Shown here: positions 1 through 64,000 of the stretch, piece after piece | Numbering within the stretch: position 1 is the first letter of the stretch | Layout: each line of letters starts with the position of its first letter | Translations under genes and position numbers: made by a program | DNA from: Planctomycetota bacterium | GTDB taxonomy: Bacteria; Planctomycetota; Phycisphaerae; Phycisphaerales; UBA1924 | DNA: 64,000 bases | Direction of reading: 5' to 3' | Assembly (NCBI GenBank): GCA_039819165.1 | Contig: JBCBSM010000001.1 | Coordinates: 1,984,001-2,048,000 of the forward strand | The notes under the pieces: generated by a model | The model's database searches: none | What the model was told of the DNA's origin: nothing | The model's input: only the letters and a program-made list of their open reading frames with translations

Positions 1-609
1 CTCGCGGGCGTCGAAGATCTCGGCGTTGCTGTTCCGCAGCGAGCGCGGCAGCAGCGGGCGGACCATCGCGCCGGCGTAGTTGAACCAGCGCGGATCCTCC
101 AATTCGGGGTCGAGCGAGCCGGCGATGATCACGATGGCAGCGACGCGATCGGGATAGTCCGCCGCGGCGCGGGCCACGATCGGCCCGCCGAGCGAATGGC
201 CCACCAGCACCGGCCAGCGACCGTCGCGCTGCACCAGCAGCGGCTCGATCGCCGCGGCCTGCCGCTCGAAGGAGCACAGCGCGGGCCCGCCGGTCTGGCC
301 AAAGCCCGGACGATCGATGCTGATGGCCTCGGCGCCGTCGATGGGGTAGCGCACGTAGTCCGCGAAGGCGCCGGCGTCGCCCGGCGTGCCGTGCACGTAC
401 ACGATCCGCCGCGATGCCTCGTCACCGCCGCGGACGTAGGACACGTCCAGATCGTCGCCGGTCCGCAGCGTGGCCCGCGGCAGGTCGGTCGTGCGGACGT
501 TGGCGTCGCCGAAGGGCGAGCACGCCTGCAGCGGCGCGAGCAGCACGAAACCAGCGACGCCGTAGCGGCGGTGCCTCGGGGCCCGCGGATGCTGCATTGG
601 GCTGCTCAT
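1..609 (-). CDS. alpha/beta hydrolase lipoprotein (C-terminus outside window)
   Basis: The frame starts at 609 (ATG; a second in-frame ATG lies at 597) and runs off the left edge, so about 203 N-terminal residues are visible. A short basic N-terminus and hydrophobic stretch end in a lipobox-like LQAC with Cys near residue 30, so a lipid-anchored envelope protein is likely. Then come an alpha/beta-hydrolase oxyanion strand (VYVHGTPGDAG), a RPGFGQT motif and the nucleophile elbow GHSLGG near residue 136, which carries the catalytic Ser. The acid and His would lie beyond the edge. The family hydrolyses esters, amides or epoxides; no substrate can be named. It lies 73 bases downstream of the M61 peptidase gene on the same strand, so they may be co-transcribed. 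Confidence 0.85.
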   Translation of the reverse strand, partial: MSSPMQHPRAPRHRRYGVAGFVLLAPLQACSPFGDANVRTTDLPRATLRTGDDLDVSYVRGGDEASRRIVYVHGTPGDAGAFADYVRYPIDGAEAISIDRPGFGQTGGPALCSFERQAAAIEPLLVQRDGRWPVLVGHSLGGPIVARAAADYPDRVAAIVIIAGSLDPELEDPRWFNYAGAMVRPLLPRSLRNSNAEIFDARE

Positions 610-682
610 GCGGCGACAGAACTCCAGGTTCGGGCGGACTATTCCGCCGGGCTACGTGCGCATCGCAGCCCCGTGCGCCGTG

Positions 683-2575
683 CTACCGCGGCTCGAGGAT
701 CCTCTCCAGCAGGTCGGGCCTCGACCCATCCCGCACCATCGTGAGGAAGCGCGGTCCGCCGTCGTACTCGATGGCGATCGATTCGTATCGGTCGTCGCGC
801 TGGATCATGACCTCCAGCGTGCCAGTCACGATCGCCGCATCGAGCGCGTCCGCCAGCCGCTGGCGGCCGAAGACGTAGCCGCCCACGCCCAGCACCCGCA
901 CGCCCGGCGCGAGCCCCGCGTTGTCGGCCGGCGACCCCAGCACCACCGATCGCACCGTGCCGTTGGCGGTAAACGATGCGCCCAGCGACTCGCGCGCGTC
1001 CAGCGGATCGGTCCGGCCGAAGCCGCTCCGCGGCGGCTTGGTCGCGTATCCAACCTTGTAGCCGAGCGCCCGGGCCAGCGTCAGCGGTCCGCGGCCCCCC
1101 GCGTTGTCGATGCGTTCCGCGAAGAACCCCGCCCAGTCGTGCGCGAAGACGTGGCCGAGGGCGGCAACAACGTTGGCGCGGCCGAATGGATGAGGATCGT
1201 CGGTGGGCTCGTCGGCGTGGAAGAACGCCCGCACGAAGTCGTCCAGCGACCGCTCGCCATGCGTCCCTGCTCGGATGATCGCGTCGGCTTCCATCCAGAC
1301 GGCGGCGCCCTCGTAGTAGTAATCCTGGCTGCGGCGGAGCTCGCCCCAGTTGGCGCTGGCGGCGCGGAGCGTCCACGACGCGGAGCAGGTATCGACCAGA
1401 GGCCGCCAGTCCCGGCCCTCCCGCAGCTTGAAGTCCCGCAGTCGATCCTGGATGACCCATCGGTACTCGTCGGGCGTTGCCATGCCGCTGCGGTACTCGA
1501 GCACCTCGCCGAGGTACTGCGTCAGGCCCTCGTAGACCCACAGCAGCTCGGTGCCCTTGGGCGTGTGCAGGTCGCCCGTCGCCATGCCCGTCGGCCGGCG
1601 GTACTTGCCGCACCACGCGTGCACGTACTCGTGCGGGATGAGCATGCGGTCCCAGCCGGCCAGGTCCCGCGGGCTCTCGAGGGCGCCCAGCGGGATGACG
1701 TTCATCGTCGACCGCAGGTGCTCCAGGCCGTTGCGGCCCAGCTGGTTGGTCGTCGCGACCAAGATGTCCATGGACGGGAACGGAAAGCCGCCGAACAAGC
1801 GGGCGGCTTGCGTCACCATGCGGCGGTAGTTATCCAGCACGCGCTCGTCGATGTCGATCGCGCCGGGGCTCTCGCTGAACACGTGCAGCCGGTGCGGAGG
1901 CGCATCGACGCCGTCCTCGTTCAGGTCGTACACCCGGTGGTGCCGGCCGACCATGATGGGCGTGTCCACGAGCCGCCGCAGCGAGACGGTGTCGTAGGTG
2001 GTGCCGGGCGCATCGGAGGGCACGGGCTCGAGCGCACAGCCGGCGCTCCAGCCCGCGGGCAGCGTGAGCCTCAACCGGACGTCGAACTCGTCGGACCGTG
2101 CGCCGCCCGGATACAGCAGCACGGTGTTGGGGCTGATAAGCCCGATGTCGGCGGCGCCGTAGCTGTCGAGACCCCGCGAATTGGCGTTGGGCTGGTTGGT
2201 GATGTAGCGGAACCGCGCCCGCACCATCGCCACGTCGGCGCCCGCCGCCACGTGGAACTGGTAGACGTCGCCCGGCTCGCGACGCCAGCGCAGCGGATTG
2301 CCCCGGCCGTCCTCGAACCACAGGCCCGCCAGGTTCTGGATGGGCCCGCCCGGAGCGTGCGATCCCGGCACCCACTTCGGATACCGCAGGTGGATCTCGC
2401 CGCGGTCGTTCCGCAGCGCAGCAGCATCGAAGGTCTGCTCGGCGTGCAGCAGCCGCCTCGGCAGGTCGGTCGCGTCGATGTGCAGCCGGCTGTCGGCCTG
2501 GGCGAACGCGACCGGCGTGCAGCATAGCACGGCCACGATCCAGAGCAGCCGGCCGATTGGGCGCATCCAACGCAT
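683..2575 (-). CDS. M61-family metallopeptidase with C-terminal PDZ domain
   Basis: A 630-residue secreted zinc peptidase of the glycyl-aminopeptidase family M61. A signal peptide (MRWMRPIGRLLWIVAVLCC, cleaved after AFAQA) precedes the M61 N-terminal beta domain. The zinc motif HEYVH lies near residues 313-317, and GLTQYLGEVLEYR supplies the third ligand Glu downstream. Residues about 525-615 form a PDZ-like domain with SVVLGSPADNAGLAPG. I chose the ATG at 2575 because an AAGGAG ribosome site sits 6 bases upstream; an in-frame ATG at 2611 would add 12 residues before the signal peptide. Family members remove N-terminal Gly or Ala from periplasmic peptides. The gene is first of a leftward pair with the hydrolase lipoprotein and is divergent from the gene at 2723. 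Confidence 0.9.
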   Translation of the reverse strand: MRWMRPIGRLLWIVAVLCCTPVAFAQADSRLHIDATDLPRRLLHAEQTFDAAALRNDRGEIHLRYPKWVPGSHAPGGPIQNLAGLWFEDGRGNPLRWRREPGDVYQFHVAAGADVAMVRARFRYITNQPNANSRGLDSYGAADIGLISPNTVLLYPGGARSDEFDVRLRLTLPAGWSAGCALEPVPSDAPGTTYDTVSLRRLVDTPIMVGRHHRVYDLNEDGVDAPPHRLHVFSESPGAIDIDERVLDNYRRMVTQAARLFGGFPFPSMDILVATTNQLGRNGLEHLRSTMNVIPLGALESPRDLAGWDRMLIPHEYVHAWCGKYRRPTGMATGDLHTPKGTELLWVYEGLTQYLGEVLEYRSGMATPDEYRWVIQDRLRDFKLREGRDWRPLVDTCSASWTLRAASANWGELRRSQDYYYEGAAVWMEADAIIRAGTHGERSLDDFVRAFFHADEPTDDPHPFGRANVVAALGHVFAHDWAGFFAERIDNAGGRGPLTLARALGYKVGYATKPPRSGFGRTDPLDARESLGASFTANGTVRSVVLGSPADNAGLAPGVRVLGVGGYVFGRQRLADALDAAIVTGTLEVMIQRDDRYESIAIEYDGGPRFLTMVRDGSRPDLLERILEPR

Positions 2576-2722
2576 CGCTCGCTCCTTCGGCGTCGGCCGG
2601 TCGGGCCGCACCGCCGGCCAACGCTATCCGGTGTCGACGCTCCCGAGCCATCGGCCCGATAAGGATCGCAATCCAGCGCCGCCGGCCGAACCCCGTTCCC
2701 GGGCACGCTGTAGGAGCTGGCC

Positions 2723-3835
2723 ATGCCCCACGAGCACCCCGCCAAGCAGCGCCCCGGCAGCATCGCGGCCACGCTGGGCGTGCTGGCGTGGTGGGCGGTC
2801 CTGGCCGCAGCACTCTGGACGTTGCTCGGCTGGGTCGTCCGTACAGATCCGACGGACGCCGATGGGATCGAGTCGACGATCGTCTTCGCGGCCCTGCTCT
2901 CGGAGACCTTCGCCTTCCACCTGGGCCTGGGCGTGACCGGCGTAGCCGCCGTCGCGCTCGCGCTGGGGCGGTGCCGCACGGCGACCGCGGCGGTGGTGCT
3001 GGCAGCCACGCACCTGGCGCCCGCGGCGTGGCTCTGGGTGCGGCCCACGCCCGCGCCCGCGGGCGGCCCGACGCTCACCGTGCTCAGCGCCAACATCCAG
3101 GCCGGCAACGCCGACGCCGAACGCCTGCTCGAGTTCGTCGACCGGACGAGCCCCGACGTCGTCGTCGTGCAGGAGATCGACCCCGCCATCCATCGAGGCC
3201 TGCTCGATGGCCTCGCCAGCCGATTCGAGACCGGCCACGCGGCGCTCATCGCGAGTCCCTACTTCAGCCAGGCGACCTACACCAACCTGCCGATGCGCGC
3301 GCCCCCGAGCGAACTTATGATCGGCTCACGATTCCCCGTGCCGCAGATCGATCTTGAAATCGAATTCGAGGGCCGGCTCATCCGCGTGCTGAACGTCCAC
3401 GCGTATCCACCGCGGCGGCTGCGGCTGGTGGCCGACCAGCGACGATCCATCCCCGAATTCGCGGCCTGGGCTCGGAGCGCGATGGCGGACGCCGACGCGA
3501 CCATCCTCGCGGGCGACTTCAACGCGCCCTTCAACACCGGCCACCTCCGCGAGCTCCGCGCCGCGGGCTTCCGCGAAGCACACGACGAGGCCGGCCGGGG
3601 CCGCGGCTCGACGTGGCCGCACCGCGGAGTGCTCCGGTATACGCCGGGCATCCGCCTCGACAACATCATGTTCGCGGGTGCGCTGCGATGCGTGGAATCG
3701 CGGGTGCTCGGCGACGTCGGCTCGGACCACCGGCCGATCCTGGCAACCTTCGAGATCGTGCCGGACGACGCGTCCTCGCCCTCGCTCAGGCCGCTCGCGG
3801 ACCGTCGTCGTCGTCGTCGAGGTCGAAGCGGCTGA
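2723..3835 (+). CDS. membrane-anchored endonuclease/exonuclease/phosphatase family protein
   Basis: A 370-residue protein. Residues 1-105 hold about three hydrophobic helices; residues about 115-350 are an EEP (DNase I-like) domain with the expected motifs in order: LSANIQ, VVVQEID (metal-binding Glu), LNVHAYP, ILAGDFNAP and GSDHRPILA. The family cleaves phosphodiester bonds in nucleic acids or phospholipids, or phosphate esters in inositides; the substrate here is unknown, and the membrane anchor puts the domain at the envelope. AGGAG lies about 8 bases before the ATG. The C-terminus is a run of Arg and Gly whose last 50 bases overlap a small gene on the opposite strand. Confidence 0.85.
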   Translation: MPHEHPAKQRPGSIAATLGVLAWWAVLAAALWTLLGWVVRTDPTDADGIESTIVFAALLSETFAFHLGLGVTGVAAVALALGRCRTATAAVVLAATHLAPAAWLWVRPTPAPAGGPTLTVLSANIQAGNADAERLLEFVDRTSPDVVVVQEIDPAIHRGLLDGLASRFETGHAALIASPYFSQATYTNLPMRAPPSELMIGSRFPVPQIDLEIEFEGRLIRVLNVHAYPPRRLRLVADQRRSIPEFAAWARSAMADADATILAGDFNAPFNTGHLRELRAAGFREAHDEAGRGRGSTWPHRGVLRYTPGIRLDNIMFAGALRCVESRVLGDVGSDHRPILATFEIVPDDASSPSLRPLADRRRRRRGRSG

Positions 3836-4031
3836 GCAAATCCTTGAGGTTCGCCAGCCGGCGCTCGGCGTGGTCGAGCGCCGCGGTCGCGGCCTGCACC
3901 GCATCGACTGGCGGCTCCCCATCGACCGCCAGCCTCAACGCGGGCGGCGCGTCGGCCGGCGGAGCCGGCGGAATCGGCGACCCCTGGGGTGCGTTCGGAC
4001 CAGCTTCATTAGTTCCCACCAGCGAGAGCAT
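3786..4031 (-). CDS. small hypothetical protein, Pro-rich N-terminus and acidic C-terminus
   Basis: An 81-residue frame in the gap between the EEP protein and plsY. It opens with a Pro/Ala-rich, probably disordered half, followed by an amphipathic helix (AATAALDHAERRLANLKDLL) and an acidic DLDDDDDG tail. The helix with regular charged and hydrophobic positions looks like real coding sequence, but I recognise no family. Its 3' end overlaps the Arg-rich C-terminus of the EEP gene by 50 bases, so one of the two tails may be misjudged. Confidence 0.45.
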   Translation of the reverse strand: MLSLVGTNEAGPNAPQGSPIPPAPPADAPPALRLAVDGEPPVDAVQAATAALDHAERRLANLKDLLSRFDLDDDDDGPRAA

Positions 4032-4142
4032 GGTGTTTCAATCGACGTTCTAAACCCCGAACATCGCCGCCGCGGGGAGAATCTCGATGCCGCGGCGGGC
4101 CGGATCGCCCCTACAACCCGGCAGCGGAACCCGGTCCAACGC

Positions 4143-4937
4143 TTATTCGGCCGAACCCTCGGCGGGCGTTGGTCCGCCCGCGGGCGGCGGATCCCCGACC
4201 CGGGGCTCGACGCCGGCGGCGATCCGGACCAGGTTGCCCCGGTGCCGCGCGACGACGAAGGCGGCCAGCACCGACGTCACCGCGAGGTAGGGCGCCCAGC
4301 CCGTCGACGGCTCATCGGTCGCAATCGCGAGCATGAGCAGCGTGCATATCGGAACGCTGACCGCCGCCAGCACCGACGCCAGCCCGACGTAGCGCGACAG
4401 CCTCAGCGTGACCAGCCACACCACCAGGGCGCCGGCGACCGCAGCAGACAGCAGCCAGAAGATGCCAAGCAGCCCGCCCAGGCCCGTTGCGACGCCCTTG
4501 CCCCCGCGGAAGCCCAGCCAGGGCGAGGCGCAATGCCCCAGCACGCAGGCCACCGGCGTCGCCAGCCAGAGCCAGGCCGCGATGGCGGGCGCATCGGGGC
4601 GGCCCAGCGTGCCCAGCGCCACGCCCGTCCCCAGCGTGGGCAGCAGGCCCTTGGCGACATCGAGCGCGAAGCACAGCGTTCCCGGACCTCGGCCGACGAC
4701 GCGGCGGACGTTGGTCGCCCCGATGTTGCCCGAGCCGGTCCGCAGGATGTCCACGCCGTTGGCCCGCGCAATCAGGTAGCCGAAGGGGATCGAGCCCACG
4801 CCGTAGCCCGCAACGGCCCCCGCGATGCCCCATGCCGCGTCCACGGGCCAGCGTAGTAGAGGCACGCCCCCGCCGGAGCCGAACAGGCCGCGACTGGGGG
4901 CCAGGGACCCGCCCGATCGCGGCACCGGCCTGCCCAT
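4143..4937 (-). CDS. plsY: glycerol-3-phosphate acyltransferase PlsY
   Basis: Integral membrane enzyme that transfers an acyl group from acyl-phosphate to glycerol-3-phosphate, the first step of phospholipid synthesis. The three PlsY motifs are clear: GSGNIGATN, then GHCASPWLGFRGGKGVAT, then HRGNLVRI near the end, between several hydrophobic helices. The C-terminus carries a Pro/Gly-rich extension of about 20 residues. The start is uncertain: the ATG at 4937 gives 264 residues with a non-hydrophobic lead; a GTG at 4865 (VPLLRWPVDAAWG) lies closer to the first helix and matches the usual family length of about 200-240. The gene is divergent from the dockerin protein at 5027. Confidence 0.9.
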   Translation of the reverse strand: MGRPVPRSGGSLAPSRGLFGSGGGVPLLRWPVDAAWGIAGAVAGYGVGSIPFGYLIARANGVDILRTGSGNIGATNVRRVVGRGPGTLCFALDVAKGLLPTLGTGVALGTLGRPDAPAIAAWLWLATPVACVLGHCASPWLGFRGGKGVATGLGGLLGIFWLLSAAVAGALVVWLVTLRLSRYVGLASVLAAVSVPICTLLMLAIATDEPSTGWAPYLAVTSVLAAFVVARHRGNLVRIAAGVEPRVGDPPPAGGPTPAEGSAE

Positions 4938-5026
4938 CGGGCTTGGAGATCGACGCGGCCTGGTGTAGCCTTTCCATCGGGAGCGGCGGTCCCGCCGGAT
5001 CCCCAATCGCACGAGGAGCACGAGAG

Positions 5027-5734
5027 ATGGACACCCCACGCCGCCGCATCGCCGCCGCCCTGCTCGCCGCCGCTCCGCTTGGCGCAGCGGCGGTGGCGTC
5101 GGCCGACGACGAGATCACGATCGACCTAGCGGGCATCGTCATCGAGGACGGCGCCACCGTCACCCGCGACAGCGCCCCGATGATGATCGACGCCGCGATC
5201 CGCTACGGATATGAGATCGACGCGCTGGTCCGCGGCCGGGGGCTGGGGCTGGGCTCGCTCTACCCCGACCCCACGCCGCTGGGCGACGTGCTGGACGACT
5301 TCCAGCCCGGCGCCTCGGACCTGCTGGTCGGCGAGGTCGACAACCCCGCCGGCACGCTGCCCTTCGACGTCATCGACGAAGAGTTCATGGGCGAGGGCGA
5401 CATCATCGGCATTACGGCGCGGTTCGAGGCCCGCATCGTGGCGGGCATCCGGGCCGACGGCGTGGGATTCTTCAGCTTCGAGGACATCGTGATCTCGCCG
5501 GCGATCCTCATCGGCTCGCTCGAGGTCGTCTCGGGCACCGCCACCATCCGCGTGGTCGATGTCCCCTGCCGCGCCGACTTCGACGGCGACGGTGAGCTGA
5601 CCATCTTCGACTTCCTGGCGTTCCAGAACGCCTTCGCCATGGGCGATCCGGCGGCCGACTTCGACGGCGATGGCTCGCTGACGATCTTCGACTTCCTCGC
5701 CTTCCAGAACGAATTCGCCATCGGCTGCCCGTGA
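5027..5734 (+). CDS. secreted protein with C-terminal GC-type dockerin-like repeats
   Basis: A 235-residue secreted protein. Signal peptide residues 1-26 (ending VASA) are followed by a beta-rich domain I do not recognise. Residues about 185-235 are two EF-hand-like units, FDGDGELTIFDFLAFQNAF and FDGDGSLTIFDFLAFQNEF, ending in IGCP. This paired DxDGDG module ending near Gly-Cys recurs five more times in the window and resembles the GC-type dockerin tail known from Planctomycetota. No cohesin partner is visible, so a sorting or surface-anchoring role is likelier than a cellulosome. The ATG at 5027 is preceded by GAGGAG about 11 bases upstream. Confidence 0.85.
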   Translation: MDTPRRRIAAALLAAAPLGAAAVASADDEITIDLAGIVIEDGATVTRDSAPMMIDAAIRYGYEIDALVRGRGLGLGSLYPDPTPLGDVLDDFQPGASDLLVGEVDNPAGTLPFDVIDEEFMGEGDIIGITARFEARIVAGIRADGVGFFSFEDIVISPAILIGSLEVVSGTATIRVVDVPCRADFDGDGELTIFDFLAFQNAFAMGDPAADFDGDGSLTIFDFLAFQNEFAIGCP

Positions 5735-5749
5735 GCCGATAGCACCTGC

Positions 5750-6346
5750 ATGCAGCACGGCCTGCTGCTCATCGGAGGCGGAGGCCACGCCCGCGTGGTC
5801 GCCGACGCCGCGCGCGCCGCGGGCGTCGAACTGCGGGGCTTCGCCGACGACGATCTCGAGGCCCGCGTGCCCGGGCTCGCCCACCTCGGCCCCCTCGCGG
5901 CGCATCACGATGCCGCCGGCCCCTGGATCCTCTGCATCGGCGACGTGGCGACCCGGGCCCGCGTGCTCGACCGGCTGGGCGCTGGAGCACGGGCGGTCGT
6001 CCACCCGTCGGCGGTCGTGAGCCCGAGCGCCGACATCGAGGCCGGCGCCTTCGTCGGGCCCGGCGCGATCGTCAACGCCGACGCCCGCGTGGGCCCGCAC
6101 GCCATAGTCAACACCGCCGCGGTCATCGAGCACGACGCCGTGGTTGCCGCCAACGCCCACGTCGGGCCCCGAGCCGTGCTGTGCGGCGGGATCCGCGTCG
6201 GCCGCGACACCCTCATCGGCGCCGGAGCGGTCCTGCCGCCCGGCGTGCAGGTGGGCGATGGCGCCGTGGTCGCGGCGGGCGCGGTCGCCATCCGCGACGT
6301 GCCGCCGTCGGCCCGCGTCGCGGGCGTGCCGGCGCGGCCGATCTAG
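5750..6346 (+). CDS. NeuD/PglD-type sugar O- or N-acetyltransferase
   Basis: A 198-residue acyltransferase of the sialic-acid O-acetyltransferase NeuD / PglD family. The N-terminal 75 residues form the PglD-type Rossmann-like domain ([16 protein letters not shown]). From about residue 85 onward there is a left-handed beta-helix of hexapeptide repeats ([19 protein letters not shown] and on), with the catalytic-type His in [10 protein letters not shown]. Such enzymes acetylate amino-sugars for surface glycans, using acetyl-CoA. It starts 15 bases after the dockerin gene and may share its transcript. Its TAG stop overlaps the opposite-strand TAG of the PEGA lipoprotein through a shared CTAG. Confidence 0.88.
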
Positions 6347-6759
6347 CCGCCCGACTCCGTCCGCTCGCGCAGCTCGCCCGCCCGCTCGATGAGCGCATCG
6401 CGGGCCTCGGGCGCATCGCCGGTGGACGCCGCGGGCTCGAGCTCGAAATGCCAGTCGATCCGCGTCTCGATGGGAAAGGGCAGCAGCACGACGTCAATGG
6501 GCGGGTACTCGTACCACGGGGCCGCCGCCCACGGGTTGGCCGCCAGCGGCTCGTAGCCCTCACGCCGCAGCCGCACGTCGTACTGCCCGTAGTAGCGGAA
6601 GCCCACCTCCAGAGGCGTGCGGCCGACCTCGTCGCCGTTGAGCGACACCAGCGCACCGCTCGGCTCGCTCGTGATCGACAGCGTTCGGCTGCCGCACCCC
6701 GCGAGCGAGACACCCGCGATGCCTACAGCGACGAAGGCACGGCCCCGCGCCGGCCTCAC
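6343..6759 (-). CDS. PEGA-domain lipoprotein coupled to lptB
   Basis: A 138-residue lipoprotein. The GTG at 6759 starts [22 protein letters not shown], a signal peptide with lipobox LAGC, followed directly by a PEGA-type domain ([22 protein letters not shown], then [20 protein letters not shown] and GYEP). PEGA domains are small beta domains on surface and periplasmic proteins. The GTG overlaps the TGA stop of lptB (GTGA at 6756-6759), so translation is probably coupled and the protein may assist the same envelope process. The C-terminus is Ala/Glu/Arg-rich and helical. Function beyond envelope location is not evident. Confidence 0.8.
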
Positions 6760-7556
6760 CGTGTGCGCTCCGCCACGGACGTCGTCCGCGGTCGCTTCGT
6801 CTTCGTGGGCTTCGGGTCGGTCCGCTGGAATTCGTCGCCACGGAACAGCGTGCCCAGGTACACGCGGCGGACCAGCTCGTTGTTGACCAGCGCGTGCGGC
6901 GTGCCCTCGGCGAAGACCTTGCCCTCGTCGAGGATGTACGCGCGATCGCACACCTGCAGCGTCTGCTGCACGTTGTGGTCGGTGATGAGGCACGCGATGC
7001 CCGTCTCGCGCAGCCGCAGGATCTCCTTCTGCAGGTCGCCCACGGCGATGGGGTCGACGCCGCTGAAGGGCTCGTCGAGCAGGATGAGCCTGGGGTTGGT
7101 CACCATCGCGCGGGCGATCTCGAGCTTCCGCCGCTCGCCGCCCGAGCACGTCCGCGCCTTCTCCTTGGCCTTCTTGGTCAGGTCGAAGCGATCGAGCAGC
7201 TCGGCGGCCCGCTTGCGACGCTCGGGCCGGGGCATCTTGAGCGTCTCGAGGATGGCCAGCAGGTTCTCCTCGCAGGTCAGCCGCTGGAAGACGCTGGGCT
7301 CCTGGCTCAGGTAGCCCATGCCCAGCCGCGCGCGGCGGAACATCGGCAGCGGCGTGACGTCCTGCCCGTCGAAGGCCACCGTGCCCTCGTCGGCCGCGAT
7401 CATCCCGATGGTCATCCGGAAGCTGGTGGTCTTGCCCGCGCCGTTCCGCCCCAGCAATCCCACGATCTCGGCCTTGTCCACCGAGAACGACACGCCGCGG
7501 ACGACCTCCCGGCCGTTATAGGTCTTGTGCAGGTTGGTGGTCTCGAGCAGCGCCAC
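6756..7556 (-). CDS. lptB: LPS-export ABC transporter ATPase LptB
   Basis: A 266-residue ABC ATPase of the LptB type, which powers transfer of lipopolysaccharide from the inner membrane across the periplasm. Walker A is GRNGAGKTT (about residues 36-44), the Q-loop is YLSQEPSVF, the signature is CSGGERRKLEIARA (LSGGERRR in most LptB), Walker B runs RLILLDEPFSGVDP, and the switch His lies in ITDHNV. The last 25 residues (Lys/Thr/Arg-rich) extend beyond the usual end. The start is GTG at 7556. lptF, lptG and lptC are not adjacent. The PEGA lipoprotein follows with a GTGA overlap. Confidence 0.92.
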   Translation of the reverse strand: MALLETTNLHKTYNGREVVRGVSFSVDKAEIVGLLGRNGAGKTTSFRMTIGMIAADEGTVAFDGQDVTPLPMFRRARLGMGYLSQEPSVFQRLTCEENLLAILETLKMPRPERRKRAAELLDRFDLTKKAKEKARTCSGGERRKLEIARAMVTNPRLILLDEPFSGVDPIAVGDLQKEILRLRETGIACLITDHNVQQTLQVCDRAYILDEGKVFAEGTPHALVNNELVRRVYLGTLFRGDEFQRTDPKPTKTKRPRTTSVAERTR

Positions 7557-7574
7557 GCCCGGGAGTCTATCAGA

Positions 7575-8504
7575 TCATCGCGCCGGGTGCGATGGGTCGC
7601 CTCCGGTGTTCCGCCGCAATTCGTCGGCCGTCGCCCGAAGGTCCCACCGCGGCGCTCCGCCGCCGAGCAGCCCCGCCAGCCGATCCTGCTCGGGCTCGTA
7701 GGCCTCGATCATCCGGGAGAGCGTCGCCGGAGAGGGCGGCGCAGGCCGCGGCGGCGGAGCGGGGCTCGACCCGCGGCGGAGCAGCCGCCGGACCCCCTCG
7801 GGCACCAGCGGACGCACCAGCCGGCGGTACGCCGCCGACCGCGCCACCACCCCGCCCAATCCCGACGCCACGCGGAGCTCGGCCGTGCGATGGTGCACCT
7901 TCGCCCCGCGAGCCCCCTCTGCGGCATCCGCCGCCGCCGCACCCGGCGCCCCGGCACCCATGCCGAGGAACGCCAGCACCCGATCCAGGTGCTCGGCCCG
8001 CGCCGCCACGAAGTCCTCGAAGCGCAGCACGAGCACCCGATCGGGACCGAAGGCCGCCAGCCAGGGCTCGAGCTGGTACGCGTACCGGCCGCCGTCGAGG
8101 AAGTACGCGTTGCGCCGAAACTCGCGATCGAAGTCGCCCGAGCAGTCCCCCATCGCCAGGTCGTAGTGATGGTGGCTGATGGCCCGGTGGATCGGATTGC
8201 GTACCAGGTACAGCACTCGCGCGTGCGAAGGGCACACGGCCAGCGCCCGCGTCGGCACGTCGCCGAAGTGCGGACGCATCGCGTAGCTCACCGTGGCATC
8301 GCCGATGCGGACGCCGTCGCGCACCCGCCCGATCCGATCGTGCATCGCACGGCGGCCCGAGTCGGTCCCGACATCCTCGCGGAGCAGGTGGCCCGGCTCC
8401 TTGCCGTTGGGAAAGGCGATGTTCGGGTGCGCCCGCAGGTCCTCGTAGAGCGAGGTCGTGCCCGCCTTCATCGCCCCGATGAGCAGCACGTCCGGCGCAC
8501 GCAT
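7575..8504 (-). CDS. sulfotransferase family protein
   Basis: A 309-residue PAPS-dependent sulfotransferase. The N-terminal LLIGAMKAGTTSLYEDL is the 5'-phosphosulfate-binding loop. LYLVRNPIHRAISHHHYDL matches the 3'-phosphate-binding motif, with the Arg and Ser-like positions. VLVLRFEDF is the usual strand before the C-terminal helix. Residues after about 200 are Ala/Arg/Pro-rich and less typical. These enzymes put sulfate onto carbohydrates or small molecules. The gene lies 18 bases upstream of lptB on the same strand, so a surface-glycan or LPS substrate is plausible but not shown. Confidence 0.88.
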   Translation of the reverse strand: MRAPDVLLIGAMKAGTTSLYEDLRAHPNIAFPNGKEPGHLLREDVGTDSGRRAMHDRIGRVRDGVRIGDATVSYAMRPHFGDVPTRALAVCPSHARVLYLVRNPIHRAISHHHYDLAMGDCSGDFDREFRRNAYFLDGGRYAYQLEPWLAAFGPDRVLVLRFEDFVAARAEHLDRVLAFLGMGAGAPGAAAADAAEGARGAKVHHRTAELRVASGLGGVVARSAAYRRLVRPLVPEGVRRLLRRGSSPAPPPRPAPPSPATLSRMIEAYEPEQDRLAGLLGGGAPRWDLRATADELRRNTGGDPSHPAR

Positions 8505-8552
8505 GCACCCAGCATACCCGCCGAACCCCGCGGCGCTGCGTGCATCGGCCGG

Positions 8553-8990
8553 CTAGTCGTGCTCGGGCTCGTTGAAGAAGCGGATGCACATGGGGTAGCG
8601 GTAGTACCGCCCCTTGCCCGCCGCGACCGCCGCCAGGATGGTGCACACCAGCCCGAAGATCATCAACGCAGGGAGGAACACGACTAGGCCGACGAGGAAC
8701 GTGAGGGCGCCGACGATGATCGATCCCACAACCGCATAGATCAGGTAGGAGATCGAGAAGTTCAGCATCTCGCGGGCGTGGTCCGCGACGAATGGCGAGT
8801 CCTTCTTCGACGTGTTGAGCACGATGGCCGACCAGACGATGCCGATCACCGGGCCGGCCTGCGTGATGGCGGCCCCGATCAGCGGCACCAGGTGCACCCA
8901 CATCGCCCACTGGCGATCGGACTCATCCCCGGACAGATCCGTCGCCGCGTCTTCGCGTCCCACGTACATCGCTCCCACGGCCACCGCCAT
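8553..8990 (-). CDS. DUF4870-family membrane protein
   Basis: A protein of about 145 residues with the DUF4870 (Tic20-like) pattern: a short N-terminus, DRQWAMWVHLVPLIGAAI, then IGIVWSAIVLNTSKKDSPFV, VADHAREMLNFSISYLIYA and further hydrophobic helices, ending with the FNEPEHD tail. There are about three or four membrane segments. Start choice: ATG at 8990, or ATG at 8969, which has GGGAG just upstream; both precede the conserved part. Function is unknown for the family. The upstream 200 bases to the divergent PilZ gene hold no gene. Confidence 0.8.
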   Translation of the reverse strand: MAVAVGAMYVGREDAATDLSGDESDRQWAMWVHLVPLIGAAITQAGPVIGIVWSAIVLNTSKKDSPFVADHAREMLNFSISYLIYAVVGSIIVGALTFLVGLVVFLPALMIFGLVCTILAAVAAGKGRYYRYPMCIRFFNEPEHD

Positions 8991-9198
8991 CGTGCACCCC
9001 CAACGCGGGCCTCGCCCTCCTCCGCGGAGCCGCACCCGTCTCTGCATCCTTCCGTTTCCACGCCGTGGCGTTTCGTGCGCCCGCAGAATCCAAACGCATT
9101 ACGAACGCCCTTCCGGGCCGTCGCCGCATCGGACGTTTGGGTCGACATTCACGGCCGAGGCTCGATTGCACCGCCCCAGCGGCCGAATCAAGGGTGTC

Positions 9199-9552
9199 AT
9201 GGCCGCCTCCCGCACGCAGAACACCCGGGGCCGCCCACGGTTCCCGCTAGACATGGCCGTCAGCCTCGTCGAGTTCGACGAGCGGGGCATGTACGCGCGG
9301 ACGTTCAACGGCCGCATCAAGGACCTCAGCCAGGGCGGGCTGGGCATCTGCGTGGCGGGCATGGTCCACGTCGGCCGCTTCCTGCTCGTCGAAGGCGAGC
9401 TCAAGGGCACGCGCAACCAGTTCTTCGGCCGCGTGGTCCGCAACGACTATGTCGCGTCGGCGGGCCACATCGTCGGCATCGCGATGGAGCCGCTGCCTAA
9501 GGACGGTCCGGTCCACCTCTGGCTCTCGCAGCGCGAAGAGTCGGCGGCGTAG
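9199..9552 (+). CDS. PilZ-domain protein
   Basis: A 117-residue stand-alone PilZ domain. The c-di-GMP-binding features are present: the Arg-rich lead RTQNTRGRPRFPLD (RxxxR type) and DLSQGGLGI (DxSxxG). The following strands include FFGRVVRNDYV and GIAMEPL. Such proteins bind cyclic di-GMP and change motility, polysaccharide secretion or transcription through partners. I chose the ATG at 9199 because the domain begins at once after it and AGGGTG lies just upstream. A GGDEF protein at the right end of the window shows that c-di-GMP signalling exists in this genome. Confidence 0.85.
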   Translation: MAASRTQNTRGRPRFPLDMAVSLVEFDERGMYARTFNGRIKDLSQGGLGICVAGMVHVGRFLLVEGELKGTRNQFFGRVVRNDYVASAGHIVGIAMEPLPKDGPVHLWLSQREESAA

Positions 9553-9620
9553 GCCGTCCCGCGGCCGCCAGTCGACTTCCATGGAAGAAACGCCCCGCGT
9601 CGAGCCGCGAGGAACGCTCG

Positions 9621-10628
9621 CTACACCGCCGCCAGCTCCAATCCCAGCGCGCGGGCCATCGCGCGGCCCATGTCGGCCGGGCTCTCGGCCACCTCGACGC
9701 CGGCGTCGCGGAGCGCCGCGATCTTGCTGTCGGCCGTGCCCTCGCCGCCGCTGATGATCGCGCCGGCGTGGCCCATCCGCTTGCCGGGAGGAGCCGTGCG
9801 GCCCGCGATGAACCCGGCGACGGGCTTGGTGACGTGCTCGCGGATGAAGCGGGCGGCGTCCTCCTCGTCGGTGCCGCCGATCTCGCCGATCAGCAGGATG
9901 CCGTGGGTGTCCGGGTCATCCTGGAACAGCCGCAGCGCCTCGACGTGCCCCAGCCCGCGGACCGGATCGCCGCCGATGCCGATGCAGGTGCTCTGCGCCA
10001 TGCCGTTCTGGCTGCACTGCCAGACGGCCTCGTAGGTGAGCGTGCCGCTGCGGCTGACGATGCCGACGGCCTTGCCGGTGGTGCACTGCTCGTCGCTGAT
10101 GTGGGTGTGGATGTAGCCGGGCATGATGCCGATCTTGCAGCCCGCGTTGGTGTAGGCGTCGCTGGCGCTCTCGCCGCCGCCGGTCTTCGGGCCCGGCGTG
10201 ATGATGCCCGGGCAGTTGGGCCCGATGAGCGTGAACAGATCCTCGCAGGGGTTCACGTCGGCCCCCCGGGCGGCGAGATTCCGCTCGTCGAGCACCGACC
10301 GCACGCGGACCATGTCGTGCACGGGCACGCCCTCGGTGATGCAGCAGATGAGCCGCAGACCCGCGTCGGCGGCCTCGAGGATCGCATCGCCCGCGAAGGC
10401 CGGCGGCACGAAGATCATCGTCGCCTCGGCCCCGGTGGCCTGCGCCGCCTGCTCGACGGTGTCGAAGATGGGCAGCCCATTGGCGTCCTTGGTGCCGCCC
10501 TTGCCGGGCGTGACCCCACCCACGAGCTTGGTGCCGTAGTGCAGGCAGCCCTTGGTGTGGATGGCCCCGAACGAGCCGGTGATGCCCTGGCAGATGACCC
10601 TGGTTTCGGCGTTGACGAGGACGGCCAT
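9621..10628 (-). CDS. sucD: succinyl-CoA ligase alpha subunit, with insertions
   Basis: Alpha subunit of succinyl-CoA synthetase of the TCA cycle: succinyl-CoA plus NDP and phosphate give succinate, CoA and NTP. The CoA-binding N-terminus ([19 protein letters not shown]), [28 protein letters not shown] and the phospho-histidine loop [10 protein letters not shown] (about residue 287) are all present. At 335 residues it is about 45 longer than most SucD. The extra lies in three places: around [13 protein letters not shown] before [21 protein letters not shown] after it, and ISDEQCTTG before the VGIVSRSG strand. GGAGG lies 8 bases before the ATG. sucC is not adjacent. Confidence 0.92.
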
Positions 10629-10776
10629 GGGGTTGCCTCCGTGCTGGCGTGGTTGCCCGGAGCGTAGGTTCGGGCGCCGACGGGAGCCGGCCGGGCGGGT
10701 GCAGGCCCGGACGGCTTCGGAACGGCCCGGCGACCGGCCGTGTACTCCCCGTAGGCCCGATGGCCAGGAGACAAGC

Positions 10777-12069
10777 ATGAATGACCCCAAGGTCCGGGCC
10801 GCCCTCGCGTTGGTCGTGGCGCTCGGCGTTGCCGGCCCGATGCGTGCCGGGACCGCCAACCCCGCCGCGCCACCGGCCGCCCAGGAGTCCACGGCGGACG
10901 AGGACATCACACGGAAGATGATGGCGCTCGCCATCAGCGGGGAGACGGCGGCCCTCTTCGAACGGCTGATGCACTTCGATGATCCGCAGCGGGAAGCCGG
11001 CAGGGCGTTATACCGGGACTACATGGACGAGTACCGCACTTCGGTTCGGCGGGCGATGGAAGCCCTTCAAGCGATGAACCTGGACCTCGCAGGCGGCGGC
11101 GATCGGGACCCCGCCGCCTTCCGCACGGGCATCCAGACGCTCACGGACTTCGTGGACGCCACCGCGGCTCTGGGTGATCGATACGTGGCCGACCTGGGCG
11201 ACCTGGCGATGGACGCGCGCCAAGAGGCGGCCCACGCGCGGGTCGTGCGGGCACGAACGCGGACCTACGCCCTCGCGCTCGCCCGCACCGACGGCCACGG
11301 CACGTTCGTCGATCTCGTTGCGCTGGCCGCCGGACTCGAGCCGCCGCTCGATCTGGACTCGACCACCGATCCGGCCGCCGAGACGCTCCGCGAGTACGAG
11401 CTGCGGCTGGCCCCCGACGCCGAGCGCATGCGAGCGATCATGCTCGCCATCATCCGCTTGCAGCTCGCCTCGCTCGCCGAGATGGGCGTCGACATGAACC
11501 CGGAGGGCGAGGCCATTCAGGAGCTCGAAGAGCGTGCCGACGCTCTCCTGGAGCGGCTCACCGACATCGGCACCGGCATGGAGGCGACCACGGAGCGCTT
11601 CCGGCGGCGGGTGGAGGGCACGCTGCGCCCCGAACGCCGCCGGGCGTGGAACCTCGCGTACAACCGCACGCTCTGGCCCGAGATCTACGGCCCCGGCGAA
11701 TTCGAGGCCGTCTACGAAGCGGCGCTCGCGCTGCCCGATCTGGCCGCCGATCAGCGCGAGGCAATCGACACGATCCGCGACAAGCACGAGCGCGAGGCCG
11801 CCCCCATCAACGACCGCTGGTCGGCCGGGCAACGCGAACTGGACGAGCTCGATTGGGCCGCCTTCGAGGATCCAAACGAGTTCGTGGCCCATCGCACCAA
11901 GGCCGTCGAGCGGATTACGGGGGCGCGCGGCGATCGACGCGCGCTCGACGCGCGGCTCGCCGAGCGCATCCGCGAGCTGCTCACGCCCGAGCAGCGCGAG
12001 GCGATGCCCGAAGCCGACGCTGGTTTCGACGAAGAAGCGGTGCTGCGGGCGCTCGGGGGAGGGGGCTAA
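10777..12069 (+). CDS. secreted helical protein of unknown function
   Basis: A 430-residue protein with a signal peptide (about residues 1-24, ending MRAG) and a Pro/Ala linker. The rest is almost entirely charged amphipathic helix, Glu/Arg/Ala-rich, with long heptad-like stretches. Near the C-terminus [11 protein letters not shown] resembles the LTxxQ motif of Spy/CpxP-like periplasmic proteins, but the length is far greater and I do not assign it there. AGGAG sits 7 bases before the ATG at 10777. It is divergent from sucD and convergent with the desaturase gene. No family recognised. Confidence 0.75.
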
Positions 12070-12087
12070 GCCGGCCCCGTGCGGCGG

Positions 12088-13062
12088 CTAGGCCGCCTTC
12101 GCCCGCATCCGCTCGGGGCTGGGCACCTTCACGTCCCAGACCAGGCCCACGCGTTCGAGCACACGGATGACGATCCAGCTGCTATCGAACTGCCACCACT
12201 TCAGCCCGTGGCGGGCGCTCGTGGGGAACGCGTGGTGGTTGTTGTGCCAGCCCTCGCCCAGGGCCAGCACGCCGACGATGGCGTTGTTGCGGCTCTCGTC
12301 GTGGCTCTCGAAGGGCCGGTTGCCCCAGAGGTGGCAGATGGAGTTCACGCTCCAGGTGATGTGGTGCACCATCGCCACGCGGATCAGCCCGCCCCACACG
12401 AAGCCCATCAGGGCGCCCCACCAGCTCATGGTGAACAGGCCGACCGCCAGCGCGGGCAGCGCGAGCGAGAGCAGCGCCCACACCGGGAACAGGCGGCTGA
12501 TCCAGCGCACCAGCGGGTCCTTCTCCAGATCGACCACGTAGCGGCCGAGGTCCTTGCGGCGGGGCGAGAGCACCCAGCCACAGTGGGCCATCCAGAACCC
12601 CTTGATGGTGCCCCAGACGCCCGACCCGTGCCCGTGGGGCGAGTGCGGGTCGTGCTCGTGGTCGCTGTGCTGGTGGTGGCAGCGGTGGAAGGCAACCCAG
12701 TTGAGGATCGGCCCCTCGGTCGCCATCGAGCCCAGGATCCCGAGGATCGCCGTCATCACCCGGCCCGTGCGGAACGACTTGTGCGTCAGCAGCCGGTGGT
12801 AGCCGATGGTGACGCCGAAGCCCGTTGCTAGATAGAACACGAAGCCCACCGCCAGCTCGACCCAGCCGATGCCCGCGCCCCAGGCGTAGGCCACCGCCCA
12901 CACGAAGGCGCACAGCGGCGCGAGGATCAGCACGAGGTTGAGGATCCGAAGACCCAGCGGCAGCGGGCCGTAGTGCACGGGCTTCTCGGCCGCGACGCGA
13001 GCGCGCGGTGCGGGCGTGCGGTGGCCGATCTGGTCGGCCATCGGCGAAGGGACTGTGGTCAT
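12088..13062 (-). CDS. membrane acyl-CoA/acyl-lipid fatty-acid desaturase
   Basis: A 324-residue integral membrane di-iron desaturase of the delta-9 acyl-CoA type. The three His boxes are all present and correctly spaced: HRLLTH (about residue 93), HRCHHQH (about 130) and HNNHH (about 265). Hydrophobic helices flank them in the usual order. It introduces a cis double bond into saturated acyl chains and so adjusts membrane fluidity. An AAGGAA ribosome site precedes the ATG. The glycine-rich RNA-binding gene lies 34 bases upstream on the same strand, a pairing that would suit cold response, though this is inference. Confidence 0.93.
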   Translation of the reverse strand: MTTVPSPMADQIGHRTPAPRARVAAEKPVHYGPLPLGLRILNLVLILAPLCAFVWAVAYAWGAGIGWVELAVGFVFYLATGFGVTIGYHRLLTHKSFRTGRVMTAILGILGSMATEGPILNWVAFHRCHHQHSDHEHDPHSPHGHGSGVWGTIKGFWMAHCGWVLSPRRKDLGRYVVDLEKDPLVRWISRLFPVWALLSLALPALAVGLFTMSWWGALMGFVWGGLIRVAMVHHITWSVNSICHLWGNRPFESHDESRNNAIVGVLALGEGWHNNHHAFPTSARHGLKWWQFDSSWIVIRVLERVGLVWDVKVPSPERMRAKAA

Positions 13063-13095
13063 GCTGTTCCTTTGGTGGGAATCCGGTCCTGGATC

Positions 13096-13476
<381 letters not shown>

Positions 13477-13490
13477 CAACCAGACTCCTG

Positions 13491-13524
13491 CCCTGAATCG
13501 CGAATCCGAGAGTGACTTACAGGG
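13491..13524 (-). promoter_or_regulatory. candidate 5'-UTR hairpin next to the RRM gene ribosome site
   Basis: In the leader of the RRM gene, CCCTG (13520-13524 on the minus strand) can pair with CAGGG (13491-13495); the 3' arm directly abuts the GGCAGGAG ribosome site. The loop holds the direct repeat GATTC-GC-GATTC. Leader structure control is known for cold-shock and Rbp genes; here it is only a possibility because the stem is just 5 base pairs. Confidence 0.3.
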
Positions 13525-13644
13525 CGAGTCGCGGTCGGACCGACGGTGGGCTGCACCGAGGGCGCGTTCGGCCCTGAGAGAGCCCAAAAACAGTAGCCCG
13601 GGGCCGGGGGCGATCAACCGCCCGCGGGCCGGCCCGCCGACCGG

Positions 13645-13650
13645 TATACT
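13645..13650 (+). promoter_or_regulatory. candidate -10 element (TATACT)
   Basis: TATACT stands out in very GC-rich sequence 43 bases before the GTG start at 13694. No convincing -35 TTGACA is visible. A similar TATACT lies just before the gene at 62114. Confidence 0.35.
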
Positions 13651-13693
13651 CGCGCGTCGACCGGGCATGCAGCGGGCCCGGGAAGGGAGCCCC

Positions 13694-14815
13694 GTGCGAG
13701 CCATCGTCACCGGCCAGATCGGCCTGGACAAGAAGGCCTACCTCGCCGACGTCGCCCGATTCGCCGGCGAACAGGGCGAACCCATCTCGCTCTACAACGT
13801 CGGCGACTCGATGTACGCCGAGGCCCCCGACGTCCGGCCCGGCCGCATCCTGGATCTGCCCCTGAGCAGGCTGCATTCGCTCCGCCGGGCGGCCTTCAAG
13901 GACGTCATCGCCGACAGCCAGGGGCAGGCCAACATCCTGGTAAACACCCACGCCACCTTCCGCTGGCGGCACGGGCTGTTCAGCGCCTTCGACTTCGACC
14001 AGATCACCAAGCTCAAGCCCGACCTGTTCGTCTGCCTGGTGGACAACATCGAGATGGTGCACCACCGGCTGCACCGCGAGCACGAGATCGACGCCACCAT
14101 GAAGGACTGCATGGTCTGGCGCGAAGAAGAGCTGCTGGCCACCGAGCTGATGAGCCAGGCCGTCCCCGGCAGCGACTTCTGCATCGTCAGCCGGGGCCGG
14201 CACGCCAGCACCGTCCGCACGATGTTCCGCCTGGCCTGCCGCCCCGAGATGCGGAAGGTCTACCCCAGCTTCCCGATGAGCCACGTCGTGGACATGCCCG
14301 ACGTGCTGGCCGAGATCGACCACTTCCGCGCGCAGCTGGCCGAGCAGTTCATCACCTTCGACCCCGGCGACGTCGACGAGAAGCTGCTGCTCGAGCGGGC
14401 CCTCGAGGCCGCCCGCGACGGCCACGAGTTCTTCGACCACGCCCCCCACTCCTTCGGCGGGGGCGCCGACGCCGAGCCCCTCCGATGCCGCACCCGCGAG
14501 GTGCTCGACATCGCCGGCGACATCGACGGCCAGATCTACATGCGGGACTTCAAGCTCATCGACCAGAGCGACATGATCGTCAGCTACATCCCCGAGCTGG
14601 CCGGCGGCATCCCGGGCCTGTCCAGCGGCGTCGAGCGCGAGCTGCACCACGCCTTCGAGCACACCAAGGAGGTCTACGTGGTCTGGCGGCCGTCGCGCAC
14701 CCCCAGCCCCTTCATCACCGAGACCGCCACCAAGATCTTCTCCACGGTGGACGAGGCGCTGCGGCACTTCGAGGAAGCCGGCATGTTCGCGCAGACCAAC
14801 CTCTTCGGCCACTAG
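13694..14815 (+). CDS. P-loop-like protein with degenerate Walker A, function unknown
   Basis: A 373-residue protein starting at GTG 13694, chosen for the strong GGAAGGGAG 4 bases upstream (an in-frame ATG lies at 13667). The N-terminus RAIVTGQIGLDKKAYLADV has the strand-loop-helix of adenylate-kinase-like P-loop proteins, but the loop reads GQIGLDKK, lacking the GK[ST] ending. The middle has LVNTHATFRW and LFVCLVDNIE strands as in nucleotide kinases. The C-terminal RDFKLIDQSDMIVSYIPEL with a downstream SSGVERELHHAFEH resembles nucleoside deoxyribosyltransferase-like domains. It may be a nucleotide-sensing or nucleotide-modifying protein; I cannot assign a reaction. Confidence 0.75.
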   Translation: MRAIVTGQIGLDKKAYLADVARFAGEQGEPISLYNVGDSMYAEAPDVRPGRILDLPLSRLHSLRRAAFKDVIADSQGQANILVNTHATFRWRHGLFSAFDFDQITKLKPDLFVCLVDNIEMVHHRLHREHEIDATMKDCMVWREEELLATELMSQAVPGSDFCIVSRGRHASTVRTMFRLACRPEMRKVYPSFPMSHVVDMPDVLAEIDHFRAQLAEQFITFDPGDVDEKLLLERALEAARDGHEFFDHAPHSFGGGADAEPLRCRTREVLDIAGDIDGQIYMRDFKLIDQSDMIVSYIPELAGGIPGLSSGVERELHHAFEHTKEVYVVWRPSRTPSPFITETATKIFSTVDEALRHFEEAGMFAQTNLFGH

Positions 14816-14830
14816 ATCGGCCGCGACGCA

Positions 14831-15217
14831 ATGCCCACGCCCACCGCCCGGGAGATCATCGCGATGCGCTGGCGGGTCCGCGTCGCGCTGCGCGGCGTTG
14901 CGGTGCTGCTGCTCGTCGCGGCGATGGTCATCGCGGCCCTGCGGATCCCCACGTACAACAAGGAGGCCGCCTGGGCCGCCGCCGGCTACGCCCGCCCGCC
15001 GGAGCTCACCAGTTGGACCTGGTTCGGCGTGCCCCTCGCCGCGGCAGCCATGGCCGTCGCACTCCTGCTCCTCGCCCGCTTCGCCATCGCGGTGCTCGTG
15101 CCCGTACCGAAGCCCGGCTGCCCGGGCTGCGGCTACGACCTCAGCAACCCGACCAGCGAGCGGTGCCCCGAGTGCGGGCTGGTGATCGGCGCACTCCCGC
15201 CCAACGATTCCGCGTGA
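14831..15217 (+). CDS. two-helix membrane protein with C-terminal zinc ribbon
   Basis: A 128-residue protein with two hydrophobic helices (about residues 19-38 and 66-92) and a C-terminal zinc knuckle: CPGCGYDL then CPECGLV. The same CxxCGYD/CPECG signature recurs at 22051 and 24857, so it belongs to a family repeated in this genome. Function unknown; the ribbon probably lies in the cytoplasm and binds protein or nucleic acid. Its TGA stop overlaps the GTG start of the globin gene (GTGA at 15214-15217), so the two are translationally coupled. Confidence 0.75.
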   Translation: MPTPTAREIIAMRWRVRVALRGVAVLLLVAAMVIAALRIPTYNKEAAWAAAGYARPPELTSWTWFGVPLAAAAMAVALLLLARFAIAVLVPVPKPGCPGCGYDLSNPTSERCPECGLVIGALPPNDSA

Positions 15218-15648
15218 GCGACAACGACCAGCCGCAGACCCTCTACCAGATCCTCGGCGCCGGCGGCTTCGACCGGCTCACGCGCGGCTTCTACGAGGCC
15301 GTCCCGACCGACGACATCCTCGGGCCCATGTACCGCGGCTACCTCGCCCGCATGCACGACGTGGACGAGGATAACGACCAGGCCATGACGCTCCACTTCG
15401 AGGAGGCACGCCTCCGCTTGCGCGACTTCCTGATCCAGCGCTTCGGCGGACCAGCGACGTACAGCGACCAGCGCGGCCACCCCCGCCTCCGCATGCGGCA
15501 CATGCCGTTCCGGATCGATCACGCCGCCGCCGAGCGCTGGCTCGAGCTGATGTTCGCCTCGCTCGACGACATGGGCCTGGAACCCAACCCCTACCGCGAG
15601 CTGCGGGTGTACTTCACGCAGACGGCGCTGTTCATGGTCAATCGCTAG
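15214..15648 (+). CDS. truncated haemoglobin (group II-like)
   Basis: A 144-residue truncated globin. TLYQILGAGGFDRLTRGFYE is the start of the 2-on-2 fold. QRGHPRLRMRHMPFRID holds the proximal-His region, and ERWLELMFASL carries the Trp of the G helix typical of group II (trHbO). Such globins bind oxygen or NO and help in nitrosative or oxidative stress. The start is GTG at 15214, overlapping the upstream stop, with no other in-frame start nearby before the conserved part. It is followed 61 bases later by a flavoprotein gene, which could act in the same redox context. Confidence 0.88.
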   Translation: MSDNDQPQTLYQILGAGGFDRLTRGFYEAVPTDDILGPMYRGYLARMHDVDEDNDQAMTLHFEEARLRLRDFLIQRFGGPATYSDQRGHPRLRMRHMPFRIDHAAAERWLELMFASLDDMGLEPNPYRELRVYFTQTALFMVNR

Positions 15649-15709
15649 ACGCCGACCGCCGGGCAATCGTGCGGCTATGTTTGTGCCCCACCCGCACCGG
15701 AGGCCCGGC

Positions 15710-16297
15710 ATGACCCTCGTCGCCATCGTGTACCACAGCGGCTTCGGCCACACCAGGAAGCAGGCCGAGGCCGTTGCCGAGGGCGTGTGGTCCGCCGGCG
15801 CCGACGCCGCGATGCACGCCGTCGAGGAGTTCCCCGCGCCCGAGAACAACCAGTACGCAGGGCCGTGGGACGTGCTCGCAAGGGCCGACGCGATCGTCTT
15901 CGGGTGCCCAACCTACATGGGCACGATCAGCGCGGGCCTCAAGCGATTCATGGACGACAGCAGCGTCGTGTGGTTCCAGCAGGGCTGGAAGGACAAACTG
16001 GCCGGCGGCTTCACCAACAGCAGCGGCCTGAGCGGCGACAAGCTCAACACGCTCGTCAGCCTTGTCGTCTTCGCCGCCCAGCACGGCATGAACTGGGTCA
16101 CCCTCGGCATGATGCCGCCGTCCGACGACGCGGGCCAGACCCCCGACACGCCCAACCGGATGGGCGGCTTCCTGGGCGCCTTCGCGCAGTCGGGAAACGT
16201 CTCGCCCGAGGAGGCCCCGCCGCCGGGCGACCTCGAGACCGCCCGCCACTACGGCTCGCGCATCGCGTCGCTGGCCGCCCGCATGGCCGACAGCTGA
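15710..16297 (+). CDS. flavodoxin-like NAD(P)H:quinone oxidoreductase family (WrbA-like)
   Basis: A 195-residue flavodoxin-fold protein. VAIVYHSGFGHTRKQAEAVA is the FMN-phosphate loop. DAIVFGCPTYMGTISAGLKRFMD is the isoalloxazine-contacting loop seen in WrbA and NADPH-dependent FMN reductases. The middle holds KLAGGFTNSSGLSGDK, also typical. It probably reduces quinones or other acceptors with NAD(P)H. The ATG at 15710 is preferred over the ATG at 15677 because GGAGG stands 5 bases before it. Its 3' end overlaps the C-terminus of rsmA on the other strand by 49 bases. Confidence 0.88.
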   Translation: MTLVAIVYHSGFGHTRKQAEAVAEGVWSAGADAAMHAVEEFPAPENNQYAGPWDVLARADAIVFGCPTYMGTISAGLKRFMDDSSVVWFQQGWKDKLAGGFTNSSGLSGDKLNTLVSLVVFAAQHGMNWVTLGMMPPSDDAGQTPDTPNRMGGFLGAFAQSGNVSPEEAPPPGDLETARHYGSRIASLAARMADS

Positions 16298-17124
16298 CGC
16301 GCCAGCGCCGCAAGAGCGTCGACGGCGATCTCCTCGGCCCGCATGCCCGGCGCGACGCCCTCCGGCGGGTCCGCATCGCCCAGCAACTCGCGCAGTGGTG
16401 CGGCGATCCGCTTGCGGCGCTGCCGGAACAGCGCACCGCACGCCTCGCTCAGCACCGCGAGATCGCACGGCGGCTCGGGCCGCCGCCGCAGCAGCACCAT
16501 GGCGCTATCCACCCCGGGGCGGGGCCAGAAGCACGCCGGCGGCAGGTGCGCGATGCGTTCGGCCTCGCACGCCGCCTGCGCGATCACGGATAAGGGGCCA
16601 AAGTCCCGCGTGCCGGGCGAGGCCAGCAACCGATCGACGACCTCCTTCTGCACCGTCACCGCCATCGCGCCGCACGCCGGCCGATGCAGCAGCAGCGTCG
16701 AGAGCAGCGGCGTTGCGCAGCCGTAGGGCAGGTTTGCGACGAGCGCGAACGGTCGATCGCCGAGTCGTTCCGCGACCTCCGTGTTGAGCGCCCGCTTGCC
16801 CCGGAGCGCATCGCCGTGCACCAGCGCGAATCCCTCGCGATCCGCGAAGCGCTCCCGCAGCAGCACGGCGAGGCCGTCGTCCAGCTCGCAGGCGAGCACG
16901 CTCGCCCCCGCATCGAGCAGCGCCTCGGTCAGCGTGCCCGTACCGGGGCCGACCTCGAGCACGAGCGTCCCCGGCGTCACGCCCGCGGCCCGCACGAGCT
17001 TGGCGATCAGGTTGTGGTCCACCAGGAAGTTCTGGCCCAGCGATCGCTTGGGCGCCAGCCCGCGCTCGGCCAGCAGGCCCTTGATCTCGGCGAGCGTCTG
17101 CGGCACGCGGAGCCCCGCTACCAC
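16249..17124 (-). CDS. rsmA: 16S rRNA dimethyladenosine transferase RsmA
   Basis: Methylates the two adjacent adenines in the 3'-terminal hairpin of 16S rRNA during 30S maturation. The 291-residue frame has SLGQNFLVD, the SAM motif VLEVGPGTGTLTEALL, the acidic ACELDDGLA, HGDALR, and the catalytic NLPYGCATPLL. FWPRPGVDSAMV near the C-terminal domain is also characteristic. The start is probably GTG at 17124, which overlaps the stop of the HAD gene by a few bases; a second GTG at 17106 is possible. It is convergent with, and overlaps, the flavoprotein gene. Confidence 0.93.
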   Translation of the reverse strand: MVAGLRVPQTLAEIKGLLAERGLAPKRSLGQNFLVDHNLIAKLVRAAGVTPGTLVLEVGPGTGTLTEALLDAGASVLACELDDGLAVLLRERFADREGFALVHGDALRGKRALNTEVAERLGDRPFALVANLPYGCATPLLSTLLLHRPACGAMAVTVQKEVVDRLLASPGTRDFGPLSVIAQAACEAERIAHLPPACFWPRPGVDSAMVLLRRRPEPPCDLAVLSEACGALFRQRRKRIAAPLRELLGDADPPEGVAPGMRAEEIAVDALAALARQLSAMRAASDAMREP

Positions 17125-18002
17125 GCGCCCGCGAGTATGCGCTCGATGGCTCGTGCCACGCCGTGATCGGCGCAGGATTCGGTCACGCGGTCGGCCGCGG
17201 CGCGGACCTCGGCCGGCGCCTCGCCCATCGCTACGCCCAGGGCCGCCCCTTGCAGCATCGGGATGTCGTTGACCTGGTCGCCGATGGCGGCGATGCGCGC
17301 TGGCTCGACGCCGACGCGGACGCCCAGCCGCTGCAGCGCCGACCACTTGTCGGCCTCGACCGGGAAGACCTCGAGCACGTGCGGCGGCTCGTCGTCCTCG
17401 GGCACGTGCGTGCTCAGCGGAAAGGCGTGCACCATCGCGAGCCCCGCCAGCTCGTCGGCCAGCCGCTCGGTCAGCCGCGCGACCTCGCGCGCCGTCCCGG
17501 AGGCCACCGCGCGGACGCTCGGCAGGTCGTGCCGGGGCCCCTCGCGGCTGATGATGTACTCGACGTCGGAGGCCTTCTTGTCCATCCAGAGTTGCAGGAC
17601 CGGGTGCAATTCGGCGTCCCCGTCGAGCACCACGACGTAGTCGTAGCCCGCGTGGTCGCGGTCCTTCTGGATGAGCAGCGCGAGGTCGTGGCCGCGGGCG
17701 ATGTCCGCCACGCGATCGATGAGCGTCGCATCGAGCCCGGCGGCGTCGAGCGTCCGGCGATCCCGGCCGCAGGCGATCTGCGCCCCGCCCGAGACCACCA
17801 CGGGCTCGGTCTGCTCGATGGCGTCGAGCACGGCGTAGCACTCGCTCAGCACGCGGCCGGTGCAGATGGTCACGCCCAGGCCCGCCTCGCGAGCGGCGCG
17901 GATGGCTTCGACGTTCTCGGCCGATACCGCCCCCGCGCGGCCCACGAGCGTGCCGTCGAGGTCGATGGCGATCAGGTCGTATCGGTGCGATGGATCGGGC
18001 AC
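17118..18002 (-). CDS. Cof-type HAD-IIB family hydrolase
   Basis: A 294-residue haloacid-dehalogenase-fold phosphatase with a C2B cap. Motif I is LIAIDLDGTLV (nucleophile Asp and acid Asp). Motif II lies in TICTGR, the conserved Lys in EADKWSALQRLGV, and motif IV in AIGDQVNDIPMLQGA. Such enzymes dephosphorylate sugar phosphates, FMN-type cofactors or nucleotides; the substrate cannot be read here. The GTG start lies at 18002. It precedes rsmA, overlapping it by 7 bases. Confidence 0.9.
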   Translation of the reverse strand: MPDPSHRYDLIAIDLDGTLVGRAGAVSAENVEAIRAAREAGLGVTICTGRVLSECYAVLDAIEQTEPVVVSGGAQIACGRDRRTLDAAGLDATLIDRVADIARGHDLALLIQKDRDHAGYDYVVVLDGDAELHPVLQLWMDKKASDVEYIISREGPRHDLPSVRAVASGTAREVARLTERLADELAGLAMVHAFPLSTHVPEDDEPPHVLEVFPVEADKWSALQRLGVRVGVEPARIAAIGDQVNDIPMLQGAALGVAMGEAPAEVRAAADRVTESCADHGVARAIERILAGAW

Positions 18003-18030
18003 GCCGGATTGTTGGCGCGGCGACCCCCGC

Positions 18031-18666
18031 CTACGGGCAGCCGGAGTCGAACGCGGTCTGGAAGGCGAGAAAGTCGAAGATCGTCAGCTCGCCATCGAAG
18101 TCGAGGTCCGCCACAAGGTTGCCGGCGTCGAACAGCGTCTGGAATTCCAGGAAGTCGAACAGGTCCAGCGAGCCATCGAGATCCAGGTCGGCCACGCAGT
18201 CCACGGGGTCGACGCGCACCGAGACGCCGCCGATGTTGTCGCTGCACAGGCTGTCGCCGATGCCAATGAGCAGATCCACCCCCGCGTACTTGCGGAAGAG
18301 GATGATCCGCGGCCGGAGCAGAGCCAGCGCGGGCGTCATAGCGACCTCGCCGCGCGCCACGAACCGGCCGGTCCCGCGGCCATCGGCGGTCGTCACCGCG
18401 TGGTTGGTGGCCCAGCCGGTGGAACACCCGTAGCCCCCGGCGTCGCAGCCGCTCACGCTTCCACCCCACGGGTTCCAGGCCTGGAACACGTCGTCGATGG
18501 GCAGCGTGCGGTAGAGCCCCTGCGGCAGATCGATCACCCGGACGGGCCGCGCCGGGGGCACGAAGCAGTCCGATCGCGCATCGAGGTGGTACACGTCCTG
18601 CGCGCACGCCAGGGCGCACGGGGCGATCGAGACGGACAGCGCAACGCGTGCGGATCGAGCGAGCAT
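18031..18666 (-). CDS. secreted dockerin-like repeat protein, paralogue 1
   Basis: A 211-residue secreted protein. The ATG at 18666 follows GGGAG and gives a signal peptide ending ALACA. The body has conserved Cys pairs (RSDCFVPP, SGCDAGGYGCSTG, DSLCSDN). It ends in the dockerin-like units LDLDGSLDLFDFLEFQ and LDFDGELTIFDFLAFQ, finishing SGCP. It is about 40% alike by eye to the next gene upstream (18824-19504), sharing LYxT, WGGSVxGCD and GVGDSxCxDN-type motifs, so the pair arose by tandem duplication. The body family is not recognised. Confidence 0.82.
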   Translation of the reverse strand: MLARSARVALSVSIAPCALACAQDVYHLDARSDCFVPPARPVRVIDLPQGLYRTLPIDDVFQAWNPWGGSVSGCDAGGYGCSTGWATNHAVTTADGRGTGRFVARGEVAMTPALALLRPRIILFRKYAGVDLLIGIGDSLCSDNIGGVSVRVDPVDCVADLDLDGSLDLFDFLEFQTLFDAGNLVADLDFDGELTIFDFLAFQTAFDSGCP

Positions 18667-18823
18667 CTGGTTCTCCCTGTGCTGGGCGACCCGCGCGCAA
18701 TGGGCGCACCGCAACCGCGGGGAACGCGCCTTCCTCCCAGGAGCGAGAGAAACGCGGACGACTCACGCGCCGGCCCGCGAACGCACGCCAACGCGAACCC
18801 GATCTCGAATACCCCGATCCCCG

Positions 18824-19504
18824 CTAACGCAGGCCGACCGTCGCGAACTCCGCGTCGCCCTGCTCGGCCGCGACCGGCGGCGAGCAGCCCTGCGCGAACA
18901 GGGCCTGGAAGGCGTTGAAGTCGGTCACGGTGAACTCGCCATCGCAGTCGAGATCGGCGATGGCGTTGGATTCCTCGAAGAGGTTCTGGAACTCGAGGAA
19001 ATCGAAGAAGTTCAGCTCGCCATCGAGGTTGAAGTCGGGCGGGCACGCCGCCAGCTCGATCCGCACGGCAACCGTGCCGACGTTATCGGCGCAGTGGCTG
19101 TCGCCCACGCCCAGGAAGAGCGTCTCGGAATCGCAGCGACGGAAGAGCACCCTGCGCGGCTCCTGCAGCGCGAGCGCGGGCGTGGCCGCGATGGCGCCGA
19201 AGTCGACGCGTGTGGCCACCGGGTTGCCGCTCTCGGCCGACACGGCGTGGCCGGTCAGCCAGCCCATGGTGCAATTCAGTCCGTCGCCGTCGCAGCCGTC
19301 GACCGAGCCGCCCCAGGCGTTCCACGCATCGAAGGCATCGCCAACCGCCACGGTCTGGTAGAGCCCCGGCGGCAGGTCGAGCTCGATGCTGGGCACCTCG
19401 GGCGGGACGAAGCACTGCTGCAAGGAATCCAGCACGAAGACGCCCTGGGCCGACGCCGAGCAGGCGAGCGACCCCAGAGCTACGAGCGGTACGCGAGCGT
19501 TCAT
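18824..19504 (-). CDS. secreted dockerin-like repeat protein, paralogue 2
   Basis: A 226-residue secreted protein, tandem paralogue of the gene at 18031-18666. Signal peptide ends SASA. The body keeps the Cys pattern (QQCFVPP, DGCDGDGLNCTMGW, DSHCADN). The dockerin units have diverged: FNLDGELNFFDFLEFQ and LDCDGEFTVTDFNAFQ. Unlike the others it does not stop at Gly-Cys: after QGCS it continues about 20 residues (to TVGLR). If the Gly-Cys end is a processing signal, the extension may show cleavage or loss of function. It lies 157 bases upstream of its paralogue. Confidence 0.8.
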   Translation of the reverse strand: MNARVPLVALGSLACSASAQGVFVLDSLQQCFVPPEVPSIELDLPPGLYQTVAVGDAFDAWNAWGGSVDGCDGDGLNCTMGWLTGHAVSAESGNPVATRVDFGAIAATPALALQEPRRVLFRRCDSETLFLGVGDSHCADNVGTVAVRIELAACPPDFNLDGELNFFDFLEFQNLFEESNAIADLDCDGEFTVTDFNAFQALFAQGCSPPVAAEQGDAEFATVGLR

Positions 19505-19651
19505 GCCATCGCCTCCCCGTCCTCCGCATTGCTCCGCCGACGTACTCTACACGAGCACCATGGGCGGATGCAACGCGAAAGCGCCGCGGGTGGGCGCCGC
19601 ATCGGGCAAGATGGGCAGGCTTATGAAGCGGGGTTGGCGAACGGGGCCGCT

Positions 19652-21118
19652 CTAGAAGGGCAGCTGCACGCCGGCCTGGATCTTGTGGGCCTCGTAGTTG
19701 TCCCCGAAGTCGCCCTCGTAGGCCAGGCGGAAGTTGAACCCGTTGGCGGTCCGCAGCCCGATGCCGGTGCTCGGGCTCAGGTAGTTGTCGACGGCGGCGT
19801 CATCGATGAAATCCGAGTAGCTCAGGCCGGCAAAGACGTAGGCGTTGTCGCCGATGCCGTACGTCGCCTTGCCGCCCACGCGGACGAAGTCCTGCGACAG
19901 GTCGGGATCGAACTCGAACTCGTCGATCTGCAGCGTGATGGACTCGAAGTGGGTGAAGCTGCCCGAACCGCTGAAGATCCAGTCGCCGACCTCGTAGCTC
20001 GCCAGCGCGGTGCCGCCCACGCCCCAGAACAGGCCGCCCGAGATCAGCTCGAACGACCCCGAGCCGACGATCAGCGCGCCCGGCGTGATCTGGAAGGTGA
20101 AGCCCTTGCCGTCGTGCTGCTGGATCAGCCGGATCGGGATGTCGAGGTGCGCGCCGGCGAGGAAGACGTCGGCGTCCTCGACGTTGTAGTACGACAGCGG
20201 GAAGGACGCGGCCACGCCCCAGAAGCGGTTGAAGCGGTACTCGTAGCTCGAGGCGACCTGGATGAACTCGCTGTCGATGCCGTCGGCATCCGCGATGCCA
20301 CCGATGGCGTCCAGCCGCACGCGCAGCCCGCGGTCCGAGCCCGGCTGGAACCACTGGACCTGCGCGGTGCCGGTCTGGGCGGCGTCGAGTTCCTGGTCGC
20401 CCTGCGCACCGCTCTGGCCGCCGCCCTGCGCCCCGTCCTGGCGGGTGCCGGCCTCGTTGAGCCCGAAGCCGCTGGCCGACCCGGTGGATCGCATCCCGCC
20501 ACCCTGCTGCTCGGCCTGGCCGGCCTGCCGGCTCCATCCCGACGCGCGAAACGCGCCGGGCATCACGGGCTCGACGACCTCGCCCCGCATAATCCGCCGC
20601 TCGAGCCGCGTCAGGTCCTGGTGCTGGCCGAAGCGGCGGAACTTGTACGAGCCCATCTGCGCCGTGGTCGACTGCGGGTTGCCGTCGGTCACCGCCACGA
20701 GCGACAGCTCGTTGATCTCGTTGAGGAAGTCCGACACGACGTCCCCGCCGTTCTGCTCCAGGAAGTCGATGATCTGGTCCTCGACGTCCTGGTCGGCCGT
20801 CGCGGTGAACACAAGCGGCGGCTCGTCGCGGCCGACGAAGTCGAGCGTTGCGGTGTTGCCGTCGGAGCTGAGCGTGAACGTGATCGCATCGTCCACGCCG
20901 GCGTACCGCAGCGACGCGGAGAAGGCCTCGCCCTCGAAGCTCGCGAAGGCGCCCTCGGTATCGAGCAGGCCCTGGACCAGGTCGGGCACGCTCGATCCAC
21001 CAACGACCATGTCGGCCACGCTCGGATCAACGGCATCGACCGAGACCTCGAAGAGGCTCTGCGCCGAGGCCGCCCCGCAGACGCCCAGGATCGCCAGTAT
21101 TCCCGCTTCTCGCCGCAT
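19652..21118 (-). CDS. outer-membrane beta-barrel protein with N-terminal passenger-like region
   Basis: A 488-residue protein with a signal peptide (ending ASAQ), about 130 residues of acidic alpha/beta sequence, a Gln/Gly-rich linker (residues about 190-240), then a C-terminal half of alternating beta strands. The strands end in aromatic residues and the protein stops at HKIQAGVQLPF, with the terminal Phe typical of barrels inserted by BamA. The strand count of about 12 to 14 resembles autotransporter-type barrels, but the passenger is short. Role unknown. It is divergent from the RGF-repeat gene, the two starts only 64 bases apart. Confidence 0.8.
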   Translation of the reverse strand: MRREAGILAILGVCGAASAQSLFEVSVDAVDPSVADMVVGGSSVPDLVQGLLDTEGAFASFEGEAFSASLRYAGVDDAITFTLSSDGNTATLDFVGRDEPPLVFTATADQDVEDQIIDFLEQNGGDVVSDFLNEINELSLVAVTDGNPQSTTAQMGSYKFRRFGQHQDLTRLERRIMRGEVVEPVMPGAFRASGWSRQAGQAEQQGGGMRSTGSASGFGLNEAGTRQDGAQGGGQSGAQGDQELDAAQTGTAQVQWFQPGSDRGLRVRLDAIGGIADADGIDSEFIQVASSYEYRFNRFWGVAASFPLSYYNVEDADVFLAGAHLDIPIRLIQQHDGKGFTFQITPGALIVGSGSFELISGGLFWGVGGTALASYEVGDWIFSGSGSFTHFESITLQIDEFEFDPDLSQDFVRVGGKATYGIGDNAYVFAGLSYSDFIDDAAVDNYLSPSTGIGLRTANGFNFRLAYEGDFGDNYEAHKIQAGVQLPF

Positions 21119-21182
21119 CTTTGGACTCTCCAGCGTGGCCGGGCTTTTGAATAAGCGTTCGCCCCGCTGGCTTTATCTCGGC

Positions 21183-21611
21183 ATGAACACCACCACGCTG
21201 CACAAGTTCGCCGTCCTCTCCTCGCTCGCACTCCTCTTCGCCGCCGCCGCACCGGCCCGGGCCAACGACGGGGTCGTCCAGGCCACGTCCGGAAAGGTCG
21301 TCACCGTCGACCACGGCAAGAAGGTCCTCATCCTGCCGGGCCACAAGAAGGACGTGAAGTTCGGCCACAAGGGATTCGTCGGCAACCGGGGCTTCTTCAA
21401 CCGGGGCTTCCGCAGCCGCAGCTTCAACCGCGGATTCCGCAGCCGCAGCTTCAATCGGGGCTTCCGTTCGAACCGAGGCTTCCGCAGCCGCAGCTTCAAC
21501 CGGGGCTTCCGCAGCCGCGGGTTCCGCTCGAGCCGGGGCTTCCGCTCCAGCCGCGGCTTCCGGGGTGGCTTCCGCCGCGGCTTCGCCGGCCGGCGTGGCT
21601 TCCGCCGGTAG
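21183..21611 (+). CDS. secreted Arg/Gly/Phe repeat protein
   Basis: A 142-residue protein. The signal peptide ends APARA; residues about 28-60 form a small basic region (VVTVDHGKKVLILPGHKKDV). From about residue 67 to the end the sequence is built from units NRGFRSRSF and SRGFRS, using almost only Arg, Gly, Phe, Ser and Asn, with no acidic residue. The mature protein is thus a strong polycation with regular Phe spacing. This resembles RGG/FG low-complexity regions that bind nucleic acids or phase-separate, but it carries an export signal. I know no family. It is divergent from the outer-membrane barrel gene. Confidence 0.75.
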   Translation: MNTTTLHKFAVLSSLALLFAAAAPARANDGVVQATSGKVVTVDHGKKVLILPGHKKDVKFGHKGFVGNRGFFNRGFRSRSFNRGFRSRSFNRGFRSNRGFRSRSFNRGFRSRGFRSSRGFRSSRGFRGGFRRGFAGRRGFRR

Positions 21612-21721
21612 CCGACCCGCCGGGGCCCAACCCTCCCCAGGCCCCGCCGATCACGGCCAACCACCTCCCCTCCTCCCCAAAACTCGCCCCTCCCCGCTCG
21701 GTCCGGACGTACCTTCACGGC

Positions 21722-22054
21722 ATGTCGGACCGAGCGGACATGTCTCGCACGCCGGAAATGGTCGAGGCGCTGCACCCCGAGGGAAAGTCGCCCACCCGCG
21801 TCAACAAGGCCAGCTACGACGCCTACCGCGGCGCCATCCTCGATTGCCTGAAGCCCCACCCCGACGGCCGCACGCTGGCCGACCTCGAGATCGACCTGCT
21901 CGACGCCGTCCCCGAACAGTTCCACAGCCCCAGCGGTGGTTGCATGTGGTGGCTGATGACCGTGAAGCTGGACCTGGAGGCACGGGGCCTGGTCGAGCGG
22001 GTGCCCGGGGCTAAGCCCCAGCGGCTGCGGCTGCGGCTGCGGCGGGACGCATGA
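21722..22054 (+). CDS. small conserved protein, winged-helix-like
   Basis: A 110-residue basic protein. The pattern NKASYDAYRGAILDCLKPH, then LADLEIDLL and WWLMTVKLDLEARGLVERVPG looks like a winged-helix fold: three helices, then a wing, with GLVERVPGAKPQRLRL as wing and tail. It resembles small bacterial proteins of the DUF6958 kind by memory, not by search. It may bind DNA. Its stop overlaps the ATG of the next gene (ATGA at 22051-22054). Confidence 0.65.
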   Translation: MSDRADMSRTPEMVEALHPEGKSPTRVNKASYDAYRGAILDCLKPHPDGRTLADLEIDLLDAVPEQFHSPSGGCMWWLMTVKLDLEARGLVERVPGAKPQRLRLRLRRDA

Positions 22055-22818
22055 CACGCCGACGCGCGGCCCGGCGGCTGCGGGGGATGGCACCGATCAT
22101 CCTGATCTGGATCGCCGGCGGCGTGCTGTGCACCATTGCGTCGTCCTGGGCGCTGCAGTGGGTGCAGTTCCACCAGAATCAGGACGATCGGCGGACGCGC
22201 CGGACGCAGACCTTCTTTGAATCCATGGAAGCCGGCACCCGCGTCTACGAACGCTACCGCACGCCGGCGCCCGATCCGGACAGCGGCGATCTCGTCCCGG
22301 CGGGCCTGCTCGATTGGCTCACCCTCGAGCGCTACCCGGGGTGGCAAGAGTCGTTCCTGGAGAGCTACCTCATCGAGCCGCACGCCCGGTACGTCGTCAA
22401 GGAATCGCTGCTTATCCACGAGTCGGGATGGCCGACGCACGCGATGGCGGTGGCCCAGCAGCGCACGGCCTTCCACGAGAATCTCATCAGGCGCCGCCTC
22501 CCGGTCCCCCTCGGCGGCGTGCGGACGAGTCCGAGGCACTCCATCTCGACGGGCATCGAGATCCACGCCGGCTCATCCCGCGCCCTAGATCTCGTTGCCT
22601 TCGACCGCTTCGCCCTCCCCCTCATGCCGATCTGGCCCGGCTTCGCGATCAACACCGCCTTCTACGCCGCCGTGCTCGCCACGATGTGGTACGGCCAGCG
22701 GCCGATCCGAATCCTCCGCTGGAATCTCCGCGGCCGCTGCCTCGGCTGCGGCTACGACGTGCGGAATCTAGCGACGTGCCCCGAGTGCGGGCGCCCTCCG
22801 TCCGAGCCGCGTGCATGA
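22051..22818 (+). CDS. membrane protein with C-terminal zinc ribbon
   Basis: A 255-residue protein with an N-terminal membrane helix (APIILIWIAGGVLCTIASSW), a soluble segment of about 150 residues rich in aromatic and charged residues, a second helix (INTAFYAAVLATMWYG), and a C-terminal ribbon CLGCGYDVRNL ... CPECGRPP. The soluble part probably faces outward and the ribbon inward. Same family signature as the genes at 14831 and 24857. It is coupled to the small winged-helix-like gene by an ATGA overlap. No function recognised. Confidence 0.72.
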   Translation: MTRRRAARRLRGMAPIILIWIAGGVLCTIASSWALQWVQFHQNQDDRRTRRTQTFFESMEAGTRVYERYRTPAPDPDSGDLVPAGLLDWLTLERYPGWQESFLESYLIEPHARYVVKESLLIHESGWPTHAMAVAQQRTAFHENLIRRRLPVPLGGVRTSPRHSISTGIEIHAGSSRALDLVAFDRFALPLMPIWPGFAINTAFYAAVLATMWYGQRPIRILRWNLRGRCLGCGYDVRNLATCPECGRPPSEPRA

Positions 22819-22835
22819 GCACGCGGCTCGCTTGA

Positions 22836-24227
22836 TCACTCCCCCACCACCTTCTTCCGCCGCAGCACGTGGTGGTAGTGCTGCGCGAAGCGGTGGGCCT
22901 CGTCGCGGATCTGCTGGCACAGCCTCAGCCCGAGATTCTCGCGGCCGAGACGGATCGGCTCGCTCCTCTCCTGCACATAGATCAGCTCCTCCTTCTTCGC
23001 GAGGCTTATCACCATCGGCGGCCGCACGTCCATGTCCCGCAGCGCCTCCATGGCGGCGTGCAGCTGGCCCAGGCCGCCGTCGATCAGGATGACGTCGGGA
23101 TACAGCTCCTGGCCGCTGCCGGCCTCGCGGTAGCGACGGCTGACCACCTCGCGGATGCTCGAGTAGTCGTCGTTGTCGGCGGTCTGGATCTTGTAGCGGC
23201 GGTACTCGCTCTTGAACGGCTTGCCGTCGACGAAGCAGACCTTGCTGCCGACGGTCTCGCTGCCGCCGAGGTGGGCGATGTCGATGCCCTCGATCACGCG
23301 GGGCGGCTCGCCGAGGCCGAGCGTGCGCTGCAGGCTCCGCAGGCCCTTCTCGGGGTCGATGTAGCCGATCTCGGTCTCGGGCTGCCAGCCGTCCTTGCGG
23401 GTGCTGCGCTCCTCGAGCTTCTCGATGGAGACGATCTGGTCGCGCAGCTCGGCGGCCCGCTCGTACTGGAGGTTCGCGCTCGCGTCCTCCATCTCGGTGC
23501 GCAGCTCGCGGAGCATCTGGCTCCGCTTGCTGGTCATGAAGCGCACGAAGCGATCGATCTGGCCCGCGTACGCCTCCTTCTGCACCTTGTCGGCGCACGG
23601 CGCCGTGCACTGGCCGATGCTGTACAGGAGGCACGGGCGGAAGTAGCGGTTCTTCGGATCGCCCTCGACGATGTCCAGCTTGCAGTCGCGGAACTTGAAC
23701 ACCCGCTGGGCTACCTGCACGGCCTCCCGCAGCGCGCCCGCGTTGACGAACGGCCCGAAGACCCTGGCACCCTTGGCATACTCGGCCGTCGTGCCGTCGG
23801 GCCGCATGCCACCCGGGTTGCGCGTGACGAACACCCGCGGGAAGTCCTCGCGCTGGGTGACGACCAGGTACGGGAACGTCTTGTCGTCGGTGAGCCGGAC
23901 GTTGAAGCGCGGCCGCGTGTCCTTGATGAGCCGGTTCTCGGCGAGCAGCGCCTCGAACTCGGTCTCGCACTCGAGGATCTCGAAGTCGTCGACGACGTCG
24001 AGCATCGGCGCCTTGGCGGGGCCGAGGTCCGCACTAGGCACGAAGTAGCTCGACACCCGGTCGGGTAGCACGCGGGCCTTGCCAACATAAATGACGATGC
24101 CCCGGGCGTCCTTCATCAGGTAGACGCCGGGCACCTTGGGCAGCCCGCGGGCCCGCGCGAGCAGCCGCGCGAGGCGGTCCTCTCTGGACTCGGTTCCGGA
24201 TTCGGGCGTCGAAGCGGGGTCGCTCAC
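22836..24227 (-). CDS. uvrC: excinuclease ABC subunit C, lacking the C-terminal HhH domain
   Basis: A 463-residue UvrC, the nuclease that cuts both sides of a UvrAB-marked DNA lesion. GVYLMKDARGIVIYVGKARV is the GIY-YIG nuclease (3' cut). LQYERAAELRDQI is the UVR motif that contacts UvrB. The RNase H-like nuclease (5' cut) keeps its acidic residues in GIDIAHLGG and VILIDGGLGQLHAA and its His in RDEAHRFAQHYHH. Typical UvrC is about 600 residues and ends in two helix-hairpin-helix motifs; this one stops shortly after the nuclease, at RRKKVVGE. The start is GTG at 24227. Confidence 0.93.
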   Translation of the reverse strand: MSDPASTPESGTESREDRLARLLARARGLPKVPGVYLMKDARGIVIYVGKARVLPDRVSSYFVPSADLGPAKAPMLDVVDDFEILECETEFEALLAENRLIKDTRPRFNVRLTDDKTFPYLVVTQREDFPRVFVTRNPGGMRPDGTTAEYAKGARVFGPFVNAGALREAVQVAQRVFKFRDCKLDIVEGDPKNRYFRPCLLYSIGQCTAPCADKVQKEAYAGQIDRFVRFMTSKRSQMLRELRTEMEDASANLQYERAAELRDQIVSIEKLEERSTRKDGWQPETEIGYIDPEKGLRSLQRTLGLGEPPRVIEGIDIAHLGGSETVGSKVCFVDGKPFKSEYRRYKIQTADNDDYSSIREVVSRRYREAGSGQELYPDVILIDGGLGQLHAAMEALRDMDVRPPMVISLAKKEELIYVQERSEPIRLGRENLGLRLCQQIRDEAHRFAQHYHHVLRRKKVVGE

Positions 24228-24251
24228 GGGAGGAGCCTAGAGAACGCCGCC

Positions 24252-24749
24252 CTACCGCGGCCCGCCCCGGGGGGAAGCGCCGCCGGTGCCGGCTGGGCTC
24301 GATCCGGATTGGTCGCGGGCGAGCCCGGCCTGCTGCTGCTGGATCATCAGCGCGGGCGAGGTCGTGCCCCGCTCCATGGCCTCGGCCTTCTGCGCGGCGG
24401 CGCGCAGCTCGGCATCGCGGGCGAACTCCGACGCGCTCGCCCCGCCGCCGCCCAGCCCGAAGGCCCACACCACCGCGACGGCCGCCACGAGCACGAGCGC
24501 CGCCCCCGCACCGAATGCGTAGAGGGCAAACCTCGGGTTGCCGGCTTGTTCCTCCAGCCGCTCGCGGGCCTCGCTGACGCGCTCGCTGAGTCGGGGGCGA
24601 TCGGGGTCGCGCTCGGGCAGCAGCCGGAAGCTCCGCGTGGCGATGCGGTCCTTCAGGCGGCCGGACGCCTCCTTGGCGGCATCGAGCGTGCCGTCGATCT
24701 TCCGGCCCATGCCGGCGAGGCTGTCCTCGAAGCCCGAGTTTCCGGACAT
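24252..24749 (-). CDS. single-pass membrane protein, unknown function
   Basis: A 165-residue protein. An N-terminal helical segment (about residues 1-70) rich in Glu, Arg and Lys precedes one membrane helix (ALYAFGAGAALVLVAAVAVV). After it come a Gly-rich turn, a helical part and a disordered Gly/Ser/Pro tail. It starts at ATG 24749 with GGAGG about 10 bases upstream. It lies 24 bases upstream of uvrC on the same strand, but the content gives no link to repair. No family recognised. Confidence 0.68.
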   Translation of the reverse strand: MSGNSGFEDSLAGMGRKIDGTLDAAKEASGRLKDRIATRSFRLLPERDPDRPRLSERVSEARERLEEQAGNPRFALYAFGAGAALVLVAAVAVVWAFGLGGGGASASEFARDAELRAAAQKAEAMERGTTSPALMIQQQQAGLARDQSGSSPAGTGGASPRGGPR

Positions 24750-24856
24750 GCCTGCACGCCCTCCTGGACCATTCTATCGGCCCGCACGCCGATCACAAAG
24801 GGATTCGTGCCAGGGGTTTGCTGGTTGCGGCGAGGCGGGCACGCTTGGATTGGGGG

Positions 24857-25627
24857 ATGGCCGAGCCACCCGAGATCGCCGATCCCGCGCCGCCGGGGTT
24901 GCAGTGCGTGGGGTGCCGCTACGACGTCGGCGGCCTGCCCATGCGCGGGCGGTGCCCCGAGTGCGGAAGGCCGGTGGCGGGATCGCTCGCGACGGCCTCG
25001 CTCACCGATGCCCACCCGTTTTACGCCCGCAAGTTCCGCGAGTACGGCAACCTCGTGCTCGCGGGCGACCTCATCCTGCTGGCGTCCTTCGGGCTCTTCG
25101 GCGTGCTCATCGCCGCGTACCCAGACCCATTACGATCGCCCGGCATCGCCGACGTGGGCTTCTTCGTGGCGCCCGGGCTGCTCGTGCCCGCCGCGGTGCT
25201 GTTCTGCATCGCGGGCTTCAAGCCGCGGGAGGGCCGCTGGCAGGAGCACGACCTACCCGGCTACGAGCGCAGGCTCTCGGTCACCGCGGCCACCTGGCTG
25301 TGCATCATCGGCCTGCCTGCGGCGGTCTTCGCCGCATTGTTCTCGCCGTTTCTCGGTCTTGCGATCCTGCTCGCCGCGGGGGCCTTCTTCTACGCCTCGA
25401 CGCTCCGCATGTGCCACTCCATCACGGCTCGCTGCGGTCGACCGGCACGGCTTGGTCCATCCGCAAAGCGGACCCTCGTCGGCGCGGTGATCGGCGGCTC
25501 CGTGCTGCTGATTTTCGCGGCGACGACATCGAACGCAGCTGCCATCCTCGCCGCCGCGGGGGCGCTCCTGGTATCCGCGCACGCCGCGTCGGCAGCCCGA
25601 GCGGCGCACGCTATCAAATCGGTCTGA
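24857..25627 (+). CDS. multi-pass membrane protein with N-terminal zinc ribbon
   Basis: A 256-residue protein. Residues about 15-40 form a zinc ribbon (CVGCRYDVGGL ... CPECGRPV), followed by about six hydrophobic helices. The ribbon is the same type as the C-terminal ones at 14831 and 22051, but placed first, so the module has moved between membrane scaffolds. The ATG at 24857 has GGGGG just upstream and begins directly before the ribbon. Convergent with the prepilin gene at 25647. Function unknown. Confidence 0.72.
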   Translation: MAEPPEIADPAPPGLQCVGCRYDVGGLPMRGRCPECGRPVAGSLATASLTDAHPFYARKFREYGNLVLAGDLILLASFGLFGVLIAAYPDPLRSPGIADVGFFVAPGLLVPAAVLFCIAGFKPREGRWQEHDLPGYERRLSVTAATWLCIIGLPAAVFAALFSPFLGLAILLAAGAFFYASTLRMCHSITARCGRPARLGPSAKRTLVGAVIGGSVLLIFAATTSNAAAILAAAGALLVSAHAASAARAAHAIKSV

Positions 25628-25646
25628 GCCGGGCGGCCGAGACCCC

Positions 25647-26615
25647 CTACGGCAGCAGATCCCGCCCCCGCGCGCCCCCCGCCGTCGCCCAGAAGAACAG
25701 CGGGTTGACGCCGTCGGCGCCGGTCTCGCCGCCCATGAACGCATCGTCGATGCGCGGCCGGTGCGGCGCGAACAGCGGCATGAGGTCGCTCGGGCCGATG
25801 CGGCCGCCGGGCAGGTACTCGCCGCCCTCGGCCGCCTCGTCGTGCAGCCGATCCATGTCCACGCGGCGGACGCTGCCGTCGGCGGTAGCGGCGTGCGGCT
25901 TGGCGCGCGGGTTCACCCAGCTGGGCGCGATCTGCTCCCGCCGCGCCGTGCCCGCCGAGATCACCGTCCGCTGCTTCTGCGCAAAGTCGGCCCGCTCCCA
26001 CGCCATCACCTTGGCCTCGGGCGACGCCACGCTGTCGATGCCGATGGTCGCCAGCCCGCTCGGCGTCATCGGCTCGCGGGCGCCGCGGCGGAAGCGGTCC
26101 GGCCGGGTCCACAGCGTGGGCGAGAGGTAGAAGCTCGTGGGCCACAGCACCTGGCCGTCGCGGCTGGACGGCCTCGTCCGCAGCTGGTTGAGCTGGTCCA
26201 GCGCCGCGCGGTCGGCGGGCGAATACTGCACCTCATCGAAGCGCGTGCCGCCCCGCCAGTCGGCCAGCCACGAGTACCAGTAGCACGCGAAGAACTCGGT
26301 GTTCCACTGCGGCGGGGTGTACGGCCCGAATCGCCAGTACGGCTCGTCCTGCGTGGGGTGCAGCGCGTCGTACCACTCGCTGCCCCGCACGCGGCGCTCC
26401 CGCGGATCCTCCCGCGGGTCGAAGGGGTTGGGGAAGGACCGCTGCTCGTTGTCGTAGAGGAACAGCATCTGCGTCATCGACCGCAGGTTGGCCACCCCCA
26501 CCGTCGACCGGGCCGTCAGCCGCGCGCCGGCCAGCGCCGGGATCAGGATGCCCATCAGGATTGCGATGATCGAGATGACCACGAGCAGCTCGATGAGCGT
26601 GAATCCGCGTCGCAT
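25647..26615 (-). CDS. prepilin-type (pseudopilin) protein, long Planctomycetota form
   Basis: A 322-residue type IV pilin-like protein. The N-terminus [20 protein letters not shown] is a class III prepilin leader: cleavage after Gly, N-methyl-Phe, Glu at +5. The hydrophobic helix is followed by a large globular domain about twice the size of usual pseudopilins, as is common in Planctomycetota. The near-C-terminal KPHAATADGSVRRVDMDRLH looks like the family's H-x-DG-type motif. ATG 26615 is chosen because it begins the leader and GGGGGAG lies just before. No pilin-assembly genes are adjacent. Confidence 0.85.
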   Translation of the reverse strand: MRRGFTLIELLVVISIIAILMGILIPALAGARLTARSTVGVANLRSMTQMLFLYDNEQRSFPNPFDPREDPRERRVRGSEWYDALHPTQDEPYWRFGPYTPPQWNTEFFACYWYSWLADWRGGTRFDEVQYSPADRAALDQLNQLRTRPSSRDGQVLWPTSFYLSPTLWTRPDRFRRGAREPMTPSGLATIGIDSVASPEAKVMAWERADFAQKQRTVISAGTARREQIAPSWVNPRAKPHAATADGSVRRVDMDRLHDEAAEGGEYLPGGRIGPSDLMPLFAPHRPRIDDAFMGGETGADGVNPLFFWATAGGARGRDLLP

Positions 26616-26737
26616 GGCTCCCCCGGATGCGGGGCCGCGCTCGCGTGCACGCGGCGCCGCCCGACCATCCAGCATACAGGCACGGCCGCCGCCGTGTTGC
26701 GGGCATGGGCCGCATCGCGGGCCTCGCGGTTAGTCCA

Positions 26738-27631
26738 TCAGCCGATCCCCCGCGTCAGGCTCACCGCCGGGTACAGCCCCGCGACCCGCTCCCGGGGCTC
26801 GACCCGTGGGGCGTAGCGGCTGTTGAGCGGCTGCAGCCGGATGAGCTCCTCGCCGCCGCCACCCCGCTCGAAGTAGACCCGCTTGAAGGTCGTCTCGTGG
26901 TCCGGTTCGAGCCTCGCGAAGCAGTCCATGCCGTCCTTGACGTCGCGGGCCGGGCTGAAGATGACCACGTCGCCCTCCACATACTGCGGCTCCATGCTGT
27001 CGCCGGTGATGCGGGCCGCAAAGGCGTCGGGGTCGGCCAGGTCGGGCGACTGCACGTACGCGTCCGCCACGCGGGCGGGGTAGCCTAGATCGGTGAACTC
27101 GCTGGCCTCCCCCGCGGGCACGAGGTTGATCAGCGGCACCACGCCGGGCAGCAATGCACGAACGGGTGCGCCGCCCTCGGCGTCGGCCGCGGCCCCTCCG
27201 CCGGCCGGCCCGAGCCGCTCGACCAGCCGCTGCAAGGCGCCGCTCTGGTAGGCATCGTCGAGCCCGCCGGGGCCCGCAGACTGCAGCAGCGAGGCGAGCT
27301 GGCGGGCGGCCTCGGCCTGGCGACGCCGCTCGGCCAGCTCCTCGCGCAGCTCGATGGGCGTCGCCTCCATCGCCGCCACCGCCGACAGCGTGCCCGCCGC
27401 CAGCTCGAGCGCCGCCTCCAGCCGCGCCATGAGCTTGGGGCCCGGCGCCCCGCGCATGCCCCGCTCGAGCAGCGAGAGGTAGCCCTTGGTGCAGCGGGCC
27501 CGCTCGGCGGTCTCGCGCAAACTCAGCCCCATCCGTAAACGGCGATCGCGGACGATCGTGCCGAACGCCGGCGGCTGCCGATCGATCCTGGTTGCGATCT
27601 CGTCGTCCTGCCGGGCCTGCCGTGCGGTCAT
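26738..27631 (-). CDS. LexA/CI-like repressor: XRE helix-turn-helix plus S24 peptidase domain
   Basis: A 297-residue repressor. Residues about 23-65 are an XRE HTH (RRLRMGLSLRETAERARC then TKGYLSLLERG). An Ala/Glu/Arg-rich helical linker leads to an S24 LexA-type peptidase: NLVPAGEASEF holds an Ala-Gly like the LexA cleavage site (about 172), RITGDSMEP the nucleophile Ser (about 211) and FKRVYFE the base Lys (about 248). Ser-to-Lys spacing of 37 equals that of LexA. Such proteins cleave themselves when RecA is activated by DNA damage, which lifts repression. The gene faces the terminase operon across an AT-rich gap, as expected for its controller. An upstream in-frame ATG at 27682 is possible. 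Confidence 0.87.
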   Translation of the reverse strand: MTARQARQDDEIATRIDRQPPAFGTIVRDRRLRMGLSLRETAERARCTKGYLSLLERGMRGAPGPKLMARLEAALELAAGTLSAVAAMEATPIELREELAERRRQAEAARQLASLLQSAGPGGLDDAYQSGALQRLVERLGPAGGGAAADAEGGAPVRALLPGVVPLINLVPAGEASEFTDLGYPARVADAYVQSPDLADPDAFAARITGDSMEPQYVEGDVVIFSPARDVKDGMDCFARLEPDHETTFKRVYFERGGGGEELIRLQPLNSRYAPRVEPRERVAGLYPAVSLTRGIG

Positions 27632-27689
27632 GCGTAGGCACCTATCCCACGAAGAGGGGAGCCAATCGAGGCCGAGCACCATGCCCCGC

Positions 27690-27790
27690 GCACGACGACC
27701 CCCGCGGTGCGCCATTGGGTGGCTATACCATACATTAGCCTTGCAATTGTTTTCAAGCTAGTCGACAATATGGCCGCCAATCGAGCATGT
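27690..27790. promoter_or_regulatory. AT-rich divergent control region of the terminase cassette
   Basis: This is one of the most AT-rich patches in the window and lies between the repressor and the rightward operon. It holds the inverted repeat ATTGT (27746-27750) / ACAAT (27765-27769) centred at 27757.5, a candidate operator half-site pair. Leftward, TTGAAA and TATGGT are spaced about 18 bases and could form a promoter for the repressor. A rightward promoter probably overlaps the repeat. Exact elements are guesses from sequence. Confidence 0.45.
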
Positions 27791-27848
27791 CAGTAAACGA
27801 TGGGCCCCTCGTAGGGTCCGCCACCCGACATCGAACAGGAGTACGTCC

Positions 27849-28277
27849 GTGGCCACGAGGACCGAAGATCCCACCCTCGACCTGCGGCGGAAGCGCCGCC
27901 GCGCACTGGTCGCCCAGATCGTCGATGCCAGCGAGCATCTGCCCGAGCAGGAACGCCAGCTGCTCCTGGCCGTCTACGGCCGGGGCATGCGGGTCAGCGA
28001 GGTCGCGGTCATGCTGGGCGTGCCCGAGCGACGCCTCCGCCGCCGCGTGCGGGCGCTGCTCAAGCGGGTGACCGATCCGGCCTTCGCCGCCGTCGTCCGC
28101 CACGGATCGAGCTGGCCTCGGCAGCTCCACGCCGTCGCGCGGCTGGCGGTCATCGAGGGCCTGCCCATGCGGGTCATCGCCAGCCGGCTGGGCCTGAGCT
28201 ACCACCAGGTCCGCCAGCACTGCGCGACGATGCACACGCTGGTCGCGGCCCTGCCGGGCCGGGAGACGGCGGCGTGA
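27849..28277 (+). CDS. double helix-turn-helix DNA-binding protein (first gene of terminase operon)
   Basis: A 142-residue basic protein with two HTH units. The first (QERQLLLAVYGRGMRVSEVA, then GVPERRLRRRVRALL) reads like sigma-70 region 4. The second (LAVIEGLPMRVIASRLGLSY, then HQVRQHCATMH) is another HTH. No sigma region 2 is present, so it is not a full sigma factor. Its place directly before an ATPase and the large terminase makes it a candidate small-terminase-like DNA recogniser or an operon regulator; neither is shown. GTG start with AGGAG 7-8 bases upstream. Stop overlaps the next start (GTGA). Confidence 0.75.
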   Translation: MATRTEDPTLDLRRKRRRALVAQIVDASEHLPEQERQLLLAVYGRGMRVSEVAVMLGVPERRLRRRVRALLKRVTDPAFAAVVRHGSSWPRQLHAVARLAVIEGLPMRVIASRLGLSYHQVRQHCATMHTLVAALPGRETAA

Positions 28278-29011
28278 TCGACCGCGCGACCAGGGCGGCC
28301 GCCCTCTTCGGCCTGCCGATGCACCACCAGCACGATCCCGTGCGGTGGTCGGCGCTCCGCATGGCCTGCGCCGCCGCCCGCGCCCTGCACGCCGACGCGG
28401 CGCCCGGGCGGATCCTCATGCTCGCCGGCCCCAGCGGCGGCGGCAAGTCGACCGCGCTCGCGCTGCTCGGCCGTCGGCTGGCGCGGCAGCGGCGCGCCGT
28501 CGTCCGGCCGCCCGCGCACCTGCCCCGCCGCCGACCGGCCATCGACGCCGTCGGCGACAGCTTCGAGCGGGCGCTGGGCGTGCTCGCCGCCGCGGGCCTC
28601 GCCGAGGCGGCGCTTCTGGCGCGGCCCGCGGGCGCGCTCAGCGACGGCCAGCGGGCGCGGCTGCGGATCGCCGCCGGCATGGACCGCTGCACGCCCGGCG
28701 CCGCCCTGCTCATCGACGAGTTCGCCGCCGAGCTCGATCGCGCCACCGCCTGCTCGCTGGCCTGCGCCCTGGCACGGTGGGCCCGACGCGAGGTGATCAC
28801 GCTCGTGGTGGCCACGACGCGGGACGACCTGCTCGAGTCGCTCGGGCCCGACGTGCTGGCCATCCTGCCGCTGCCCGGCGAGACGTCCGAGCCCCCCGCG
28901 ATCCTCCGACGCGCCCGGCTTCGCCCCCGCGGAGCACCGCCGTGGCATGCGACGCGCTGCAACGACGATTCGCCGCCCTCGACGACCACCGACCACGCGA
29001 TCACGCGATAG
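28274..29011 (+). CDS. ABC-type ATPase of the COG2401-like kind
   Basis: A 245-residue soluble ATPase. Walker A is AGPSGGGKST (about 51-60), the signature LSDGQRARL (about 121-129), Walker B ALLIDEFAAELD (about 145-156), and LVVATTRDDLLESLGPDVLAIL follows with a Thr in place of the usual switch His. No membrane partner is present. This matches, from memory, the ATPase half of COG2401, proteins in which an ABC ATPase is fused to an acetyltransferase. Here the acetyltransferase is a separate, overlapping gene. GTG start overlaps the upstream stop; GGGAG lies 8-9 bases before it. The role in the cassette is unknown; DNA remodelling or energising packaging is possible. Confidence 0.82.
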   Translation: MIDRATRAAALFGLPMHHQHDPVRWSALRMACAAARALHADAAPGRILMLAGPSGGGKSTALALLGRRLARQRRAVVRPPAHLPRRRPAIDAVGDSFERALGVLAAAGLAEAALLARPAGALSDGQRARLRIAAGMDRCTPGAALLIDEFAAELDRATACSLACALARWARREVITLVVATTRDDLLESLGPDVLAILPLPGETSEPPAILRRARLRPRGAPPWHATRCNDDSPPSTTTDHAITR

Positions 29012-29652
29012 CGATCGAAACCGGCGACGCCGCCGACCTGCGGGCCCTCGCGCGCTTCCACTACGCCGCCCGCAGGCCCGGGCCGATCGCCCGCGTGCTG
29101 CGCGCCGCCGACGCCGATGGCGAGCTCGCCGGCGTGCTGGTCGCGAGCATGCCGACGCTCAACGACCGCTGGCGGTCGATCGCCTGGCCCGGCGAGTACG
29201 ACCACGCCGACCAGCGCACGCGGGCGGAGGCGATCAACGCCGATCTGCGGCTGATCTCCCGCGTCATCGTCGACCCGCGGTACCGCGGGCGGGGCGTCGC
29301 GGTGCGGCTCGTGCGGGCGTACCTGGCCGACCCCTGCACGCGGCGGACCGAGGCAATCGCCGCCATGGCGCACGCGTGCCCCTTCTTCGCGCGCGCGGGC
29401 ATGCGTCCGATCCCACTCGAACCAAGCCAAGCGGATCGGCGGCTCGCGCGGGTACTCGGACGCCGGGGCGTCGACGCCGAATCGCTCGCGGTCGGCGGCA
29501 TTGACGATCCGCGTCTGCACGTCGCACTCGGGGCGTGGGCCCGGGCTCGGCGTCTCGCGGAGCGCTCGCCCGAGCGGCTGGCGATGCGCGCGTACGCGGC
29601 GCTGGCGTACCCGCCCATCGCCTTCGTGCACGATGCGGGAGCCCGCCCGTGA
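28942..29652 (+). CDS. GNAT acetyltransferase of the terminase cassette
   Basis: A 236-residue GNAT-fold protein. ISRVIVDPRYRGRGVAVRLV (about residues 104-123) is the acetyl-CoA-binding strand and pyrophosphate loop. The following IAAMAHACPFFARAGM completes the fold. The C-terminal 70 residues are Arg/Ala-rich helix. The GTG at 28942 is chosen since GGAG stands 8 bases before it; this makes the gene overlap the ATPase gene by 70 bases in another frame. The partner fusion known as COG2401 supports a joint function with the ATPase. The substrate may be a protein or small molecule; it cannot be read. Confidence 0.8.
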   Translation: MACDALQRRFAALDDHRPRDHAIAIETGDAADLRALARFHYAARRPGPIARVLRAADADGELAGVLVASMPTLNDRWRSIAWPGEYDHADQRTRAEAINADLRLISRVIVDPRYRGRGVAVRLVRAYLADPCTRRTEAIAAMAHACPFFARAGMRPIPLEPSQADRRLARVLGRRGVDAESLAVGGIDDPRLHVALGAWARARRLAERSPERLAMRAYAALAYPPIAFVHDAGARP

Positions 29653-31157
29653 CGCCGCTGCCGCCCCGGCCCGAGACCGTGGAGCAACTGGCGGGGGTCG
29701 TGCGCGACCTGCTGGGCGTGCGGCCCGCGTCGGTCCCGCTGATCAAGGGGCACTCTGCGCCGATGGACTACCTCGCGCACGCGTTCTTCGCCGACCATGC
29801 GCCGCACGCGATTGGCCTCGCACCGGACGACGCGGTCGACGGCGTGGTGTGGGCCAATCGCGGCGGGGGCAAGACCTTCCTGGGCGCGGCCGCCACGCTG
29901 CTGGACATGCTCTACAAGCCCGGCATCGAGATCCGCATCCTGGGCGGCTCGCTCGAGCAGGCGCAGCGGATGCACGCGCACCTGCGCGGCTTCCTGGCGA
30001 TCCCCCAGCTCGCCGCACTGGTCGATGGCCGGGTCACCGATCGCCGCGTCGCGCTCGCCAACGGCTCGAGGCTCGAACTGCTCGCACAGTCGCAGGCGTC
30101 GGTCCGCGGCACCCGCGTGCAGAAGCTCCGCTGCGACGAGGTCGAGCTGTTCGATCCGGCGGTGTGGGAGGCTGCGCAGCTCACGACGCGGTCGCGGACG
30201 GTCGAGACCGACGACGGCCCGCTGCACGTCCGCGGCACGATCGAGGCGCTCAGCACGATGCACCGCGCCCACGGACTCATGCGCGACCTGATCGATCAGG
30301 CATCCAACGGCTCGCGGCGGCTGTTCAAGTGGGGGGTGGTCGACGTGCTCGACGCCTGCGGACCCGAGCACGCGTGCCGGCGGGACGACGGCTCGACCTG
30401 CCCGCTGTGGAACGAGTGCGGCGGCCTTGCAAAGACGCGCGACGCCCGGGGCGAGCCGGCGGGGCACCTGAGCGTGGCCGACGCGATCGCGCTCAAGGGC
30501 CGCGTGTCGCTCTCGACATGGTCGGCCGAGATGGCGTGCAACCGCCCCAAGCTCGACGACCTGGTGCTGCCCGAGTTCGACGCGAGCGAGCACGTGCGTC
30601 CGCTGCCGGCCGACGCCACCGACGAGGACGCGGGCTGGACGTGGGTGCTGGGGATGGACTTTGGCTATCGCTCGCCCACGGTGGTGCTGTGGGCTGCGGT
30701 GTCGCCCGAGGACACCGTGCACGTGGCGGACGAGCGGATCGCCAGCCGGCGGCTGCTGGGCGAGCACGTCGACGCCATCCTCGACGCGCCATGGCCCGCG
30801 GCGGCGTGGATCGGCATCGACCCCGCGGGCTGGCAGGGCAACGCCCAGACCGGGCTGAGCGACGCCCAGCAGCTCGGCCGAGCGGGGCTGACGGTGCGCT
30901 CGCGGCGGATGCCCGTGCGGCGGGGGCTCGATCTGCTCCGCACCCGGCTGCGGCCCGCGGACGGCCCGCCCACGCTGTTCATCGATCCCGCATGCACGCA
31001 GCTGATCGAGTCGCTCGAGCGGTACCACTACGACGAGCAGCGGCCGCTGAGCGAGGAGCCGGCCAAGGACGGCCCGGACCACGCCGTGGATGCACTGCGG
31101 TACCTGGTGACCAACCTCGATCGGCCGGGCACGCTGAACGCGGGGAGCTATCTATAG
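29649..31157 (+). CDS. terL: phage-type terminase large subunit
   Basis: A 502-residue large-terminase protein, the motor that pumps DNA into phage procapsids and cuts it. The ATPase half has Walker A WANRGGGKTF (about 68-78) and Walker B KLRCDEVELF (about 159-168). The nuclease half has the RNase H-like acids: LGMDFGYRSP (about 336), GIDPAGW (about 389) and DGPDHAVDALRYLV (about 474-487). All motifs look intact. A Cys-rich insert (CGPEHACRRDD ... CPLWNECGG) between the halves could bind metal. The GTG start overlaps the GNAT stop (GTGA). No portal, protease, capsid or tail gene follows; the next gene is a leftward secreted protein. The intact motifs argue against decay. Confidence 0.88.
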   Translation: MTPLPPRPETVEQLAGVVRDLLGVRPASVPLIKGHSAPMDYLAHAFFADHAPHAIGLAPDDAVDGVVWANRGGGKTFLGAAATLLDMLYKPGIEIRILGGSLEQAQRMHAHLRGFLAIPQLAALVDGRVTDRRVALANGSRLELLAQSQASVRGTRVQKLRCDEVELFDPAVWEAAQLTTRSRTVETDDGPLHVRGTIEALSTMHRAHGLMRDLIDQASNGSRRLFKWGVVDVLDACGPEHACRRDDGSTCPLWNECGGLAKTRDARGEPAGHLSVADAIALKGRVSLSTWSAEMACNRPKLDDLVLPEFDASEHVRPLPADATDEDAGWTWVLGMDFGYRSPTVVLWAAVSPEDTVHVADERIASRRLLGEHVDAILDAPWPAAAWIGIDPAGWQGNAQTGLSDAQQLGRAGLTVRSRRMPVRRGLDLLRTRLRPADGPPTLFIDPACTQLIESLERYHYDEQRPLSEEPAKDGPDHAVDALRYLVTNLDRPGTLNAGSYL

Positions 31158-31266
31158 AGCTCGACCCGCCCGGATTCGGGAGTGCAGCCCGGCCTCGACC
31201 GTCGGCCTTGCGAGACCGGCGAGACTGGCGAGGCCGGGACGATCGATCTTCCGGAGTGGGGCGCAA

Positions 31267-31300
31267 GAAAAGAAGCGGCGTGCGCTTCCGCGCACGCCGC
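31267..31300 (-). terminator. rho-independent terminator (leftward gene)
   Basis: A perfect 10-bp stem, GCGGCGTGCG (31275-31284) with CGCACGCCGC (31291-31300), and a 6-base loop CTTCCG. Reading leftward it is followed by CTTCTTTTCTTG, a T-rich tract, so it ends the beta-propeller gene whose stop lies 82 bases away. It also sits 118 bases after terL and may stop that transcript too, though with no T-tract in that direction. Confidence 0.8.
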
Positions 31301-31381
31301 CGTCGTTACGTGTCGGCATGTCGGCTCGCGGTGCGCCGCCGGGTCCTCCCCCCGCCGCCGGCGCGAGCCCGGGATGGCCGG

Positions 31382-32662
31382 TTACGGGCAGCCGGCGTCG
31401 AAGAGGTTCTGGAACTCGAGGAAGTCGAAGATCGTCAGCTCGCCGTCGCCGTCGAAGTCGGCGGCCAGGTCGCCGGCGTCGAAGAGGTTCTGGAAGCCCA
31501 GGAAGTCGAAGATGGTCAGCTCGCCGTCGCCGTCGATGTCCGGCAGGCAGACCACCGCGTCGACGTCGACGAAGAAGATGCCGTCGAGATCCTCGAAGGC
31601 CTGGTCGCGGACGAAGAAGATGCGGCTGCCGTCGGGCGACCAGCGGATGTCGCGGTAGCCACCGTCGACGTCGACGAAGAAGGGCAGGTCGGGGGTCAGA
31701 TCCCGCAGGCCCGTGCCGTCGATGTTGACCACGAAGAGCGAGTCGATGCTCTCGGTGACCAGGTCGCCGCCGAAGGCCACCATGGTGCCATCGGGGGAAA
31801 TGGCGAACGAATCGATGTCCTGGCCGGGCGAGGTCAGGGGCACGATGTTGGTGGGCGCTCCGCCGTCGACGATGTCGAAGGTCATCAGGTTCTCGGGGCC
31901 GTCGAAGTCGAACTCGGCGGTGAAGACCACGGTGCGGTCATCGGGGGCCAGCTCGAGGTCGACGATCTGGAAGAAATCGGGCACGTCGGTGGGGGTGACG
32001 AGCGTGGGGTCGAAGGTCGAGCCGTCGGTCGGCAGGATGCCGAACTCCATGGGCTGGGGGCCACCGTCCTGCTGGCTGCCGTAGATGAGCGTGAGGCCAT
32101 CGGAGGTGACGTCGAACTGGAACTGGTCGACGTCGACGTCGATGGGGGTGAGCTGGAAGAAGTCCAGGCTGCCGTCGGTCAGGGCGTTCCAGACGCCGTC
32201 GATGGCCTCGTCGTTGGTGTAGATCAGCTCGGTGCCGCCGAGGATCAGCTCGCCGTCGCCGGCGATGCCGGTGTTGTCGGTGATCTGGGTCTGGGCGCCG
32301 CCGCCGACGGGCACGCGGAACCAGTCGTTGCTGGGGTTGCCCAGGGTCTGGTCGCCGCGGAAGAAGACGACGCCGTCGCCGACGATGGGCGCGTCATCGA
32401 CGTCGTTGTGCAGCAGCGGGTCGCTCAGCAGGGTGACGGCGCCGCCGGTGACCGGCACGCTGTAGAGCATGTCGAAGGTCTCGGGGCCCAGGCCGTCGTC
32501 GACCTCGCCGACGAAGAAGATGGTCAGGCCGTCGGCCGACAGCTCGAAGGAGTCGACGCCGCCGCCCGAGATGGGCGGATCGAACACGATCTCGGTGCCC
32601 TCCTGGGCGAGGGCGGTGCCGGCGGCCAGGGCCAGCGTCAGGGCTGCGCTACGGATCATCAT
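31382..32662 (-). CDS. secreted TolB-like beta-propeller protein with dockerin-like tail
   Basis: A protein of about 426 residues. The signal peptide ends GTALA. The body has repeated blade motifs such as FELSADGLTIFFVGEV, LELAPDDRTVVFTAEF, FAISPDGTMVAFGGDL and IRWSPDGSRIFFVRD, as in TolB/PD40 propellers. It ends in two dockerin-like units (IDGDGELTIFDFLGFQ, FDGDGELTIFDFLEFQ) and DAGCP. The start is one of three clustered ATGs: 32668, 32662 and 32659; GAGGAG is 6 bases from 32662, so that is preferred. Probably an exported, surface-sorted protein. A terminator lies downstream. Confidence 0.85.
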   Translation of the reverse strand: MMIRSAALTLALAAGTALAQEGTEIVFDPPISGGGVDSFELSADGLTIFFVGEVDDGLGPETFDMLYSVPVTGGAVTLLSDPLLHNDVDDAPIVGDGVVFFRGDQTLGNPSNDWFRVPVGGGAQTQITDNTGIAGDGELILGGTELIYTNDEAIDGVWNALTDGSLDFFQLTPIDVDVDQFQFDVTSDGLTLIYGSQQDGGPQPMEFGILPTDGSTFDPTLVTPTDVPDFFQIVDLELAPDDRTVVFTAEFDFDGPENLMTFDIVDGGAPTNIVPLTSPGQDIDSFAISPDGTMVAFGGDLVTESIDSLFVVNIDGTGLRDLTPDLPFFVDVDGGYRDIRWSPDGSRIFFVRDQAFEDLDGIFFVDVDAVVCLPDIDGDGELTIFDFLGFQNLFDAGDLAADFDGDGELTIFDFLEFQNLFDAGCP

Positions 32663-33010
32663 GGTCATCTCCTCGTGTGGGTGCTCGGGGATGGCGTACC
32701 GATTACGCGAGACGCGGACGCCTGCCATCGACGTTCGCGCAACCCGCCGCCGCTGGCGGATTTGCTCGACCTACGCGGGATATCTCTGCTCTCGCACTCG
32801 CGAGGACAACATTAGACGGCGGGCCCTGCGCATCGGCTTTGGACGATGCAAAGAGATGTTTAAGATTGCGCGAAGGGCTGCGTGGTTGCCCGCATCGGCG
32901 GTAGACGATCGACGCTTCCCAACTATGCTTGCGTCACGACGCTGTAGAGCCAGCCCCGCCGGTGGCAAGGGGCCGACCGTACACCAACCATGAGACACGC
33001 AGGAGGCGAC
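32663..33010. other. 348-base intergenic region between divergent genes
   Basis: No gene seen. The middle (about 32790-32940) is less GC-rich than its surroundings and should hold the divergent promoters of the propeller and prepilin genes. TATGCT at 32924-32929 is a possible rightward -10 element. No convincing -35, riboswitch or repeat was found. Confidence 0.5.
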
Positions 33011-33880
33011 ATGCAGAGCCGCGGGGAACGTGCATTCACGCTCATCGAATTGCTCGTGGTCATCGCGATCATCGCGCTGCTCCTCGGCATCCTGCTGCCG
33101 TCGCTGGGCGGTGCGCGCGAGGCCGCCAAGAAGGTGCAGTGCCAGAGCCAGATGAAGCAGATCTACACCGCTTGGTTCGGCTACGCCACCGACAACGACG
33201 AGTACCACCACGGAAGCCGCCAGAACTTCTCCTCACGCATGGTGCAGCTCGACTCGGATCGAAACTATCTGCTGCCCTACTACGAGGACTGGGATGCCTC
33301 GCTGCCGCTCGGCCGGGGGAGCTACTGGGGCGCCCTGTACGACAGCTACCTCGGCGTCGACATCAAGCGCGAGTTCTTCGAGCGCGAGGTGGGCATCGGC
33401 AATCGCACGCTGCTGCCCGGCTGGGAAGTCTGGGCGTGCCCCGCCGCCCGTGAGATCGATCAGTACACCCCGGCGGGCCGGGACCAGCCGGGCCAGTTCG
33501 AGTTCGCCACCATGTGCTTCAACGGCGTGTTCCTGGATCGTGCGCAGCCCCGCAGCGGCAGCGCCTTCTTCAAGCCGGGCAACGACTACAACGCCGGGCG
33601 GCCCAAGCGCATCACCACCGTGCAGTACCCCAGCAACACCATCGTCTTCCAGGACGGCTACGAGCAGATGCTCGACGGCAACGGCGACACGCTCAACGAC
33701 CTGCGGCAGCACGGCGACCGGGAGAACGCCGAGTACTTCCGCCACGGCGGGGGCTGCAACACCTGCTGGCTCGACGGCAGCATCCGAGAGATCGCCCAGG
33801 CCGAGATGGACGACACCCTCCCTTGGTACCGCGGCCAGTACGAGCCCGAGGACACCCGGGGCGGCGGCCGACCCCGGTAA
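33011..33880 (+). CDS. prepilin-type protein, tandem copy 1
   Basis: A 289-residue pilin-like protein: leader [19 protein letters not shown], hydrophobic helix, then a globular domain with conserved Cys ([36 protein letters not shown]). Cleavage would fall after Ala rather than Gly before the Phe, which is less usual. The ATG at 33011 has AGGAGG 4 bases upstream; the ATG at 32990 would only add seven residues. The next gene is a close paralogue: residues 20-80 and the last 80 are nearly identical, and stretches of more than 100 bases match at DNA level. The pair is therefore a recent duplication or under gene conversion. Confidence 0.87.
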
Positions 33881-33941
33881 GCCCCGGCCCGCGGCTCCGC
33901 CAGCTCGATCGCACCAATCGCACGGTTTCACGCAACATCTG

Positions 33942-33967
33942 CCCGCCCGCTCGATGCGTCGGGCGGG
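33942..33967 (+). other. stem-loop between the tandem prepilin genes
   Basis: CCCGCCCG (33942-33949) and CGGGCGGG (33960-33967) form a perfect 8-bp stem with a 10-base loop, 25 bases before the second prepilin start. No T-tract follows, so it may act on mRNA stability or partial termination and is not a classic terminator. Confidence 0.4.
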
Positions 33968-33991
33968 TCCTGCATCAGAACGGGAGCACGC

Positions 33992-34861
33992 ATGCCGAGC
34001 CGCAAGACTGCAACGAGCCGCGCGTTCACGCTCATCGAGCTCCTGGTCGTCATCGCGATCATCGCGCTGCTGATTGGCATCCTGCTGCCGTCCCTTGGTG
34101 GCGCGCGCGAAGCCGCCAAGAAGGTGCAGTGCCAGAGCCAGATGAAGCAGATCTACACCGCTTGGTTCGGCTACGCCACCGACAACGACGAGTACCACCA
34201 CGGAAGCCGCCAGAACTTCTCCTCACGCATGATCGAGCGTGGCCGGCCCAGCCGCAACGTGCTGCTGCCCTACTACGAGGACTGGGACCCCACCCTGCCG
34301 GGCGGCGAGGGGACCTACTGGGGGGCGCTCTACGACGATTACCTCGGCGTCCAGACTAACGAGCGGTTCTTCGACCCCGAGGTGGGCATCGGCGCCCGCA
34401 CGCAGCTCTCGGGCTGGGACGTCTGGGCCTGCCCATCCGCCGACTTGATCGACCGCTACACCCGTGCGGGGCGCGGCTCGGAGGGCAACTTCGACTTCGC
34501 GACCTTCTGCTTTAATGGCGTCTTCCGCGACACGCTGGGCGCCAGCGATAGCGCGTTCTTCAAGACCGGCGGATACAACAATCCACGGCCCAAGCGGATC
34601 ACGACGGTCCAGTACCCGAGCACGACCATCGTCTTCCAGGACGGCTACGAGCAGATGCTCGACGGCAACGGCGACACGCTCAACGATCTCTTCCAGCACG
34701 GCGACAAGGAGAACGCCGAGTACTTCCGCCACGGCGGGGGCTGCAACACCTGCTGGCTCGACGGCAGCATCCGAGAGATCGTGCAGGCCGAGATCGACGA
34801 CACGCTGCCGTGGTACCGCGGCGAGTTCGAGCCCGAGCGCCGCGGCGGCCGGCCCCGCTAA
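33992..34861 (+). CDS. prepilin-type protein, tandem copy 2
   Basis: A 289-residue paralogue of the preceding gene, starting [20 protein letters not shown]. The conserved helix, the [20 protein letters not shown] segment and the C-terminal [20 protein letters not shown] are shared. The middle (residues about 85-190) has diverged more, as expected if surface-exposed parts adapt separately. GGGAG precedes the ATG by 5-6 bases. The Ala-Phe cleavage junction is the same as in copy 1. The two may form a heteromeric filament or pseudopilus; no assembly ATPase is nearby. Confidence 0.87.
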
Positions 34862-34892
34862 TGGCGCCGAGCGCCGCGCCGCGGCACTCGCC

Positions 34893-35456
34893 CTAGCGGG
34901 GCTCCCAGCCCTTCGCGCCACCCTCGAGTAGGTCGAACAGCGGCCATATGGCGCAGAAGTCGTCACCCGGGCCGAAGTAGGCCGACCCGCTCCGCGTGAT
35001 CGAGCCGTCCTCGTTCTTGTGGAAGGCCGACACACCCGGCAGGTAGCCACGCTCGCTCTTGAAGCCCATGTCCTCGGCGAAGGTGTTGCCCGCGACCGAG
35101 ACCATGCGGTAGGGCCAGCCCCGCCGCTGGGCGACCTCGGCCTGCACGTCGGGCGCGTCGGGACTGGAGAGGGCGATCGATGCTCGCTCGGTGATCTTGG
35201 GGTGCAGGCTCGCGAGGCCGTCGGCCCACAGGCTGCAGTAGCTGCACGAGCGGCCCATGTTGTGGATGACCAGCAGGTCGTCGTGCCCGCCGAAGAGCTC
35301 GGAGAGCGTCACCTCGCCCTCGCCGGTCCCGAACGCGTAGTCCCGGGGCACGTCGGAGCCGTGGGCCTGGTGGACGGCGGCCTGGAGTTCGGCCCTCGCA
35401 TCGGCGACCTTCTGGAACAGGCCCTGGATCGTGTCGATCGATTGCTGCTCGGCCAT
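34893..35456 (-). CDS. DUF899-like thioredoxin-fold protein
   Basis: A 187-residue protein of the DUF899 / AhpC-like type. HNMGRSCSYCSLWADGLASL carries a CxxC pair at the position of the thioredoxin active site, and the rest (LFGGHDDLLVIH, WPYRMVSVAGNTFAEDMGF, GVSAFHKNEDGSI) follows the thioredoxin-like order, ending in FCAIWPLFDLL. It is probably a cytoplasmic redox protein; no substrate known. AGGAGG stands 7 bases before the ATG at 35456. It is convergent with the prepilin pair and divergent from the DUF58 gene. Confidence 0.82.
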   Translation of the reverse strand: MAEQQSIDTIQGLFQKVADARAELQAAVHQAHGSDVPRDYAFGTGEGEVTLSELFGGHDDLLVIHNMGRSCSYCSLWADGLASLHPKITERASIALSSPDAPDVQAEVAQRRGWPYRMVSVAGNTFAEDMGFKSERGYLPGVSAFHKNEDGSITRSGSAYFGPGDDFCAIWPLFDLLEGGAKGWEPR

Positions 35457-35555
35457 GGCACGCCTCCTGTGGGGATGTTCCCAATCGTTTGCCGGTAGTC
35501 GCGCCGGGACCACAACGGCGGATCCGCTGGGCCGCCGCATCGGTAGGATGCCCCC

Positions 35556-36596
35556 GTGGCGGACGCCCAGCCCACCCCGACCGAGGCCCAAGCGGCCGCC
35601 GATCGATCGACGGATCGGGCGGCGGACCGCGCCGTCGACGCCACGCTCTACCTGCACCCCTCGACGCTGTCCCGCCTGGGCACGCTGGAGCTGCGGGCCA
35701 AGATGATCGTCGAGGGCGTCATGAGTGGCGCCCACCGCAGCCCCTACCAGGGCATCAGCGTCGAATTCGCCCAGCACCGCCAGTACGTCGCCGGCGACGA
35801 CCTCCGCCACCTCGATTGGAAGGTCTACGGCCGCAGCGACAAGCTCTACCTCAAGCAGTACCAGCAGGAGACCAACCTCGACCTGGTGGTGCTGGTCGAT
35901 GCCTCGGGCTCGATGGCCTACGGCTCGCGGCTGTTCTCCGACGCGGCGGCGTCGGGCGAGTCCACGGGCCCGACCGGCAGCACCATCTGGCGGAAGTACG
36001 ACCACGCCACGGCGCTGGCGGCGGCGTTGTCGTACATCACGCTGCAGCAGGGCGACCGCGTGGGGCTGTTCACCTTCGCGGATTCGGTGCTGACCGCCGT
36101 CGCACGATCGAGCAGCCAGGGCAGCTGGCGGCGGATCGTGCAGGCGCTGTCACAGACGCCCGTCGACCGGCCGACCGAGCTGGGCCGCGTGGTCGACCAG
36201 GTGCTGGGCAAGCTCAACAACCGCTGCCTCCTGGTGGTCATCAGCGACTTCTTCGCCGACCTCGAGACGCTCCGGGCGGCGTGCGCCCGGGTGAAGCACC
36301 GCGGACACGACCTGATCGCCTTCCAGGTGCTCGACCGCGAGGAGACCGAGTTCGACTTCAAGGACGCCGCGCCCTTCGACGGCCTGGAGGGCGAGGAGCG
36401 GCTGCGGATCGATCCGCGGGCGATCCGCAGCGCCTACCTCGAGGCGCTCGGCCAGCACAACGCCGCCGTCGAGAAGGGCGTCCGCCGCGTGGGCTTCGAC
36501 TATCACAGCCTGGGCACGCACGACTGGCTCGGTCCTCCGCTGGCCCACTTCGTGGCCCGCCGGCAGGCGCTGCTGAAGCGGAGCAAGCTCGGGTGA
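35556..36596 (+). CDS. DUF58-family protein (first gene of BatA-type operon)
   Basis: A 346-residue protein with the DUF58 core: RSPYQGISVEFAQHRQYVAG, then GDDLRHLDWKVYGRSDKLYLK, the strongest mark of the family. A VWA-like region has the metal site VVLVDASGSM (DxSxS). The first 28 residues are low-complexity Ala/Asp/Arg. Family members usually sit with MoxR AAA ATPases and BatA-like proteins and may help assemble or check envelope complexes. Here BatA-like and VWA genes follow, but no MoxR gene precedes; its usual place is taken by the divergent DUF899-like gene. The start is GTG at 35556. Confidence 0.88.
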   Translation: MADAQPTPTEAQAAADRSTDRAADRAVDATLYLHPSTLSRLGTLELRAKMIVEGVMSGAHRSPYQGISVEFAQHRQYVAGDDLRHLDWKVYGRSDKLYLKQYQQETNLDLVVLVDASGSMAYGSRLFSDAAASGESTGPTGSTIWRKYDHATALAAALSYITLQQGDRVGLFTFADSVLTAVARSSSQGSWRRIVQALSQTPVDRPTELGRVVDQVLGKLNNRCLLVVISDFFADLETLRAACARVKHRGHDLIAFQVLDREETEFDFKDAAPFDGLEGEERLRIDPRAIRSAYLEALGQHNAAVEKGVRRVGFDYHSLGTHDWLGPPLAHFVARRQALLKRSKLG

Positions 36597-36599
36597 GGG

Positions 36600-36775
36600 G
36601 GGCCATGGGCAAGGGGGAACGGGCAATGGGGGGGAGGATGCCGGCGGCATCTGTGCGATTCTCATTGCCTGGTCCCGCGGCACCCATGGGCGTGCGTTGG
36701 CCGCGTGCTCACGCCCGCGGCTCGTATGGACCGTGCCCCTCCGCCCTATTGCCCGTTCCCCCTTGCCCATGGCCC
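36600..36775. repeat. MITE-like element with 28-bp perfect terminal inverted repeats
   Basis: Positions 36600-36627 (starting GGGCCATGGGCAAGGGGG) are the exact reverse complement of 36748-36775. The 120 bases between hold no convincing gene. The element fills the gap between the DUF58 and BatA-like genes of one operon and its right end precedes the next start by 17 bases. Size (176 bp), inverted ends and location fit a small non-autonomous element or a long mRNA hairpin. No clear target-site duplication is seen. A related sequence lies at 41516-41541. Confidence 0.7.
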
Positions 36776-36792
36776 TGCCGCGGAGCGGCGGC

Positions 36793-39102
36793 ATGACCAT
36801 CCTCAACCCGCTCATCCTGGGCTTCGGGCTCGCGGCCGTTGCGATCCCGATCCTGATCCACCTGCTGATGCGGCGGCGGCGCAAGCCCGTGCAGTGGGCC
36901 GCGATGCGCTTCTTGCTCGAGGCGATCCGCAAGCGACGCCGGCGGCTCCAGCTGGAACGCTGGCTGCTGCTGGCCACGCGCTGCCTCGCGCTGGCGCTGC
37001 TCGCCTTCGCCCTCGGGCGGCCGCTGCTGGGCGCGGCGGGGCTGCTGGGCGGGGGGCCGGTGACGCTCTACTTGCTGGTGGACAACTCGATCGCCGGCGA
37101 CGCGCGGGACGCCGCCGGCACCGCCGCCCTGGAGCGGCACAAGGCGGCCGCCCTCGACCTGCTGCGGTCGCTGCGGAGCGGCCGGGGCGATCGCGTGGCG
37201 ATCATCCCCTTGGCCGGCCCGCTCGGCGCCGACGCCACTGCCGCCGAGCGGGGCTCGGGCCTGCCCGCATCGGCGGACTTCGGCGCGGTGCAGTCGCTGG
37301 TGGAGGCGGTGCCACAGACCGAGGCCGCCGCCGACGCCGAGGGCGCGCTGCGGCTGGTGGCCGCCGACATCGCCCGCGAGGAGGCCGAGGGGCTGCCGCG
37401 GGGCCGGCGGGTCGTCGCGCTGCTGGCCGACGCGGCGGCCGGCGTGTACGACGTGTCGACCGCGACCGAGCCCATCGATGCTGGCGGGATCGCGCTGCTC
37501 GCCAGCTGGCGTCCGTCCGCCGACGCCGCACCGGGCAACACCGGCATCGCGGCCATCGAGCCCATCCGCCCGGTCGTCGTCGTGGGCGAGGGCGACGCCG
37601 TCGCGCAGGCCGCGCCCGTCCGCGTCACCGTCGAGCGCTCGGGCGACCTGGTCGACCTCGAGCGGACCGCGACCGTGCGGGTCCGCTTCGTGGATGAGCG
37701 TGGGCCGGCGGTGTGGGTCGACGGCGCCGTGCGGCTGCGGCCGGGCGAGCGGCGGGGCGCGGTGGTGCTCGACGCACCGCTGTCGGGGCGGCCCCGCGGC
37801 CTGGCCTACGTCGAGGCCATCCTGGCCGAGCGCGACGCGCTGCCCGCCGACGACCGCGCGACCACGCCCGTGGAGGTCCGCCGGCAGCTGACGGTGGCGC
37901 TCATCGCACCCGCGTCGGTCGACGACGGCGGCTTCGACCCCTCCGAACCAATCGACTGGCTGCGCGTCGTGCTCGCGCCCGAAGCCACCGGCGAGGGCGA
38001 CGCGCTCGCCGACGTCGCCTTCCGCGTCATCGATCCCGCGCTCATCGACGCGGCGCGGCTGCTCCGCGTCGATGCCGCCTTCGTGCTGCGGCCCTCGGCG
38101 GTGCGGCCCCGCGGGTGGCGGACGCTGGCCGAGTGGGCGGCCGCCGGCGGGCTGGTCGCCCTGTTCCCCGATCCCGATGCCACGGCGGCGGCGTGGCAGC
38201 GCGAGGCGATGCGCGCCCTCGGGCTGCCCTGGAGCATGGGCCCCGACGCCGCCGAGCACGAGGCGCCACGCACCCTCGCCGTGCCGGCCACCGACGATCC
38301 CGCGGGCCTGCTGCGGCTGGTCGAGGGCGAACTGCCCGACCTGCTGCGGCCGGTCTCGGTCTTCCGCTCGATGCCGCTGTCGGCGGGCGGCGGCGACGGC
38401 GGAGCCATGCTCGTCTTCGAAGACGGCCAGCCCGCGGCGCTCGCCGGCCGCCCGGGGGCAAGCAGCACCACAACCGGCGCCGCCACGGGCCGTGCGGGCC
38501 GCGGCGTGGTGGTGGCCTTCGCCGTGCCGCTGTCGGCCGACTGGACCGATCTGCCCGCGCGGCCCGTCGTCGTGCCGCTGGTGCAGGAGCTCGTCCGCGC
38601 GGGCGTCGGCGTGGCGCGCGGGGCCCGCGTCGCGGTCGCGGGAGACCGCCCCGCCGCGCCGCCGGCCGCCGCCCTCCTGCGCGCCACCCGAGACGATGCC
38701 AGACCGCCCCAGCCCGACGTCGCCGTGCAGGACGGCGCGGGCGTGCGGCCCATCCGCCGCGCGGGCACCTGGACGGCCCTCGACGCCTCGCTGCGGCCGC
38801 TCGGGCTGGTCTCGGTCACCCCCGACGTCGCCGGCGCCAACCGCGACGCCGTGGCGCGGGCCCAGGTCGGCGGGTGGCTGGGCGACCTCGCGGGCGGCGA
38901 GCCCATGTGGCTCGGCGAGGACGGCGGGCTCGACCCCGCCGACGCGCTGGCCGAGAGCGAGCCGCGGACGCCCATCAGCTTCGCGCTGCTCGTGGCGGCG
39001 CTCGCGCTGCTGGCGATCGAGACGATCCTCGCGCGGCTGTTCAGCCACGCCGACGCCCTGGAGCAACGGCCCGCCGCACCGGGGCTGGGGGTGGCGGCAT
39101 GA
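36793..39102 (+). CDS. BatA-type membrane protein with degenerate VWA domain
   Basis: A 769-residue protein. The N-terminus MTILNPLILGFGLAAVAIPI and LIHLLMRRRRKPVQWAAMRF match the aerotolerance-regulator (BatA) N-terminal domain: one helix, a basic loop with WxxMRFL, then a second helix. A VWA-like region follows, but the metal site is degenerate (YLLVDNSIAGD lacks DxSxS). Further on are Ig-like stretches and a C-terminal helix (ISFALLVAALALLAIE). The ATG at 36793 begins the conserved domain, with GGAG 8 bases before. Envelope complex role inferred from the operon. Stop overlaps the next start (ATGA). Confidence 0.85.
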   Translation: MTILNPLILGFGLAAVAIPILIHLLMRRRRKPVQWAAMRFLLEAIRKRRRRLQLERWLLLATRCLALALLAFALGRPLLGAAGLLGGGPVTLYLLVDNSIAGDARDAAGTAALERHKAAALDLLRSLRSGRGDRVAIIPLAGPLGADATAAERGSGLPASADFGAVQSLVEAVPQTEAAADAEGALRLVAADIAREEAEGLPRGRRVVALLADAAAGVYDVSTATEPIDAGGIALLASWRPSADAAPGNTGIAAIEPIRPVVVVGEGDAVAQAAPVRVTVERSGDLVDLERTATVRVRFVDERGPAVWVDGAVRLRPGERRGAVVLDAPLSGRPRGLAYVEAILAERDALPADDRATTPVEVRRQLTVALIAPASVDDGGFDPSEPIDWLRVVLAPEATGEGDALADVAFRVIDPALIDAARLLRVDAAFVLRPSAVRPRGWRTLAEWAAAGGLVALFPDPDATAAAWQREAMRALGLPWSMGPDAAEHEAPRTLAVPATDDPAGLLRLVEGELPDLLRPVSVFRSMPLSAGGGDGGAMLVFEDGQPAALAGRPGASSTTTGAATGRAGRGVVVAFAVPLSADWTDLPARPVVVPLVQELVRAGVGVARGARVAVAGDRPAAPPAAALLRATRDDARPPQPDVAVQDGAGVRPIRRAGTWTALDASLRPLGLVSVTPDVAGANRDAVARAQVGGWLGDLAGGEPMWLGEDGGLDPADALAESEPRTPISFALLVAALALLAIETILARLFSHADALEQRPAAPGLGVAA

Positions 39103-41510
39103 ACGCGTGGACGCCGCTCGTGGGCGCGCTCTCGCGGGTGTTCGGCCTGCGGGAGCTTGGCTTCGGCGACGAGGGCGTGGCGCTCGCGTTCGAGCGTCCG
39201 CTGCCCGGTTGGGGCTGGACGCTCGCCATCGCCGGCTGCATCGCGCTGGCGGCCTGGAGCTACCGCCGGCTGGATGCACCGAGACCCGCCCGATACGCAC
39301 TGGCGGCGCTGCGGCTGCTGACGCTCGCGCTCGTGGTGCTGCTGGTCACCGGCCCCAAGCTCGAACGCCCCAACGAGCGCGTCGAGCGCGACTGGGTGGT
39401 CGTGCTCGTCGACCGATCCGTGTCGATGCGGGTGGCCGACGCGCCCATGGTCGGCGGCGCGGGGCCGCGGGCGACCCGCGAAGAGCAGCTGCGGGCCGCC
39501 ATCGAGCGGCACTGGCCAACCTTTGCGGGCATCGCGGAGGATCGCGAGCTGGTGTGGCTCGGCTTCGATGCGGCGGCGTTCCAGCTGCCGCTGGATCCGG
39601 CCGCCGGCGAAGACCCGGGCGCGCTGGCCCCGCCCGACGGGCGGCGCACGGCGCTCGGCGCGGCGCTCACCGCCGCCGTCGGGCGTGCCGCGGCGCGGCC
39701 GCTATCGGCGATCGTCGTGCTCAGCGACGGCCGCTCGGTCGACCGCCCGCGGACCGCGACGCTCCGCCGCCTCGCCGGCGAGCGCGTGCCGGTGCACGTG
39801 GTGCCGCTGGGCAGCCCGAGCGAGGCCACCGACGTCGCGGTGGTCCAGGCCGTCGGCCCCGAGGCCGCCTTCGCCCGCGACCAGATCCCCGTTGCCGTCA
39901 CGCTCGAACGCCGCGGGCCTGCGGCGGCCTCGGGCGGCGTGCTGCGGCTGCTCGACGCGCGCACAGGGCAGGTCATCGACGAGCAGCGGATCGACCCCAC
40001 CGACCCCCGGTGGGACGCCGACGCCATCGAGGCCACGCTCACCGGCGCCTGGCCCGCCGACGGCGAGGTCCGCTGGGCGGCCCGCTTCGTGCCCGACACG
40101 CCCGACCTGCTGCAGGAGAACGACGCAGCCACGCTCGACATCCGCATCGTCGATCGCCCGTTGCGGGTGCTCTATATCGACGGCACGCCGCGGTGGGAGC
40201 GCCGCTTCCTGACGCAGATGCTGCTCCGCGAGAGCAGCATCGAATCCAGCTCGATGCTGCTCGCCTCGCGGCGGTCGTTCATCGAAGAGGGCAACGTCAC
40301 CATCGGCTTCCCGCCCAGCCGCGACGAGGACTGGGCCGAGTACGACGTCATCGTGCTCGGCGACGTCCGCTCCACGCTCTTCAGCACCGAGCAGCTCGAC
40401 CAGATCCGCGAGCACGTCGCCGCCCGCGGCGCGGGACTCTTGTGGATCGGCGGCGAGGCATCGACGCCGGCGAGCTGGCGGGGGACGCCGCTCGAGGACC
40501 TGCTGCCGTTCCGCCTCGACGAGGGGCGCGGCGTCGGCCGCGTTCCCGGCGATGTCGTGCTCGCTCGCACCGACGCGGGCGAGCGCCTGGGCGTGCTGCG
40601 GCTCGACGAGCAGCTCGCCGGCTGGCCGGACTACCTGAGCGATCCGGCGACGGGCTGGTCGCGGCTGCGGTGGGCCCAGCGCATCGCCGAGGGGGCGCTC
40701 AAGCCCACGACCGAGATCCTCGCCACGCTGCGCGACGCCCGCGGCCCGGCGCCGGCGTCGGCCGACGCCACCACGCCCGGCGTGCTCACCATGCCCTACG
40801 GCGCGGGCCGCGTGGTCTACGTCGCCACCGACGAGATCTGGCGGTATCGCTACGGCCGGGGCGAGCCGCTCTTCGAGCGCTTCTATCTGCCGCTGATCCG
40901 GCTGCAGGCCCGGGGCCGGCTGGCGCGCTCGGGCGTGGACGCCGCGCTCGCCGTCGCGCCGAGGCCCGCCATCGTCGATCGGCCCACCCGCATCGAGGTC
41001 CGCCTGCTCGAGCAATCGCTCGTCGATCTGCGGCTGCCCGCGGTGAGCGCCCGGGTGCGACGGATCGATGCGCCGGAGGGCATGGGACCGGCCGACGGCC
41101 GCTCCATTGCCCTTGCCATCGAGGACACCGGCGCACGACGAACGCTCGCCCAGGGCTACGCCGCCAGCTGGCTGCCGACCGAGCCGGGCCGCTACGAGGT
41201 CACCGTCGACGAGCCGGTACTCGCGCCCCTCGCGCTCCGCGCGGAGGTCGAGGTGCTGCTCGAAGGCGACGAGCTGCGCGACCCCGCGGCCGACCACGCG
41301 CTGCTCGAAGAGCTCCGGGCCGAGACCGGCGGCCGCGCCTTCACGATCGACGACCTCGACCAGCTCCCGGACGCGCTGCCGCGGCGGGAGGTCATCATCG
41401 CCGGCACGCCCGACACCGAGCCGCTGTGGGATCGGCCCATCGTGCTGCTCACGCTGCTGGTGCTGCTGGCGGCCGAGTGGATCGGGCGGCGGATGGTCCG
41501 GCTGATATAG
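39099..41510 (+). CDS. VWA plus glutamine-amidotransferase-like membrane protein
   Basis: An 803-residue protein. Two N-terminal membrane helices (about 38-55 and 65-82) are followed by a VWA domain with an intact metal site (VVLVDRSVSM), an Ig-like domain, then a class I glutamine-amidotransferase-like domain beginning RPLRVLYIDGTPRWERRFL (about 350-620) with DVIVLGDVRS and GAGLLWIGGE. A final beta region and a membrane helix (RPIVLLTLLVLLAAEWI) close it. This architecture is usual in Planctomycetota BatA-type operons. The gene overlaps its neighbour by ATGA and is followed by the toroid protein gene after only a dozen bases. Confidence 0.85.
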   Translation: MNAWTPLVGALSRVFGLRELGFGDEGVALAFERPLPGWGWTLAIAGCIALAAWSYRRLDAPRPARYALAALRLLTLALVVLLVTGPKLERPNERVERDWVVVLVDRSVSMRVADAPMVGGAGPRATREEQLRAAIERHWPTFAGIAEDRELVWLGFDAAAFQLPLDPAAGEDPGALAPPDGRRTALGAALTAAVGRAAARPLSAIVVLSDGRSVDRPRTATLRRLAGERVPVHVVPLGSPSEATDVAVVQAVGPEAAFARDQIPVAVTLERRGPAAASGGVLRLLDARTGQVIDEQRIDPTDPRWDADAIEATLTGAWPADGEVRWAARFVPDTPDLLQENDAATLDIRIVDRPLRVLYIDGTPRWERRFLTQMLLRESSIESSSMLLASRRSFIEEGNVTIGFPPSRDEDWAEYDVIVLGDVRSTLFSTEQLDQIREHVAARGAGLLWIGGEASTPASWRGTPLEDLLPFRLDEGRGVGRVPGDVVLARTDAGERLGVLRLDEQLAGWPDYLSDPATGWSRLRWAQRIAEGALKPTTEILATLRDARGPAPASADATTPGVLTMPYGAGRVVYVATDEIWRYRYGRGEPLFERFYLPLIRLQARGRLARSGVDAALAVAPRPAIVDRPTRIEVRLLEQSLVDLRLPAVSARVRRIDAPEGMGPADGRSIALAIEDTGARRTLAQGYAASWLPTEPGRYEVTVDEPVLAPLALRAEVEVLLEGDELRDPAADHALLEELRAETGGRAFTIDDLDQLPDALPRREVIIAGTPDTEPLWDRPIVLLTLLVLLAAEWIGRRMVRLI

Positions 41511-41522
41511 GAGGCAATGGCA

Positions 41523-42761
41523 ATGGGCATCGGGCAATGGGTTGGTATTGCGGCATCGCTGGTCGCCGTCGCGCTGCCGGAGACAGCGAACGCGCAGGAC
41601 TCTGCGGTCACCCAGACCGGCGGCCAGCTCTCGCCGGCGCACTACGAGCGGGCCCTGCTCGTCCGCGAGCGCGCGATCGAGTACCTCCTGAGCCAGCAGG
41701 ACGACGCCACCGGCGGCTGGCGGGTGCCCGAGCGCGGGCCGGCCTTCCCGGCCATCACCGGCCTGGTGCTCATCGGCCTGACCGGCGACCCTGCGGGCCC
41801 CATCGAGCCCATGAGCACCCGCGAGGGCCCGGCCAAGCGCGGCTTCGACTTCGTGCTGAGCAACATCCAGCCCGACGGCGGCATCTACGACGCCATCTTG
41901 GCCAACTACAACACCGCCATCTCGCTCGCCGCCCTGCCCCGCAGCGACGACCCCGCCGCCCGCGCCGCCATCCCCGCCGCGCAGGCCTTCCTCAAGAGGC
42001 TGCAGTACCACGAGGATGCCGCCGACAACCTGCCCGGTGAGGTTCGACGAGTCGATGCGAGCCATCCCTTCTACGGCGGCGTGGGCTACGGCGGCAGCGG
42101 CCGCCCCGACGGCAGCAACATGCACATGTTCATGTGGGGCCTCGAGGCCAGCGGCGTCGACCACACCGATCCGGCCGTGCAGCGCGCCATCGCCTTCCTC
42201 GAGCGCATCCAGATGGACGACCGCGTCAACGACATGGACTACGCCGAGGGCTCTCGCCAGGGCGGCTTCATCTATGCCACGGGCCCCACGGGCGACCAGG
42301 CCGGCGTCGGCGAGAGCAAGGCGGGCACCATCGAGGAGACGCTCAGCGACGGCTCCACCGCAAGCCGCCTGCGCGCCTACGGCTCGATGACCTACGCCGG
42401 CTTCAAGAGCTACGCCTACGCCAAGCTGCCCGCCGACGACGTCCGAGTCGCCGCCGCGTGGGACTGGATCCGCCGCAACTACACGCTGGCCGAGAACCCC
42501 GGCATCGGCACCGACGGCTTCTATTACTACATGCTCACGTTCGCCCGCGCCCTGGACGCCACGGGCGAGCCCACCATCGACACCGTTGCTCCCGACGGCT
42601 CGACCGAGCGGGTGAACTGGGCCAACGACCTCGTCGACCGCCTGGCCGACCTGCAGCGCGGCGATGGCAGCTTCCGCGTGCTGGACGACCGCTGGATGGA
42701 GAACGACCCGGTGCTCATCACGGCGTACTGCCTGGTGGCGCTGGGGGAGGTGCTGGACTAG
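41523..42761 (+). CDS. secreted prenyltransferase/squalene-oxidase-repeat (alpha-toroid) protein
   Basis: A protein of about 412 residues. A signal peptide (ending ETANA) precedes alpha-alpha toroid repeats: AIEYLLSQQDDATGGW, FVLSNIQPDGGIYD, AQAFLKRLQYHED, AIAFLERIQMDD and LADLQRGDGSF. The catalytic DxDD of squalene cyclases is not seen, so it is more likely a binding scaffold than an enzyme. It ends the DUF58/BatA/VWA operon. Two ATGs compete: 41517 (2 bases from GGAGG) and 41523 (8 bases); the second is better spaced. The start lies inside a GGGCAATGGG-rich tract related to the inverted-repeat element at 36600. Confidence 0.85.
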   Translation: MGIGQWVGIAASLVAVALPETANAQDSAVTQTGGQLSPAHYERALLVRERAIEYLLSQQDDATGGWRVPERGPAFPAITGLVLIGLTGDPAGPIEPMSTREGPAKRGFDFVLSNIQPDGGIYDAILANYNTAISLAALPRSDDPAARAAIPAAQAFLKRLQYHEDAADNLPGEVRRVDASHPFYGGVGYGGSGRPDGSNMHMFMWGLEASGVDHTDPAVQRAIAFLERIQMDDRVNDMDYAEGSRQGGFIYATGPTGDQAGVGESKAGTIEETLSDGSTASRLRAYGSMTYAGFKSYAYAKLPADDVRVAAAWDWIRRNYTLAENPGIGTDGFYYYMLTFARALDATGEPTIDTVAPDGSTERVNWANDLVDRLADLQRGDGSFRVLDDRWMENDPVLITAYCLVALGEVLD

Positions 42762-42899
42762 AGCACCGGGGCATCGACCGCCCCCAGCCCAGTCCTGGCC
42801 CCGTCCACCGCTTCCCGGACCACGCCCCGCCCCCGCCTCCTGATTTCCCCTTTCTTCGAGAAACGGAGCATCGACTCCGCCCGCTATCTCGTAATACCC

Positions 42900-42968
42900 T
42901 TGAGAGTTCATTCTCTTTATTGAGAAGCTTCTGAGAAGCTGAGAGCCAATCGAGAAAACGAGAAGGCA
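42900..42968 (+). promoter_or_regulatory. direct repeats of TGAGAAGCT upstream of a prepilin gene
   Basis: TGAGAAGCT occurs at 42921-42929 and 42932-42940, 11 bases apart, and TTGAGA at 42900 and 42920, 20 bases apart. Further GAGAA units follow at about 42951 and 42959. The patch is AT-rich for this genome and ends at the prepilin start. Spacing of one helical turn suggests an activator site. Just before it, hairpins TTTCTTCGAGAAA (about 42850-42862) and CGGAGCATCGACTCCG (about 42864-42879) could end the upstream operon. Confidence 0.4.
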
Positions 42969-43799
42969 ATGAGAACCGACCGTGTCGGCTTCGCCATCCC
43001 GGCCCCCCGCTATCGCGGCTTCACGCTCATCGAGCTGCTGGTCGTCATCGCCATCATCGCGTTGCTCATCGGCATCCTGATTCCCGCTCTGGGCAGCGCC
43101 CGCGGGGCGGCCCGGGCGGCGGTGTGCCTCTCGAATGTTCGACAGCTAGGCATCGCCCACACGCTGTACACCGGCGACCACGACGGAGCGTTCATCGACG
43201 CCGGCCTGGCCCACGGCGGCAGCATCGCCGACCTGCCAAACGCCTGGCCCGTGACGCTGGCCGAGTACGCCGAGGACGGCATCGCGCTCCGCTCGCCGGG
43301 CGATCGCAGCCGCTTCTGGGCGATCGAGGAGGGCGGCGACTTCGAGGGCCTGACGCTGGCCGAGGGGCTGCGGCGGGTGCGGGCGGGCGAGACCAGCCTG
43401 GGCGCCCCCATCGCCCGCTGGACGAGCTACGGGCTGAACAACTACACCACCCGGGGTGTCGCGCCCTCCTTCGACGAGACCTACGACGCCGACCACAAGA
43501 TCGACCGGCCCTACGCCACCGTGCACTTCCTCATGATGACCGAGGGCGACGTGCGGGGCAGCGAGGACTTCGCCCGATCCGACCACATCCACGCCGAGGA
43601 CTGGGGCTCGGCGCCGGGTGGCCGGGTGCCGCAGCGGGCGGCGCTGGAGGCCGAGATCCACGCGCACGGCGGCGAGCCGACGCAGTGGAACGCGAAGGCC
43701 AACTACGGCTTCCTCGACGGGCACGCGGGCACGCTGTCCATCGAGGAGGTCTACCTCGATTACGACCGCAACAAGTTCGACCCGGCCGTCGCGCAGTAG
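42969..43799 (+). CDS. prepilin-type protein
   Basis: A 276-residue pilin-like protein with leader [17 protein letters not shown], then [20 protein letters not shown] (cleavage after Gly, Glu at +5). The globular part begins [21 protein letters not shown], a motif common to the Planctomycetota DUF1559-like prepilins. [21 protein letters not shown] near the C-terminus is the family DGH strand. It is unlike the tandem pair at 33011 outside the helix. Three secreted paralogues follow in the same direction; it lies 25 bases before the first, so they may be co-transcribed. Confidence 0.87.
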
Positions 43800-43824
43800 G
43801 CCGGATACGCAAGGGGACACTTCC

Positions 43825-44601
43825 ATGCATCGCACAGCCTTTATTGCCGCGTGCTCGACGCTCCTGGTTGCCGGCGCCGCGCACGCCCAGCTGCACGACA
43901 CCGACATCGCCATCCGCGAGGCCGGCGGCATCATCGAGACCGGCCGCGTCGACGCGGCCACGGGCGCGCCGATCTTCGGCGACCGCGTCTTCGCCGGCGA
44001 GTTCGGCGAGCTGCCCGATTGGACCAACGACCCGGGCTTCGATTCGGAGTCGGGCGCCTTCGCGCCGGACCTGCAGATCGGCTTCACCATCCAGGGCCCG
44101 CTGCTGGAGTGGGACGGCGACGCCTTTACCGATGTCGCCGACGAGCGGATCCTGATCAGCAAGGGCCGCACCGAGATCGAGACGCCGCTGTCCGGCTCGG
44201 CGGTGGGCTTCACCTTCGGCGACACCGGCACGACCGGCCGCTTCCACCACCACGTGGGCTACGAGCTGCTGGCGCCGGCCGCCAATGGGCTGTACCTGCT
44301 CGAGCTGACGCTGTGGATCGGCGATGCCGGCGTGAGCGAGAGCGAGCCGTTCTTCATCGTTTTCGACCAGAACGCCGACCCGAGCGAGCTGGCCGAGGCC
44401 CGCCAGTGGGTCGAGGACACGCTGCTGGGCGGCACCTGCGCCGCCGACATGGACGGCGATGGCAGCCTGTCGATCTTCGACTTCCTGGCCTTCCAGAACG
44501 CCTTCGACGCCGGCGATCCGATCGCCGACTTCGACGGCGATGGCAGCCTGACCCTGTTCGACTTCCTGGCGTTCCAGAACGCCTTCGATGCGGGCTGCTA
44601 G
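43825..44601 (+). CDS. secreted protein of three-gene tandem family, dockerin-like tail (paralogue A)
   Basis: A 258-residue secreted protein. Signal peptide ends AAHAQ. The body (HDTDIAIREAGGIIETGRV ... IFGDRVFAGEFGEL ... TPLSGSAVGFTFG ... FFIVFDQNADPSELAEARQW) is a diverged relative of the two genes that follow. It joins through VEDTLLGGTCAADMDGDGSL to two dockerin-like units (MDGDGSLSIFDFLAFQ, FDGDGSLTLFDFLAFQ) and ends DAGC. AAGGGG lies about 9 bases before the ATG at 43825. Function of the body is unknown; all three are probably exported and sorted to the surface. Confidence 0.83.
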   Translation: MHRTAFIAACSTLLVAGAAHAQLHDTDIAIREAGGIIETGRVDAATGAPIFGDRVFAGEFGELPDWTNDPGFDSESGAFAPDLQIGFTIQGPLLEWDGDAFTDVADERILISKGRTEIETPLSGSAVGFTFGDTGTTGRFHHHVGYELLAPAANGLYLLELTLWIGDAGVSESEPFFIVFDQNADPSELAEARQWVEDTLLGGTCAADMDGDGSLSIFDFLAFQNAFDAGDPIADFDGDGSLTLFDFLAFQNAFDAGC

Positions 44602-44682
44602 CCACAGGTTGCCCGCCCGCAGTTGACGTATCGCCCCAAGAACCCCCCGCATCAGAGCAAACACGCCCAAGGAACCCACGCC

Positions 44683-45456
44683 ATGAAGACCCGCACCACC
44701 ACCTGCATCATCCTCGCCGCCGCCGCAACCGCCGCAACCGCCCACGAGGGTGACGTCGGCCTGGCCATCATCGATGGCGTTATCGTCACCGGCATCGTGG
44801 AGGACGGCCCCGGCGGCGAATTCGTCGTGCCGGGCGAGCGCGTTTTTGCCGCCGAGTTCGACCTGCTGGGCACCGACGTCTACGCCGACGAGCCCGGCCT
44901 CTTCGCCGAGGCGGGCACCTTCCCCGACAGCCAGCTCAGCTTCGAGTTCGCCGGACCGGTCCGCCGCTGGAACGGCACGTCGTTCGACGATGTGCCCGCA
45001 CCTGAGACCATGACCCTCGAGTTCGGCCCGCTGAGCGCCACCAGCCCGCTGTCGGGCAGCGCCCCGGGCTTCGGCATCAACGTCGGCCCCGCCGGCTTCG
45101 ACGAGCACTACGACTTCTTCCTCGACGCGCCGGCTAACGACGGCATCTTCCTGGTGGGCATCAACCTGTCGAGCGATGATCCCGGCATCGGCGCCGCCGA
45201 GACCACCTACCTGGTGTTCAACTGGAACCTGCCCGAGTCCGAGCACGACGCCGCCGTCGAGTACGTCGAGGACACGCTGCTGGGCAGCACCTGCGCCGCC
45301 GACATGGACGGCGACGGCGTGCTCACGCTGTTCGACTTCCTGGCCTTCCAGAACGCCTTCGACGCCGGCGATCCGATCGCCGACTTCGACGGCGATGGCA
45401 GCCTGACCCTGTTCGACTTCCTGGCGTTCCAGAACGCCTTCGGCGCCGGCTGCTAG
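44683..45456 (+). CDS. secreted protein of three-gene tandem family, dockerin-like tail (paralogue B)
   Basis: A 257-residue secreted protein. After a signal peptide ending ATA the body starts HEGDVGLAIIDGVIVTGIVE and continues with GERVFAAEFDLLGTDVYADE, FEFAGPVRRWNGTSFDD and TTYLVFNWNLPESEHDAAVE. It is nearly identical through about 190 residues to the next gene but then joins TLLGSTCAADMDGDG and two dockerin-like units ending GAGC. The tail DNA (about 45345-45440) is almost the same as that of paralogue A (about 44490-44590), while the body matches paralogue C, which points to domain shuffling or conversion. Confidence 0.85.
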   Translation: MKTRTTTCIILAAAATAATAHEGDVGLAIIDGVIVTGIVEDGPGGEFVVPGERVFAAEFDLLGTDVYADEPGLFAEAGTFPDSQLSFEFAGPVRRWNGTSFDDVPAPETMTLEFGPLSATSPLSGSAPGFGINVGPAGFDEHYDFFLDAPANDGIFLVGINLSSDDPGIGAAETTYLVFNWNLPESEHDAAVEYVEDTLLGSTCAADMDGDGVLTLFDFLAFQNAFDAGDPIADFDGDGSLTLFDFLAFQNAFGAGC

Positions 45457-45579
45457 CGCCGTATCTCGCAGGAGCCCCCCGACCATGCGGCGAGGTCCGC
45501 CGCATCGCACACGCCACGGACACGGGCACGCATCGAGACCCATCCAATCGAGAAGAGAGAGCGAACAGAGGGACCCACC

Positions 45580-46242
45580 ATGCAGAAGCGCACCATCAGC
45601 ATCATCGCCGCCGCCGCTACGGCCACCGCCGCCTCCGCCCACGAGGGTGACGTCGGCCTGGTCATCATCGACGGCGCCATCGTCACCGGCATCGTCTCGG
45701 ACGGCCCGGGCGGCGAGTTCGTCATCCCCGGCCAGCGTGTCTTCGCCGCCGAGTTCGGCCTGCTGGGCACCGACGTCTACGCCGACGAGCCCGGCCTCTT
45801 CGCCGAGGCGGGCGTCTTCCCGGACAGCCAGCTGAACTTCGAGTTCGATGGCCCGGTCCGCCGCTGGAACGGCACGTCGTTCGACGACGGCCCCGCGCCC
45901 GAGACCATGACCCTCGAGTTCGGCCCGCTGAGCGCCACCAGCCCGCTGTCGGGCAGCGCCCCGGGCTTCGGCATCAACGTCGGCCCTGCCGGCTTCGACG
46001 AGCACTACGACTTCTTCCTCGATGCGCCGGCCGACGACGGCATCTTCCTGCTGGGCATCAACCTGTCGAGCGATGATCCCGGCATCGGCGATGCCGCCAC
46101 CACCTACCTGGTGTTCAACTGGAACCTGGACGAGTCCGAGCACGACGCCGCCATCACCTACGTCGAGGATGTCATCATCCCCGCGCCGGGCACGCTGGCG
46201 CTGCTGGGCCTGGGCGGCCTGGCCCTCCGCCGCCGCCGCTAG
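45580..46242 (+). CDS. secreted protein of three-gene tandem family, PEP-CTERM-like tail (paralogue C)
   Basis: A 220-residue secreted protein whose body copies paralogue B closely (HEGDVGLVIIDGAIVTGIVS, PGFGINVGPAGFDEHYDFFL and so on). In place of dockerin repeats it ends VIIPAPGTLALLGLGGLALR followed by Arg residues: a Pro-containing motif, a short hydrophobic helix and a basic end, the layout of a PEP-CTERM sorting signal. In that system an exosortase (EpsH-type) cuts at the motif and the protein is moved to the surface or matrix. No exosortase gene lies in the window. A terminator follows directly. Confidence 0.87.
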   Translation: MQKRTISIIAAAATATAASAHEGDVGLVIIDGAIVTGIVSDGPGGEFVIPGQRVFAAEFGLLGTDVYADEPGLFAEAGVFPDSQLNFEFDGPVRRWNGTSFDDGPAPETMTLEFGPLSATSPLSGSAPGFGINVGPAGFDEHYDFFLDAPADDGIFLLGINLSSDDPGIGDAATTYLVFNWNLDESEHDAAITYVEDVIIPAPGTLALLGLGGLALRRRR

Positions 46243-46272
46243 CACCGCGGACCCACATCCACGTCTTCCATG

Positions 46273-46296
46273 GGGCTCCGGCGGGAGCCCTATTTT
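46273..46296 (+). terminator. rho-independent terminator after the tandem family
   Basis: GGGCTCC (46273-46279) pairs with GGAGCCC (46284-46290) around a GGCG loop, followed by TATTTT. It ends the transcript of paralogue C. The T-tract lies only 6 bases before the racemase ATG at 46303, so the TATTTT might also look like a -10 element, which I consider secondary. Confidence 0.75.
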
Positions 46297-46302
46297 GTGC
46301 GC

Positions 46303-47040
46303 ATGAAGACGATCGGCATCGCGGCGCACAGCGCCGAAGGCGGCGCGCTGTGCTTCCGGGCCGCCTGCCGTGCGGGCGCGGACGCCCTCGGCGAGCACAT
46401 GCATCCCGGCATCGTGCTCAGCGCGATCCCGATGGGCCTGAGCATGCCGGCCTGGAACGCCGGCGATCACGCCGCGGTCGCGGATCACCTGTCCCGGGGC
46501 GTTCGCCAGGTGGCCGACGCGGGCGCGGACTTCTTCGTCTGCCCGGACAACACCGCGCACATCGTGCTGGAGGCCATCGCCGGCGATCTTCCGCTGCCGG
46601 GCCTGCACATCGCCCACGTCGTCTGCCACGAGATCGCCCTCCGGGGCTGGACGCGCGTCGGCCTGCTGGGCACCAAGTGGACCATGACCGGACCGGTGTA
46701 CGAGCGAACGCTCGCGGACCGCGGCATGGAGCGACTCATCCCCGACGACGCGGCGCGGCTCGCGCTGGACGCCGCGATCTTCGACGAGCTGTGCAACGGC
46801 GTGTTCCGCGAAAAGACCACCACCCGCTTCCGCGGCGCCATCGACGACCTCCGCGAGCGGGGGGCCGAGTGCGTCATCCTCGGATGCACCGAGATCCCGC
46901 TCATCATCAACGAGGCCAACGCGTCGCTGCCGGTGCTCGACTCGACACGGCTGCTGGCCGCGTACGCCATCGACGTGGCGCTGGATCCCGAGCCGCTCGC
47001 GGCGACGCGGGGCTGGCTGCCGATTCCGCCGGCCCGCTAG
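46303..47040 (+). CDS. aspartate/glutamate racemase family protein
   Basis: A 245-residue protein of the cofactor-free Asp/Glu racemase family. KTIGIAAHSAEGGALCFRAA is the N-terminal strand-helix. The two catalytic Cys stand in FFVCPDNTAH (with the following Asn-Thr) and in VILGCTEIPLII. Such enzymes interconvert L- and D-aspartate, glutamate or related acids through two-base chemistry. I chose the ATG at 46303 (MKTIGIA) over 46270 because the first conserved strand follows at once and the earlier start lies in the terminator hairpin. Substrate not decidable here. Confidence 0.87.
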   Translation: MKTIGIAAHSAEGGALCFRAACRAGADALGEHMHPGIVLSAIPMGLSMPAWNAGDHAAVADHLSRGVRQVADAGADFFVCPDNTAHIVLEAIAGDLPLPGLHIAHVVCHEIALRGWTRVGLLGTKWTMTGPVYERTLADRGMERLIPDDAARLALDAAIFDELCNGVFREKTTTRFRGAIDDLRERGAECVILGCTEIPLIINEANASLPVLDSTRLLAAYAIDVALDPEPLAATRGWLPIPPAR

Positions 47041-47071
47041 CCCAACGGCGGCCGCAGCCGTACGCTGCGGC

Positions 47072-47815
47072 GTGTTCGCGCTGCGGGGCGTCAGCAAGGG
47101 CTTCGGGGGCACGCCCGTGCTCGACGCGATCTCTCTGGACATCGAGCCGGCGTCCACCGTCGCGCTCATCGGGCCCAGCGGCTGCGGCAAGTCGACGCTG
47201 CTCAAGCTCCTCAACGGCCTCCTCACGCCGGACTCGGGCGGGGTGCTCTTCGACGGGGCCCCCATCGCCGACGACCCGCGCGCCGCCCGCCGCCGCATCG
47301 GCTACGTGGTGCAGGAGGGCGGCCTGTTCGCGCACATGACCGCCGCCCAGAACGCGACGCTGCTGCTGCGACGCACCGGCACGAGCGGCCGCCGCGCCCG
47401 CGCGCGGGCCGAGGCCCTCGCCGAGATCGCCCGCTTCGACGCCGACCTGCTCGACCGCTACCCGCAGGAGCTCAGCGGCGGGCAGCGGCAGCGCGTGGCG
47501 CTCATGCGGGCGCTCGCGATGGACCCCGAGGCGCTGCTGCTCGACGAGCCCCTCGGCGCCCTCGACCCGATGATCCGGGCCGACCTGCAGGACGAGCTCC
47601 GCGACCTGTTCGCCCGCCTGAACAAGACGGTGGTGCTCGTCACGCACGACCTGGCCGAGGCGCACTACCTCGCCCGCAGGGTGGTGCTGCTGCACGAGGG
47701 CCGCATCGTGCAGGACGGCCGCCACGCCGAACTGCTCGGCTCGCCCGCGACGCCCTTCGTCCGCGCCTTCGTGACGGCGCAGCGGAAGATCCACGAGCTA
47801 GCGAGGCCGGGCTGA
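47072..47815 (+). CDS. glycine betaine/choline-type ABC transporter ATPase
   Basis: A 247-residue ABC ATPase of the OpuCA/ProV type. Walker A is GPSGCGKST, the Q-loop IGYVVQEGGLF, the signature LSGGQRQRVALMRAL, Walker B ALLLDEPLGALDP and the switch HDLAEAHYLA. Q-loop wording and the ALDPMIR segment fit osmoprotectant importers, though the C-terminal CBS domains of OpuCA are missing. It powers uptake with the fused permease/binding protein that follows, whose ATG overlaps its TGA by one base (TGATG). The start is GTG at 47072. Confidence 0.88.
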   Translation: MFALRGVSKGFGGTPVLDAISLDIEPASTVALIGPSGCGKSTLLKLLNGLLTPDSGGVLFDGAPIADDPRAARRRIGYVVQEGGLFAHMTAAQNATLLLRRTGTSGRRARARAEALAEIARFDADLLDRYPQELSGGQRQRVALMRALAMDPEALLLDEPLGALDPMIRADLQDELRDLFARLNKTVVLVTHDLAEAHYLARRVVLLHEGRIVQDGRHAELLGSPATPFVRAFVTAQRKIHELARPG

Positions 47816-49350
47816 TGCGTCGATGGGCGGCCTGGATCGTGCTGGCCTTCGTGGTAGTCACCGCCGGGGTGCTCGCCGCCGTTGGGCTGCGTGCGGCGCT
47901 GGTGCGTCCGGATGTCGTGGTGGGCTCCAAGAGCTTCACCGAGAGCGTGATCCTGGGCGAGATCGCCGCCGAACGGGCCCGCCGCGCCGGGCTCACCACC
48001 GAGCACAAGGCATCCATCCGCGGCACGCGGCTGGTGTACGAGGCCGTCCGCAGCGGCGCCGTCGACGTCTACGCCGAGTACACCGGCACGCTGGCGCAGG
48101 AGATCTTCGCCGATCGCGACATCGAGTCCATGGACGACCTCCGCGCCGCGCTCGCCGAGGCCAGCCTGGCGATGACCGAGCCCATCGGCTTCAACAACAC
48201 CTACGCCATCGGCGTCATGCCCGAGACCGCCCGGCGGCTGGGCCTGCGCACCACCAGCGACCTGCGCAACCACCCGGACCTCACCCTCGGCTTCACCAAC
48301 GAGTTCATCGAGCGAGAAGATGGGTGGGGCGCGCTCCGCGGGGCCTACGGCCTCCCGCAGGCCGACGTGAAGGGCCTGGACCACGACCTGGCGTACCGCG
48401 CGCTGGCATCGGGCGCCATCGACGCCAAGGAGCTATACACCACCGACGCCAAGATCGCGGCGCTGGGCCTGGTCGTGCTCGAGGACGACCGGGGCCACTT
48501 CCCCCGCTACGACGCGGTCTGGCTCTACAACGCCGACCTGGAACGCCGAAGGCCCGAGATGGTGGCGGCGTTGCACGCCATGACCGGCATCCTGGACGAG
48601 GCGGCGATGGTGCGGCTGAACGCCCGCACCGAGATCGACGGCGTCGAGGAGTCCGTCGTCGCCCGCGGCTTCCTCGCGGAACTGCTGGACGAGACCCGCG
48701 ACCCGGCGGGCGCGCCGGCCGAGTCGCGCACCGCACGGCTGCTCGAGACCACCCGCGAGCACGCGGTCATGGTGGCCGCGTCGATGCTCGCCGCCATCGC
48801 GCTCGCCGTGCCGCTGGGCGTGCTCGCCGCGCGCAGCCGGCTGGTCGGCCAGATCGTGCTCGGCGCCAGCGGGCTGCTGCAGACGATCCCGAGCATCGCC
48901 ATCCTCGCGCTGCTCGTCAGCCTGCTGGCGATGGCCAACCAGTTCCCTGCGATCGTCGCGCTGTTCCTCTACAGCTTGCTGCCCATCGTGCGCAACACGC
49001 ACGCCGGACTCGTGCAGATCCCCCGCGCGGTGCGCGATAGCGCGCAGTCGCTCGGGCTGCCGCGGCCCTGGACGCTGCTCGACGTCGAGCTGCCGCTCGC
49101 GCTGCCGTCGATCCTCGCGGGCATCAAGACGGCGATCGTCATCAACGTCGGCACGGCGACGCTCGGGGGGTTCGTCGCCGCGGGCGGCTACGGCGAGCCG
49201 ATCTTCGCGGGGATTCGCCGCGACGACGCCGGCCTGATCCTCGAGGGCCTCGTGCCCGCGGCGCTCATGGCCATCGTGCTCACGCTGCTCCTCGATGCGC
49301 TCGAGTTCGTGCTCGTGCCACGGGGATTGCGCGCAACGCGTGCTGGCTAG
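47815..49350 (+). CDS. fused osmoprotectant-binding protein and permease (OpuC/OsmF-type)
   Basis: A 511-residue fusion. After one N-terminal helix, residues about 30-280 are an OpuAC/OsmF-type substrate-binding domain (VVVGSKSFTESVILGEIAAE, VYAEYTGTLAQEIF, FNNTYAIGVM, AKELYTTDAKI). Residues about 310-505 are a permease (VPLGVLAARSRL, LLQTIPSIAILALLVSLLAM, the EAA-like loop of SAQSLGLPRPWTLLDVELPL, and GGFVAAGGYGEPIF). The binding domain is thus tethered outside the membrane to its own channel. Likely substrates are glycine betaine, choline or related quaternary amines used against salt stress. In most such systems the order is permease then binding domain; here the binding domain comes first. 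Confidence 0.87.
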   Translation: MRRWAAWIVLAFVVVTAGVLAAVGLRAALVRPDVVVGSKSFTESVILGEIAAERARRAGLTTEHKASIRGTRLVYEAVRSGAVDVYAEYTGTLAQEIFADRDIESMDDLRAALAEASLAMTEPIGFNNTYAIGVMPETARRLGLRTTSDLRNHPDLTLGFTNEFIEREDGWGALRGAYGLPQADVKGLDHDLAYRALASGAIDAKELYTTDAKIAALGLVVLEDDRGHFPRYDAVWLYNADLERRRPEMVAALHAMTGILDEAAMVRLNARTEIDGVEESVVARGFLAELLDETRDPAGAPAESRTARLLETTREHAVMVAASMLAAIALAVPLGVLAARSRLVGQIVLGASGLLQTIPSIAILALLVSLLAMANQFPAIVALFLYSLLPIVRNTHAGLVQIPRAVRDSAQSLGLPRPWTLLDVELPLALPSILAGIKTAIVINVGTATLGGFVAAGGYGEPIFAGIRRDDAGLILEGLVPAALMAIVLTLLLDALEFVLVPRGLRATRAG

Positions 49351-49467
49351 CGCACGCGCCCGGTATTCTCGGAACACGCCGCGGCCCCGCTTTTCCATGG
49401 GCGCACGCGACTTGGGGCATGCCGCCCCCTAGGCTGCGGCGAAGGCCCACGCCGGAAGGGAGCAGTC

Positions 49468-50775
49468 GTGGCCATGACCATCGCGACGCAGCCGCTCGCC
49501 GGCGCGTCGCTCGCCGACCGCTACCTCGCGGTCCGGCGGACCACCGACGCACTGCGTGCCCCGCTCACGCCCGAGGACTGTGTCGTCCAGTCCATGACCG
49601 ATGCCTCCCCGGTCAAGTGGCACCTGGGGCACACCACTTGGTTCTTCGAGCAGTTCGTGCTGCGCCGCTTCACGCGGCAGGCCGAGTCCTTCGACGCGTG
49701 CTTCCCCTACATCTTCAACAGCTACTACACCCGCGTGGGCGACCGCCAGCCCCGCGCCGAGCGGGGCATGATCACCCGGCCCTCGCTCGACCGCGTGCTC
49801 GAGTACCGCCGCGTCGTCGACGAGCGCATGCTCGAGTTGCTCTCGCGCGATGCGCTGCCCGAGGAAGCCGCGCGCATCACGCGCATCGGCCTGAACCACG
49901 AGCAGCAGCACCAGGAATTGCTGCTGACAGACGTGCGGCACGCGCTGTGGTGCGGCCCGCTGCAGGCGCCCTACGACGCCGACCCCTGCCCGCCGACGAC
50001 CCTCGCCGCGCCGCTGGAGTGGGACGAGTTCGAGGCCGGCCTGCTGTGGGTGGGCTACGACGGCACGGGCTTCTGCTACGACAACGAGCAGCCCGCGCAC
50101 AAGGTGTTCCTGCGGCCCTTCGCGCTGGCGTCCCGCCATGTCACCTGCGGCGAGTACCTCGCCTTCATGGCCGACGGCGGCTACGCCCGCGAGGACCTCT
50201 GGCTCGACGAGGGCGCCGCCGCCGTCCGCGCGCACGGCTGGGAGGCGCCCATGTACTGGCGCCGCGACGGCGACCAGTGGCTCGTGTCCACGCTGCACGG
50301 CGAGCGGCCCGTGGACGCCGACGAGCCCGTGACCAACGTGGGCTTCTTCGAGGCCGAGGCCTTCGCGCGCTGGGCGGGCGCGCGGCTGCCCACCGAGTCC
50401 GAATGGGAGGCCGCCTGCCTCCGCGCCGCGGAACGGACCAGCGCCGACTGGCGCCACATGGTCGCGCAGGGCCAGATGCTCGAGTCCGGCTGGCTGCACC
50501 CCAGGGCCGCAACGCCCGCCGACGCCGCGCTGCACGGGCTCTTCGGCACCGTCTGGGAGTGGACCCGCAGCGGGTACGACCCCTACCCCGGCTACGCGCC
50601 TGAGGCGGGCGCGCTGGGCGAGTACAACGGCAAGTTCATGAGCTCGCAGTACGTGCTGCGGGGCGGATCGTGCGCCACGCCCGCGAGCCACATCCGCCCC
50701 ACGTACCGCAACTTCTTCCATCCCACCAAGCGGTGGCAGTTCTCGGGCATCCGACTCGCGAAGGACACGCATTGA
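49468..50775 (+). CDS. egtB: ergothioneine biosynthesis sulfoxide synthase EgtB
   Basis: A 435-residue EgtB. The non-haem iron enzyme joins trimethylhistidine (hercynine) to a thiol donor through a C-S bond, using oxygen. The N-terminal DinB-like domain carries the iron His residues: KWHLGHTTWFFEQF and NHEQQHQELLLTD. The C-terminal half is an FGE-sulfatase-like domain (GLFGTVWEWTRSGYDPYPGY, VLRGGSCATP, IRPTYRNFF). The GTG at 49468 has GGGAG 6 bases upstream; an ATG two codons later is possible. A TATTCT at 49364-49369 may be its -10 element. egtD follows with a 4-base overlap; egtA, egtC and egtE are not adjacent. Confidence 0.93.
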   Translation: MAMTIATQPLAGASLADRYLAVRRTTDALRAPLTPEDCVVQSMTDASPVKWHLGHTTWFFEQFVLRRFTRQAESFDACFPYIFNSYYTRVGDRQPRAERGMITRPSLDRVLEYRRVVDERMLELLSRDALPEEAARITRIGLNHEQQHQELLLTDVRHALWCGPLQAPYDADPCPPTTLAAPLEWDEFEAGLLWVGYDGTGFCYDNEQPAHKVFLRPFALASRHVTCGEYLAFMADGGYAREDLWLDEGAAAVRAHGWEAPMYWRRDGDQWLVSTLHGERPVDADEPVTNVGFFEAEAFARWAGARLPTESEWEAACLRAAERTSADWRHMVAQGQMLESGWLHPRAATPADAALHGLFGTVWEWTRSGYDPYPGYAPEAGALGEYNGKFMSSQYVLRGGSCATPASHIRPTYRNFFHPTKRWQFSGIRLAKDTH

Positions 50776-51824
50776 CCACCAAGCCCGCCGACAACGCGGC
50801 GGACCTGGCCCCGCGCCAGGCCGTCGTTCTCGACATTGCGCCCGAGGCCGACGAGCCCGCCGGCAAGGAAGCCGGGGGCCGCGAGGCCGAACTGGAGGCC
50901 TTCCGCGTCGACGTGCTCGCCGGCCTCGCCAGGCCGCAGAAGGCCATCCCCAGCAAGTACCTCTACGACGCCCGCGGAGCGGAGCTCTTCGAGCGGATCA
51001 CGCGGCAGCCCGAGTACTACCCCACCTCTACCGAGATGGACCTGCTGGAGCGGCACGGCGCGGACATCGCGCGGCGCATCGGCCCGGGCGCCACCATCGT
51101 GGAGCCCGGCAGCGGCGCGGGAGACAAGGTTCGCCTGCTGCTGGGGGCGCTCGAGAAACCCGCCGCCTACGTCCCGGTCGACATCGCCAAGGACCAGCTC
51201 CGCGCCGTCGCGCATCGGCTCAACGAGCACTTCGCGGGCATCCGCGTCATCCCGCTGTGGGCCGACTTCACCCACCATATCGAGGTGCCCGACGCCGTCG
51301 CGTGCCTCCGGCCCCGGCTGGTCTTCTTCCCCGGCTCGACGATCGGCAACTTCCTCCCCCTCGCGCAGCAGGAGCTGCTGGCGGTGCTGGCCGAGCTCGC
51401 GGGCGGCGACGGCGCCCTGCTCGTGGGCTTCGACCGCATCAAGGACCTGTCGGTGCTCGTGCCCGCCTACGACGACGCCGCGGGCGTCACCGCCGAGTTC
51501 GAGCTCAACCTGCTCGATCGCATCAACCGTGAGCTGGGGGGCGACTTCGACCGCGAGCTGTTCGCCTACCGCGCGTCGTGGAACGAGCGGGAGCGATGCA
51601 TCGAGATGCACCTCGTCGCCAAGACCGCTCACCAGGTCGAGGTCGCGGGCCGCACCTTCCGCTTCGAGCAGGACGAGACCATCTGGAACGAGAGCTCGTA
51701 CAAGTACGACGACACCCGGATCGCCGACCTTGCGGCGACCGCCGGCCTCCGCGTCGCCGATGCGTGGACCGATCGCCGGGGCTACTTCACCCTGGCACTA
51801 CTCGAGCCCGACGCGTCGAAGTAG
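50772..51824 (+). CDS. egtD: L-histidine N-alpha-methyltransferase EgtD
   Basis: A 350-residue SAM-dependent methyltransferase that converts histidine to hercynine, the first step of ergothioneine synthesis. IPSKYLYDARGAELFERITR and QPEYYPTSTEMDLL are the family start. TIVEPGSGAGDKVRLLL is the SAM loop, LVFFPGSTIGNF and ELNLLDRINRELGGDF are also typical, and IWNESSYKYDDTRIADLA closes the substrate pocket. The start is TTG at 50772, overlapping the egtB stop as TTGA, with AAGGA 7 bases upstream. The N-terminal 40 residues are an Ala/Glu/Asp-rich extension. Co-translation with egtB is likely. Confidence 0.93.
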   Translation: MTTKPADNAADLAPRQAVVLDIAPEADEPAGKEAGGREAELEAFRVDVLAGLARPQKAIPSKYLYDARGAELFERITRQPEYYPTSTEMDLLERHGADIARRIGPGATIVEPGSGAGDKVRLLLGALEKPAAYVPVDIAKDQLRAVAHRLNEHFAGIRVIPLWADFTHHIEVPDAVACLRPRLVFFPGSTIGNFLPLAQQELLAVLAELAGGDGALLVGFDRIKDLSVLVPAYDDAAGVTAEFELNLLDRINRELGGDFDRELFAYRASWNERERCIEMHLVAKTAHQVEVAGRTFRFEQDETIWNESSYKYDDTRIADLAATAGLRVADAWTDRRGYFTLALLEPDASK

Positions 51825-51850
51825 AGCCGATTCCAGCCAGACGCAGTGCG

Positions 51851-51934
51851 GGCGTCCGCCCAGGCCCGCCGGATTGACTCCGGCGCGGCCGTACGAGAGC
51901 GAGTGAGCGGCCGGACGGTCGCTACGGAGCGATC
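51851..51934 (-). repeat. dispersed structured intergenic repeat, copy 1
   Basis: Read leftward it starts GATCGCTCCGTAGCG, continues CCGGCCGC and CTCGCTC, then forms hairpin CGCCGGA-GTCAA-TCCGGCG (stem 51879-51885 with 51867-51873), followed by GGGCCTGGGC. A homologous copy lies at 59423-59507. The central stem differs between copies by a paired change. It fills the gap between the convergent egtD and clpP genes. Confidence 0.75.
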
Positions 51935-51943
51935 AAGGATGCG

Positions 51944-52576
51944 CTAGCTGTCGGTGCTCTCGTGCGCGTGCTGGGGCATGTCCTCGAGGATGGAGTCGAC
52001 CAGCCCGTAGTCGAGCATCTCCTTGTCGTCCAGCCACAGGTTGCGGTCGCAGTCGCGCTCGATCTTGGCGGCGTCCTGCCCGGTGGCCGCGGCGTAGATC
52101 TCGTAGAGCCGCTCCCGCAGCCGGATGATCTCCTTGGCCTCGATCTCCAGGTCGGTGGCCTGGCCCTCCATGACGCCGCCGATGAGGGGCTGGTGCATCA
52201 GGTTGCGGCTGTTGCGCAGGGCGTAGCGTTTGCCCTTGGTGCCGCTGGCGGCGATGATCGAGCCCATGCTGGCGGCCTGCCCGATGATGTAGGTGCACAC
52301 GTCGCAGCCGATGAAGTTCATCGTGTCGATGATGCCAAGCCCGCTGGTGACGCTGCCACCCGGCGAGTTGACGTAGACGTGCACGTCCTGGTCGGGGTCC
52401 TCGTTGGCCAGGAACAGCAGCTGGGCGATGATCAGGTTGGCCATCTCGTCGCCCACGGGTCCACCAAGGAAGATGATGCGGTCCTTCAGCAGGCGGCTGT
52501 AGATGTCGTACGACCGCTCGCCGCGGCCGGTCTTCTCGATGACGATCGGGACGAGGTAGTTCGATTCGGCGCTCAT
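51944..52576 (-). CDS. clpP: ClpP-type subunit with Asn at the catalytic Asp position
   Basis: A 210-residue ClpP-family serine protease subunit. Nucleophile Ser103 lies in GQAASMGS and His128 in LMHQPLIGG. The third triad position, Asp171 in E. coli ClpP (ERDTERDRF), aligns with Asn179 in [10 protein letters not shown]. The same Asp-to-Asn change is known from ClpP1 of Listeria, which is active mainly in a mixed complex with ClpP2. A second, intact clpP gene lies 73 bases upstream, so a heteromeric ClpP is likely. GGAGAGGA precedes the ATG at 52576. ClpX is not nearby; clpS lies at 58226. Confidence 0.93.
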
Positions 52577-52649
52577 GCGGTCCTCTCCAGTCTGCGTCGC
52601 GCTCGGCGGTCTGCGTGTGTGCGGGATCGGCGTACGTACGCGGCGCGGC

Positions 52650-53237
52650 TCAGCCGGCGGCCTTCTTCTTGTCGGATTGCAGCACCTCGTCCACCAGGCC
52701 GTAGGCCTTGGCCTCTTGCGCGTCGAAGTACTTGTCCCGCTCGCTGTCCTGCTGCACCTGGTCGGCACTCTGCCCGGTGTGCCGCGCCAGGATGTCGATG
52801 AGCGCCCGCTTGCTCTTGATGATCTGCTCGGCCTGCAGGCGGATGTCCTCGGCCTGGCCCGTCACCCCGCCGTAGGGCTGGTGGATCATCACCTTGGCGT
52901 GCGGCAGGATGTACCGCTTGCCCTCGGCGCCGGCGGTCAGCAGCACCGCGCCGCCCGAGTAGGCCCGCCCTATGCAGTACGTCGCCACCGGGCTGGAGAG
53001 GAACTGCATCGTGTCGTAGATCGCCAGCGTGTCGTCGACGGCCCCGCCCGGGCTGTTGATGTAGAAGTTGATCTGCTGGCCCCGCTTCTGGTCCTCCAGG
53101 TAGAGCATCTGCATCATCACCCGGGCGGCCGAGGCGAAGTTGATCTCCCCGATCAGGAAGACCACCCGATTCTCGAGCAGCAGCTCGTCGATCGTCATCT
53201 CGCGCGTGCGCTGGTAGGAAACGGCTGACGCGGGCAT
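52650..53237 (-). CDS. clpP: ATP-dependent Clp protease proteolytic subunit (intact triad)
   Basis: A 195-residue Clp[35 protein letters not shown], the Ser in [16 protein letters not shown], the His in VMIHQPYGG and the Asp in [13 protein letters not shown] are all present. The residue after the Ser is Gly rather than the usual Met, and Tyr replaces the preceding Ala. The protease chamber degrades proteins unfolded by ClpX or ClpA-type ATPases. AAGGA stands 7 bases before the ATG at 53237. The second clpP gene follows on the same strand after 73 bases and they probably form one operon. Confidence 0.93.
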
Positions 53238-53703
53238 GGGCGTTCCTTCTATCTCTGGTCCACGCCGCCCGCTGGGGGACGCCGCGGCACGCATCCGGCC
53301 TGCCAAGCGACCGGTCCGGCCGGCACGCCCGTGCAAACACCAATCATCACGGGACCGCCGGCGGCCACCGGCGGACCCTCGCTCGCGAAACCGGGCATGC
53401 AACCACTGGGCCGGACGCCGCGGCACCGACACCGGCGGCGCACGCCGCGAGCGCAGGCTGGCCCAGATATCGGCTGCAAGCCCGGGCCGCCTGTGCCCAA
53501 TCACCCGCCGTTCTGGCAGGATCGCGCGGCGGGCCGCGGCCCCCGGGAGAGCGGGCGGGCGACCCCGCGCCACGCATGGCCCGCGGCTGCTCAGATCGGT
53601 ACACTCTCCGCCTGCGTCGCCCGGGTCGCGGCAGGTGCGTGCGGCCTCGCCTGTTCTTCGGCTCGTCTGTGCTTCGGGGATCTTGCCCCGCCGGGAGCGT
53701 TCG
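53238..53703. other. 466-base intergenic region between divergent genes
   Basis: No convincing gene is seen in either direction; frames here give only Pro/Arg/Gly-rich products with no ribosome site. TACACT at 53600-53605 (after CAGATCGG) is a candidate -10 element for the phosphoesterase gene. The clpP promoter should lie near the left side. No riboswitch, tRNA or repeat recognised. Confidence 0.5.
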
Positions 53704-54480
53704 TTGCCCACCGCCGTCATCAGCGACATGCACGCCAACGCGACCGCGCTGCACGCCGTCCTCGCGGACATCGACAAGCGGGGCATCGACCGGATCGTCT
53801 GCCTGGGCGATATCGTCGGCTACGGGCCCGATCCGCTCGAGTGCGTCGACCTGGTCCGCGAGAAGTGCGCCTGGTCGCTCATGGGCAACCACGACTTCGC
53901 GGTGCTCTACGAGCCCACGAGCTTCAACCCCATCGCCGCCGCCGCCGCCTACTGGACCCGCGAGCAGTTCGACGCCGAGCCCGACGAGGCCAAGCGGGCC
54001 GAACGCTACGACTACCTGGGCCGCCTCCGCGTCCGCGTGGTCGACACCGACACGGGCCTGCGGGTGCCCCTGCTGGCCGTCCACGGCTCGCCCAGGCGGC
54101 CCATCAACGAGTACATCTTCGATAAGGACACCCGCGAGTCGCCCGAGAAGCTCGAGGCCATCTTCGAGCGGATCGAGGCCGCCTGCATCGTCGGCCACAC
54201 CCACGTGCCGGGGGTCTTTACCGATGAGCCCGACTTCTACCCACCCAGCGAGCTGGGCACCGACGGCTTCAAGCTCCGCGAGGGCGAGAAGATCATCGTG
54301 AACGTCGGCTCGGTCGGCCAGCCCCGCGACAAGGATCCCCGTGCCAGCTATGCCGTCCTGCACGAGGACCGCGTCGAGTTCTTCCGCGTGGAGTACGACG
54401 TCGCCCAGGCCGCCAACCGCATCAAGGCCATCGCCGAGCTCGATGACTACCTGGGAGATCGCCTCTTCGCGGGTGACTAG
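53704..54480 (+). CDS. calcineurin-type metallophosphoesterase
   Basis: A 258-residue metallophosphoesterase. Motifs in order: AVISDMHANATAL (DxH), VCLGDIVGYGPD (GDxxGYGP), SLMGNHDFAV (GNHD), LLAVHGSPRRP (HGSP) and CIVGHTHVPGV (GHTH), with NVGSVGQPRDKDPRASY near the end. This is the YfcE/PrpE-like subgroup that hydrolyses phosphodiesters or phosphomonoesters with two metals. The start is TTG at 53704, with GGGAG 7 bases upstream; no ATG or GTG lies between it and the first motif. Substrate unknown. It precedes yidC by 24 bases. Confidence 0.9.
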   Translation: MPTAVISDMHANATALHAVLADIDKRGIDRIVCLGDIVGYGPDPLECVDLVREKCAWSLMGNHDFAVLYEPTSFNPIAAAAAYWTREQFDAEPDEAKRAERYDYLGRLRVRVVDTDTGLRVPLLAVHGSPRRPINEYIFDKDTRESPEKLEAIFERIEAACIVGHTHVPGVFTDEPDFYPPSELGTDGFKLREGEKIIVNVGSVGQPRDKDPRASYAVLHEDRVEFFRVEYDVAQAANRIKAIAELDDYLGDRLFAGD

Positions 54481-54504
54481 GTCGCCCCACCCCTATCTTC
54501 CTGT

Positions 54505-56808
54505 ATGGCCGACGCCCCAAGCCGAGCGCCCCGGATCCTGCTGCCCGTCGTCCTGCTGCTGCTGGGCGGGCTGATCATCGCGTGGCCCCTGATCACGGGC
54601 CAGGGCCAGACCCAGCCGCAGCAGCCGGACGGACAGGCTGCCGATCCCCCGGCCGAAACGCCGACCGGAGCACCCGCGGACGCCGCCGAGTCGATCGACG
54701 ACGAGCCGGGGCCGCAGCCCGCCGACGACCAATCCGACATTGCGGCCGACGAGCCGGTTGACGGCCCGGCCGATGCGGGTGCGGACGCACCAACGGATGC
54801 CGCGGGCGACCAACCACCCGCGCGCACGCTCCGCGTCCGCCCCGTCGAGGGCGACCCCAGCACGTGGACCTACACCCCGCTGGGCGGCCTCGACCCCAGC
54901 GCCGACCAGATGGAGGTCACCTTCTCGCTCCGCGGCGCGGGCGTCGAGCGGATCCGCCTGGCCGGCTACCGCATCGAGATCGGCGGCACCGAACGCGTCA
55001 TCGTCCAGGAGGAGGCCGTCCAGCCCCTGGCCAGCGGCGGCGCGCGGCGGCTCGTGCCCTTCGCCGCCGTCGAGGTCGCCGTCGGCGGCGCCCGCGTGCC
55101 GGTCTTCACCGCGGGCGACCGCCCCGCCTGGCGAGAGCGCGCGCCGGGCGACTTCGAGGCAATCATCGAGGACGCCGACGCAAACGCCGTCGTCCGCCTC
55201 ACCCGCACCTACGCGCTCGACGGCTACGTCCTCACCCTCACGCAGGCCGCCGAGAACCTGACCGACGAGCCCCTCGACGTGCGGTGGACCACCTTCGGCC
55301 CCGTCGAGCTGGCGCCCTACGGCGGCGCGACGAACTACGGCGGCGACATCCGCCGCTTCCGCTTCGGCTACGCCGCGCCCAACGCGCCGGGCTTCGTCGC
55401 GGGCCAGGAGTACATCGCCAGCCGCGATAGGGCCGCCGGCTCCCGCGACAAGGTCGCCCTGCGCTACGCGCCCGTCGCGAGGCTGTGGCCCAACGACGCC
55501 GCCACCAAGCAGGGCTACGAGCTGGTCTGGACCGGCGTCAAGAACCGCTACTTCGGCGTCGCGGTCTTCGGCCTCGCCAACGGCTCGGCGCCCGCGCCGG
55601 TGCTCGACGGCGTCGATCGCGTCAACCGCGTGATGCTCGATCCCGGTGCAGTTCTCAAGGCCAACACGATGGGCATCCAGCTCGTCTCGAGTGCGCAGGC
55701 CATCCCGCCCGGGCGGACCGCGACCACGGAATCGGGCATCTACGCCGGCCCGCTCTCCCGCGAGATCATCAGCGACCAGCCCGCCGCCGCCGCCGCCCAG
55801 CTCTCGAGCCTCGTGCAGTACAGCTTCGGCGGGCCGTGCGCCGTCTGCACCTTCCAGTGGCTGGCGCACGCCCTCATCGGGCTGCTCGACGTGCTGCACG
55901 ACTACATCGCCCACGACTGGGCGCTGGCGATCATCCTGCTGGTATTCATCGTCCGCGGCATCCTGCACCCGGTGACGCGGTGGAGCCAGATCCGCGTGCA
56001 GCGGTTCAGCCACCAGATGCAGCAGATGGCCCCCAAGCAGAAGAAGATCCAGGAGAAGTACAAGGGCGACCCCAAGCGGATGCAGGCCGAGATGGCCAAG
56101 CTCTGGCGCGAGGAGGGCGTCAACCCCGCGGGCCTGCTGGGCTGCCTGCCCATGTTCATGCAGACGCCCGTGTGGATCGCCCTGTACGCCAGCCTCTTCT
56201 TCGCCATCGAGTTGCGGCACGAGGCCGCCTTCTTCGGCGTCTTCCAGATGCTCGGCAACTGGCAGTTCCTGGCCGACCTGGCCCGCCCCGACGCCGCCAT
56301 CCCGCTGCCCGCATCGTGGCACTTCACGCCGCCGCTCATCGGCGGGCTCTACGGCACGATCACCGCCATCAACGTGCTGCCCCTGCTGCTGGGCGTCGTG
56401 TTCTTCATCCAGCAGAAGTACATGATGCCGCCGCAGACCGCGACGCTCTCGCCCGAGCAGCAGGCCCAGCAGAAGATGATCAAGTTCATGATGGTGGTCA
56501 TGTTCCCCATCTTCATGTACACCGCGCCCAGCGGGCTGACGATCTACTTCATCTCCAACTCGGTGCTCGGCATCGTCGAGAGTCGCTGGATCCGAGCCCA
56601 CATCAACAAGAACGACCTGCTCGAGACGCCGAAGCGCGATCCCGGCAAGCCCGGCATGCTCCAGAGGCTCATCTCCCGGGCCGAGGAACGCCAGCGGATG
56701 ATCCAGGAGGCCCGGGGCGTCGCCGATGCCAAGGGGCCCACCTCGGGCGCACTCGGCGCACGACGCAAGCACAACCAGCAGCGCCGCCGGGGACGCGGAC
56801 GCCCATAG
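54505..56808 (+). CDS. yidC: membrane protein insertase YidC
   Basis: A 767-residue YidC, which inserts proteins into the inner membrane alone or with SecYEG. After the N-terminal helix (ILLPVVLLLLGGLIIAWPL) comes an acidic, disordered stretch of about 80 residues, then the large periplasmic domain. The conserved core begins ALAIILLVFIVRGILHPVTR and has the Arg-bearing helix, MAPKQKKIQEKYKGDPKRMQ, PAGLLGCLPMFMQTPVWIAL and GLTIYFISNSVLGIVES. The C-terminus is basic (KHNQQRRRGRGRP), suited to ribosome contact. It is longer than the usual 550-600. mnmE follows after 12 bases, a common bacterial order. Confidence 0.95.
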   Translation: MADAPSRAPRILLPVVLLLLGGLIIAWPLITGQGQTQPQQPDGQAADPPAETPTGAPADAAESIDDEPGPQPADDQSDIAADEPVDGPADAGADAPTDAAGDQPPARTLRVRPVEGDPSTWTYTPLGGLDPSADQMEVTFSLRGAGVERIRLAGYRIEIGGTERVIVQEEAVQPLASGGARRLVPFAAVEVAVGGARVPVFTAGDRPAWRERAPGDFEAIIEDADANAVVRLTRTYALDGYVLTLTQAAENLTDEPLDVRWTTFGPVELAPYGGATNYGGDIRRFRFGYAAPNAPGFVAGQEYIASRDRAAGSRDKVALRYAPVARLWPNDAATKQGYELVWTGVKNRYFGVAVFGLANGSAPAPVLDGVDRVNRVMLDPGAVLKANTMGIQLVSSAQAIPPGRTATTESGIYAGPLSREIISDQPAAAAAQLSSLVQYSFGGPCAVCTFQWLAHALIGLLDVLHDYIAHDWALAIILLVFIVRGILHPVTRWSQIRVQRFSHQMQQMAPKQKKIQEKYKGDPKRMQAEMAKLWREEGVNPAGLLGCLPMFMQTPVWIALYASLFFAIELRHEAAFFGVFQMLGNWQFLADLARPDAAIPLPASWHFTPPLIGGLYGTITAINVLPLLLGVVFFIQQKYMMPPQTATLSPEQQAQQKMIKFMMVVMFPIFMYTAPSGLTIYFISNSVLGIVESRWIRAHINKNDLLETPKRDPGKPGMLQRLISRAEERQRMIQEARGVADAKGPTSGALGARRKHNQQRRRGRGRP

Positions 56809-56820
56809 GCGTCGACGCGC

Positions 56821-58152
56821 GTGGACACCTCGGCCACCATCGCCGCCTGCGCCACGTCCATGGCCGCGAGCGAGCGTGCACTCCTCCGCGTCTCGGGCGC
56901 GCACGCGTTCGATGCCATCGACGCCATCGCCGCCGCGCCCATCGAGCGGACCCGCGGCGTCGGGCCAATCCGCCTGCGGCTGCGCGCGGGCGAGCTGCCG
57001 ACCCTGGCCGTCCGGCTGCCGGGCCCGCGGTCCTACACCGGCGAGGACACCGTCGAGCTGCTGCCGCCGGGCTCGCCCACGCTCGTCGAGATGGTCCTGG
57101 CGGCGCTGCTCGCGCACGACTCGGTGCGGCTGGCCGAACCCGGCGAGTTCACCGCGCGGGCCTACCTCCACGGCCGCCTCACGCTGCAGCAGGCCGAGGG
57201 CGTCGCCGCCCGCATCGCCGCCGATTCGCGCGCCGAACTGGACGCTTCCGAGCGGCTGCTCTCGGGCGCCGCCGGCGGGCTCTACGCGCGGCTCACCGAC
57301 GAACTCGCGTCGGCCCTCGCCCTGGTCGAGGTCGCCGCCGACTTCGCCGACGAGGAACACGTCGAGCCCATCGCCGCGGCCGACCTCCGCGATCGCCTGC
57401 GGTCGATCCGCGACACGCTGGCCACGCAGCGGCCCGCGAAGGCGACCCGCGCCACCAGCTCGGGCAGGCCGCTGGTCGTGCTCGCCGGCCCGCCCAACGC
57501 CGGCAAGACCAGCCTGTTCAACGCGCTGCTCGGCCGCCGCCGGGGCATGGACTCCCCGCGTCCGCACGCCACACGCGACGCCATCATCGAACCGCTCGAG
57601 CTGCCGACGCCAGCCGGAGCCACGATGGCCGTCGATCTGTGCGACCTGCCCGGCACCGCCGACGATGGGGAGCTCCTGGACGCCGGCGAGGCGGACACCC
57701 TCCGCCGCGTGATCGAGGACGCCCTGGGCCGGGCCGACCTCGTGCTCACCTGCGATCCCAAGGCCCCGCCGCCGGGCGCCACCGGCATGATCCCGGTGCG
57801 CACCAAGGCGGATCTCGACCTCGCCGAGGCGACGGGGAGCGGTGCCCTATCCGTCAGCGCCGCGACAGGGCTGAACCTCGATCGGCTGCGATCCGCCATC
57901 GCCGAGACCATCGCCGACGCCCGCAGCGCCCGGGACGCCGGCCTGCTGCCCCGGCACGCCGCCCTCGTTGGCCGCGCAATGGCCGCGTTGGATGACGCCC
58001 TGGGCCTGATCGCGGGCGAGGGGCCGATCGAGACCGAGCTGGCGGCCGCCGGCATGCGGGCCGCCCTCGACGCCCTGGGCGAGCTGGGCGGGGCGGTGTC
58101 GGCCGATGATGTTATAGGACGCATATTCGCGAGCTTCTGCATCGGCAAGTAG
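56821..58152 (+). CDS. mnmE: tRNA modification GTPase MnmE, divergent G motifs
   Basis: A 443-residue MnmE, which with MnmG modifies the wobble uridine of certain tRNAs. The N-terminal folate-binding domain is marked by RLPGPRSYTGEDTVEL and GEFTARAYLHGRLTLQQAEG. The G domain has P-loop AGPPNAGKTSLFNALL and ATRD, but motif G3 reads CDLPGTADD in place of DTAGLR, and G4 reads RTKADL in place of NKxD. The C-terminus keeps the FCIGK end (CxGK), with the Cys used in tRNA modification. The start is GTG at 56821. The changes suggest altered GTPase control but not loss. Confidence 0.93.
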   Translation: MDTSATIAACATSMAASERALLRVSGAHAFDAIDAIAAAPIERTRGVGPIRLRLRAGELPTLAVRLPGPRSYTGEDTVELLPPGSPTLVEMVLAALLAHDSVRLAEPGEFTARAYLHGRLTLQQAEGVAARIAADSRAELDASERLLSGAAGGLYARLTDELASALALVEVAADFADEEHVEPIAAADLRDRLRSIRDTLATQRPAKATRATSSGRPLVVLAGPPNAGKTSLFNALLGRRRGMDSPRPHATRDAIIEPLELPTPAGATMAVDLCDLPGTADDGELLDAGEADTLRRVIEDALGRADLVLTCDPKAPPPGATGMIPVRTKADLDLAEATGSGALSVSAATGLNLDRLRSAIAETIADARSARDAGLLPRHAALVGRAMAALDDALGLIAGEGPIETELAAAGMRAALDALGELGGAVSADDVIGRIFASFCIGK

Positions 58153-58225
58153 GCGTCACCAAGGCCGCTTCGACCCCCCTCTTACGCTCTCAGATCCGAT
58201 TTCTGGCATCGAGGACGGGTTCTCG

Positions 58226-58678
58226 ATGATCGGAACTAGAAGCCGCCGGCCATCGATACGCTACTCTATGGTGATGTCCGAATCGGCCCTCCCTCCCGAT
58301 GCCAGCACCCAGGCCGAAGACGCGCCGGAGTCGCCCCCGCAGTCCGACGGCGAGGGAGCCGCGACCGCGACCGAGGCCCCGCCCGAGCGGGAACGCAGGG
58401 CCCCCGCACGGCCGAAGCCGGCCGACCCGAAGACCGACAGGCTGCCGCCCTACCAGGTGCTGCTGCACGACGACGACAACATCGACATGCTCTACGTCGT
58501 CGAGAGCCTGGTGGAGGCGACGCCGCTGCCCCGCCGGCGGGCGACCCGCATCATGCTCGAGGCCCACATGCGGGGCATGGCCCAGGTCATGGTGACCCAC
58601 CAGGAGCGGGCCGAGCTCTACCGCGACCGCATCCGGGCCCGGGGCCTGACGGCGACCATCGAGCCGATGCCGGCCTGA
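58226..58678 (+). CDS. clpS: Clp protease adaptor ClpS
   Basis: A 150-residue ClpS adaptor, which hands N-degron substrates to ClpAP-type proteases. The conserved core (about 70-150) includes PPYQVLLHDDDNIDMLYVVE, then ATRIMLEAHMRGMAQVMVTH and ERAELYRDRIRARGLTATIE. The DDD and the His of AHMRG correspond to the N-end-binding pocket. The first 70 residues are Pro/Ala/Glu-rich and disordered, longer than usual. Starts possible: 58226 (GAGGAC upstream), 58268 or 58274. The two clpP genes 5 kb away supply the protease. Confidence 0.92.
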   Translation: MIGTRSRRPSIRYSMVMSESALPPDASTQAEDAPESPPQSDGEGAATATEAPPERERRAPARPKPADPKTDRLPPYQVLLHDDDNIDMLYVVESLVEATPLPRRRATRIMLEAHMRGMAQVMVTHQERAELYRDRIRARGLTATIEPMPA

Positions 58679-58927
58679 TCGCCCTCGACCTCGCCCGACC
58701 CCTGCCGATCCCGCTCCCATCCGAGAACCCGCCGACGCGGGCCGGCCGATCCACACCGCTCGCCCAGGCCGCACGGCCCGCGCGGGCGGCCCGCGGCCTC
58801 GTCCAGCGGGCCACCCGCGCGGCCGATGCCCAGCTGGAAGCAGCCGGGAGCGGCGTCCGAGCGGATGCCGCCCGGGCCGAGCCGCCGGAAGGTCCGCCGA
58901 AGGGGGCGGGAGCGAGGGAGGAGCCGC

Positions 58928-59413
58928 GTGTCCAAGCCGATGGGCCAGATCCTCGTCGATCGCGGCGTGCTGACCGAGCGGCAGCGCGACCACGTCCTCC
59001 AGGCCCAGCGGGGCACGAGCCGGCCCTTCGGCGAACTGGCCGAGTCGATGCTCGGCGTCTCGCAGGCCGAGATCGAGGACGTCTGGGCCGAGCAATACGG
59101 CGAGCTGGCCGAGTGGGTCGACCCCGCCGCCATGGACATCCCCGAGCACGTGCTGTGCGTGCTGTCGGGCCGCCAGGCCGCGCAGTTCCGCGTGGTGCCC
59201 ATCCGCTACGCCGGCCGCAACCTCGTGCTGTGCACCACCCGGCAGGAGCTGCCGCGGGCGCTGCGGTTCGCGTCGGCCACCTTCGGGGCCGAGTGCACGC
59301 TGGCGCTGTGCGACGAGGACCAGCTCGCCGCGGGGCTGCGGCGGCACTACGACATCGACGCCGCCGCCTGGGACGCCTGCATCCGCCAGCTCGACCAGGA
59401 CGAGGCCGCCTAG
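58928..59413 (+). CDS. GspE/PilB N-terminal-type (MshEN) domain protein
   Basis: A 161-residue protein made of one MshEN-type domain as found at the N-terminus of GspE and PilB ATPases: GQILVDRGVLTERQRDHVLQ, FGELAESMLGVSQAEIEDVW, then FRVVPIRYAGRNLVLCTT. Some MshEN domains bind cyclic di-GMP. No ATPase domain is attached. It may regulate or contact a secretion or pilus ATPase elsewhere. The GTG at 58928 is chosen because GGGAGGAG stands 5 bases before it. The 249 bases before it hold no gene. Confidence 0.8.
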   Translation: MSKPMGQILVDRGVLTERQRDHVLQAQRGTSRPFGELAESMLGVSQAEIEDVWAEQYGELAEWVDPAAMDIPEHVLCVLSGRQAAQFRVVPIRYAGRNLVLCTTRQELPRALRFASATFGAECTLALCDEDQLAAGLRRHYDIDAAAWDACIRQLDQDEAA

Positions 59414-59422
59414 CGCAACCTC

Positions 59423-59507
59423 GATCGCTCCGTAGCGGCCTCCGGCCGCACAGCTCGCTCGCCGACCCCGCGCAGGAGTAAATCCTGCGGGGTTGGGCCT
59501 GCCCGGA
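59423..59507 (+). repeat. dispersed structured intergenic repeat, copy 2
   Basis: Starts GATCGCTCCGTAGCG ten bases after the GspE-N stop, continues CCGGCCGC and CTCGCTC, then hairpin CGCAGGA-GTAAA-TCCTGCG (59471-59489), and ends near GGGTTGGGCCTGCCC. Homologous to the reverse-oriented copy at 51851-51934. Compared with that copy the fourth stem pair is A-T instead of C-G, which keeps the stem. It lies between same-strand genes. Confidence 0.75.
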
Positions 59508-59598
59508 TGCACCCCGAGGTGCTACGAGATCATTCGGCTTGCTATAGGGCGCATCGCTTCTGCACGCCGGGCCGCCCGCCTTCCGATAGCACGCTGCG

Positions 59599-60942
59599 GT
59601 GCGCCCGGGCTGGACCATCCTGCTGTGCGTGCTCTCGCTGCTGGGCGTGGGCCTGGTCATGGTGCAGTCGGCGGGCATGAACGTCGACCCCATCCCCAGG
59701 CCCGAGCCGCTGGACTTCAGCGTGGGCGCGGCCGACCTCGTGGTCCCCGAGACGCCCGCGCCCGATGACCCCGCGCTGGCCGACGCGCTGCTGGATGTTG
59801 CGACCTCCCGGCCGGCGATCTACGCGGCGCTCGCGCTCCTGGCGACGGCGATCGCGGCGTCGACGCCCGCGGGGCTGCTCCGGCGGCTGGACCAGCTGGC
59901 CGACGTCCGGCGGCCCGCGCTCGTGCTCGCGGGCGTGACGCTCGCGCTGCTGGCGGTGCTGGCGCTCGTGTACGTGCCCGGGCTGCAGCGGGAGGCCAAG
60001 GGCGCGGCCCGCTGGATCGAGGTGCCCGCGCCGGTGCTGGGAACGGCCTCGTTCCAGCCCAGCGAGCTGACCAAGTGGGTGCTGCCCGCCGCCATCGCCG
60101 CGTACGCCGCCGCCTGCGGGACGCGGCTTCGGGACCTGGGCCGCGGGCTGCTGCCGGCGGGCGTCGCCATCGGGACGGCCTGCGGGCTCATCGTGCTCGA
60201 GGATCTGGGCACCGCGGTGCTCATCGCCGCCGCCTGCGGCCTGGTGCTCTTTGCCGGCGGCATGCGCTGGTGGCACCTGGGCGCACTCGCGACGCTCGCG
60301 GTCGCCGGCGCGTGGCAGGCGGTCCGCACCAGCCCCTACCGCATGGAGCGGATCACCAGCTTCCTCGATCCGTGGGCCAGCCCCCGCGACGGCGGCTACC
60401 ACATGATCCAGTCGCTGGCGGCCATCGCCGGCGGCGAGGGCACGGGCCGCGGCCTGGGCAACGGCCTGCACAAGCTGGGCTACCTGCCCGAGGACACTAC
60501 CGACTTCCTTTTCGCCATCATCTGCGAGGAACTCGGCATCGTCGGTGCCGCCATGGTGCTGGGGCTCTTCGGCCTGCTGATCTGGGCCTGCGTCGGCGTC
60601 GTGCGGGGCGAGCAGGGCCCCGTCGCGCGGCTCGTCGCCCTGGGCATCGCCGGCACCGTCGCGATGCAGGCGCTCATGAACCTCAGCGTCGTCGCGGGGC
60701 TCGGACCGACCAAGGGCATCGCCCTGCCGCTGGTCAGCGCGGGCGGCACGGGCTGGGTGCTCACGGGCGCATCCCTCGGGCTGCTGGTCGCGATGGACCG
60801 CCGCCAGGCGCGCGCGGCCGCGGGCGAAGAAGCCCCACGAAGAGCCTCGCACGCCCCGACGCCGCGCGCCATCGTCGAGCCCCGGCCACCACGCCGACCG
60901 CGATCCCGACGCCGGACCCATCCCGCCGAGGTCGTCGCGTGA
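59599..60942 (+). CDS. ftsW: FtsW/RodA/SpoVE-family peptidoglycan glycosyltransferase
   Basis: A 447-residue SEDS protein with about ten membrane helices. ASFQPSELTKWVLPAAIAAY, then DLGTAVLIAAACGLVLFAGG, YHMIQSLAAIAGGEGTGRGL, TTDFLFAIICEELGIVGAAM and GPTKGIALPLVSAGGTGWV are the family landmarks. It polymerises lipid II into glycan strands. The murG-like gene overlaps its stop (GTGA at 60939-60942), an order typical of the division/cell-wall cluster and the reason to prefer FtsW over RodA. The C-terminal 50 residues are Arg/Pro/Ala-rich. The start is GTG at 59599. Confidence 0.9.
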   Translation: MRPGWTILLCVLSLLGVGLVMVQSAGMNVDPIPRPEPLDFSVGAADLVVPETPAPDDPALADALLDVATSRPAIYAALALLATAIAASTPAGLLRRLDQLADVRRPALVLAGVTLALLAVLALVYVPGLQREAKGAARWIEVPAPVLGTASFQPSELTKWVLPAAIAAYAAACGTRLRDLGRGLLPAGVAIGTACGLIVLEDLGTAVLIAAACGLVLFAGGMRWWHLGALATLAVAGAWQAVRTSPYRMERITSFLDPWASPRDGGYHMIQSLAAIAGGEGTGRGLGNGLHKLGYLPEDTTDFLFAIICEELGIVGAAMVLGLFGLLIWACVGVVRGEQGPVARLVALGIAGTVAMQALMNLSVVAGLGPTKGIALPLVSAGGTGWVLTGASLGLLVAMDRRQARAAAGEEAPRRASHAPTPRAIVEPRPPRRPRSRRRTHPAEVVA

Positions 60943-62072
60943 CCGGACGCGTGCGGCTGGGCGTCGCCTTCCTGGGTGGGGGCAGCGGCGGCCACATCCA
61001 TCCCGCGCTCGCCGTTGCCGGCGCGCTCGAACACATCGAGCCCGCGGCGCGGGCCGTCTTCCTGACCGGGGACCGCGACGCCGACCGCGACGCGCTCGAC
61101 CGCGTCGAGGTCTTCGGCCGGCCCGCCGACCGCCGGCCGCTGCGGGCCCGCCCGCCGGCGCTGCAGCCGTTGAGGCTCGCGCGCTTCGTCGGCGGGTGGG
61201 GCGTCTCGGTCCGCGAGAGCCGCCGCGCGCTCCGCGAGCTGAAGGACGGCTGCGAGCGGGTGGTGGCGCTGTCCACCGGCGGCTACGTCTCGCCGCCCGC
61301 GGCGCAGGCGGCCCGCGTCGAGCGGGTGCCGCTGGTGCTGGTGAGCCTGGACGCCGCCATCGGCCGCGCCAACCGCTACGTGGCCCGCCGCGCGGAGCGC
61401 CGCCTGGTCGCGCAGGCCGACGCACCGCCGGGCTGGCAGGCCGTCGGCCCGATCGTCGGCGCCGCCGCAATCGCGCCCGCCGACACCCGAGGCTGCCGCG
61501 AACTGCTCGGCCTCGATCCCGATCCGCCCACGCTGCTGGTCGTCGGCGGCAGCCAGGGGGCCCGCACCATCAACGATGTGCTCGTCCGCCTGTGCGACGA
61601 GCAGCCCGAACTGCTCTCGGGCTGGCAGGTGGTGCACCTGGCGGGCTCGGCCGACGCCGCCAATCGGCTCGCCGACGCGTACGAGCGGGCGAGCGTTCCG
61701 GCGCTGGTCCGCGATCGGCTGGCGCCCATCGGGCCGGCGTGGGGCGCGGCGAGCCTGGCGATCAGCCGCGCGGGCGCGGGCGGCGTCGCCGAAGCCCGCG
61801 CCAACGCCGTACCCGCCATCTTCCTGCCCTACCCCCACCACGCCGACCGCCACCAGGCCCGCAACGCGCAGCCCCTGATCGACGCCAGCGGCGCGCTGCT
61901 CCAGGCCGACCACATCGATCCCGCGGCCAACCTCGCAGCCCTTGCCCCGGTGCTCGCCGATCTGGCGCGGGACCCCGCCCGGCGGGAGGCCATGGCGGCG
62001 GCGCTGCGGGCCATGCCCCGGGCCGATGGCGCGCACGCCTGCGCCCGGGCCCTCGCCGACGCCGCCCGCTGA
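60939..62072 (+). CDS. murG: MurG-like UDP-GlcNAc transferase with altered acceptor motif
   Basis: A 377-residue GT28-fold protein. FLGGGSGGHIHPALAVAGAL is the N-terminal acceptor loop (usually GGTGGHxxP). LLVVGGSQGARTIND and AGAGGVAEARANAVPAIFLP, with the following HHADRHQARNAQPL, form the UDP-GlcNAc site. MurG adds GlcNAc to lipid I to make lipid II. The highly conserved HEQN segment before GxxNR is replaced by VSLDAAIGRANR, and the first Gln of the usual DRQQ by His. Context beside ftsW supports the MurG role. The GTG start overlaps the ftsW stop. Confidence 0.87.
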   Translation: MTGRVRLGVAFLGGGSGGHIHPALAVAGALEHIEPAARAVFLTGDRDADRDALDRVEVFGRPADRRPLRARPPALQPLRLARFVGGWGVSVRESRRALRELKDGCERVVALSTGGYVSPPAAQAARVERVPLVLVSLDAAIGRANRYVARRAERRLVAQADAPPGWQAVGPIVGAAAIAPADTRGCRELLGLDPDPPTLLVVGGSQGARTINDVLVRLCDEQPELLSGWQVVHLAGSADAANRLADAYERASVPALVRDRLAPIGPAWGAASLAISRAGAGGVAEARANAVPAIFLPYPHHADRHQARNAQPLIDASGALLQADHIDPAANLAALAPVLADLARDPARREAMAAALRAMPRADGAHACARALADAAR

Positions 62073-62101
62073 ATCGCGTCGGCGGCCCCGGGATTGTTCG
62101 T

Positions 62102-62107
62102 TATACT
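62102..62107 (+). promoter_or_regulatory. candidate -10 element (TATACT)
   Basis: TATACT ends 6 bases before the ATG at 62114, in GTTATACTTCG. If used, the transcript would be leaderless or nearly so. No clear -35 seen. Confidence 0.3.
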
Positions 62108-62113
62108 TCGCGG

Positions 62114-62788
62114 ATGCCGTCCGCACACGCAAGCCAACCGCGGCCCGGATCGCCGGCGCCGCCGAGGGATGCGTCCGCCCGCGCCCGATGCGTGCTGTGG
62201 ACGCCCGCGGGGGCGCCGCCGCCCACGCCGCTGGTCGCCTCGCTGGAGCGTCGGGGCATGGCCTGGGCCGGCGTGCAGGACGGCTACGCGGCCCTGGCCG
62301 AGCTGCTCGGGCACCACGACGACGCCCAGTTTGCCGCACTCGTGCTCGTCGACCCCACCCGGCTGGACGTGGCGGGCCTGGTGATGGACGCCCTGGCGCG
62401 TTACCGGCCCCACGCCGCGGTCTGGCGGTACGACGAGCGGGCCGATCCCGCCCTCGATCACGCCAACCGGCGCGAACTGGCGACCGTCTTCGTCCGAACC
62501 GAAGCACAGGGGCAGCCCCCCGGACGCAACCTCCGCGATCTCGCCGGCGCCATCCCGCCGCCGCACGAGTCGAGCAACGGCGCCGACACCGAGAACGGCG
62601 CCGCCCACGCCGCGGAGGGGCACGCTCCGGGAGCCGCCACCGGCACGCCCGACGGCCACGCAGCGGCCGCCGAGCAACCGCCGCTCGGGGACACCCGGGA
62701 GAACGGGGAGGACGACGACCGGCCGGCGTCGGCCCTGCTCAGCGCCGAGGAGCTCTCGCTCCTGCTCGCCGACCGGCCCGGGAGATAG
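62114..62788 (+). CDS. hypothetical protein with receiver-like N-terminal part
   Basis: A 224-residue protein. Residues about 25-115 alternate strands and helices (CVLWTPAGAPPPTPLVASLE, AALVLVDPTRLDVAGLVMDA) in a way that recalls a response-regulator receiver, with LVDPT at the place of the phospho-Asp. Residues after about 145 are disordered, Ala/Gly/Glu-rich, ending in a small helix SAEELSLLLADRPG. The next gene has a similar lead domain before its GGDEF domain, so both may belong to one signalling unit. Assignment is tentative. Confidence 0.6.
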   Translation: MPSAHASQPRPGSPAPPRDASARARCVLWTPAGAPPPTPLVASLERRGMAWAGVQDGYAALAELLGHHDDAQFAALVLVDPTRLDVAGLVMDALARYRPHAAVWRYDERADPALDHANRRELATVFVRTEAQGQPPGRNLRDLAGAIPPPHESSNGADTENGAAHAAEGHAPGAATGTPDGHAAAAEQPPLGDTRENGEDDDRPASALLSAEELSLLLADRPGR

Positions 62789-62794
62789 CCCGAC

Positions 62795-64000
62795 GTGGCC
62801 GACGCGCCCGCACCAGACCGATCGAACGACGCCGCCCACGCCAACGGCAACGCCGCGGGCGGCGACGACGCCCGCCGCATCGTGCTCGTCGGCAAGACCG
62901 GGCTGGAGGCCGCCCTCCGCGGCGAGCGGGTCGTGGCGGTCCGCAGCGGCGTCGACGCCCTGGGCGAGATCGCGCGCACCCAGGCCCACGCCGGCGGCCG
63001 CGTCGTGGTCATCGGCGAGGCCATCGACGTCGACCCGCTCGTGCCCCGCGCCGGGCGCCTCGTCGAGGCCCTCCGCCGGCTCGACCGCGGCGTCAGCGTG
63101 TTCGCCGTCGGCCGCCCGCTGACCGACAAGGGCGCCCTGGCCGATGCCTACGACGGCTGGCTGGACGCCGACGATCCCGAGCACGCCGCTCGCATGGTCC
63201 GCCGCCCCCGCAGCGGCCGTCCAACGCGCACGCCGCCGGCGCCGCCCCATCGACCAGCAACGCACGCCGCACCGACGCAGCAATCGCCGGCGCTGCAGCA
63301 GCAGCCCCCGCAGCCCGCGGCCCCGCGGGACGACGCCGCGCTGGTCGGCCGCCTGCTCGCCGGCCAGCCGCTGCTGGAGGCCGCCCTGGCGATCGCCGCC
63401 CGCCGCCTGGGCGGCGCGAAGCTAGAGCTGCTCGAGGCGCCCCGGCCGGGCGTCGCGACCGCGCAGGTGCGCGCGCCCGACGACGGCGAACGCTTCGGCG
63501 TCCTCGCGGCGCCGCCCGCCGCCGCCGACGGCCTGCCCGACATCGCCGGCTGGCTTGGGCTGTGGCTCTCGCTCGAGCGCCGCCAGCGCGCGCTGCAGCA
63601 CGAGGCGACCACCGATCCGCTGACGGGCGCGCTCAACCGCCGCGCCTTCGAGCGCGTCCTCGGCGACGCCCTCGACCGCGCCCGCGACGAACGCCGCGAC
63701 GTTAGCGTGCTGCTCTTCGACATCGACAACTTCAAGCGTTACAACGACGAGCACGGGCACGCCGCGGGCGACGAGATCCTCGTCGAGGCCGTGCGGCTCA
63801 TCGCCAGCGTCATCCGCCCCAGCGATACCGTCTGCCGCATCGGCGGCGACGAGTTCGCCGTCATCTTCGACGACCCCGAGGGCCCCCGAGAACCCAGCAG
63901 CCACCACCCCACCTCGGTGCTCGACCTGGCGCACCGCTTCCAGGCGCAGATCGCCGCCCAGCGCTTCCCCAAGCTCGGCGACGACGCGCCCGGCTCGCTG
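62795..64000 (+). CDS. GGDEF-domain diguanylate cyclase (C-terminus outside window)
   Basis: About 402 residues are visible before the right edge. A low-complexity start leads to a receiver-like part (RRIVLVGKTGLEAALRGERV, GRVVVIGEAIDVDP), a Pro/Gln linker, and from about 270 a GGDEF domain: DPLTGALNRRAFERVL, LLFDIDNFKRYNDEHGHAAG and CRIGGDEFAVIF with the full active-site signature. It should make cyclic di-GMP from two GTP. The start is GTG at 62795, seven bases after the preceding stop. The PilZ protein at 9199 and the MshEN-type domain at 58928 are possible readers in the same genome. Confidence 0.88.
   Translation, partial: MADAPAPDRSNDAAHANGNAAGGDDARRIVLVGKTGLEAALRGERVVAVRSGVDALGEIARTQAHAGGRVVVIGEAIDVDPLVPRAGRLVEALRRLDRGVSVFAVGRPLTDKGALADAYDGWLDADDPEHAARMVRRPRSGRPTRTPPAPPHRPATHAAPTQQSPALQQQPPQPAAPRDDAALVGRLLAGQPLLEAALAIAARRLGGAKLELLEAPRPGVATAQVRAPDDGERFGVLAAPPAAADGLPDIAGWLGLWLSLERRQRALQHEATTDPLTGALNRRAFERVLGDALDRARDERRDVSVLLFDIDNFKRYNDEHGHAAGDEILVEAVRLIASVIRPSDTVCRIGGDEFAVIFDDPEGPREPSSHHPTSVLDLAHRFQAQIAAQRFPKLGDDAPGSL

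Follow-up and report, generated by a model that had tools for sequence, protein, structure and literature searches.

Gene transfer agents (GTAs) are named in alphaproteobacteria, a spirochete, a sulfate reducer and an archaeon in the parts of the literature consulted here (PMC9662315, PMC11841831), and six criteria for them include the packaging of random host DNA, incomplete self-packaging, vertical inheritance and DNA delivery (PMC9662315). RcGTA, BaGTA and BhGTA (Kogay et al. 2022, PMC9662315) resemble the system described here in having caudovirus-derived packaging and head genes that are chromosomal, often spread over several loci, and co-diversifying with the host. However, our system combines an SU10-type capsid with an SPP1-type portal, its own S24 repressor and double-HTH protein, and an ABC-GNAT pair, and recognised tail-like genes were not found in the family to which it belongs. 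Its capsid (PF17236/phrog_1328) and portal (PF05133/phrog_104) are shared with SU10-like and SPP1-portal phages. In contrast to these phages, the genes are dispersed and congruent with the host phylogeny, and in the loci read we noticed no replication or integration genes next to those for the head.

Capsid-forming phage-inducible chromosomal islands carry their own head and packaging genes and are not known to carry tail genes. Unlike such islands, the present genes are inherited with the host across the class. No island boundaries were noticed, no integrase was noticed by eye in the 23-kb joint cluster of a relative described below, and no tRNA gene lies in the window (ARAGORN), that is, in the whole 64-kb stretch of DNA analysed. 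A further likeness is to ABC ATPases fused to GNAT domains, which we take to be COG2401-like: ABC and GNAT share one reading frame in five relatives (loci L028, L030, L032, L035 and L039), whereas the window has two overlapping genes.

The preliminary description of the window had proposed a leftward S24 repressor facing an overlapping rightward operon, and all five genes are present with family matches (Table 1). The stop/start overlaps are real, two of them being GTGA (28274-28277 and 29649-29652) and the third an overlap of about 70 bp between the ABC and GNAT frames. The repressor ORF encodes 325 aa, with conservation starting near residue 50, and Ala201-Gly202, Ser240 and Lys278 are invariant in 14 aligned sequences. 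These residues are the predicted cleavage pair and catalytic dyad of a damage-responsive type of repressor. The AT-rich block containing CTTGCAATTGTTTTCAA is a candidate operator/promoter, and a similar block was seen in five genomes of the same genus. The double-HTH protein is a candidate activator; 36 of 41 loci have its gene ahead of TerL.

Table 1. Features of the cassette in the window and of the head-gene locus outside it.
Feature	Position	Strand	Matches and remarks
XRE-S24 self-cleaving-type repressor	26738..27715	-	PF00717 1.5e-14, PF01381 1e-6
Divergent control region	27716..27848	no strand	conserved AT-rich block with CTTGCAATTGTTTTCAA at 27740-27756
Double-HTH protein, sigma-70 region-4-like	27849..28277	+	PF08281 2.2e-11, TIGR02937
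Small ABC-type ATPase	28274..29011	+	PF00005 28.7 bits, phrog_293 2e-17
GNAT-fold protein	about 28942..29652	+	PF13673 25.4 bits, phrog_886 1e-12; start inferred
Large terminase TerL	29649..31157	+	PF17289 22.8 bits (cut-off 22.6), phrog_2 5e-17
Portal, SPP1-type	second locus, outside window		PF05133 1.5e-10, phrog_104
Scaffold-like protein	second locus, outside window		
Major capsid protein, SU10-type	second locus, outside window		PF17236 3.3e-89, phrog_1328
Four small proteins	second locus, with portal, scaffold-like and capsid genes		

TerL is complete, as had been claimed: besides an invariant four-cysteine cluster it has ATPase and nuclease motifs, and the residues that we take to be Walker A, Walker B and the nuclease acidic residues are invariant in 17 TerLs. 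The PF03237 profile did not match the window's TerL. When this protein was compared with 86 matched phage records, two were covered over at least 80%, at 23% identity; searches for TerL in plasmids and for the ABC-GNAT fusion in phages gave no match. A structure model of the GNAT protein (pLDDT 93) matched GNATs. Its likeness to many GNATs and, within the viral models, to a Mom protein is too weak for an assignment.

The cassette had been called an orphan without structural genes. Inside the window no structural phage gene was identified by a family-library scan of the five cassette proteins and inspection by eye of ORF lists for the rest, where the simple gene caller used performed poorly; no lysis gene turned up among the scanned proteins. 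The cassette is nevertheless no orphan, since its contig carries a portal and a capsid gene 46-50 kb rightward of TerL, about 13-18 kb past the window end. The proposed search for capsid and portal genes elsewhere in the genome thus succeeded, the capsid being of SU10 type, with solved capsids among its profile matches. Small genes follow the capsid gene (p141, p127 and one for a 106-aa protein), and their products could be unrecognised neck or tail proteins; p141, p127, a 211-aa protein and tail523 had no convincing PHROG match. Other portals (PF04860, 9/61 relatives) and capsids (PF05065, 6/61), none of them in the window's genus, were rejected as partners of the cassette and probably belong to true prophages.

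Cassette and head genes tend to be found together. Among 160 Phycisphaerae genomes, a strong TerL match and the capsid gene occurred together in 73, TerL alone in 15, capsid alone in 2 and neither in 70. Among 61 relatives, TerL and portal were both present in 45, TerL only in 5, portal only in 4 and neither in 7; many of the genomes with TerL but no capsid, or with portal but no TerL, are drafts. All seven genomes of the window's genus have both TerL and head genes. Of 41 loci, 35 have the double-HTH, ABC and GNAT genes ahead of TerL, and 30 of these also carry a divergent S24 gene; four loci of family f9 have TerL without the cassette. The preliminary description had asked whether the gene order recurs without capsid genes: the order recurs, but most genomes with a strong TerL also have the capsid gene. 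The cassette is not absent from relatives, since TerL occurs in 50 of the 61 genomes searched (own genome counted) and the operon in those 35 loci. Degraded phage genes were not seen beside the cassette in close relatives, whose neighbouring genes were not scanned against phage families.

The distance between the two loci varies widely. In G348, from another family, the cassette and apparently intact head genes adjoin in one cluster of about 23 kb; shorter joint clusters occur in G356, G408 and G449, and TerL and capsid lie within 6 kb in G388. In 35 other genomes, picked because TerL and head genes share a contig, the distance ranges from 1 to 981 kb. Twelve of the 41 loci share one downstream neighbour gene; they come from families f1, f4 and f5, and the window and its genus are not among them. 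In the window's family, ParB and TerS-like genes are mostly lost, and the tail-like genes tail523 and collar, present in some other families, were found in none of 37 sampled genomes. The label TerS-like reflects position and size only, Pfam giving nothing. Should this be a GTA lineage, the genomes would form a comparative series, from one cluster (G348) through split loci with tail-like genes (G044, G049) to split loci without recognised tails (the window's family). With it one could test what a domesticated particle has to retain and how loss of TerS and ParB affects packaging specificity.

To compare descent, FastTree phylogenies were set against that of RpoB, a single host gene extracted by homology, for 23 of 30 genomes, the other seven being dropped as the TerL, capsid or portal sequence was not retrieved at all or not at adequate length. 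Mantel correlations with RpoB were 0.86 for TerL, 0.85 for portal and 0.79 for capsid (0/2000 permutations), and the splits shared with the RpoB tree numbered 14/20, 13/20 and 7/20, respectively. By these comparisons the TerL and portal trees agree with that of the host, and the capsid tree less so. Capsids 48-63% identical were found in four viral contigs; given these and the few shared splits, capsids may have been exchanged with phages.

As to the suggestion that the cassette is under selection, NG86 gave dN below dS for all pairs computed within the window's genus, showing purifying selection on the loci there, and most frames are intact. TerL is interrupted by an in-frame stop in G045 and G445; in G414 and G395, which have two matches each, one of the two is interrupted. 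The portal gene of G004 is broken into two pieces with about 67 kb between them.

The two loci exist, co-occur, are joined in some families and, judging from the trees, co-diversify with the host. We consider it probable that this cassette serves as control and packaging-motor locus for a vertically inherited, phage-derived particle system with its head genes at the second locus, a candidate GTA lineage of the class Phycisphaerae. The earlier idea of a GTA control part with its capsid elsewhere is thus supported by the head locus on the same contig, the co-occurrence, the G348 cluster and the trees. In the proposed mechanism, the S24 repressor would silence the divergent operon until it self-cleaves on a RecA-type signal, and the double-HTH protein would then turn on the portal-capsid operon. 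Portal, scaffold and SU10-type capsid would build a head for TerL to fill with DNA; its sequence preference is probably low, because ParB and TerS-like genes are mostly gone from the window's family. Particles would then be released and pass their DNA on to other cells in the manner of a GTA, the least certain step in the window's family, where tail523 and collar were not found and adsorption thus lacks an explanation.

Three of the six GTA features (PMC9662315) were found at the level of sequence: vertical inheritance with host co-diversification (Mantel r 0.79-0.86, capsid weakest), phage-derived particle genes (TerL phrog_2, portal PF05133 and capsid PF17236 matches) and a multiple-locus arrangement (two loci 46-50 kb apart in the window's genome). 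Full self-packaging appears unlikely because the loci are dispersed. More tentatively, these genes could represent an undescribed, independently domesticated GTA dating to the base of the Phycisphaerae, whose form in the window's family would be tail-less, a damage-controlled system that puts chromosomal DNA into heads without TerS, ParB or known tails and uses an ABC-GNAT pair. Our literature search found no description of such a Phycisphaerae lineage. If true, this class-wide, host-congruent GTA candidate, with its SU10-type capsid, would add a domestication in Planctomycetota to those named above.

Other explanations account for part of these data. The conserved damage-type repressor, the retention of head and motor genes where tail523 and collar genes were not found, and the loss of most ParB and TerS-like genes would also suit a window's family that makes tailless heads for a use other than transfer, such as sequestration or destruction of DNA after damage or an intracellular compartment, or whose heads borrow tails from infecting phages. 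We regard this as unlikely, though it is the strongest of the alternatives, as p141, p127 and the 106-aa protein could be neck or tail proteins and tail genes could lie elsewhere. The loci being remnants of prophages or satellites, decaying or occasionally active mobile elements common in the class, seems less likely still. The probable true prophages with other portals and capsids, the SU10-like capsids in viral contigs, the split portal of G004 and the few interrupted TerLs are compatible with it. However, a prophage would hold all virion genes together and be patchily distributed, whereas many genomes separate TerL from the head genes by kilobases up to hundreds of kilobases, the trees of TerL and portal match the host's, and a neighbour gene is shared by loci of three families; most frames are intact with dN below dS in the window's genus, and no integrase was noticed by eye in the G348 cluster.

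The intact motor and nuclease motifs of TerL and the damage-responsive type of repressor would fit a defence or stress nuclease whose TerL, ABC and GNAT components target invading or damaged DNA, the capsid locus being coincidental. This is very improbable, as TerL co-occurs with the capsid and forms one cluster with head genes in G348, and PADLOC-DB 2.0.0 gave only partial, generic matches (repressor, HTH, ABC), with none for GNAT or TerL. Nothing specifically favours either the defence or the phage-helper role that had been suggested.

We infer that the S24 repressor, the double-HTH protein and the head operon are linked in the favoured particle system. No operator shared between the cassette and head loci was found: the block from the repressor gap gave only one site with at most three mismatches in the window's genome (G000), and further three-mismatch sites in G003 and G004 were at control level. 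The motif GCGCGCA, chosen after inspection and absent in 11/24 genomes including GC-rich ones, occurs upstream of the portal gene in 13/24 genomes compared with 25/567 other upstream regions, and is offered as a lead only.

Judged from sequence, the cassette is real and conserved, is not an orphan, and holds the motor and control genes of a dispersed, phage-derived system of the class Phycisphaerae that is most likely of the gene transfer agent (GTA) type. All five genes listed in the preliminary description were found present and intact in the window, which lies in contig C1 of genome G000 (3.14 Mb), and its three tight operon overlaps correspond to a GTGA overlap at two junctions and a frame overlap of about 70 bp at the third. 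An alignment of 17 TerL sequences revealed that the Walker A lysine, the DE pair and the acidic residues of the nuclease are invariant, as are four cysteines between the ATPase and nuclease domains (residues 237, 243, 251 and 257 of the window TerL), a possible metal site. Furthermore, Ala201-Gly202, Ser240 and Lys278 of the repressor are kept in 14/14 aligned sequences; in S24/LexA proteins, the first pair is where cleavage takes place, and the latter two residues form the catalytic dyad. The predicted structure of the GNAT protein (pLDDT 93) matches generic acetyltransferases, with a Mom protein as its third-ranked match among viral models.

Features of the cassette, the head locus and the divided portal gene of genome G004
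Feature	Position	Strand	Remarks
XRE-S24 repressor	window 26738-27715	-	divergent from operon
Double helix-turn-helix protein (HTH2)	window 27849-28277	+	related to sigma-70 region 4
Small ABC ATPase	window 28274-29011	+	
GNAT protein	window about 28942-29652	+	
Large terminase TerL	window 29649-31157	+	
Portal, 481 aa	C1:2064813-2066258	-	PF05133 1.5e-10, phrog_104 2.6e-18
Scaffold-like protein, 168 aa	head locus	-	PF06810 8.8e-6, below cut-off
Major capsid protein, 392 aa	head locus	-	PF17236 SU10_MCP 3.3e-89, phrog_1328 1e-74
Proteins of 211, 141, 127 and 106 aa	head locus	-	no clear family
G004 portal piece	L276 10062-10604		residues 310-485 of G003 protein
G004 portal piece	L277 8736-9755		residues 1-311 of G003 protein

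Absence of the cassette from relatives, which had been named as a refuting result, was not what we observed: a TerL relative (E<=0.001) was detected in 50 of 61 genomes, including 7/7 of the own genus, but all six genomes sampled from family f2 lacked one. The expected recurrence of the gene order was borne out in a set of 41 loci (two sets of 20 stretches around TerL plus the window), where TerL is preceded on its own strand by HTH2, ABC and GNAT at 35 loci, 30 of which also carry the divergent S24 gene. The six exceptions comprise four f9 loci with TerL but no cassette (L204-L207) and two loci with a partial one (L213, L218). At five loci, ABC and GNAT form a single reading frame. Outside the window's family (f1), 14/19 loci have two further genes between GNAT and TerL, one ParB-like and the other short and in the small-terminase position, counting L213, whose ParB is only a remnant; two examples of the ParB-like gene matched PF02195 at 2e-5 and 7e-4, below cut-off. 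Within f1, short ParB remnants occur in 9/22 loci and a TerS-like gene in 3/22. A search of named genomes returned a TerL relative at 318 loci. Among the best 80 of these, 76 titles were Phycisphaerae groups or Planctomycetota and the others two cyanobacteria and two plain 'bacterium' (titles read by eye), the nearest being Phycisphaeraceae/Phycisphaerae metagenome-assembled genomes (L092-L094), and 73 loci had a GNAT relative of >130 aa. In a phylum sample (n=294), TerL matched at 1e-20 in 41 genomes, the matches outside the class being weak (E 6e-37 to 3e-22) and partial.

The claim that the terminase is an orphan without structural genes had to be abandoned, as portal and capsid genes are carried by the same contig: the near end of a head cluster lies 45.8 kb, and the portal gene 49.7 kb, from the end of TerL. 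The HK97-type genes proposed as the missing partners were rejected, the portal model PF04860 matching 9/61 relatives and the capsid model PF05065 6/61, none of them in the own genus. In genome G034, an HK97-type portal and capsid lie together with a second TerL match (G034:C12:187655-193110), a prophage-like set separate from the conserved TerL. The SPP1-type portal model PF05133 matched 49/61 relatives at E<=0.001 (46 over cut-off), including 7/7 of the own genus. The head locus consists of seven consecutive genes within the 40 kb of G000 examined, the 106-aa product having one apparent membrane segment (by eye). Its flanks are ordinary-looking cellular genes (by eye), presumably a ketosynthase, a cation transporter and a Der-type GTPase. 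A simple gene caller placed the portal, scaffold and capsid genes in a row at 12/17 portal loci including G000; the other five were partly or wholly miscalled or cut, and six-frame profiles still recovered portal or capsid. We also observed GCGCGCA/TGCGCGC, a motif chosen after inspection, within 220 bp upstream of portal in 13/24 genomes vs 25/567 other upstream regions of the same loci (e.g. L270 of G445, L250 of G040 and L258 of G348).

Occurrence of the two loci is correlated. TerL and portal were both found in 45 of the 61 relatives, TerL only in 5, portal only in 4 and neither in 7 (Fisher 4e-4). In a class sample (n=160; strong TerL threshold, E<=1e-50), the corresponding counts for TerL and capsid were 73, 15, 2 and 70, with a p value of 1e-27 that ignores relatedness; the 73 genomes span 15 family codes (lists read by eye). 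The most telling evidence that the halves are linked is genome G348 (family f101), in which cassette and head genes share one stretch of about 23 kb: S24, HTH2, ABC, NlpC-like (by eye), GNAT, TerS-like, TerL, portal, scaffold, capsid and tail-like genes. This stretch is interrupted by one cellular-looking hydrolase gene on the opposite strand and flanked by cellular-looking genes, and no integrase or replication gene was noticed within it. Shorter contiguous versions were found in G356, G408 and G449. Genome G388 has TerL and capsid within 6 kb of each other, separated by genes called on the opposite strand. In 35 other genomes with both on the same contig, TerL is 1 to 981 kb from portal or capsid.

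The tree comparison used the 23 genomes in which all four proteins were available (7/30 left out; FastTree, support values not weighed). Patristic distances correlated with those of RpoB for TerL (r = 0.86), portal (0.85) and capsid (0.79; 0/2000 permutations each), and splits common with the RpoB tree numbered 14/20, 13/20 and 7/20, respectively, making the capsid the least host-congruent. The second locus, the co-occurrence of TerL and capsid, the joint stretch of G348 and these RpoB-like trees support the earlier proposal of a domesticated packaging module with capsid genes elsewhere. Capsids 48-63% identical are encoded on four viral contigs; L334, which carries the whole structural order, may be a bacterial contig, and L332, L333 and L336 look like phages from their other genes, judged by eye. 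Among named phage records, capsid identity was at most 31.5% among the 15 matches listed of 404 (all 404 below 60%), and 2/86 TerL matches were covered to at least 80%, at 23% identity. Several TerL relatives on viral contigs among L047-L091 (e.g. L048, L049 and L055) lie near ParB-like genes and are apparently divided between an ATPase gene and separate nuclease-like genes (by eye).

S24 repressors self-cleave on RecA filaments, and TerL pumps DNA through the portal into the head. Here, the S24 repressor would control the divergent operon from a conserved block at window positions 27740-27756, a candidate operator with a single occurrence in G000 at up to 3 mismatches, and HTH2, which resembles sigma region 4, would switch on the head operon. 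That the window's family has lost TerS and ParB would be compatible with unspecific packaging, given that the RcGTA small terminase binds DNA weakly and non-specifically according to PMC7947584.

Several observations count against a working GTA in the window's family. Two proteins encoded after the head genes in other families, tail523 (8/61 relatives; no family match) and a tail-collar-like protein (9/61; phrog_31611 7e-6), were not found in any of 37 window-family genomes, leaving adsorption unexplained; either other proteins replace them or the heads are tailless. The portal gene of G004 is broken into two parts separated by about 67 kb of a single contig, reflecting either rearrangement or misassembly. 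An in-frame stop interrupts TerL in G045 and G445, and G414 and G395 each have two TerL matches of which one is interrupted in this way. No lysis gene was found among the proteins scanned.

The closest known kind to this two-locus system is the GTA as defined in PMC9662315; three of the six criteria given there can be recognized in the genes, and the other three are experimental in kind. According to PMC11841831, GTAs tend to occupy multiple loci, and neither homology nor synteny nor gene content suffices to locate new ones definitively. We regard the Phycisphaerae system as a candidate, not an established GTA. A Zavarzinella (class Planctomycetia) prophage with an RcGTA-like TerL is mentioned in PMC7947584. 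No such system in the class or phylum appears in the literature searched, mostly without subscription papers and preprints, which includes portions of PMC13055281, PMC12213060, PMC8597652, PMC11694666 and PMC7947584.

The cassette is old and maintained. In the dN/dS check proposed for terL, dN was below dS in every NG86 pair of the own genus (TerL ratios about 0.08 to 0.41), and the same was observed for GNAT, ABC, capsid, portal, scaffold and the 211-aa protein (3 to 6 genomes per gene; dS probably underestimated at this GC). A gene for an 86-aa membrane protein lies directly downstream of TerL at 12/41 loci of families f1, f4 and f5, and at locus L028 this gene is found on the other side, together with a second shared neighbour. 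In those genomes, the families thus have the chromosomal place in common. The window and its own genus are not among these loci in the 41 compared, and their left-hand neighbours are common within the genus only. Within the window, the adjoining genes at 32990-33880 and 33992-34861 are highly similar, with a pseudopilin-like N-terminus ([16 protein letters not shown]), and are apparently a tandem duplication.
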